DNA from: an uncultured Granulosicoccaceae bacterium | GTDB lineage: Bacteria > Pseudomonadota > Gammaproteobacteria > Granulosicoccales > Granulosicoccaceae | Length of the DNA: 33,976 bases | Reading direction: 5' to 3' | NCBI GenBank assembly: GCA_938008205.1 | Contig: CALLLY010000385.1 | Location: 1 to 33,976 of the forward strand | Shown here: one piece after another, positions 1 to 33,976 of the stretch | Numbering within the stretch: the first letter of the stretch is position 1 | Layout: the number at the start of each line of letters is the position of its first letter | The notes under the pieces: model-generated | Databases searched by the model: none | Told to the model about the DNA's origin: nothing | The model's input: the letters and a program-made list of their open reading frames with translations, nothing else | Made by a program: the position numbers and the translations under genes

Positions 1-2
1 TT

Positions 3-3000
3 AACAGCCTGGCATCTCAGGATCTGGTCAACAAGTCACTGCAATCTATCGGCTACAGCAACGCCAGCGAGTCACCTCCCGGACTGGTTTCGATCGAATG
101 GCAATTCAATGATGGATACAGCGGTTCACCAGTGTTTGGTGGGGCCGAGAGCGTGTCAGGAAATACGCTGGTCAGTATCAATGAAATACCGGACATCGCC
201 ATTGATCTGGTTAGCTTGGCGAAATCGTCTGATGAAGACACCACGCTGGTGATCTCTAACGAGTTAACAATTACCCACGATCAAAATCCCTCAGAGGCGG
301 TTACTGCAGATCTAACTGTTACCAACGGTACTTTGTCAATCTCCACACTTCCTGCCGTCACAATAACAGGCAACACAACCAGCGCAATTTCCTTAACTGG
401 CAGCCTGGCAGACATAAACACTTTACTGCAGTCTATAACCTACACACCTGATTCCGAGTTTCATGGTAATGACTCTCTATTTATCTCAGCCTCTGTCGGG
501 TCACCCGCGTACACTACAACTGCCACCATGGGGCTCGGTGTTCAGGAAGTAAACGATACACCGGTAATCAACGACTACGGCACCTATGTGACTCACCAGT
601 TAGGCGGGCCTGTCACTGTAATCGATTCCGATATCAGCATCAGCGATCTGGAGCTTACCAACAGCACAAACTACGCTGGCGCCACACTTTCACTCACTAG
701 AGCCAATGCCGTCGACTACGCGCCGACGCCCCAGTTTTCAAGCAACCCAACTGATGTTTTCTCAGCATCAACACAGACCAGTAACTTGCTGGAAGGCAGC
801 AATGTTACTGATGGTGCAACAATTTTCGGCAGCGTTACTACCAATAGCGATGGAATCTTAACCATTGTATTTAATGGCAACGCGACCAAAGCCAGAATAG
901 ATGCACTAATGCAATCTATTGAGTATCGAAACTTCAGCACCTGGCCGGCAGACAGCAACAGCTGGCCACACGATGAAATTTCCTTGAAATGGACCTTCAA
1001 TGACAACGGAATAAACGATAGCGGGGTGAGCATCCCCTTCACTGCTAAAGATGGCATTGGGTATAGTCATATAGATCTTTCCACTACCGACACTCAACCG
1101 GTAGAAATAGAGAGGAATGATCTGTACCTGAACACCGGCGCTCCGGATCAACTACTGGACCGAAGCTATTTGCTTTATGTCGATGTAGATACCGCCGACA
1201 GTAATCTTAACTACAAGATCACGAATTATTCTGACAACAATATATCCGTAAAGAAAAACGGCATTGCCCTGGTAGCGGGTCAGTCATTTTCCCAGGCAGA
1301 TATTAATCTCGGAATAATCACGGTTAGTACCACTGCCACGTCAACCAAATCAGAAAGCTTCGACTTTGAAGTTTCGGGCCATAGCAGCAGTATAAACTCG
1401 ACCTTTTTCATTGAGGTTACCAATAGCGATCCTTCAGAGTTACTTTCAGGATTGCGAATGAATATGGACGGAGGCAACGACGCCTTCCTGGGAGACACAG
1501 AGCAGTTCAAATTCATGAACAATACTCCCGGCTTCGACAAATTCACCTTTGAATTTACGGTATCCGGATTACAAGCCAACCCTGGCTTGCAGGAGACAAC
1601 GTTATACTCTGGCGTAGGTATCCCTGGACGCTACGACGGCCATTGGGAACATCTTGTTATTAAACCGGTTGCAGGCACTGACGACGGAATCATTGAATGG
1701 GATACAGCGCTATATAACCCTTCAAGTGGAGGACCCGCAATTTCCGCACTGGCACCAGGGGTTTTTGACGGAGGCATTCACTTCATTGCGCTCACTTTTG
1801 AAATGCAGGCAAATGGAACAATAGAGCTCTATTACGACGGCACTAAAACTACGGCATCCAACAACCGCGACGGAAGTAATATTTGGGGTGGGGATTTTCC
1901 TAGAGTATTCGGTCAGCAGCTGGTTGACGGCAGCGTTTTCGGGGCACCGGAAGACTTTGACGGGTATCTGTTCGATCAGGGCAAACATTTCTCCGGTACA
2001 TTTCACGAAATTCGAGTGTGGAATGTCATCCGCACTCAAAGCGACATAGACAACCATATCTCTGGCAGATATGACCCGTATCCAACCGATAAAGCAGATT
2101 TGATCGTCGATTGGCACATGCACGATCCAAACGGCGACAAGTCAGTATTTGAAATCATTGATACAACCACCACTGAAGGTGCTGATGAAGACCCGCAACC
2201 CATACTAAAAGTAGGGCACGCAACCGGTAGCGGATTTATTCCCTCAACACCCACTGACGAGCTGGTGCTCGCAGAGAACGCCACTGCAGGCACAGTTGTC
2301 GGTTACGTCCAGCCACAGGAGCCTGATCCGAGTCACGACGGCTACACCTACGCCATAACCCCGGAAGCAGGTTATACCTCGCCATTCAGCATTGAGGCAA
2401 GCACCGGCCGAATAACACTTGATGATCCAGATCTGCTTCCAGCAGGGCTCACACCATATCCGCTGCGCGTCACCGTCGATAACCCGTTCTGGTCCGAAGT
2501 GGTTCCAATTCACATCACTCCGATCAACGATGCCCCGGTTCTGAATCTAGGTAGTAATGCTCCTGTATCTCTCACTGAAGGTGATGCGGCAATTATTCTT
2601 AATCCTGAGATAACTGTTGAAGATACGGAACTGGAGGCTTCCGACTTTAGTGGTGCGACACTCACGATCGAGAGAACTGACGCATCGGGTATCACGCCTG
2701 ACCCGCAATTGCAGGATCAATTCAGTTCCGACTTATTCGCCTCAGCCAGTGGTCTTTACTCTGTTGATCAAACCAGTTCAAGACTGCAATTGACATTTAA
2801 CAGTGGTGCTACCAAAGCCGATGTTGATACGGTACTCCAATCAATAAAATATCAAAACACCAGTGATGATCCTCAATCCAATATCACACTGACTTGGACA
2901 TTCAGCGATGGTAACACCGGAACTCAAGGTAAAGGGGGAGCACTTACGGATAGCGTGCAAACCAGTGTCAGCATCACTCCCGTAAATGATCCACCCGTTT

Positions 3001-6000
3001 TAAGCAGCCTTTCTTCCCCGTTTATCAGTATCGCTGAAGATACCAGCATCGATATTTTCGGTGGTGATCTACTGCCTTATGTCACGGACGATGGCGACCT
3101 CAGTGAATTTTTGGTAACTGCTTACGAGGGGTCGCTGTTAACCGCGATCACAGGAACAGTAGCGTCTGACAAGTATGTCTGGACGCCTCCTGCTGACGCG
3201 ACGGGAATATTCCGGGCATTTGATGTACAGGCAAAAGACGACTCTGGTGCATTGTCTGCCGATATTGAGTCAGTATACATAGAGGTCACGCAGATCAGTG
3301 ATGAACCTTCTGGTACTGACAGCGTTTTGGAGATACTCGAAGATAGCACACTGACACTGGCTCCCAGTCACTTCGGTTTTACAGATGCTGACTCGGATAC
3401 ATTTAATTCAATAAAGCTTAACAGCGTCACTAACGCAACTTTGCAACGTTCCGGTAGCGGAGTCGCCGTCCCGATTACAGTAACCATAGGTGATCTCACC
3501 GCAAATCCAATAGAAGTGGTTCCCCCGGCAGATCTTTCCGAACAAAGCATAAGTGTGAGTTTTCAGGTGATTGACGACGGGGCCAATAACACCGACTCAA
3601 CTGCTAATACACTCACAATCAATGTCACAGGTGTCAACGATCCGCCGACGTCTGTGGACAATACGGTCTCAACTACCGAGGACAATACACTTACATTTGC
3701 CGTTGGCGATTTCGCATTCGAAGACAATATAGATATCACAGGCTCAAAATCAGCCGGAGATGACCCTTACAGCATTATATTAGTATCACTGCCGGCAACC
3801 GGCCAATTATTACTCAATGAAATACCGCTGTATGAAGAAGATGAAATTTTATACTCGGAAATTACGTCGCTGACCTATGTTCCCGAGCCTGACAGCACAA
3901 CAGCGTCCTTCTTTGACTACAAAGTCAGAGATCTCGGTGGCACCGACGAAGGCGGATTAGATATCTCCACGTCATCATACCGAATAGATTTGTTAGTTAC
4001 CGCGGAAAACGACCCGAGCGTACTTACAGGAATCGAGACTTCCCCGACCACATTTAGTACATCACCGGTTACGATTACCAATACAATTACCATCACCGAT
4101 ATCGATGATACGCTTATTGAATCAGCATTGGTAAAAATCAGCAACAATTTCATCGTTGGCGAGGATATGTTGACCATCCCGGCTCCGCCGGTAATTACTG
4201 CCAACGTGGATTTAGTTAACGGTGAAATACACCTCAGCGGCTCTGCGTCAGTGAGTGACTATGAAGCCGCAATGAGATCTATCCAATACCAGAATTCAAG
4301 TGGAAGCCCGACAGCACTAACTCGAACAGTGAGTTTTACCGTTAACGATGGTGATACAGACAGCAACACGGTATCGCGAACCATCGATATCACTGATGTC
4401 AATGATGCACCGACCCTGACGGCAATGGAAGTCGGTAACGCGGTTCACTCTGAGGGCGCATCACCCACCGTCATTACCGACAGTCTGGTTGTCACCGACG
4501 TCGATAATACCCAGCTCACCTCTGCACAGATCGAGATCACCGGTAATTTCGAACCGGCAGAAGACAAGCTACTTTTCGCTGATCAGTCCGGGATAACTGA
4601 AGCCTATAATAGCTTTAGCGGTGTACTCAGTCTTACCGGTGTCGCTCCAACGAGTGCCTACCAGGATGCAATCCGTTCCGTCACTTACCAAAATATCAGT
4701 GACACGCCTTCTACCGTCACCCGATCTGTCAGCGTTTCGGTCAATGACGGTGACCTGGACAGTAATATTTCTGCAAGAAATATTACTGTTATTGCCACCA
4801 ACGACGCACCAATAATCACTACTATAGAGCCAACCAACACCACCTATACTGAAAACACCTCGCCTGTGTCGCTAACTGACACTCTGACGATTAATGATGC
4901 TGATGACACATTAATAGAGTCGGCTTCAATTAGCATTTCGAGCAATTTCATTTCTGCCGAAGACGTTCTGGGTTTTACCAATCAATCAGGTATAGCAGGT
5001 AGTTTCGACAACGCTACCGGCATTTTATCACTCAGCGGTACAGCGACAATAGTTGACTATCAAAATGTACTGAGATCTGTTTCTTACATTAACAATAGCG
5101 ATAATCCAACAATAACACCAAGAATAGTAAGTTTTTCAGTCAGTGACGCAAACAATGCCAGTAATAGTGTATCGCGAACTATAGACATCAGCGCTGAAAA
5201 TGACGCTCCGACACTATCAGCTATTGAAACCAGCAATGTTTTGTTCACCGAAAACAGTACACCTGTGACAATAACCAATAATCTGGTGGTCTCAGACATT
5301 GATAACACACATATTGATTCTGCTAATGTTCAGATCACTGGCAACTTTTCATCTGTTGAAGACCAACTGCTATTCACTGATCAATCCGGCATTTCCGGAA
5401 TCTACAATAGTCTCACCGGTATACTCAGCCTGACAGGCACAGCATCTACACTGGCGTACCAGGACGCACTACGATCGGTAGTCTACCAAAACACCAGTGA
5501 CTCACCTGCCACACTCGCGCGAACGCTCAGTATATCAATCAATGATGGCGCTCTGGACAGCAATGTTGCGGTCAGAAATATCGATGTCTTCGCCACTAAT
5601 GATCCGCCGACACTGGCAACCATCGAAGCGAGTAATGCGACTTATATGGAAAACGCTGCACCGCTCTTCGTAACAAGCAGCCTCACAACAGCCGATGTGG
5701 ATGACGCGTTCATTGATTTCGCTACTGTCAGTATCTCCGGCAACTTCATATCTGCGGAAGATTCTCTTGGTTTTACCGACCAATCGGGTATTAACGGAGA
5801 CTTTAACAACAGCACGGGCATTTTATCCTTAAGCGGTACGGCAACACTCAACGACTACCAGGATGCGCTGCGCTCGGTTACCTACATGAACAGCAGCGAT
5901 AATCCGACTGTAGCTCCAAGAACCATCAGCCTAACGGTTAATGATGGCGATGACGACAGCAATATTGTGTCTCGAATTATTGATATCAATGCTGAAAATG

Positions 6001-9000
6001 ACGCCCCCTCAATCTCGGCAATAGAATTCTCCAGTGTCAATTACACCGAGGGGGACGGCATGGCAACGGTAACTAACACCCTGACAATTGCGGATCGGGA
6101 TAACACTCATATTCAGTCAGCAATTATTGCTATTGCCACAAACTATCTGCCACTCGAGGATGTACTGGCATTCGTCGATCAACCCAACATCACCGGTAGT
6201 TTCAATAGCAGTAACGGTGAACTGTCCCTCAGCGGACTCGCAACTGTCGGTGACTATGAAAATGCGATCAGGGCCGTTACGTACGAAAACACCAGTCTCA
6301 ACCCGTCAACATCCAATCGCACCATCAGTTTTCAGGTAAATGACGGGAGCCAGGATAGCAACAGCGTATTTCGTGAAATTGTTGTTAATGCAGTAAACAA
6401 TGCTCCTGCTCTATTGACTATCGAAAGTACTAACGCAAGTTTTACGGAAAACAATGCTCCCACAATTATCACGGATAGTCTGTCTATAAAAGACCACGAC
6501 AGCTCCAACATTGTTTCGGCTACCGTCAGTATCACAGGTAACTTCTCCGCCAGCCAGGACAAACTGCTCTTTACTAATCAGAGTGGAATTACCGGCAACT
6601 ACGACTCGCTTAACGGGGTCATGACACTCACCGGGCCAGCGTCGTTAAATGCCTATAAAAGCGCATTAACTTCAGTATCGTATGAAAACACCAGCGAAAA
6701 TCCCGACATCGCTCCCAGGACGGTAACATTTCAGATCAGCGACGGGAGCTTGAATAGTAATAGCGCGGCCAGAGACATGGAGATTGTCGCCACCAACGAC
6801 TCACCCGTGGTATCAAATATTGAAAGCATTCATGCCAGTTATAGCGAGAATAGTACTCCCATCGCCATCACTGATACGCTGCAAATTGCTGATATAGACG
6901 ATACCGCGATCGATACCGCCAGTGTAAAGATTATCGGTAATTTCGTACCGGGAGAGGATGTTCTCTCGTTTATCGATCAGTCTGGAATTTCAGGTGTGTA
7001 TGATTCCGTGGCCGGCGAGATGACCTTATCAGGAAGTGCATTTGTCACGGATTACCAAAATGCGATCAGATCCGTGACCTACCACAACATCAGTGACAAC
7101 CCCAGTCTGTTGCCACGAACCGTCATTTTCAGCGTATTCGATGGTGAAGGTCAAAGCAACTCACTTGGCCGGGATGTTGATGTTTCTCCAGTAAACGATA
7201 GCCCGGTACTCCACAACATTGAGTCCGGGCCAGCGACTTATACAGAAGGCGGTCCAGGCACAGCGATTACAGCTACGTTGTCGATTACAGATATCGACGA
7301 TTCACAGATCGAGGGGGCCGTTGTAAGCATCAGCGGCAACTATATTCCAACAGAAGATATTCTCGATTTCAGTGGCATGCCGGGGATCATTAGTAACTTC
7401 AACCCCGTAACGGGAGACCTGACCCTGAGTGGCACCGCATTACTGAGCGATTATGAAACCGCTCTTCGCAATGTTGTCTATAGAAACACCAGCGACAATC
7501 CGAACCAGCCAGCAAGGACAATCAGCTTTATTGTCAATGACGGTGAAAATTCCAGCACGCCGTTGACTCGCAGCGTTGTTAACAATGCGACCAATGATGC
7601 GCCTGGCCTGCAGAATATTGAGTCCAGCGTACTCAACTACATCGAAAACAGCTCGCCAATTGAAATCACAGACACCCTGACTATTGTCGATGTCGATGAT
7701 CTTTATATGGAGTCTGCCACGGTCACAGTAACCAATAACTTCGTTCCCGCAGAAGACATACTGGCTTTTAGCGATCAACTTGGCATTACCGGCGCTTACA
7801 ACAGCACAACTGGTCAGCTTACCTTGTCCGGTACTGCGACTGTTGCAGACTACCAAACCGCTCTGCGAGCGGTGACGTACCAGAACACCAGTGACGATCC
7901 GGATTCTGCCGCGCGCACAATCACTTTCGTGATCAATGACGGCAACGAGAACAGCCCTTTTGTCAGCAGACAATTGGCGCTCGAAATTGTCAACGACCCG
8001 CCCGTGCTGTCGTCAGTAGAGAGCACCCCTGTGAGTTTTACGGAAAACGGCACTCCGGTGGCAATTTCTTCCAGCATCGTGGTAGACGATACAGATGATG
8101 TAGCAATCGAATCAGCCACAATTCAACTCACGAATAATTTCTTCGCCAACGAGGATCGTCTGCATTACAACACGGTACCCGGTATTACCGGAAACTATGA
8201 TTCGACGACCGGAATCCTGACGCTTTCTGGTTCAGCGGCCGCTGCGAATTATGAGTCAGCCCTGCGGTCCGTATACTACGAGAATATCAGCGACAACCCA
8301 TCAATAGCGGTTCGTACCGTCAGCGTTTCAGTTTATGACGGTGACACTCACAGTAACACCATCACTCGCGATATCGTAAATCAGGCAATCAATGATGCGC
8401 CTGTAATTTCCAGCATAGAAAGTACAATCGCTGAATACACGGAAAACGCCATACCACTGCCCATCACAAATAATTTAACCATTGACGATACTGACAGCAC
8501 TCTACTAACCGAATCCACTATTGCAATAAGTAACAATTTTACTCCGAGCGAAGACGTACTCGTATTCTCAGACCAGTCTGGAATTAGCGGAAACTACGAT
8601 CCCGTTGTTGGCATTTTGACATTGAACGGAACTGCATCACTGGCGAACTACCAGGAAGCGCTCCGTTCTATCACCTATGTAAACACCAGTGACAACCCGA
8701 GTGCTGTTACCAGAGCAATTACCATCAGTGTTAAAGATGACACTGACAGCAGCAACACACTGTCAATAAGCATCAATATTACACCAGTAAATGATGCGCC
8801 ATCCGGCAATGACTTTACCTTGAATGTACTGGAGGATTCGCACCACCAATTCATATCTTCAGAATTCGGTTTCACCGATATACTCGACAGTCATGAATTT
8901 AAAGCGATTCATGTCAACTCTTTGCCAGCCATCGGCGAGCTACTACTCGGCAGCAATAGCGTTGCTGTGAATGACGTTATCGGGAAATCCGATATTGATA

Positions 9001-11879
9001 ACGGATTGCTGAAATATGTCGCCCCCGCGGATTCTACTTTCAACTCAATTACAAGCTTTAACTTTTCAGTGCAGGACACTGGCGGTGACACTCACGGAGG
9101 TGCCGATATCGACAGTACTCCGAATACAGTAACAGTCACTAATATCGCAGTTAATGATCCGCCTGTTATCTCAGAAGATTTAACAGTATCAACCCTGGAA
9201 GATGCTGCATACATTCTGAAATCAACAGACTTTGCATACGCTGACCCTGAGGGACACACACTTAAGTCTATCATCATTGAGTCAGTACCTATCGAAGGCA
9301 TACTCAAGCTAAACAATATCCCCGTACTAATCGGAGACGTAGTGTCTGCCGGGGATATTTTGGATCACAAACTAGTCTATCACCCGTCTGTCAACAGCAA
9401 TGGAACCACCAGCTTCTCCTTCAGGCTACAAGACACCGGTAATACAGCGAACGGTGGAGCTGACACATCAACAGCAGCGGCAGATTTTTCAATAGTTATC
9501 CTGCCTGTTAATGACGAGCCGCTTGGCCAATCTGCTGTTGTTAACCTTATCGAAGACACCCCATACCTTTTCAGCGCGAACGATTTTCAGATCGTAGATA
9601 TCGAAGACCACAGTCTTCAGGAAATAATCATTACTCAACTCCCGCTGACCGGTGCATTACTATTGAACCAGTCCGCCGTGCAGATCGGGGATCACATTAC
9701 GGCAACACATATTGCTGATGGTTTGCTTGTCTATGTTCCTGAAGAAAACTCTTCAGGTATCAATACAGCCAGCTTTTCTTTCTATGTAAAGGATACCGGC
9801 GGCAATAGCAATGGCGGTGAAAACACTTCAACCACGCAAGCATCCATTCAATTTGATATTGTCCCGGTAAATGACAGTCCAATGGGAGCTGATTTATCGG
9901 TTAGTGCGCCCGAAGACTCTACAGTTGTTCTCACGACGAGTATGTTTGGCTACAGCGATGTTGATAACCATACTCTATCCGGTGTTCAGATCGCTACTCT
10001 GCCGCAAAAGGGCATGCTGATATATAACAATCAGCCCGTCGCAATTAGTGACGTCATTCCCGCAGACGAGATCCAGTCAGATCTGCTGAAATTTGTCCCT
10101 GATTCTCACGCCCATGGCCAGCCATATGCGCAAATTTCATTTTATGTCATAGACTCCGGCTTAACGCAGAACATATCGGTGAACGCCAACGTTCTTACCA
10201 TAAACATCACACCGACAAATGACCACCCAAGTGTCAACAGCACAACGGCCTCTCTGCCGGAGGATTCACGACATACGTTTTCATTAGCTGATTTCGCCTA
10301 CTCTGATCAACTCGATGCCCCCGACGAAAACAATCTGCTGGAAATCACGCTACAAGCACTGCCCCTTCAGGGCAAGCTTATGATCGATAACAGCCCGCTT
10401 TCTATCGGCGACAATATCACCAGCGCACAGATCCAGGCTGGCTCTTTTGAGTTTGTTCCCGATGAAAATACTCACGGCGAATACTACGCAGATTTTGAGT
10501 TTGTTGTTCGTGATGATGGCGGCACTGAAGACGGTGGCTCCGACACCAGCGTGACAACAACACGAATTATATTCTCGGTGTCGAATACCAACGATCTTCC
10601 AACCGCAACTACAGATAATTTTACGGTGGATGAATCGTCCAGTTTCAATGGATCATTGCTCGACAACGACTTCGATATCGACCCGAATACAACCCTTGTT
10701 GCATCATTGCTTACTCCACCAGCTCACGGAAACCTGGAGTTTAATCCGGACGGTAGCTTCTTTTATTCTCACGATGGCAGCGAAACGATTAGCGATTTTT
10801 TCAGCTATGAGATTTCCGATGGAGATCTGACAGATAGCACCACGGTCAACATTACGGTTATCCCGGTAAACGATCCACCTTCCGCCATGATGCCACCTCT
10901 GGTGGGTGCCGTGGAACGCACCTATACCGAATATGTTTTGCCGGAGAATCTTTTTGTCGATCCGGATATTGGCGACACTATTGATATTCGAATGGTCGGA
11001 CCTGATGGAGAGCCTGCACCAGCATGGCTCGAGTTTGACTCTGCCACCAGAAAAATCAGTGGAACACCACCACTTTACGGAACGTTCGTAGTCAGACTGG
11101 TTGCTACCGATCAGGATAATGCAGAGGTATTCACTGATCTGGTTATTCAGGTAGAACCGAACGACGCCGAACCACAAGTGGGAGCTGCATTAGGATCAAG
11201 TCAAAATAATGATGACTCTGCGGGTAGTAGATCTGTTGCGCTTGGCAGCGCGGACACCGCCGCACTTTCATTCAATGCATTTGCCAATAACCCAACTGCT
11301 ATCGAGAAAGAAGAAGCACCTGAAGAGTCACCAAGGCTCATTTATGCATTGCCCGATGCAGTTGGCACCGAAAAACTGTTGACCGAACTGGTGCTGGAAC
11401 AACACAACAAAATCACCAAAGCGCCTCAGGAAAACGCAAACGTCCTTGATGCGATTGCGGTCGAAGTTATTCCCCCGCTGGAAGATCTTTTTCAGTTAGA
11501 CAATCCGTTGCTGAGTCAATCGAGCAATGGACTCTTCCAGCAACTTGATTCAAACAAGCAGGAAATGACTGACAACAAGAAATATTCGCTACAGGTAACC
11601 AGTGGTGTTACGGGTATATCTGCCAGCTTATCCATCGGGTATATCGTCTGGCTGCTTAGAGGCGGAATCCTGATCAGTAGCGTACTTACGTCACTGCCGG
11701 CATGGCGAATGATCGACCCGCTTCCTGTTTTAAACAACAAAGAGTCCGGCGAGGAAAATGGCGACGACGAGTCGCTTCACGAGATGGTTAATTCAAAAGA
11801 CAGACCTGCGTCGAAAAACCAGGCAAATTTAGCCACTAAAACCTCAGACATTTCCGCAAATAGTCGTAGTCGAAATTAA
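3..11879 (+). CDS. Giant cadherin-like/LamG repeat surface protein, 5'-truncated by the window edge (at least 3958 codons visible)
   Basis: Frame of ORF 132..11879 is open from nt 3 without a stop (NSLASQDLVNKSLQSIGYSNASESPPGLVSIEWQFNDG...), and that upstream stretch has the same repeat motif as the rest, so the GTG at 132 is not the real start. Many 'NDAP/NDPP' and 'VNDG' motifs typical of bacterial cadherin-like domains. Stop TAA at 11877-11879. Confidence 0.93.
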   Translation, partial: NSLASQDLVNKSLQSIGYSNASESPPGLVSIEWQFNDGYSGSPVFGGAESVSGNTLVSINEIPDIAIDLVSLAKSSDEDTTLVISNELTITHDQNPSEAVTADLTVTNGTLSISTLPAVTITGNTTSAISLTGSLADINTLLQSITYTPDSEFHGNDSLFISASVGSPAYTTTATMGLGVQEVNDTPVINDYGTYVTHQLGGPVTVIDSDISISDLELTNSTNYAGATLSLTRANAVDYAPTPQFSSNPTDVFSASTQTSNLLEGSNVTDGATIFGSVTTNSDGILTIVFNGNATKARIDALMQSIEYRNFSTWPADSNSWPHDEISLKWTFNDNGINDSGVSIPFTAKDGIGYSHIDLSTTDTQPVEIERNDLYLNTGAPDQLLDRSYLLYVDVDTADSNLNYKITNYSDNNISVKKNGIALVAGQSFSQADINLGIITVSTTATSTKSESFDFEVSGHSSSINSTFFIEVTNSDPSELLSGLRMNMDGGNDAFLGDTEQFKFMNNTPGFDKFTFEFTVSGLQANPGLQETTLYSGVGIPGRYDGHWEHLVIKPVAGTDDGIIEWDTALYNPSSGGPAISALAPGVFDGGIHFIALTFEMQANGTIELYYDGTKTTASNNRDGSNIWGGDFPRVFGQQLVDGSVFGAPEDFDGYLFDQGKHFSGTFHEIRVWNVIRTQSDIDNHISGRYDPYPTDKADLIVDWHMHDPNGDKSVFEIIDTTTTEGADEDPQPILKVGHATGSGFIPSTPTDELVLAENATAGTVVGYVQPQEPDPSHDGYTYAITPEAGYTSPFSIEASTGRITLDDPDLLPAGLTPYPLRVTVDNPFWSEVVPIHITPINDAPVLNLGSNAPVSLTEGDAAIILNPEITVEDTELEASDFSGATLTIERTDASGITPDPQLQDQFSSDLFASASGLYSVDQTSSRLQLTFNSGATKADVDTVLQSIKYQNTSDDPQSNITLTWTFSDGNTGTQGKGGALTDSVQTSVSITPVNDPPVLSSLSSPFISIAEDTSIDIFGGDLLPYVTDDGDLSEFLVTAYEGSLLTAITGTVASDKYVWTPPADATGIFRAFDVQAKDDSGALSADIESVYIEVTQISDEPSGTDSVLEILEDSTLTLAPSHFGFTDADSDTFNSIKLNSVTNATLQRSGSGVAVPITVTIGDLTANPIEVVPPADLSEQSISVSFQVIDDGANNTDSTANTLTINVTGVNDPPTSVDNTVSTTEDNTLTFAVGDFAFEDNIDITGSKSAGDDPYSIILVSLPATGQLLLNEIPLYEEDEILYSEITSLTYVPEPDSTTASFFDYKVRDLGGTDEGGLDISTSSYRIDLLVTAENDPSVLTGIETSPTTFSTSPVTITNTITITDIDDTLIESALVKISNNFIVGEDMLTIPAPPVITANVDLVNGEIHLSGSASVSDYEAAMRSIQYQNSSGSPTALTRTVSFTVNDGDTDSNTVSRTIDITDVNDAPTLTAMEVGNAVHSEGASPTVITDSLVVTDVDNTQLTSAQIEITGNFEPAEDKLLFADQSGITEAYNSFSGVLSLTGVAPTSAYQDAIRSVTYQNISDTPSTVTRSVSVSVNDGDLDSNISARNITVIATNDAPIITTIEPTNTTYTENTSPVSLTDTLTINDADDTLIESASISISSNFISAEDVLGFTNQSGIAGSFDNATGILSLSGTATIVDYQNVLRSVSYINNSDNPTITPRIVSFSVSDANNASNSVSRTIDISAENDAPTLSAIETSNVLFTENSTPVTITNNLVVSDIDNTHIDSANVQITGNFSSVEDQLLFTDQSGISGIYNSLTGILSLTGTASTLAYQDALRSVVYQNTSDSPATLARTLSISINDGALDSNVAVRNIDVFATNDPPTLATIEASNATYMENAAPLFVTSSLTTADVDDAFIDFATVSISGNFISAEDSLGFTDQSGINGDFNNSTGILSLSGTATLNDYQDALRSVTYMNSSDNPTVAPRTISLTVNDGDDDSNIVSRIIDINAENDAPSISAIEFSSVNYTEGDGMATVTNTLTIADRDNTHIQSAIIAIATNYLPLEDVLAFVDQPNITGSFNSSNGELSLSGLATVGDYENAIRAVTYENTSLNPSTSNRTISFQVNDGSQDSNSVFREIVVNAVNNAPALLTIESTNASFTENNAPTIITDSLSIKDHDSSNIVSATVSITGNFSASQDKLLFTNQSGITGNYDSLNGVMTLTGPASLNAYKSALTSVSYENTSENPDIAPRTVTFQISDGSLNSNSAARDMEIVATNDSPVVSNIESIHASYSENSTPIAITDTLQIADIDDTAIDTASVKIIGNFVPGEDVLSFIDQSGISGVYDSVAGEMTLSGSAFVTDYQNAIRSVTYHNISDNPSLLPRTVIFSVFDGEGQSNSLGRDVDVSPVNDSPVLHNIESGPATYTEGGPGTAITATLSITDIDDSQIEGAVVSISGNYIPTEDILDFSGMPGIISNFNPVTGDLTLSGTALLSDYETALRNVVYRNTSDNPNQPARTISFIVNDGENSSTPLTRSVVNNATNDAPGLQNIESSVLNYIENSSPIEITDTLTIVDVDDLYMESATVTVTNNFVPAEDILAFSDQLGITGAYNSTTGQLTLSGTATVADYQTALRAVTYQNTSDDPDSAARTITFVINDGNENSPFVSRQLALEIVNDPPVLSSVESTPVSFTENGTPVAISSSIVVDDTDDVAIESATIQLTNNFFANEDRLHYNTVPGITGNYDSTTGILTLSGSAAAANYESALRSVYYENISDNPSIAVRTVSVSVYDGDTHSNTITRDIVNQAINDAPVISSIESTIAEYTENAIPLPITNNLTIDDTDSTLLTESTIAISNNFTPSEDVLVFSDQSGISGNYDPVVGILTLNGTASLANYQEALRSITYVNTSDNPSAVTRAITISVKDDTDSSNTLSISINITPVNDAPSGNDFTLNVLEDSHHQFISSEFGFTDILDSHEFKAIHVNSLPAIGELLLGSNSVAVNDVIGKSDIDNGLLKYVAPADSTFNSITSFNFSVQDTGGDTHGGADIDSTPNTVTVTNIAVNDPPVISEDLTVSTLEDAAYILKSTDFAYADPEGHTLKSIIIESVPIEGILKLNNIPVLIGDVVSAGDILDHKLVYHPSVNSNGTTSFSFRLQDTGNTANGGADTSTAAADFSIVILPVNDEPLGQSAVVNLIEDTPYLFSANDFQIVDIEDHSLQEIIITQLPLTGALLLNQSAVQIGDHITATHIADGLLVYVPEENSSGINTASFSFYVKDTGGNSNGGENTSTTQASIQFDIVPVNDSPMGADLSVSAPEDSTVVLTTSMFGYSDVDNHTLSGVQIATLPQKGMLIYNNQPVAISDVIPADEIQSDLLKFVPDSHAHGQPYAQISFYVIDSGLTQNISVNANVLTINITPTNDHPSVNSTTASLPEDSRHTFSLADFAYSDQLDAPDENNLLEITLQALPLQGKLMIDNSPLSIGDNITSAQIQAGSFEFVPDENTHGEYYADFEFVVRDDGGTEDGGSDTSVTTTRIIFSVSNTNDLPTATTDNFTVDESSSFNGSLLDNDFDIDPNTTLVASLLTPPAHGNLEFNPDGSFFYSHDGSETISDFFSYEISDGDLTDSTTVNITVIPVNDPPSAMMPPLVGAVERTYTEYVLPENLFVDPDIGDTIDIRMVGPDGEPAPAWLEFDSATRKISGTPPLYGTFVVRLVATDQDNAEVFTDLVIQVEPNDAEPQVGAALGSSQNNDDSAGSRSVALGSADTAALSFNAFANNPTAIEKEEAPEESPRLIYALPDAVGTEKLLTELVLEQHNKITKAPQENANVLDAIAVEVIPPLEDLFQLDNPLLSQSSNGLFQQLDSNKQEMTDNKKYSLQVTSGVTGISASLSIGYIVWLLRGGILISSVLTSLPAWRMIDPLPVLNNKESGEENGDDESLHEMVNSKDRPASKNQANLATKTSDISANSRSRN
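1440..2160 (+). other. LamG/concanavalin A-like domain within the giant protein
   Basis: Translation GLRMNMDGGNDAFLGDTEQFKFMNN...FTFEFTVSG...GGIHFIALTFEMQANGTIELYYDGTKT...FSGTFHEIRVWNVIRTQSDIDNHI...LIVDWHMHDP resembles LamG/pentraxin-like folds. Boundaries approximate. Confidence 0.7.
2250..2530 (+). other. Classical cadherin-type domain within the giant protein
   Basis: LVLAENATAGTVVGYVQPQEPDPSHDGYTYAITPEAGYTSPFSIEASTGRITLDDPDLLPAGLTPYPLRVTV matches the cadherin layout (AEN...F.I...TG.I). Confidence 0.65.
4032..8813 (+). repeat. Array of 12 tandem protein-coding repeats, ~133 aa each
   Basis: Each unit follows IES...YTEN..P..ITDTLTI.D.DDT.IESA.V.I..NF...ED.L.F.DQSGI.G.Y.S.TG.L.LSGTA...DYQ.ALRSVTY.NTSDNP....RT.SF.VNDG..DSN...R.I....NDAP. 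Unit anchors read at 4032, 4425, 4824, 5223, 5622, 6021, 6420, 6819, 7218, 7617, 8016, 8415: first interval 393 bp, the other ten 399 bp. Confidence 0.93.
8803..10600 (+). repeat. Second, distinct tandem repeat family of 5 cadherin-like units (~116-122 aa)
   Basis: Units of type 'NVLEDS..F....FGFTD...L..I.I..LP..G.LLLN...V..GD.I...DI..GLL.YVP...S.G....F.F.VQDTGG...GG.DTS'. ED anchor codons near 8832, 9198, 9552, 9912 and 10260, i.e. variable spacing of 348-366 bp. Confidence 0.85.
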
Positions 11880-11918
11880 GATGACCAAAATTGCGCTCAA
11901 TCTAAAAGCCCTCTGCCA

Positions 11919-14849
11919 ATGAAAAAACTCTCAGCGAAGTTTCATTTGGCCATGGGCCTGACCTCCATTGTGACATCGGTAATTCTACTTGCCGTTATGC
12001 TCAATCTGGTACCCGACCGAAAGCAGGCGGTGATCAACGGGCGCATCATTCTGGCTGAGGCGATTGCATCCAGCAGTACTTTGTTTCTCGCCAGTGAAGA
12101 TTACCCGAGTGTCGCTGAAAACCTGGAATTCAGTATCAATCGCAACCCGGATTTGCTGGCGGCCACAATCAAAAGGCAGTCTGATCCGCAGCCATTAATG
12201 TTTGGTGACGAGACGGCGGTAACCATCGACACAAACGCTGCTTCTACCGAACGCCGCGTGGTGCTGCCCATTCTGCAAAACGAAGAAGTCTGGGGCGAGA
12301 TTGTATTGTTTTTTGAACGTCCGGAAGGCGAAGGCTGGATCAACTTTATCCGACATTCCAGATTTTCACTGATTGCATTTGCGGGTCTTATTTGTTTTGT
12401 GATGTTCTATCTGTACCTGGGCAGAATGCTCAAGGCATTAAATCCATCACAGGCAGTGCCAGGCAGAGTGCGCTCCGCGCTGGATACTCTGGCTGAAGCG
12501 CTGCTGGTGGTAGACAGAAAATCCAACGTGGTACTCGCCAACAAGGCTTTTCAGGAAATCACGGCACAGTCCAGCGAGCAAATACTCGGGAAAAAAGCAT
12601 CAATTTTCGATTGGCATTTAGGCGATGTTCATCCGGACGAGTGCACCAATGACGCAGAAACCGATGAGAATTTTCCGTGGCTGCGTGCACTGAAAAACAA
12701 AGAAACCCTGCGCGGCGAACCTCTTTGGTTAAAGAATCATCGCAACACATGGCACAAATTCCTGGTGAACTGCTCGCCGATCATTACCGGCAAGACCGCC
12801 AACGGTGTACTGATCAGCCTTGATGACATTACCGAGCTTGAAGAGAAGGAAAAAGAGTTGCGTTTCGCGCGTGATGCAGCGGAAGAGGCGAACCATGCCA
12901 AGACCAGCTTCCTGTCTAATATGAGCCACGAGATTCGCACACCGATGACCGCGATTCTTGGCTTTACCGAAGTACTGAAACGCGGCACCGGACGAGCAGA
13001 CGCTCAGTGGCAGAAGCATCTCAATACCATTTCAAACAGTGGACAACACCTACTGGAGCTGATCAATGATGTGCTTGATCTATCCAAAGTTGAATCAGGC
13101 GCACTCGAAATTGAATCGATAGAGTGTAAGCCCTACATGGTGGCACACGATGTAGTACAGGTGCTCAATGTACGCGCAGAGGAGAAATCTATTTCTCTTG
13201 ACATTATCACTCCGGAGCCGCTTCCTGAAACAATTACCAGCGACAGTTCCAGGCTGCGACAGATTATTACCAACCTTGTTGGTAATGCCATCAAGTTCAC
13301 CGAAAGTGGTGGTGTAAAGATTATTCTTCGCACTGAACAGCAAGATGGCAATACCATGCTGGCCATCGATGTTGTTGACAGTGGCATCGGTATGAACGAA
13401 AAACAGCTGGGAACAATCTTCAAACCTTTCGTTCAGGCAGATTCATCAATTACAAGACGCTTCGGCGGAACCGGGCTGGGACTGACCATCAGTAAAAAAC
13501 TAGCCGGCGCTCTCGGTGGCGATATCACCGTAAGCAGCGAAATGAATGTCGGCACCACCTTCACAGCCAAGGTACAGACCGGATCACAGGAAGGGGTTGA
13601 ATTCCTAAGCCCTGAACAGCTGCAGGAAAGACTTCTGGAAAGTGAAGACAGCAACGAAGCAGTTCAGTGGACATTCCCGCCTTCGAAAATATTGGTAATC
13701 GACGACGCCGCCGAAAACCGCGAGCTGATCACCCTGGTACTCACCGATCTGGGGATCGAATCAGAGACCGCAGAGAACGGTGCCATTGGCGTACAGATGG
13801 CGTATGACAACGAATACGATATTATTATGTCGGATATCCAGATGCCGGTAATGGACGGCTATGAAGCTGCGCAAACACTGCGTAAAAACGGCATTAAGCA
13901 GCCTATAATTGCACTCACCGCAAATGCCATGAAGGGATACGAAGAACGGATACTCAGCTCCGGCTTCTCTCACTACATGACAAAACCTATCGATCTCGAT
14001 GCACTCACTCGTCTGCTTGGTGATCTACTGGGTGGTGAGAGTACTGTCGTTACTAAAGACAACCCTGCAAGCGCTCCTGCAACACCGGCAGACCCAATTG
14101 AAAGTAACACTGATCAAACTGCCATCTACAGCCGTATGGGGGGTTCTGAAACACTGGGACATGTGGTCGAAAAGTTCATCGAGAAGCTTCACCTTCAAGT
14201 ACCAAAAATTGAGGAAGCCTTCGCTACAAAGAATTATACCGAGCTCGCCTCACTGGCTCACTGGCTGAAAGGCTCGGGAGGTACAGTCGGATTTGACGCG
14301 CTTTTCGAACCGTCCAAGGCACTGGAAGTCTTCGCAGGCACCGGCAACGATGAAAAAATCGCCAACAACATAGAACAGATAAAATCTATAGCAATCAGAC
14401 TAAGACCGGGTCAACCGGGCACTTTGGTAGATCAGAATCAGCCTACTGACAACATTCAACTAATTGATATTAAAAGCCAACCAACTCAAGAAACCGGCCC
14501 TGCAGTCGAAACACCCTTAGAGAGCAGACTGGCAGAAAAGAACCCCGCTTTCAGACCGATTATTTTGAGGTTTGTGTCACGACTGGACAGCCAGATTGAT
14601 AAACTCGAACGCGCTATCGCTGACGACGACTTCACGGAAATTGCCAACCTGGCACACTGGCTCAAAGGTTCCGGAGGTACCGTCGGCTTCGATGCATTCA
14701 CCGAACCCGCTGCAGAGATGGAAACTTACGCGAAGAACAAAAACAACAAACATATGAATACACTGCTCGAGCAAATAAGAACTTATGCGAGCAACATTGT
14801 GGTTCCTGGTAATGACAGCGGTTTAACGGACAAAAAAGACTCTGCCTGA
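11919..14849 (+). CDS. Membrane hybrid sensor histidine kinase: TM-periplasmic-TM, PAS-like, HisKA, HATPase, REC, two tandem HPt domains
   Basis: H-box 'FLSNMSHEIRTPMTAILGF', N-box 'IITNLVGNAIKF', G-box 'FGGTGLGLTISKKLAGALGG', REC 'ILVIDDAAENRELI...DIIMSDIQMPVMDGYEA...MTKPID', and HPt motif 'LAHWLKGSGGTVGFDA' twice. Confidence 0.96.
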   Translation: MKKLSAKFHLAMGLTSIVTSVILLAVMLNLVPDRKQAVINGRIILAEAIASSSTLFLASEDYPSVAENLEFSINRNPDLLAATIKRQSDPQPLMFGDETAVTIDTNAASTERRVVLPILQNEEVWGEIVLFFERPEGEGWINFIRHSRFSLIAFAGLICFVMFYLYLGRMLKALNPSQAVPGRVRSALDTLAEALLVVDRKSNVVLANKAFQEITAQSSEQILGKKASIFDWHLGDVHPDECTNDAETDENFPWLRALKNKETLRGEPLWLKNHRNTWHKFLVNCSPIITGKTANGVLISLDDITELEEKEKELRFARDAAEEANHAKTSFLSNMSHEIRTPMTAILGFTEVLKRGTGRADAQWQKHLNTISNSGQHLLELINDVLDLSKVESGALEIESIECKPYMVAHDVVQVLNVRAEEKSISLDIITPEPLPETITSDSSRLRQIITNLVGNAIKFTESGGVKIILRTEQQDGNTMLAIDVVDSGIGMNEKQLGTIFKPFVQADSSITRRFGGTGLGLTISKKLAGALGGDITVSSEMNVGTTFTAKVQTGSQEGVEFLSPEQLQERLLESEDSNEAVQWTFPPSKILVIDDAAENRELITLVLTDLGIESETAENGAIGVQMAYDNEYDIIMSDIQMPVMDGYEAAQTLRKNGIKQPIIALTANAMKGYEERILSSGFSHYMTKPIDLDALTRLLGDLLGGESTVVTKDNPASAPATPADPIESNTDQTAIYSRMGGSETLGHVVEKFIEKLHLQVPKIEEAFATKNYTELASLAHWLKGSGGTVGFDALFEPSKALEVFAGTGNDEKIANNIEQIKSIAIRLRPGQPGTLVDQNQPTDNIQLIDIKSQPTQETGPAVETPLESRLAEKNPAFRPIILRFVSRLDSQIDKLERAIADDDFTEIANLAHWLKGSGGTVGFDAFTEPAAEMETYAKNKNNKHMNTLLEQIRTYASNIVVPGNDSGLTDKKDSA
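14150..14800 (+). other. Two tandem HPt domains at the C-terminus of the hybrid kinase
   Basis: 'LASLAHWLKGSGGTVGFDALFEP' (~14248-14310) and 'IANLAHWLKGSGGTVGFDAFTEP' (~14641-14706); nearly identical peptides encoded with different synonymous codons. Confidence 0.9.
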
Positions 14850-14869
14850 CAACAGGCGGAAGATGACTT

Positions 14870-16669
14870 ATGCAAAATAGCGCTCTAGATACAAACCGTT
14901 TTGACGACACTGATTCGGATCAGGATCAATACTCCACCCTGATCAGCTCGGCGAAGATCATGCTGGTCGACGACGAACCGATCAACACCGATGTACTTCA
15001 GACGTACCTGACTGGCGAAGGATACAGTAACTTTGTATCGACCAGTGATTCATCACAGGCGATCGCAATGATGGAGGCTGAAAAGCCCGACGTCGTGTTG
15101 CTGGATCTTATGATGCCAGAGGTTTCGGGTTTTGACGTACTGCAGGCGATGCGCGGCAATAAACGCCTGCAGCCTATACCGGTGGTCATACTGACATCAT
15201 CGGATGATGCCGACACAAAACTCAGGGCCTTACAACTCGGTGCCATGGACTTTCTGGCAAAACCGGTCGATGCGAGTGAACTTGCATTACGCCTGCGTAA
15301 CACGCTTGCAGCAAAAGCCTATCAACACCAACTGGTTAACTACGATCAATTAACCGGTCTGGCCAAACTGGACGTATTTCTCGACAACACATACGCGGCT
15401 ATCGAAAGTCTTAAAGTCGAAAAAGGTATGGGGGCTGCGATCCATGTTTATCTTGAAAACCTGAAAACAGTCAATAATTCCATGGGACGCGATCTGGGTA
15501 ACCGGTTTATTCAGTTGTATTCCCGCAAACTGGAAAACTGCGTTCGATCCACCAATATTATCAGAGATACTTTCGGTACCGAGATCACCACCAACCTGGC
15601 ACGTACCGGTGGTGACAAATTCTCAATCTTCCTTGGGCATATCGACAATCCTCAACAAGCGGCAGTACTTGCCAGACGGATCATTATCGATACCAGTGAG
15701 CCATTCAACCTGGACGGTCAGCTTATTTTTCCAAGTACCAAGGTCGGCATTGCTATTTTTCCGGACGATGCAACCGATCCGCATAAGCTGCTTAACAATG
15801 CAGAAACAGCGATGTCCTATGCCAAGGATCACGGTGGTGGTGAGAACTACGCATTCTACTCCGGCACTATGAATGAAGAGTCCACTCGCATTCTATCCAT
15901 AGAAAACGGACTGCATAAAGCGATAGAGAACGACGAGCTTAAAGTTACCTACCAGCCAAAAGTTGATCTTATCACCGGTAACATTATCGGTGCAGAAGCA
16001 CTGATCCGCTGGATTAGCCCTGATATAGGATTTGTTTCTCCGGACGAGTTCATTCCAATTTCGGAACGAACCGGTCAGATCATACCTATAGGCGCATGGA
16101 TTCTGGAGCGTGCCTGTACGCAGGCTGCAATATGGCATCAGGAATTCAACATTGATTTCAAACTTGCTGTCAATGTTTCTATCCGCCAAATCCATGATTC
16201 AAGGATGGATCTTACGGTCAAGAAGATTCTGGAAAATACCGGGTTCTCTGCTTCATCATTAACCCTTGAGTTAACAGAGAACATGGTAATGGAAAACGCA
16301 GAATCCAACATTGAACTTTTGCATAACCTGAAATCGCTCGGCGTCAGGTTGTCGATTGATGACTTTGGCACCGGCTATTCATCGCTGAGCTACCTGCAAA
16401 GACTACCTCTCGATGAACTCAAAATTGATCGTTCGTTTATCGAAGAAGTGCAGTCTGAGGAGAATCGTTCACCGATTGTCAGAGCAATGGTTTCTATGGC
16501 GCATGACTTAGGTATGACTGTGGTGGCTGAAGGCATCGAAACCGATGTACAGCTTAATCATATGAAGCTACTGCGATGCGAACTCTACCAGGGTTACTTG
16601 TGCAGCAAGCCTATCGTGGCGAAGGCATTTACCGAACTGCTGCGTAAGACCTACCCTCACTCACAATAA
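14870..16669 (+). CDS. Response regulator: REC - degenerate GGDEF - EAL c-di-GMP phosphodiesterase
   Basis: REC 'IMLVDDEPIN...VVLLDLMMPEVSGFDVL...ILTSS...AKPVD'; GGDEF site reads 'TGGDKF'; EAL motifs intact (GAEALIRW, NVSIRQ, LELTENMVM, SIDDFGTGYSSLSYLQRLPLDELKIDRSFI, VVAEGIET). Start 20 nt after the kinase stop with an upstream purine-rich 'ggcggaaga'. Confidence 0.96.
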   Translation: MQNSALDTNRFDDTDSDQDQYSTLISSAKIMLVDDEPINTDVLQTYLTGEGYSNFVSTSDSSQAIAMMEAEKPDVVLLDLMMPEVSGFDVLQAMRGNKRLQPIPVVILTSSDDADTKLRALQLGAMDFLAKPVDASELALRLRNTLAAKAYQHQLVNYDQLTGLAKLDVFLDNTYAAIESLKVEKGMGAAIHVYLENLKTVNNSMGRDLGNRFIQLYSRKLENCVRSTNIIRDTFGTEITTNLARTGGDKFSIFLGHIDNPQQAAVLARRIIIDTSEPFNLDGQLIFPSTKVGIAIFPDDATDPHKLLNNAETAMSYAKDHGGGENYAFYSGTMNEESTRILSIENGLHKAIENDELKVTYQPKVDLITGNIIGAEALIRWISPDIGFVSPDEFIPISERTGQIIPIGAWILERACTQAAIWHQEFNIDFKLAVNVSIRQIHDSRMDLTVKKILENTGFSASSLTLELTENMVMENAESNIELLHNLKSLGVRLSIDDFGTGYSSLSYLQRLPLDELKIDRSFIEEVQSEENRSPIVRAMVSMAHDLGMTVVAEGIETDVQLNHMKLLRCELYQGYLCSKPIVAKAFTELLRKTYPHSQ

Positions 16670-17214
16670 ACCAGCATCGCCAGTTCTGCATCGGTACTAC
16701 CGGCAGGGACAACGACCGAACCACCCCACCAGCATTTACTGTCTTCTAAGGTGGGCTCTGGTTGAATCGTCAGACGATAAGGTTTGCGTTCAAGCGGCAG
16801 GTTAGCGCGCCCCTGAGACTCTGTCACCGCACTCACGGCAGGCTCCCCATAACTGACACTTTCAGCCACAGACTCTTCACAACTGTCTAGCGTCGCTACT
16901 CTTGCATTCAAAGCGTCACAACTGGCACCAATAATTACCGCCCTAATACCATCGATCTGGTAAGTACCCTTGGCTTTTAGCGAACTAATGATCAGCTGCG
17001 GCTCAGCAATAATAGTGCGTTTAGAAATTAATGGCACAAAAGCCACCGAAGTATCTGCAACCAACTGAATATTCACTGTCCGACTATCTATGGATTCTTC
17101 ATGAGCGGCAGACAATCCGGCACCAGCGACAATCTGGGGCGTATTGGACAGACACCCAACCAACCCACCTGCAAGTAAAGTCACTGCGAACACTGTTACA
17201 ACAGAATTATTCAA
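16657..17214 (-). CDS. Small lipoprotein of unknown function
   Basis: MNNSVVTVFAVTLLAGGLVGC: signal peptide plus lipobox-like LVGC. 4-bp ATGA overlap with the upstream minus-strand gene; 13-bp convergent overlap with the 3' end of the EAL gene. Confidence 0.82.
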   Translation of the reverse strand: MNNSVVTVFAVTLLAGGLVGCLSNTPQIVAGAGLSAAHEESIDSRTVNIQLVADTSVAFVPLISKRTIIAEPQLIISSLKAKGTYQIDGIRAVIIGASCDALNARVATLDSCEESVAESVSYGEPAVSAVTESQGRANLPLERKPYRLTIQPEPTLEDSKCWWGGSVVVPAGSTDAELAMLVYCE

Positions 17215-19004
17215 TGGATTGATAGCCGACGGATGCGATAAAGCACCATCATAAACAAGGCGACCAAAAACATCGAGCTATCACTTGAATCGGCATTAAG
17301 CGTACAACCCGCACCTTTCACACCGGTAGCCAGTGAGCTATCCGTCGCTTGAAATTGAGGTTCATCGTCCTGCAGCGCAACGCTTGTTAATGCAGGATTA
17401 TCTACAGCGTCGAGATAATCGGGCACACCATCGGAGTCTGTATCAGGCCAGGTTCGTCGTTCCCGTTCAGCCGTATCATCCCAGCCATTGTTATTACTAT
17501 CGTTCAGGGTGTCCACCACACCATTGTTATCGACATCGGTAAAACCCGCTTCAATACGATCAAAAATGCCATCGTTGTCCGAGTCCAGATCAAGATAATC
17601 AGGAACCTCATCAGCGTCTGTATCAATTAACTGGGCATTGCCAATAATCAACGCGGCACCAGGTTTATCCAGCAAGCCGTTAAAATCAGCATCCGGCAAT
17701 CCGGCTTCTATCACATCGGCAAGGCCATCATTATCACTGTCCAGATCATAAAGATTTGGCAGACTGTCTGCGTCCCGATCGTCGATAGACTCAAGATCAT
17801 CTGCTATGCCATCACCATCAGTATCTGTGGGCGTTGAGCTATCGGAACCCGGAGCACTTGTGTTATCCAGTGGATCCGTGTGATAGACAGTCACTTCATC
17901 CTTATCGCTGAAACCATCGCTATCAGTATCCGGCAGTTCAGGGTCTGTACCGATTAACCCCTCCTGTTCATCGGTCAATCCATCACCATCGGAATCTTTA
18001 TCTGCTACGACTGGAATTGCTGGCAGAAGTTGAGCGTTTGGCTGATCAATCGTCCCCGCCGTAAACTGCAGGACACCGTCAGTATCAACCGACAATGTTT
18101 CAAGGTGTGCCGCGTGTGCCACCAGGCCCGCATCGACAGCGTCGTGAATACCATTGTCGTTGCTGTCAACATCACGGTGATCAGGTAAACCATCACTATC
18201 TGAATCCTGTGTTCGCTTCACAGGAGTGTAAAATGCACCGATATCTCCGACGAGTTTATGCCGGAACCCGGCACGAGATCCCACGGAGGTATTCAGGCTT
18301 GCTTCACTTGAATAGCGTATCACCAGATTATCCCGGTCACGCACATGCAATATCACAGAGGCAACTGCCTGTGCCGCAGAAAAACTAATCGTACCGTTTT
18401 CTAATTCACTTACTGTTAACGCAGTTTTATCAGCGGTTGAATAACCCGCGAGCATCGACGACTCAACGAGTAAGGCTTCATTTCGCTCTGCATCCAGATC
18501 CGAAACCATCAGGTTAATATTCAATGGCAGCGTACCTGTCTCGTTGTGCAGTGACCACAACACGGTTGTAACTCCGGGACCCGTGTTTTGTATTTTTACC
18601 AGACCATCATGCTCACCCCAGCTAATCACAGAGGCGGCATCTACGGCACTTCCTCGTAGCCAGGCTTGCCGGGTTTCAGACTCCAACATATAGCTCGCAG
18701 AGTCTCCCGTCTCTGTAATCTGCAAACTACCGTCTGCATAGCTATAATCTGGAACACTGGACAGATCATCCCGCGGCAGGTATCGGTATCCTTCCAGTTC
18801 GTTTAACAATCCGTCGTTGTCCTGATCTTTATCTCGCCAGTCCGCCACGCCGTCACCATCCAGATCTGCCTCAAGTGCGGCCTGTAAAGGAAAAAACGCA
18901 GGCAGTGCCAGACAAAAGATCAACGCTGTAATCGTTTCCACGACAAAGCGATCAGAGTGAGTGACACTTTTGCGGTATGAATTTATCAATGGCTTATTGC
19001 ACAT
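17211..19004 (-). CDS. Secreted/anchored thrombospondin type 3 repeat (calcium-binding) protein with C-terminal sorting-type tail
   Basis: Many DxDxDG(x)xD motifs (DLDGDGVADWRDKDQDNDG, DSDSDGLPDHRDVDSNDNG, DTDGDGIADDLE, DLDSDNDGIFD). Hydrophobic N-terminus. C-terminus GAGCTLNADSSDSSMFLVALFMMVLYRIRRLSIH = Cys + TM + basic residues. Confidence 0.88.
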   Translation of the reverse strand: MCNKPLINSYRKSVTHSDRFVVETITALIFCLALPAFFPLQAALEADLDGDGVADWRDKDQDNDGLLNELEGYRYLPRDDLSSVPDYSYADGSLQITETGDSASYMLESETRQAWLRGSAVDAASVISWGEHDGLVKIQNTGPGVTTVLWSLHNETGTLPLNINLMVSDLDAERNEALLVESSMLAGYSTADKTALTVSELENGTISFSAAQAVASVILHVRDRDNLVIRYSSEASLNTSVGSRAGFRHKLVGDIGAFYTPVKRTQDSDSDGLPDHRDVDSNDNGIHDAVDAGLVAHAAHLETLSVDTDGVLQFTAGTIDQPNAQLLPAIPVVADKDSDGDGLTDEQEGLIGTDPELPDTDSDGFSDKDEVTVYHTDPLDNTSAPGSDSSTPTDTDGDGIADDLESIDDRDADSLPNLYDLDSDNDGLADVIEAGLPDADFNGLLDKPGAALIIGNAQLIDTDADEVPDYLDLDSDNDGIFDRIEAGFTDVDNNGVVDTLNDSNNNGWDDTAERERRTWPDTDSDGVPDYLDAVDNPALTSVALQDDEPQFQATDSSLATGVKGAGCTLNADSSDSSMFLVALFMMVLYRIRRLSIH

Positions 19005-19228
19005 AGCTGCGATGCACTCAGTCAGTGCTTTCTATAAACTGTAGTTTATACAGCGCAACCCGAATGCCAGAGTGGCGACTTTTTATTGACACGCAACACT
19101 GATAACAATGCTCTATCGAGCATTTTCGGCAGTTTTTTGTTAACCAGCGGTACAAAGACGTACATATGGCGATGGTTAATCAGGCAAATCGACGTGGCAA
19201 AAATTGACAACATCACACGGACAAACAA

Positions 19229-20077
19229 ATGAGCTTCACAACCCCGGTAGAAATTAAACTATCGGACCTGACCATCCGGGGAATAAGATCTTCTGCCCCA
19301 CACGAAACAAAAGTGTTATGCCTCCACGGCTGGCTAGACAACGCTAACAGCTTTTATTCGCTGGGTCCGTTGCTTGATTCCTGCGATGTTGTGGCTGTTG
19401 ATCTACCGGGGCACGGCAAATCCGATCATTTTAAAAACAGCGTTCCGTATACGGTTGCCAGCAGCATGCATTATGTATTACAGGCAGCAGAAAAACTGGG
19501 ATGGGATAAATATCATATTGTCGGGCACTCGCTTGGTGGTTGTATTGCACCCATGTGCTCTGTTGCTGCTCCAAGTAACATACTAAGCCTGACGCTGATA
19601 GATGCACTGGGACCGATTGCCGAGCTGGAATCAGACCTGCCAGGCCGGTTATACCGGTTTCATCGCGAAATAACGCTGCCCGCGAATAGCAGAAGATTCA
19701 ATACGATTGACGAGGCTGTGGCCGTTAGAATGAAAGCCGTGACAATGACGGAACCTGCAGCAAGATTGATCGTTGAACGACAACTAACCACTGACAGTAA
19801 CGAGTTACGGTGGGGGTTTGATAACAAACTCCGCGCATCCTCCCCGAGCTATTTTACTGAAGGCCAGGTACAGGCGATACTCACAAATATATCGTGTCCG
19901 GTATTGTGTTTGATCGCAGAACAAGGCTATTTAGTAAAACACCAACATCTGCAACAACGGGCGGCCTGTATAAAACAACTTGAACAACAATACCTGCCCG
20001 GCAATCATCATTTACATATGGACAATGCCGAGCCTGTTGCCGCGGCAATAAATAAGTTTTTGTCGCGGGTTATTTAA
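19229..20077 (+). CDS. Alpha/beta hydrolase
   Basis: 'VLCLHGWLDNANSF', nucleophile elbow 'IVGHSLGGCIAP', late His 'PGNHHLHMDNAEPVA'. Confidence 0.92.
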   Translation: MSFTTPVEIKLSDLTIRGIRSSAPHETKVLCLHGWLDNANSFYSLGPLLDSCDVVAVDLPGHGKSDHFKNSVPYTVASSMHYVLQAAEKLGWDKYHIVGHSLGGCIAPMCSVAAPSNILSLTLIDALGPIAELESDLPGRLYRFHREITLPANSRRFNTIDEAVAVRMKAVTMTEPAARLIVERQLTTDSNELRWGFDNKLRASSPSYFTEGQVQAILTNISCPVLCLIAEQGYLVKHQHLQQRAACIKQLEQQYLPGNHHLHMDNAEPVAAAINKFLSRVI

Positions 20078-20089
20078 GACACCGGGGTG

Positions 20090-20923
20090 CTATTCAACAA
20101 ACTTGTCAGCTATTGCAGCGGTTGCCCGCACCAGCTGATCAATCATTTCATCACCTCCGCGCAGAGCAATGCCAACTGCCAGAATATCCAGCACCATCAT
20201 CTGTGCAAGCCGCGATTTCAATGGTGAAAACATATCACTGTCCTCGGCGACATCGACATTCAGATTTATGTTCGACAGCAACGCCAGGGGAGAGCCGGTT
20301 CGAGTCACAGAGACTACAGGAGCACCTGTCTGGCGCGCCAGACCTACCGCTTCAAGCACGTCTTTGTTTTTGCCGGTATAGGAAATCACCACAGCCAGAG
20401 AAGCACTGTCCAGCAACGAAGCTGCCGCTTTTTGCACGTGTGGATCAACGTACGCAATTGCCGGCTTTCCCAGACGGAAAAATTTCAGTTGCGCATCTTC
20501 TGCTACCAGCCCCGAGCCACCCGACCCATAGAACTCGACCCGCTCACACTGACAAAACAGCTCAATAGCTGCATCAACAGCCTGATGATCCAGCTGGTTA
20601 CGGATATGCTGCATAGACGCAATCGCGGAGTCTATTAACTTATCTGACAATTCGCGACTGGAATCTGATGCCGCAACATCACGGAAAAAGAACTTATCCT
20701 GGCTGGCAATAGATCTGGCAAGTCGAAGTTTAAAATCGTGATATCCATCGCAGCCAATCGCACGGCAAAAACGAACAACGGTGGGCTCGCTTACTTGTGC
20801 CATACGTGCCAGATGTTGGATAGAAGCCTCGACAATCTGATCCGGATTTTCCAGCACCTGATTAGCAACCTTGCGCTCGGAACGACTTAATGTGCCTTCG
20901 GAAGACTTTATTTTATCTAGCAT
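20090..20923 (-). CDS. hexR: RpiR-family transcriptional regulator HexR (HTH + SIS domain)
   Basis: N-terminal 'LSRSERKVANQVLENPDQIVEASIQHLARMAQVSEPTVVRFCRAIGCDGYHDFKLRLA' HTH_6, then SIS 'EFYGSGGSGLVAEDAQLKFFRLGKPAIAYVDPHVQ...AVVISYTGKNKD'. Lies next to zwf/edd/eda. Confidence 0.92.
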   Translation of the reverse strand: MLDKIKSSEGTLSRSERKVANQVLENPDQIVEASIQHLARMAQVSEPTVVRFCRAIGCDGYHDFKLRLARSIASQDKFFFRDVAASDSSRELSDKLIDSAIASMQHIRNQLDHQAVDAAIELFCQCERVEFYGSGGSGLVAEDAQLKFFRLGKPAIAYVDPHVQKAAASLLDSASLAVVISYTGKNKDVLEAVGLARQTGAPVVSVTRTGSPLALLSNINLNVDVAEDSDMFSPLKSRLAQMMVLDILAVGIALRGGDEMIDQLVRATAAIADKFVE

Positions 20924-20971
20924 TGAAGCATCGATCTGCGCGCATTAACCGAAACACAACTGATAGCAACC

Positions 20972-22441
<1,470 letters not shown>

Positions 22442-22509
22442 TTACCTTTTCCGTTAGTACTGAAGTTGTCACTAGAGTTGATGGTTACGAAATAATACTA
22501 CATTTTTTT

Positions 22510-22524
22510 CGTAGTTTTACTACA
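22510..22524 (-). promoter_or_regulatory. Putative HexR operator, zwf-proximal
   Basis: Minus-strand TGTAGTAAAACTACG; close to the palindromic HexR-type motif TGTARTAAAAYTACA with one terminal mismatch. Confidence 0.6.
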
Positions 22525-22599
22525 GGAAATATTTGTTCTATTACCGCTACAAATGAGTATTTTTTGACGAGTTTCTGAATTTTTCCTCATAAAAAACAC

Positions 22600-22627
22600 T
22601 TGCCTGGCGATATTTTTGTAGTAATAT
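22600..22627 (+). promoter_or_regulatory. Putative sigma70-type promoter for edd-eda
   Basis: TTGCCT (22600-22605), 16-nt spacer, TATAAT-like TAATAT (22622-22627), upstream of edd. Confidence 0.4.
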
Positions 22628-22631
22628 TACA
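22617..22631 (+). promoter_or_regulatory. Putative HexR operator, edd-proximal
   Basis: TGTAGTAATATTACA, near-palindromic and HexR-like; overlaps the candidate -10 box. Confidence 0.68.
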
Positions 22632-22663
22632 GTATCAGCCATGGCTTGAGTTCATCGCGCCTG

Positions 22664-24493
22664 ATGACGCACATTAATCCTGTTGTACGCGAGGTCACTG
22701 ACCGCATTCTCGAAAGAAGCGATCGGTCCCGTTCCAGCTACCTGGCCAGAGTACAACAGTCCAGAAAGAATCAGCCGCGCCGCAATCGGCTCTCCTGCAC
22801 GAATTTTGCCCATGCGGTCGCGGCTGCTTCTCCTAACGAAAAGCTGGTGCTACACGAAGAACGCACGCCCACGTTAGGCATCATCTCCGCCTACAACGAG
22901 ATGCTTTCGGCTCACCAGCCTTTTAATCGCTTCCCCGACATCATCAAGCAGGCCGCCATTGAATCAGGTGGCAGCGCACTGTTCGCGGGCGGCGTACCAG
23001 CAATGTGCGACGGTGTGACCCAGGGTCGCGCAGGGATGGAACTTTCACTGTTCAGCCGTGACGTAATCGCCCAGGCTACCGCCGTTGCTTTGTCTCACGA
23101 TGTTTTCGATGCCGCTATCTGCCTGGGCACCTGCGACAAAATCGTTCCGGGCATTCTTATGGGCGCGCTGGAGTTTGGACACTTGCCGGTTCTGTTCGCA
23201 CCCGCCGGCCCAATGACCTCCGGGCTTCCCAATTCAGAAAAAGCGCTGGCCCGGCAGCAGTTTGCACAGGGCAAAATCGACCGCAAAACACTGCTGAAAA
23301 CCGAATGCCAGTCGTATCATGGTCCCGGCACCTGCACTTTCTATGGCACCGCCAACAGCAACCAGATGCTTATGGAAATGCTGGGGTTGCATCTGCCCGG
23401 CAGTGCGTTTATCAACCCCGGCCACGAAATTCGAGATGCGCTGACCAAAGCGGCTACCGCTCGCAGCTTTGAAATCACTTCACTGGGCAAAGAGTATATA
23501 CCGCTTGCCGAAGTGGTCTCTCCCGAAGCAATGGTCAATGCCATCGCAGGACTGCTGGCCACTGGCGGCTCTACTAATCACACCATGCATCTGATCGCCA
23601 TTGCGCGATGCGCCGGAATTATCATCGACTGGACCGACTTCAATGATCTTTCCAATGTAATACCGACAATAACCAAGGTGTATCCAAACGGTTCTGCCGA
23701 CGTCAATCAGTTTCATGCGGCAGGTGGCATGGGTGTGGTTATCGGCCAGCTGCTTAACGCAGGTTTGTTGCATAACAATGTGATGACCATACTCGGCGAA
23801 GGTATGGAACACTATCTACAACAACCGTATATTAAAGATGGTGAAGTACACTGGCAGCCCACAGATACTGACAGCGCTGATGAATCTATAATTGGCAGCG
23901 TTAAAAAGCCTTTCGACCGCACCGGCGGTATCAATCTTCTGAGCGGCAACCTTGGACGTGCAGTGATCAAAACCTCCGCTGTTGCACAAGCGCATCGTGT
24001 AATCAGTGCACCAGCCAAAGTATTTACCAGTCAAAGCGCGTTTTTACAGGCTTTTGAAGACAATGAACTCAACCAGGATTTCGTTGCAGTACTAATGAAT
24101 CAGGGCCCTCGCGCCAATGGCATGCCAGAATTGCACAAGCTCACCCCGGCACTGGGCGTGTTACAAGACGCCGGGTATAAAGTGGCACTGGTCACCGACG
24201 GCCGCATGTCCGGAGCATCAGGTAAAGTACCGGCAGCTATTCATGTCAGTCCCGAATGCGTAGACGGCGGCCCGCTGGCAAAAGTACGTGATGGCGATAT
24301 GATCGTGCTCGATGCCAACAGCGGAGCACTCAACGTCACTAACGGCAACGATGAATGGCTGCAAAGAGACAGCATCGCGATGACGGAGCCTGGCCAACTC
24401 GACTGTGGCAGAAACCTGTTCAGCAATATGCGCGCAACAGTAAGCACCGCTGAAACCGGTGCGCTTTCACTATTCAACCCGGACCCACTATGA
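22664..24493 (+). CDS. edd: Phosphogluconate dehydratase (ORF extends to TTG at 22646; ATG 22664 preferred)
   Basis: '[28 protein letters not shown]', '[20 protein letters not shown]', 'GTCDKIVPG', '[26 protein letters not shown]', '[22 protein letters not shown]'. Confidence 0.96.
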
Positions 24494-25110
24494 ATACACG
24501 TGAAATTCTGGGTATCGCCCCGGTGATTCCCGTTCTTGTAATAGAGAACCCGGATACTGCCGTAGCACTTGGCAAAGCATTGGTAAGCGGGGGACTTAAA
24601 GTTCTGGAAATCACCCTGCGAACACCAGCAGCATTCGACGCCATAGACGCCATAAAAAACTCGGTTGATGGCGCTATCGTTGGCGCAGGTACGGTAAATA
24701 CGCCTGAGCAACTCGAACTATGCGCAAAACACGGCGTAGACTTTATGGTGAGTCCAGGCTTTCACTTACCGTTGGTACGGGCCGCGGCCGACAAAAATAT
24801 TCCCTACCTGCCAGGCATCGCGACTGCCAGTGAGGCACTGGCAGCAATCAATGAAGGGGTTACCACCTTAAAGTTTTTTCCGGCAGAACAAAACGGCGGA
24901 GTCTCAATGCTCAAAGCACTGGGCGGACCTTACGGTGACCTGTTTTTTTGCCCAACGGGCGGTATCAATGCAGGTAATTACCTGAACTACCTGGCGCTGG
25001 GTAATGTGCTGTGTGTGGGTGGTTCCTGGGTAGCACCACAAGAATTAATCGAAATGCAGGACTGGCAGGCAATCCAGGCGCTCGCCAAATCCGTTGCGAT
25101 TACTCACTAG
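24490..25110 (+). CDS. eda: 2-keto-3-deoxy-6-phosphogluconate aldolase
   Basis: '[15 protein letters not shown]', '[11 protein letters not shown]', 'FMVSPGFH', 'LKFFPAE', 'FCPTGGIN'. 4-bp ATGA overlap with edd. Confidence 0.96.
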
Positions 25111-25118
25111 CCTGGATA

Positions 25119-25502
25119 TCAACTTCTAATAAAGCGTTCAGGCTTTGCCACCTCGTGGAGCTTTCGGAAGGTCGTTCCGCTGGCAATGATCAGCAACACC
25201 AGTGCCGCCACTGAAAGTAGCACCAACAACACAAAAATAGCTCTCGCAATGCGATAGCAGCTTCTGCCGATCAGCCTTGCGGCCAGAACAACATTGATAC
25301 GCCTCAAGCGCACCCTGCGTATCGCTCTTTTGATAGAGCGAAAGTGTCTTCCTACCGGGTTGTACAAAGCATCAGCCATATAACTCAATAATTGATCCGC
25401 GAGGGTATCGGCGATAACCGGTTCACACTTTATGAACCGCTCCTCAAAACAGTGCAATAAATCCTCGTGACAATGAGGGCGCGCGCCCACAGTCAAATTC
25501 AA
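25119..25502 (-). CDS. Hypothetical small protein with Arg-rich segment and one TM helix
   Basis: Strongly basic stretch (RHFRSIKRAIRRVRLRR) then hydrophobic IFVLLVLLSVAALVLLIIA; fills the gap between flanking genes. No family recognised. Confidence 0.5.
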   Translation of the reverse strand: MNLTVGARPHCHEDLLHCFEERFIKCEPVIADTLADQLLSYMADALYNPVGRHFRSIKRAIRRVRLRRINVVLAARLIGRSCYRIARAIFVLLVLLSVAALVLLIIASGTTFRKLHEVAKPERFIRS

Positions 25503-25528
25503 TATTCACAATTGGTAATCACGTTTGG

Positions 25529-25557
25529 TTGTCAAAAATCTAGTTGTGCGCTATAGG
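25529..25557 (+). promoter_or_regulatory. Putative sigma70 promoter
   Basis: TTGTCA, 17-nt spacer, TATAGG; ~70 nt upstream of the ORF at 25626. Confidence 0.4.
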
Positions 25558-25625
25558 AATAACTAATGCGTCGCTAATTAAGGCCGAAACAACAATAAAA
25601 GCGGTCTGACGAACGGGAGTACCTC

Positions 25626-25865
25626 ATGACTAAAATTGAAGAGGCCAAATCAACGTGTGATGGACTCCACCGATTGATGAGACGGCTGAACGGTGCAGCA
25701 GTTGATCTGGATAAAGGCGGCGCGAGCGCCCACGAGTTAATGGCGTTGCTTGCTTCTACGAATGAGTGCATCAGTAACCTAAGCACTCAGCTCGATTCCA
25801 TAGAGCAATTGAACAATGCTTCCAATCTTCCTGAGCTCGATTTCGAATTAAAAAACTCAAGCTAA
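25626..25865 (+). CDS. Hypothetical 79-aa protein
   Basis: ATG preceded by 'gaacgggag' at SD-like distance, promoter-like sequence upstream, convergent intergenic boundary downstream. No family recognised. Confidence 0.55.
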   Translation: MTKIEEAKSTCDGLHRLMRRLNGAAVDLDKGGASAHELMALLASTNECISNLSTQLDSIEQLNNASNLPELDFELKNSS

Positions 25866-25893
25866 CACCGGGTAATCCTTGCTGTGGCCCGCA

Positions 25894-26775
25894 TCAGTTC
25901 CCCGGACTGTTCAGCCAGTTCATAAATTCTGTCGGCAGATCGGTCGTTTTTCCCTCTACATTCCAGCCATTGTCGTGCGCAATCCGAAGCAGATCATCAA
26001 TTCTCTGTTTATCGAGCGGGTGGGTGGAGAAAAAACCATCCAGCGCACCAACGTCTGATTCATCACGCTGCGCCATAAATAAAACAAATAAGTCATCTGC
26101 CCCGTCTGTGTGTCCATAAATTTTATTCACCGCTTTTAGTCCGTTTTCATCAGACTGAGATTCCATATCCCGCGAAAAATTCAGATTACTCAGCGACCCG
26201 GCAAGGCCGTACAAGCGCCCCTTCACACCCGCACCACCAGGCAACAGCGCAGCACCCAATGCCACAGCTATTCCACCGCCAACACCTCTGACCGGATGAC
26301 GCAATTGCACGTGAGAATATTCATGCGCCAACAACATCACCAGAGCATTCTCGTGGGGTAGTTGTTTTAATAGTCCTTTGTACAGATACACATGACCACC
26401 CAGAGTCGCAAACGCATTAACAACATCTTCATCACTATAGTGTAAGTGAATAGCCATAGGTGACTTCATCTCCAGCGCCTGCTCTACTTTGGCGCCGAGT
26501 TGATTTAAATAGTCATGCAGCGGTGAGTCATTCTCATCTTCACTGAAGGGGGAGCTCTCACCCGCTTCGGTAAGTGCTGTGTCAATACGATCTGTTAACC
26601 ACACTTCAGCCCTGTAGGGAATGAGTCCCGCCAGATGCCCACCAGCAAAGTTCAGCAACAGACCAAACAATATCAACGCCACAACAGCGGCAATTGTCAG
26701 ACGGATAAACTCTGCCAGCGGATGGCGGTTCGGTGTGTTTATACCTTCTTCAGGCAATCTATTCTGGTATTCCAT
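25894..26775 (-). CDS. Membrane-anchored M48-family zinc metallopeptidase
   Basis: HExxH in 'MLLAHEYSHVQLRHPVRG', N-terminal TM 'LTIAAVVALILFGLLLNFAGG', downstream 'RDMESQSDENGL'. Confidence 0.92.
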   Translation of the reverse strand: MEYQNRLPEEGINTPNRHPLAEFIRLTIAAVVALILFGLLLNFAGGHLAGLIPYRAEVWLTDRIDTALTEAGESSPFSEDENDSPLHDYLNQLGAKVEQALEMKSPMAIHLHYSDEDVVNAFATLGGHVYLYKGLLKQLPHENALVMLLAHEYSHVQLRHPVRGVGGGIAVALGAALLPGGAGVKGRLYGLAGSLSNLNFSRDMESQSDENGLKAVNKIYGHTDGADDLFVLFMAQRDESDVGALDGFFSTHPLDKQRIDDLLRIAHDNGWNVEGKTTDLPTEFMNWLNSPGN

Positions 26776-26811
26776 CTGCCCGTCAATTCAGCTGATTATT
26801 CACATGCACTT

Positions 26812-27318
26812 TCAGTTCGCTATAGATAATGGCGCAGAAGCAGACATCTCATCAGAGCCACTGTGCATCGCAGGTTCTGTTGTTAAAGTAGAGTCCAGTA
26901 AAGCGGTACCATAAGCGAGTACTTCAATGGTCGTTACCCTTCCTCCGATCCGGGATGTTTCATATTTTATATTAAACACTTGCAATGCCCCCAGGGCATG
27001 AGCCTGCTCTTTTACCCGCAACAGCGCTTCACGACGCCCGCGATCCAGCAGCGGTTCGTAGGTTCTTACGCGACCACCAAAAATATTGACCAGGCTGGCC
27101 ACAAACGACTTAAAGTAGTCGCTTGCTACGACGACATTGCCAACAACCAGAACCTGCCGAAATTTCTCACCTGTCGGTGGATGCTTTGAGCCCACAACCA
27201 CAATAGGCTGCAGTTCTTTTTCACGGCGTATAATAGACCGATAGTGCCTCTTCTCACTGAGCTGTCCAAAGCCGAAGCCCAGTAGCAGCAACACGGCAAA
27301 CATGATGGCGTCGATCAT
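26812..27318 (-). CDS. Membrane-anchored YbjQ-like (heavy-metal-binding/UPF0145-like) protein
   Basis: N-terminal TM, then 'VLVVGNVVVASDYFKSFVASLVNIFGGRVRTYEPLLDRGRREALLRVKEQAHALGALQVFNIKYETS' resembling YbjQ. Confidence 0.75.
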   Translation of the reverse strand: MIDAIMFAVLLLLGFGFGQLSEKRHYRSIIRREKELQPIVVVGSKHPPTGEKFRQVLVVGNVVVASDYFKSFVASLVNIFGGRVRTYEPLLDRGRREALLRVKEQAHALGALQVFNIKYETSRIGGRVTTIEVLAYGTALLDSTLTTEPAMHSGSDEMSASAPLSIAN

Positions 27319-27638
27319 GATTCATTTGCCACTTGAACAGCTGCGCCATAAACAAAGATTTCTGCCGCACCGGACGCGATACTCGACGTTGAAAAACGCA
27401 CATTAAGAATGGCATTGGCCTCAATACTTTTTGCCTGCTGGATAAGCCTTTCGACTGCCTCTTCACGGGATTCGTGCAGAAGTTCGGTATATCCGACCAG
27501 CTCTCCACCAAAAATACTTTTCAGCCCTGCCATAATGTCACGCCCGGCATGTTTGGAACGTACAGAACTCCCCTGCACCAACCCAAGGTGACGCTGTACT
27601 GTCATACCTGGCAGGTATTCCAGACTGGTAATAATCAT
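27315..27638 (-). CDS. YbjQ/UPF0145 family protein
   Basis: 'MIITSLEYLPGMTVQRHLGLVQGSSVRSKHAGRDIMAGLKSIFGGELVGYTELLHESREEAVERLIQQAKSIEANAILNVRF'; 4-bp overlap with the next gene. Confidence 0.9.
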   Translation of the reverse strand: MIITSLEYLPGMTVQRHLGLVQGSSVRSKHAGRDIMAGLKSIFGGELVGYTELLHESREEAVERLIQQAKSIEANAILNVRFSTSSIASGAAEIFVYGAAVQVANES

Positions 27639-27781
27639 ATTAGCTTTCCTGTTTTTATATTCGGGGGATCCGCTACTTTCTAATATTCTACAGCATGGCC
27701 GTAACTGCGGAGCATGCTACAGTTGTCAAGCATCGTAACCGCCATCATTCCAGTTGCCATTGTTTACAATTTAAAATTTCT

Positions 27782-28453
27782 ATGACCACACTCTATTTAA
27801 TCCGACATGGCCAGGCGTCCATCGGCACTGACAATTACGATGTGCTGTCACCGCTCGGCGAACGGCAAGCAGCATTGCTGGGAAAACATCTGCAACTACT
27901 CAACGTATCCTTTGATGCGGTGTACAGTGGTTCACTTACGCGGCAAAAAGATACCGCTGCAATCGCCTTGAATCATCAGCCTGTTAGCCTGGAGATTATC
28001 GCCGGTTTTAACGAGTACCACCACGCAGCAATTTACCAGCACTATGCTCCACGAACTGAACTGAAATCAGTCTCCGATCATAATGCACAGCTTGAGTACG
28101 AGGCGTTCTCGACACTGATGAACGCCTGGACCCAGGACAACGAGACAAATTCTGGCGACCTTGAGACATGGCTCCAGTTCAAAACCCGCATACATCAGGC
28201 AATAGATGAAGTCGCAGCACGACATAATCGTGATGACACGGTCGCGATATTTACGTCCGGAGGAGTGATATGCACACTAATGCAACGTATTCTACAGTTT
28301 CCTACCCCCAGAATTTTTGAGATTAACTGGGGTATCTATAACGCCAGTATTTCAAAAATCAAATTGCATCGTGGAGGCATGAAATTGCGTGAGTACAACA
28401 ATATTACGCACCTGCTGCTACATCAGGACGACTCGCTGGTGACCAATATCTGA
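27782..28453 (+). CDS. Histidine phosphatase (phosphoglycerate mutase-like) family protein
   Basis: MTTLYLIRHGQASIGTDNYDVLSPLGERQAALLGKHL; the listed start (27695) adds 29 residues without family resemblance, so ATG 27782 is preferred. Confidence 0.88.
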   Translation: MTTLYLIRHGQASIGTDNYDVLSPLGERQAALLGKHLQLLNVSFDAVYSGSLTRQKDTAAIALNHQPVSLEIIAGFNEYHHAAIYQHYAPRTELKSVSDHNAQLEYEAFSTLMNAWTQDNETNSGDLETWLQFKTRIHQAIDEVAARHNRDDTVAIFTSGGVICTLMQRILQFPTPRIFEINWGIYNASISKIKLHRGGMKLREYNNITHLLLHQDDSLVTNI

Positions 28454-28455
28454 TC

Positions 28456-28707
28456 ACCTAGCCTGCATTATTCATGAGGATTCGTCACTCAGCGGAAATA
28501 GTGCAAAACAGGTCGCTTGATCAAGCGAGAAACGTGGCCCGCCACGCGCCGAGCTTGATCGGGCGAGATGTGCAGCAATATTTGTGTCTGATGGTGAATA
28601 GACACACTGTTACATTGAAACTGGTCGGTAAGTACAAGTTTTGATCTATAAAAATAGTAATTTCTCTTAAGTTTCCGCGGTCGCCTCATGAATAATGCAG
28701 GCTAGGT
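28456..28707. mobile_element. MITE-like non-autonomous element, or IS remnant, with 24-bp perfect terminal inverted repeats
   Basis: acctagcctgcattattcatgagg (28456-28479) is the exact reverse complement of cctcatgaataatgcaggctaggt (28684-28707); ~204 bp between, no convincing transposase ORF. Confidence 0.8.
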
Positions 28708-28772
28708 TCCACCAGGTAAGACACGATAAGATGAAACCCTTATGTCGTCTGATAGAAACCCGGCAAGCCAGG

Positions 28773-29765
28773 CTACGGAATTAAGACAATCTTGGGCGCA
28801 GCAGACTTACCGTTATGTATATCGGCAAATGCACCGGCACCATCCGACAAAGGTCTTTGCTCAACCCAGTCCAATGCTCCTAACCCACCATGATGCAGCA
28901 ACGCAATGGACGCATTGAGATCAGCCACGGTGTAGCAATAATTTCCAACAAACGATACTTCCTGCAACGTTAAACGGCGCGTGTCCAGTCCGAGCTCCTG
29001 ATCCTGCAGTCCGGCATGACAGATTACTCCTCCCGGCCGGACCATCCGGCTGCTCGCTTCGCGGGTCTTGCCACTGCCAACGGCGTCGAACACCACATCG
29101 AAGCTTGCTTCTTCGGGCTCGTTTTGAAGCGGATTATAGACATGCCCGAAATTGTGTTTTTCTGCAGTGGTGCGGCGCAAAGCATTAGTATCACCGAGAT
29201 AGACCTCTGAGCACCCTTTACTCTTAAGTACCAGGGCAGCCAGCACCCCGATAGCGCCCGCACCCAGTACCAGCGCGCGCGCTTCAGAGACCGGGCGATG
29301 CAATACTCTTTCAGCCAGCACAACGCTGTGCACACCCACTGCTGTCGGCTCAGTCAGGCTGGCCTCGATAATACCCATATCTGCCGGCATCGTTAAAGCA
29401 TTTCGGGCCGGCAGAACGACCTGATCAGCAAAAGCACCGGCAATACGCATTCCGACCAGCTCTCGTGCCGCGCAAAGGTTACTTCTACCAGAGACACATT
29501 CTTGACAATGACCACAGGTTATTAAGGGATTAACGATAACCCGCTCGCCCTGACGGTCTCCGTTTTGCACCACACCACAAGCTTCATGACCCAATACCAA
29601 AGGCGGTACGCGCCGCGCATCTAATCCATGATACGCGTGCATATCCGAACCACACAAACCGCAGGCATCGACGCTCAGCAGCATTTCATCAGCCGCGGGG
29701 GGTGCAGGTTCAGGCTCGTCTCGATAAACCACGTCCTGCGTGCCGACATAAACCAAAGCTTTCAT
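28773..29765 (-). CDS. Zinc-type medium-chain alcohol dehydrogenase
   Basis: 'CGLCGSDMHAYHG', 'LGHEACGVV', structural-Zn Cys cluster 'CGHCQECVSGRSNLC', Rossmann 'ALVLGAGAIGVLAALVLKSKG'. Confidence 0.94.
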   Translation of the reverse strand: MKALVYVGTQDVVYRDEPEPAPPAADEMLLSVDACGLCGSDMHAYHGLDARRVPPLVLGHEACGVVQNGDRQGERVIVNPLITCGHCQECVSGRSNLCAARELVGMRIAGAFADQVVLPARNALTMPADMGIIEASLTEPTAVGVHSVVLAERVLHRPVSEARALVLGAGAIGVLAALVLKSKGCSEVYLGDTNALRRTTAEKHNFGHVYNPLQNEPEEASFDVVFDAVGSGKTREASSRMVRPGGVICHAGLQDQELGLDTRRLTLQEVSFVGNYCYTVADLNASIALLHHGGLGALDWVEQRPLSDGAGAFADIHNGKSAAPKIVLIP

Positions 29766-29920
29766 ATAACCGTTCCCGAATGCGGATGTGTGAATATTTG
29801 TTTACAAATGTTGTGCGTATCACCTCACATATTGTCCGTCGATAAATCAGACGGACAAGCAGGTTGGCTAACAATTTGCGCATTATCTCTGAAAGTGTCA
29901 AATCAGTCGACGGAATCACT

Positions 29921-30976
29921 ATGCGTCTTATACCTGCAGTACTGTTAACCGCCCTTCTCGGTGTGGTGTACTGGGTCGGTGCCACTCTTTTTACCGACCG
30001 GATCCAGAACGATATCACCGAGCGCTCAAGCGCCGCCATTGCCGAGGTCAATCCTGATGTTGATCTGTCAGTGGATGGGCGCGATGTGACGTTATCCGGC
30101 CTAGTCAACTCCGAACGAGACCGCACACACGCGAAGCAAACCGTGGACTCCGTGTGGGGAGTGCGAGCATCGAAAAGCATGCTGGAATTGCGGGACGGGT
30201 ATGACTTTAATGCGACTCACAACGTGAGCCAGGGCATGACTATCGGCGGCACCGTCGATACTGATCAGGCGCTCAGCCACATGAAGCAAGCCATCGATCC
30301 GGTGGTTCCTGCTGGCACCGTGGCAACCACCGGCCGCCGATTAGCGATGAGCCCGGAAAAGCTGGCGCTGGGTGCCGGTGCTCTGTTAATGCTCAACCAG
30401 GGTGACCTGAAAATTAATGAAGAGCAATTCATTCTCAATGGTCAGGCAGAAGATGATCAGATCAAAGCAGCTATTGAAAACAACCTGGCCAATCAGCAAG
30501 GCGTCATAGATCCGTTAGAACTGATTACTAACATAGATGTCGCCAACAACATGACGCAAGCCTGCCGCTCTATGCTTCAGTCTGTCGTAGATCAGGACAC
30601 CATTTTGTTCGAGATTGACAGCGCTGTCGTTTCCGACGCGTATATGAATGTGGTTTCAAACCATGCGCATTTACTGGAGGCCTGCCCCGGGATCCTGTTG
30701 GTGGAAGCACACGCTGACCAGGACGGTAGTGAGAACTATAACCTTGAACTCTCAAAGCGACGTGCCACTGCCGTTGCCGATTCAATCGCGTCGCAAGGTG
30801 TCGGTCATGAACGCATCCAAATCTTCTCATATGGAGAAACCCGACCCGTCGCATCTAACGAATCAACCAACGACAAGACCTACAACCGACGTGTGAATAT
30901 TCAGTACGTGCACGATACAAACACCAATTTTTTAACCTTGCAACAAACCATCATTAGCTCTCAGAGCGCGGAGTAG
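29921..30976 (+). CDS. BON-like + OmpA C-terminal (peptidoglycan-binding) domain protein
   Basis: N-terminal TM 'MRLIPAVLLTALLGVVYWVGATLF', BON-like 'VDGRDVTLSGLVNSERDRTHAKQTVDSVWGV', OmpA 'ILLVEAHADQDGSENYNLELSKRRATAVADSIASQGV..ERI.IFSYGETRP...NDKTYNRRVNI'. Listed start 29864 is a TTG; ATG 29921 preferred. Confidence 0.9.
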   Translation: MRLIPAVLLTALLGVVYWVGATLFTDRIQNDITERSSAAIAEVNPDVDLSVDGRDVTLSGLVNSERDRTHAKQTVDSVWGVRASKSMLELRDGYDFNATHNVSQGMTIGGTVDTDQALSHMKQAIDPVVPAGTVATTGRRLAMSPEKLALGAGALLMLNQGDLKINEEQFILNGQAEDDQIKAAIENNLANQQGVIDPLELITNIDVANNMTQACRSMLQSVVDQDTILFEIDSAVVSDAYMNVVSNHAHLLEACPGILLVEAHADQDGSENYNLELSKRRATAVADSIASQGVGHERIQIFSYGETRPVASNESTNDKTYNRRVNIQYVHDTNTNFLTLQQTIISSQSAE

Positions 30977-30978
30977 AA

Positions 30979-33976
30979 ATGCTATATTTAATCACACAGG
31001 TATTGCAGATCCTCCTGATTGCAACCTTTCTCGGTTTTTTACTCGGCTGGATTTTACGCAAAATAAAAGCGAATAAAGCCGAAGAAGAATTAAAGTCGCG
31101 CTTGCATCAGTCAGAGGAAACGATCAAGCCGATCAAGCAGGCGCTCTCGCAGGCTCAAAGTGATGTGGAAGGCAGAGATAAAAGCATCGCTACTCTGCAA
31201 TCCAAGCTGGATGATATGGATGGTGAGCTGCCGCCGATAAAAAGTGAGATCGCCAAGCTGACCAGTAAGCTGGGTGCAACACAATCCAACAACGACGGTT
31301 TACTGAGAACCGTCGCAGATAAAGATAACCTTCTGCAAAAGCTCGGCAATGACCTGAACAATGAAAAAGCAGCGGTAAGGCAGCTGGATCAGGTTCTTGC
31401 AGACGCACATGGCAAACGTGCGGAGCTCGAAAACCGCCTTGCGGAAATGCGAGTCAGGCTTGAAAACAATGATGCTGCAACTGAACGTGCAAAAGCCGAG
31501 TGTGGTGAGTTACAACGTGAGATCAATTCACTACAGATCTCCCTGAATGACTCTGTCAATAAACGTGAAGCCACTATTGCCGATCTGAAAAGAAGCCTTG
31601 ACCACGAAAGCCTGGCCCACAAACGCGCCACTGAAGCACTTGCTGAAGCGGAAGCTCAACGTGATAGATCGATTGAAAAAATCGAGTCACTTAAGCAAGA
31701 GCTACAGAACAAAATAACCGACCATAAACTGGCACTTGCCGAGAAAGAGGCACTGCAGCGTGAAGTGGATTCACTTCAGGCGCAACTGGCTCGGCTGCAA
31801 CAGACTCATGACAAAAAGGTTGCAGACCTTGAACAAACTATTGCTGCACGTCAGTTAGTCAGTGATGAAACAAACAAGAAACTGGCGGAAAACGCTGGTG
31901 AAATTGCTCGCCTGCAAGGCGAGATAGATCGCCTCAAAGATAAACTCAGTCAATCAGCCGAACAACAAAACGGTAGTCAGGCAGATCACAACGCATTGAA
32001 GAGCCAGCTGGCCGAGCTGCAAAAAGAGAAAGCAGCGCTAGAGAATGCCTCTGCACAAAGTGCAGTAAAACTCGAAAAAGATCTTGACCACTACAAGATT
32101 AAAATTGACGGGTTGGAAAAAGATCTCGCCAATAGCGAAAAGCAGCAGGCAAAAGCCGCTGAGGAACACAGCAAGGCAGTGGCGCAGCTCGACGCCAACA
32201 AGGCTGCTGCCGGTCGTACCGAGAAAGACAAAGCGACACTTGAAAACAAGATTGGCATTCTGCAGAGCAATCTCGATGCTCAGGAAAAAGACGCCGGTGC
32301 CAAAGTCTCTGAACTTGAGAAGTTACTGGCCGCTTCAAACAAAGACAAGGCCAGCGCTGAGCAGCGTCAGCAGGCACTGGAAGACAAGATCCAGTCACTC
32401 AAAGACGAGCTGAATGCAAAGATCACAGATACCAAGCTTGCCTCCACACAACGCGCAGCTCTGGAAAAGGATATCGGACTGCTGGAGAGCGAAGTCAGTG
32501 CACTTGGTGATGAAGCCAATTCACTGAAAAAAGATCTGGCAAAATCCAAAGAAGATCACAACAAAACGATTGCTGAACTCAAGGCATCACTGGCCGAAAA
32601 AGCGGCCCGAGCAGAAGACGGCGGGCTGGCTATCAAAAAGCTCGCAGCAGTCAAAGCCGAGCTTAAAGAAAACGAGAAGAGCCAGCTCTTTGCCATGCAA
32701 AAGGCAGACAAAGCGATTGCTGAGAAAGATCGCCTGGCAGCTAAGCATGAAAGCGAAGCTGCTGCGCTAAAGACTGAAGCTAAGCGTTTAACTGATGAAA
32801 AACGCAAAGCAGAAGCAGAGAGCAAAGCACTACAGCAACAGATCGAAAAGATCTCTGCCGAACTTGCCGGCAAAGAAGGTGTTCAGTCAGATCTGAAACA
32901 AGCTAAAGCAGACTTAGCTTCCGCGCAGAAACGCGCCGAAGACTCAAATCGTCGCGCCGAATCACTAGCTAAGGAACTTCAGGCAGTCAAAGATGCCGTC
33001 ACTGAAGCGCAAACTTCTGCAAAGGTGCTTGGCTCTGAAAAAGCGGCACTTGAGCGTGAACTGGAATCTTTACGACAGAAAGCTGATGCGAACCAGCAGG
33101 CCAGCAATGGTGCGACAAACAAGCTCGACTCTGACAACCAGCGTCTTGCACAACAGAATGAAGCACTGCAGGAGAAAATAAACGAGCTCAAAGCACAGCA
33201 GCAGGCTCAGGCTACCGAGCTGCGCCTTGCCAAAGGTGCAGAAAGCTCTGCACAGAAACAGGCAAGCGAAGCAGCAAAGAAAGCCAGCGATGCCGCTACC
33301 TCTGCCGACAAACGAGTTGCCCAACTGCAGGCACAAAACAAAGCACTGACTGATGAAGCCGCCAGCCTAAAAGATCTGGCCAACGATCTGAAGTCATCGG
33401 CTAAAGTTGAGGCTTCAGACAAGGCTGCACTTGCCCGTGAACTCAAAGCAGTCACCGACAAAGCATCGAAGTCTGATAGCGCATTGCAAAAAGAAATTTC
33501 CGCGCTTAAAGATGAGCTCGCTGCGATCAAGAAGGCACAGGCTCGCGCTGAGAAGGCTGCCAAAAAATACCGCGATTCTCTCTCCAGCATGAAAAAGGAT
33601 AAAGATTCCGCAAACGGTGCGACAAACCAACGAGTCGCCGAACTCGATAAGCTGCTGGCCAGTGAGATCGCAGAAAAGGCCAGGCTCGCGAATGAGTTGA
33701 AGAAGGCAGAACAAGACCTCGCCAGCACACAGAATGAACTGGGCACAGTTAAAGCCGACAGCAAGCAAATTGCCGGAGAAGCAAAGCGACTTGAGAAAGA
33801 GTCGGACAAACTCGACAGCGCTTACCAGGCAATGAAGAAGGATCTGGAAAAATCTGCAGAGGCAGCACGACAGTATCGTGACGATGCCAAAGTGGCGAGC
33901 CAGGAAGCAAAAGAGCTAAAGCGCAAACTGGAAACCGCGGAAAAAGAACTCGCCGCGCTCAACGGTAAAATGCCAA
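30979..33976 (+). CDS. Membrane-anchored long coiled-coil protein, 3'-truncated by the window edge (at least 999 codons)
   Basis: ATG at 30979, two nt after the OmpA stop. MLYLITQVLQILLIATFLGFLLGWILRKIKANKAEEELKSRLHQSEE..., then Ala/Lys/Glu/Leu-rich heptad-like sequence. Frame spot-checked at 30979-31860, 32461-32590 and 33901-33976. Missing from the ORF track because no stop lies in the window. Confidence 0.92.
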   Translation, partial: MLYLITQVLQILLIATFLGFLLGWILRKIKANKAEEELKSRLHQSEETIKPIKQALSQAQSDVEGRDKSIATLQSKLDDMDGELPPIKSEIAKLTSKLGATQSNNDGLLRTVADKDNLLQKLGNDLNNEKAAVRQLDQVLADAHGKRAELENRLAEMRVRLENNDAATERAKAECGELQREINSLQISLNDSVNKREATIADLKRSLDHESLAHKRATEALAEAEAQRDRSIEKIESLKQELQNKITDHKLALAEKEALQREVDSLQAQLARLQQTHDKKVADLEQTIAARQLVSDETNKKLAENAGEIARLQGEIDRLKDKLSQSAEQQNGSQADHNALKSQLAELQKEKAALENASAQSAVKLEKDLDHYKIKIDGLEKDLANSEKQQAKAAEEHSKAVAQLDANKAAAGRTEKDKATLENKIGILQSNLDAQEKDAGAKVSELEKLLAASNKDKASAEQRQQALEDKIQSLKDELNAKITDTKLASTQRAALEKDIGLLESEVSALGDEANSLKKDLAKSKEDHNKTIAELKASLAEKAARAEDGGLAIKKLAAVKAELKENEKSQLFAMQKADKAIAEKDRLAAKHESEAAALKTEAKRLTDEKRKAEAESKALQQQIEKISAELAGKEGVQSDLKQAKADLASAQKRAEDSNRRAESLAKELQAVKDAVTEAQTSAKVLGSEKAALERELESLRQKADANQQASNGATNKLDSDNQRLAQQNEALQEKINELKAQQQAQATELRLAKGAESSAQKQASEAAKKASDAATSADKRVAQLQAQNKALTDEAASLKDLANDLKSSAKVEASDKAALARELKAVTDKASKSDSALQKEISALKDELAAIKKAQARAEKAAKKYRDSLSSMKKDKDSANGATNQRVAELDKLLASEIAEKARLANELKKAEQDLASTQNELGTVKADSKQIAGEAKRLEKESDKLDSAYQAMKKDLEKSAEAARQYRDDAKVASQEAKELKRKLETAEKELAALNGKMP

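What the first reader, a model, noticed from the sequence alone, without database searches (positions are those of the whole stretch)
28456..28707. Compact MITE-like element with 24-bp perfect terminal inverted repeats and structured interior
The arms are exact reverse complements, about 252 bp overall. The interior contains a 16-bp perfect palindrome tcgcttgatcaagcga (28513-28528), a hairpin cgtggc-cc-gccacg just after it, and a GCGGAAA motif near both ends. It sits between two convergent genes, a safe insertion site. The arm sequence reminds me of IS1380-type ends, but this is from memory only. No clear target-site duplication is visible.
Basis: partly seen in the sequence, partly recalled or inferred. 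Interest (0 to 1): 0.6.

Follow-up and report, generated by a model that had tools for sequence, protein, structure and literature searches.

The report
IS1380-type mini-transposon with conserved fold
This is one copy of a widespread 240-base mobile DNA element that carries no gene and is probably moved by another transposon's enzyme; its interior folds into a long hairpin whose pairing has been kept by matching mutations across ten bacterial families, which suggests that the fold itself helps the element spread.

Summary
The element proper is 28462-28701 (240 bp). The outer CTAG on each side is the 4-bp target duplication, hidden because CTAG is its own reverse complement. It is multicopy: 2-65 model matches in every genome of the genus, about 110 copies in a complete genome of another family. 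The interior is not ordinary MITE filler. Bases 28480-28599 form one long hairpin (47 pairs). Among 29 distinct copies, nearly all from nine other gammaproteobacterial families, 91% of cells pair (32-40% when partners are slid) and 38 of 47 pairs show two-sided compensatory change. Rfam has no match. G·T pairs are tolerated and A·C mismatches are not, so the plus single strand is what is selected. Pair-breaking changes are rare on internal branches of copy trees and near-neutral on terminal branches, as seen for the terminal repeats. Best reading: a non-autonomous IS1380-type element whose fold is a cis-acting need for propagation, with copies decaying after insertion. What reads the fold (RNA or single-stranded DNA) is unknown. 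New variant of a known kind.

The parts
28458..28461 (.). CTAG target-site duplication, left copy
   Evidence: CTAG/CTAG at 63 of 118 element copies in the genus-centred set and 33 of 66 in G157; direct non-palindromic 4-bp duplications in other copies
28462..28479 (+). left terminal inverted repeat CCTGCATTATTCATGAGG
   Evidence: perfect inverted repeat; shared by copies genus-wide and by IS1380 transposons
28480..28599 (+). covarying long hairpin, 47 pairs in the family model, directly after the left repeat
   Evidence: genus, 43 copies; 29 distinct copies, mostly other families; models R1/R2
28480..28492 (+). helix P1, 5' side (pairs with 28588-28599)
   Evidence: helix 1, columns 1-13 with 113-125
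28494..28504 (+). helix P2, 5' side (pairs with 28575-28585)
   Evidence: columns 15-26 with 99-110
   Evidence: columns 30-48 with 77-95; compensatory change at 10 of 17 pairs
28532..28547 (+). apical hairpin P4, CGTGGC-CC-GCCACG with its closing position
   Evidence: columns 54-61 with 65-71
28553..28571 (+). helix P3, 3' side
28575..28585 (+). helix P2, 3' side
28588..28599 (+). helix P1, 3' side
28600..28612 (+). conserved unpaired segment AGACACACTGTTA after the hairpin (AGGCACAAACTGT in distant copies)
   Evidence: alignments
28613..28683 (+). fast-evolving tail of about 70 bp
   Evidence: majority-base frequency 0.52-0.67 against about 0.8-0.9 in the core; same contrast in G157
28684..28701 (-). 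right terminal inverted repeat
28702..28705 (.). CTAG target-site duplication, right copy

Best explanation
A non-autonomous transposable element (MITE) whose 18-19 bp ends are recognised in trans by an IS1380-family DDE transposase that inserts at CTAG/YTAR and duplicates those 4 bp (ends and duplication shown; mobilisation inferred). Its interior is not a leftover of an IS gene. It carries a ~120-nt plus-strand hairpin, directly after the left repeat, that selection has kept as a fold while its sequence diverged (shown). The fold is kept in lineages that go on to spread and is lost at a near-neutral rate in individual inserted copies, the same pattern as the terminal repeats (shown on two copy sets). 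So the most likely role is a cis-acting need for propagation, with the plus single strand, either nascent RNA or one DNA strand exposed during transposition, folding and being recognised by transposase or a host factor (inferred).
For: Multicopy. 4-bp direct target duplications. A genus-mate at the same gene pair has no element. IS1380 transposons with matching ends and CTAG in G007 and G193, partial ones in G298 and G011; exact 22-bp end beside an IS1380-like pseudogene in Phormidium. Fold: 90.0% of cells paired vs 29-46% slid, 190 two-sided changes vs 68 shuffled; across families 91.4% vs 32-40%, 38/47 pairs compensated. Same anatomy (4-bp duplication, terminal repeat, fold, tail, repeat, ~243 bp) in nine other families. 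G.T 97 vs A.C 14 cells, shuffles 146 vs 74. Pair-breaking changes: internal 17 of 75 vs terminal 49 of 95 in G157, internal 32 of 95 vs terminal 150 of 232 in the genus (p=1e-4 and 4e-7); slid controls show no excess. Terminal repeats show the same internal/terminal contrast.
Against: No IS1380 transposase (PF13701) was found in the window's own genome (87% complete) or in the complete genome G157 with ~110 copies; its only PF13701-like gene is an IS4 element with unrelated ends. No promoter was shown to make plus-strand RNA, and only 18 bp precede the fold. The tail-only tree of G157 does not show the internal/terminal contrast. Transposition itself was not observed. Alignment A3 was fitted to a model built on the same fold, so its counts lean towards it.
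Confidence: 0.6

Rival explanations
1. The fold serves the host: as a transcript element (3'-end protection, termination, processing or a small RNA) it buffers or regulates neighbouring genes, and host selection keeps the copies that work, as discussed for BOX and SPRITE.
For: Plus-strand single-stranded selection. Copies are intergenic: one of 103 in the genus set fell inside a called gene, and none was noted in G157. In the genus the right-hand gene points towards the element 57:23.
Against: Terminal-branch changes look near-neutral, so individual copies do not seem maintained. The orientation bias is absent in G157 (33:31). No terminator-like U-run follows the fold (sequence).
Confidence: 0.2
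2. The pairing is a mutational by-product: template switching within an imperfect palindrome copies one arm onto the other and makes compensatory changes without selection.
For: The element is one long imperfect hairpin; such correction is established for bacterial quasi-palindromes (own knowledge).
Against: Symmetric correction predicts no G.T over A.C excess, yet A.C is about five-fold depleted against shuffles and G.T only 1.5-fold. Unpaired internal-loop sequences and the 3' segment are conserved rather than made palindromic. Pair keeping is concentrated on internal branches.
Confidence: 0.07
3. An ordinary MITE: an internal-deletion derivative of an IS1380 element with a meaningless interior, high identity being due to recent spread.
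For: IS1380-type ends, 4-bp duplication, no long ORF.
Against: Copies are diverged (about 70-90% identical) yet the fold is kept with compensatory changes across ten families; the fold is absent from all IS1380 transposon loci tested.
Confidence: 0.08
4. An RNA made from the element acts in trans, for example binding the transposase or its mRNA, or directing the transposase to its target, in the manner of the IS110 bridge RNA.
For: A structured plus strand directly beside one transposon end; precedent in IS110 (PMC11208160, listed).
Against: The target is only CTAG/YTAR and no covarying guide-target match was sought or seen; I know of no RNA reported for IS1380, a DDE transposase family. A trans-acting RNA does not easily explain selection on propagating copies alone.
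Confidence: 0.05

Closest known systems
IS1380-family insertion sequences (NCBIfam NF033539; Pfam PF13701)
   Same: terminal repeats CCTGSATTATTCATGAG, CTAG/YTAR 4-bp duplication
   Different: no transposase gene; interior unrelated; IS1380 loci tested lack the fold
REPINs (REP doublets forming hairpins, linked to RAYT transposases; PMC3116915)
   Same: short non-autonomous extragenic element whose hairpin shows compensatory changes and is predicted to form in ssDNA or mRNA, with putative transposition intermediates
   Different: REPINs are short REP doublets (71 bp between 16-mers) linked to REP-associated tyrosine transposases; here 240 bp, IS1380-type ends, 4-bp duplication, asymmetric fold plus unconserved tail
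BOX / RUP / SPRITE repeats of Streptococcus pneumoniae (PMC3049150)
   Same: MITE-like repeats with strong predicted RNA structure; RUP ends match an IS
   Different: BOX is modular, and all three are mostly found in S. pneumoniae and close relatives; in BOX and RUP the terminal repeats are part of the fold; here the conserved fold lies beside the repeats and is shared by ten families
Nezha (cyanobacterial MITE; cited in PMC3049150 and PMC10969869)
   Same: MITE proposed to be moved by an IS with matching ends
   Different: source paper not held, sequence not compared; no cross-family conserved fold known to me

Membership tests
[quoted passage not shown]
   240 bp; no ORF of 80 aa or more lies within it
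[quoted passage not shown]
[quoted passage not shown] empty site in relatives | tested here: met
   G009 has the same gene pair with about 80 bp between and no element. The flank is too diverged to show the exact empty CTAG
IS1380-derived / IS1380-mobilised | ends and duplication match an IS1380 transposon | tested here: met
   L067 (G007) and L267 (G193) with both ends; L264, L265, L074 with one end
IS1380-derived / IS1380-mobilised | mobiliser present in the same genome | tested here: not met
   none found in G000 (incomplete) or complete G157
IS1380-derived / IS1380-mobilised | transposition in trans by the IS1380 transposase | not testable with these tools
   needs a mobility assay
REPIN | two REP sequences in inverted orientation and a RAYT transposase | not tested
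   not searched for; the IS1380-type ends with 4-bp duplications point to a DDE mechanism
known Rfam RNA family | score above the family's gathering threshold | tested here: not met
   window copy and ten distant loci, no relevant match

The most novel reading that the evidence does not exclude
A cut-and-paste (DDE, IS1380-type) mobile element whose propagation needs a strand-specific RNA or single-stranded-DNA fold carried in cis beside one end: a fold-dependent form of DDE transposition that I have not found described, used by an old family of non-coding elements across Gammaproteobacteria.
Probability: 0.35. Interest if true: 0.85.

Novelty: new variant of a known kind. Interest (0 to 1): 0.62.

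Why it matters
MITEs are usually treated as short-lived deletion derivatives with a meaningless interior. Here the same anatomy and fold persist across ten gammaproteobacterial families, reach about 110 copies in one 3-Mb genome, and carry a selection signature tied to spreading rather than to single insertions. If right, an IS1380-type DDE element uses a folded single strand in cis, which a simple mobility assay could test. The covariance models also find copies that nucleotide search misses: sister-genus genome G014 had no BLASTN match but 70 model matches.

Tried and rejected
Rfam search of the window copy and ten distant loci: nothing. Element on plasmids, phages or IMG/VR contigs: no match in the searches made. 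Fold in cyanobacterial and acidobacterial elements with the same ends, or in IS1380 elements: absent. A strand-oriented role in mRNA: suggestive in the genus (right-hand gene 57:23) but absent in G157 (33:31), so dropped; a cruder ORF count was superseded. Four-copy IS of G157 as mobiliser: it is IS4 with other ends. Exact empty site: G009 lacks the element but its intergenic sequence is too diverged. A first singleton count for post-insertion selection was too small and was replaced by branch counts. PF13701 search of the own genome found no mobiliser. One weak single match in G347 shows no terminal repeats of this kind next to it by eye and is not counted. Paper searches for a described MITE of this kind found none, but most subscription papers and ISfinder itself are not held.

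Full report
What is there. The window lies in a MAG (G000, 3.66 Mb, 494 contigs, 87% complete) whose genus-mates are titled uncultured Granulosicoccaceae. The 24-bp perfect arms at 28456-28479 and 28684-28707 are real. Comparison of 118 element copies places the true ends at CCTG (28462) and CAGG (28701). The CTAG just outside is the target duplication: CTAG/CTAG in 63 copies, TTAG/TTAG in three, CTAA/CTAA in two, TTAA/TTAA in two, CTGG/CTGG in two. In G157, 66 copies give 33 CTAG/CTAG and ten non-palindromic direct pairs (TTAG, CTAA, CTAT, ATAA, TGAG, CAAG), with no mirror-image pair. Because CTAG is palindromic, the duplication looked like part of the arm.

Mobility. BLASTN finds about 20 copies or fragments in the own genome and matches in all 13 genus-mates, with one weak match outside the genus among the relatives searched. 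The gene pair flanking the window copy is present in G009 with about 80 bp between the genes and no element. In G157, 20 gene ends among 64 copies with called neighbours have their stop codon directly against the element, i.e. inside the duplicated 4 bp, which preserves the stop (count from the list).

Ends. G007 carries a 1.7-kb transposon (L067) flanked by CTAG on both sides, with ends CCTGATCTATTCATGAG and CCTGGATTATTCATGAGG and a 470-aa transposase scoring 365 bits against the IS1380 cut-off of 180. G193 has another IS of about 1.77 kb with CTAGCCCGCTTTTCTCAC at both ends (L267); its transposase matches PF13701 above the Pfam cut-off but stays below the NCBIfam IS1380 cut-off (131 vs 180 bits). 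G298 (L264), G193 (L265) and G011 (L074) show single matching ends beside IS1380 genes. An exact CTAGCCTGCATTATTCATGAGG also stands beside an IS1380-like pseudogene in Phormidium (family read from the translation, not scored). The mobiliser was not found in the window's own genome or in complete genome G157.

The fold. In 95 full-length copies the first ~160 bp are far more conserved than the next ~60. An alignment of 43 diverse copies (A1) supports one long hairpin with internal loops, 47 pairs: 90.0% of cells pair against 29-46% with partners slid by 1-3 columns; 190 cells carry changes on both sides against 68 in shuffles, none of 500 reaching it. RNAalifold predicts a largely overlapping structure of its own. 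Model R1 hits all 14 genus genomes with 2-65 matches each and 11 other genomes among 274 sampled from the class, in nine other families. Those distant copies have the same anatomy: a 4-bp duplication, a repeat of the type CCCGSATATTGCACGAAGG, the fold directly after it, a tail and the right repeat, about 243 bp in all. Across 29 distinct copies (A3, mostly from the other families) 91.4% of cells pair (32-40% slid) and 38 of 47 pairs show compensatory change; this alignment was fitted to R1 and leans towards the fold, but the slid controls and the shared anatomy do not depend on that. Model R2 finds 141 matches in complete G157, about 110 copies once mirrored opposite-strand matches are set aside (my count from the list), including a head-to-tail array (662364-662992), and 70 in sister-genus genome G014; the other sampled genera of the window's family have none or one weak match. 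Rfam has no relevant match. A wider draw of 399 genomes of the phylum gave only the own genome and one weak match, so the family is patchy.

Which strand, and for whose benefit. On the plus strand G.T pairs are common and A.C, the mirror of G.T on the other strand, are rare: 97 vs 14 cells, against 146 vs 74 in shuffles. This fits selection on the plus single strand rather than on a double-stranded palindrome. Parsimony on copy trees separates changes in lineages that spread (internal branches) from those after the last insertion (terminal). From paired states, pair-breaking changes (A.C or other mismatch) are 17 of 75 internal and 49 of 95 terminal in G157, and 32 of 95 internal and 150 of 232 terminal in the genus (p=1e-4 and 4e-7). 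Counted per pair on three trees per set, the contrast holds in five of six (odds ratio 2.5-3.9, p below 0.01), fails on the poorly resolved tail-only tree of G157, and slid pairings show no such excess. Changes to G.T against A.C run 36:12 internal and 84:63 terminal. Terminal repeats behave the same way relative to the tail: 9 internal and 53 terminal changes against 135 and 146 in G157. A sequence kept only in spreading lineages, like the ends themselves, is expected of a cis-acting transposition need. Host-level maintenance of each copy would also constrain terminal branches. Limits: copy trees are noisy, MAG assemblies carry errors, and the branch test shows association, not mechanism.

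What it is not. The interior is absent from every IS1380 transposon locus tested, including the intact L067, and from the same-ended acidobacterial 175-bp and cyanobacterial elements, so it is not simple IS debris. A gene-orientation bias in the genus (right-hand gene pointing at the element 57:23) is not seen in G157 (33:31), so no transcript-level role is claimed.

Verdict. An IS1380-type MITE (firm), belonging to an old, widespread but patchy family with a strand-specific fold (firm), kept most likely because it helps the element spread (moderate). Function in molecular detail is open.

Noticed in passing
L116:6832-7006, L119:1339-1513, L128:2473-2647: Acidobacteria MAG carries 175-bp elements with the same ends (CCTGCATTATTCATGAGG) and CTAG duplications but a different interior without the fold: a second MITE type sharing the same kind of end.
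   Followed up: partly
L018:1783-1942: 160-bp element with ends CCCGGATTATTCATGATG and a direct TTAG duplication next to a standard copy; possibly a further short MITE family in the genus.
   Followed up: no
L313 (G157:C1:660800-664600), also L314 and L333: Head-to-tail or closely spaced elements; in L313 three copies at a 247-bp period share the bases between neighbours, suggesting repeated insertion into the duplicated target.
   Followed up: partly
G157 loci L310-L369: In 20 gene ends the stop codon directly abuts the element (as in the TAG of CTAG); in L344 and L354 both convergent genes end there, so the 4-bp duplication preserves both stops.
   Followed up: partly
genus copy set: The gene to the right of the element points towards it 57:23, with no bias on the left; the bias is not reproduced in G157 and is unexplained.
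   Followed up: partly
L026, L064, L182, L186, L188, L189 and G006 copies L197, L200-L204: Some copies carry lineage-specific insertions of about 12-20 bp inside stems or loops (for example ...CCAGGTTGATCAAAA...), seen in the alignment.
   Followed up: no
L266, L269, L272, L275 (G157): Four copies of a 1333-bp IS4-family element with ends CACTAGTGTCCGG, unrelated to the MITE.
   Followed up: yes
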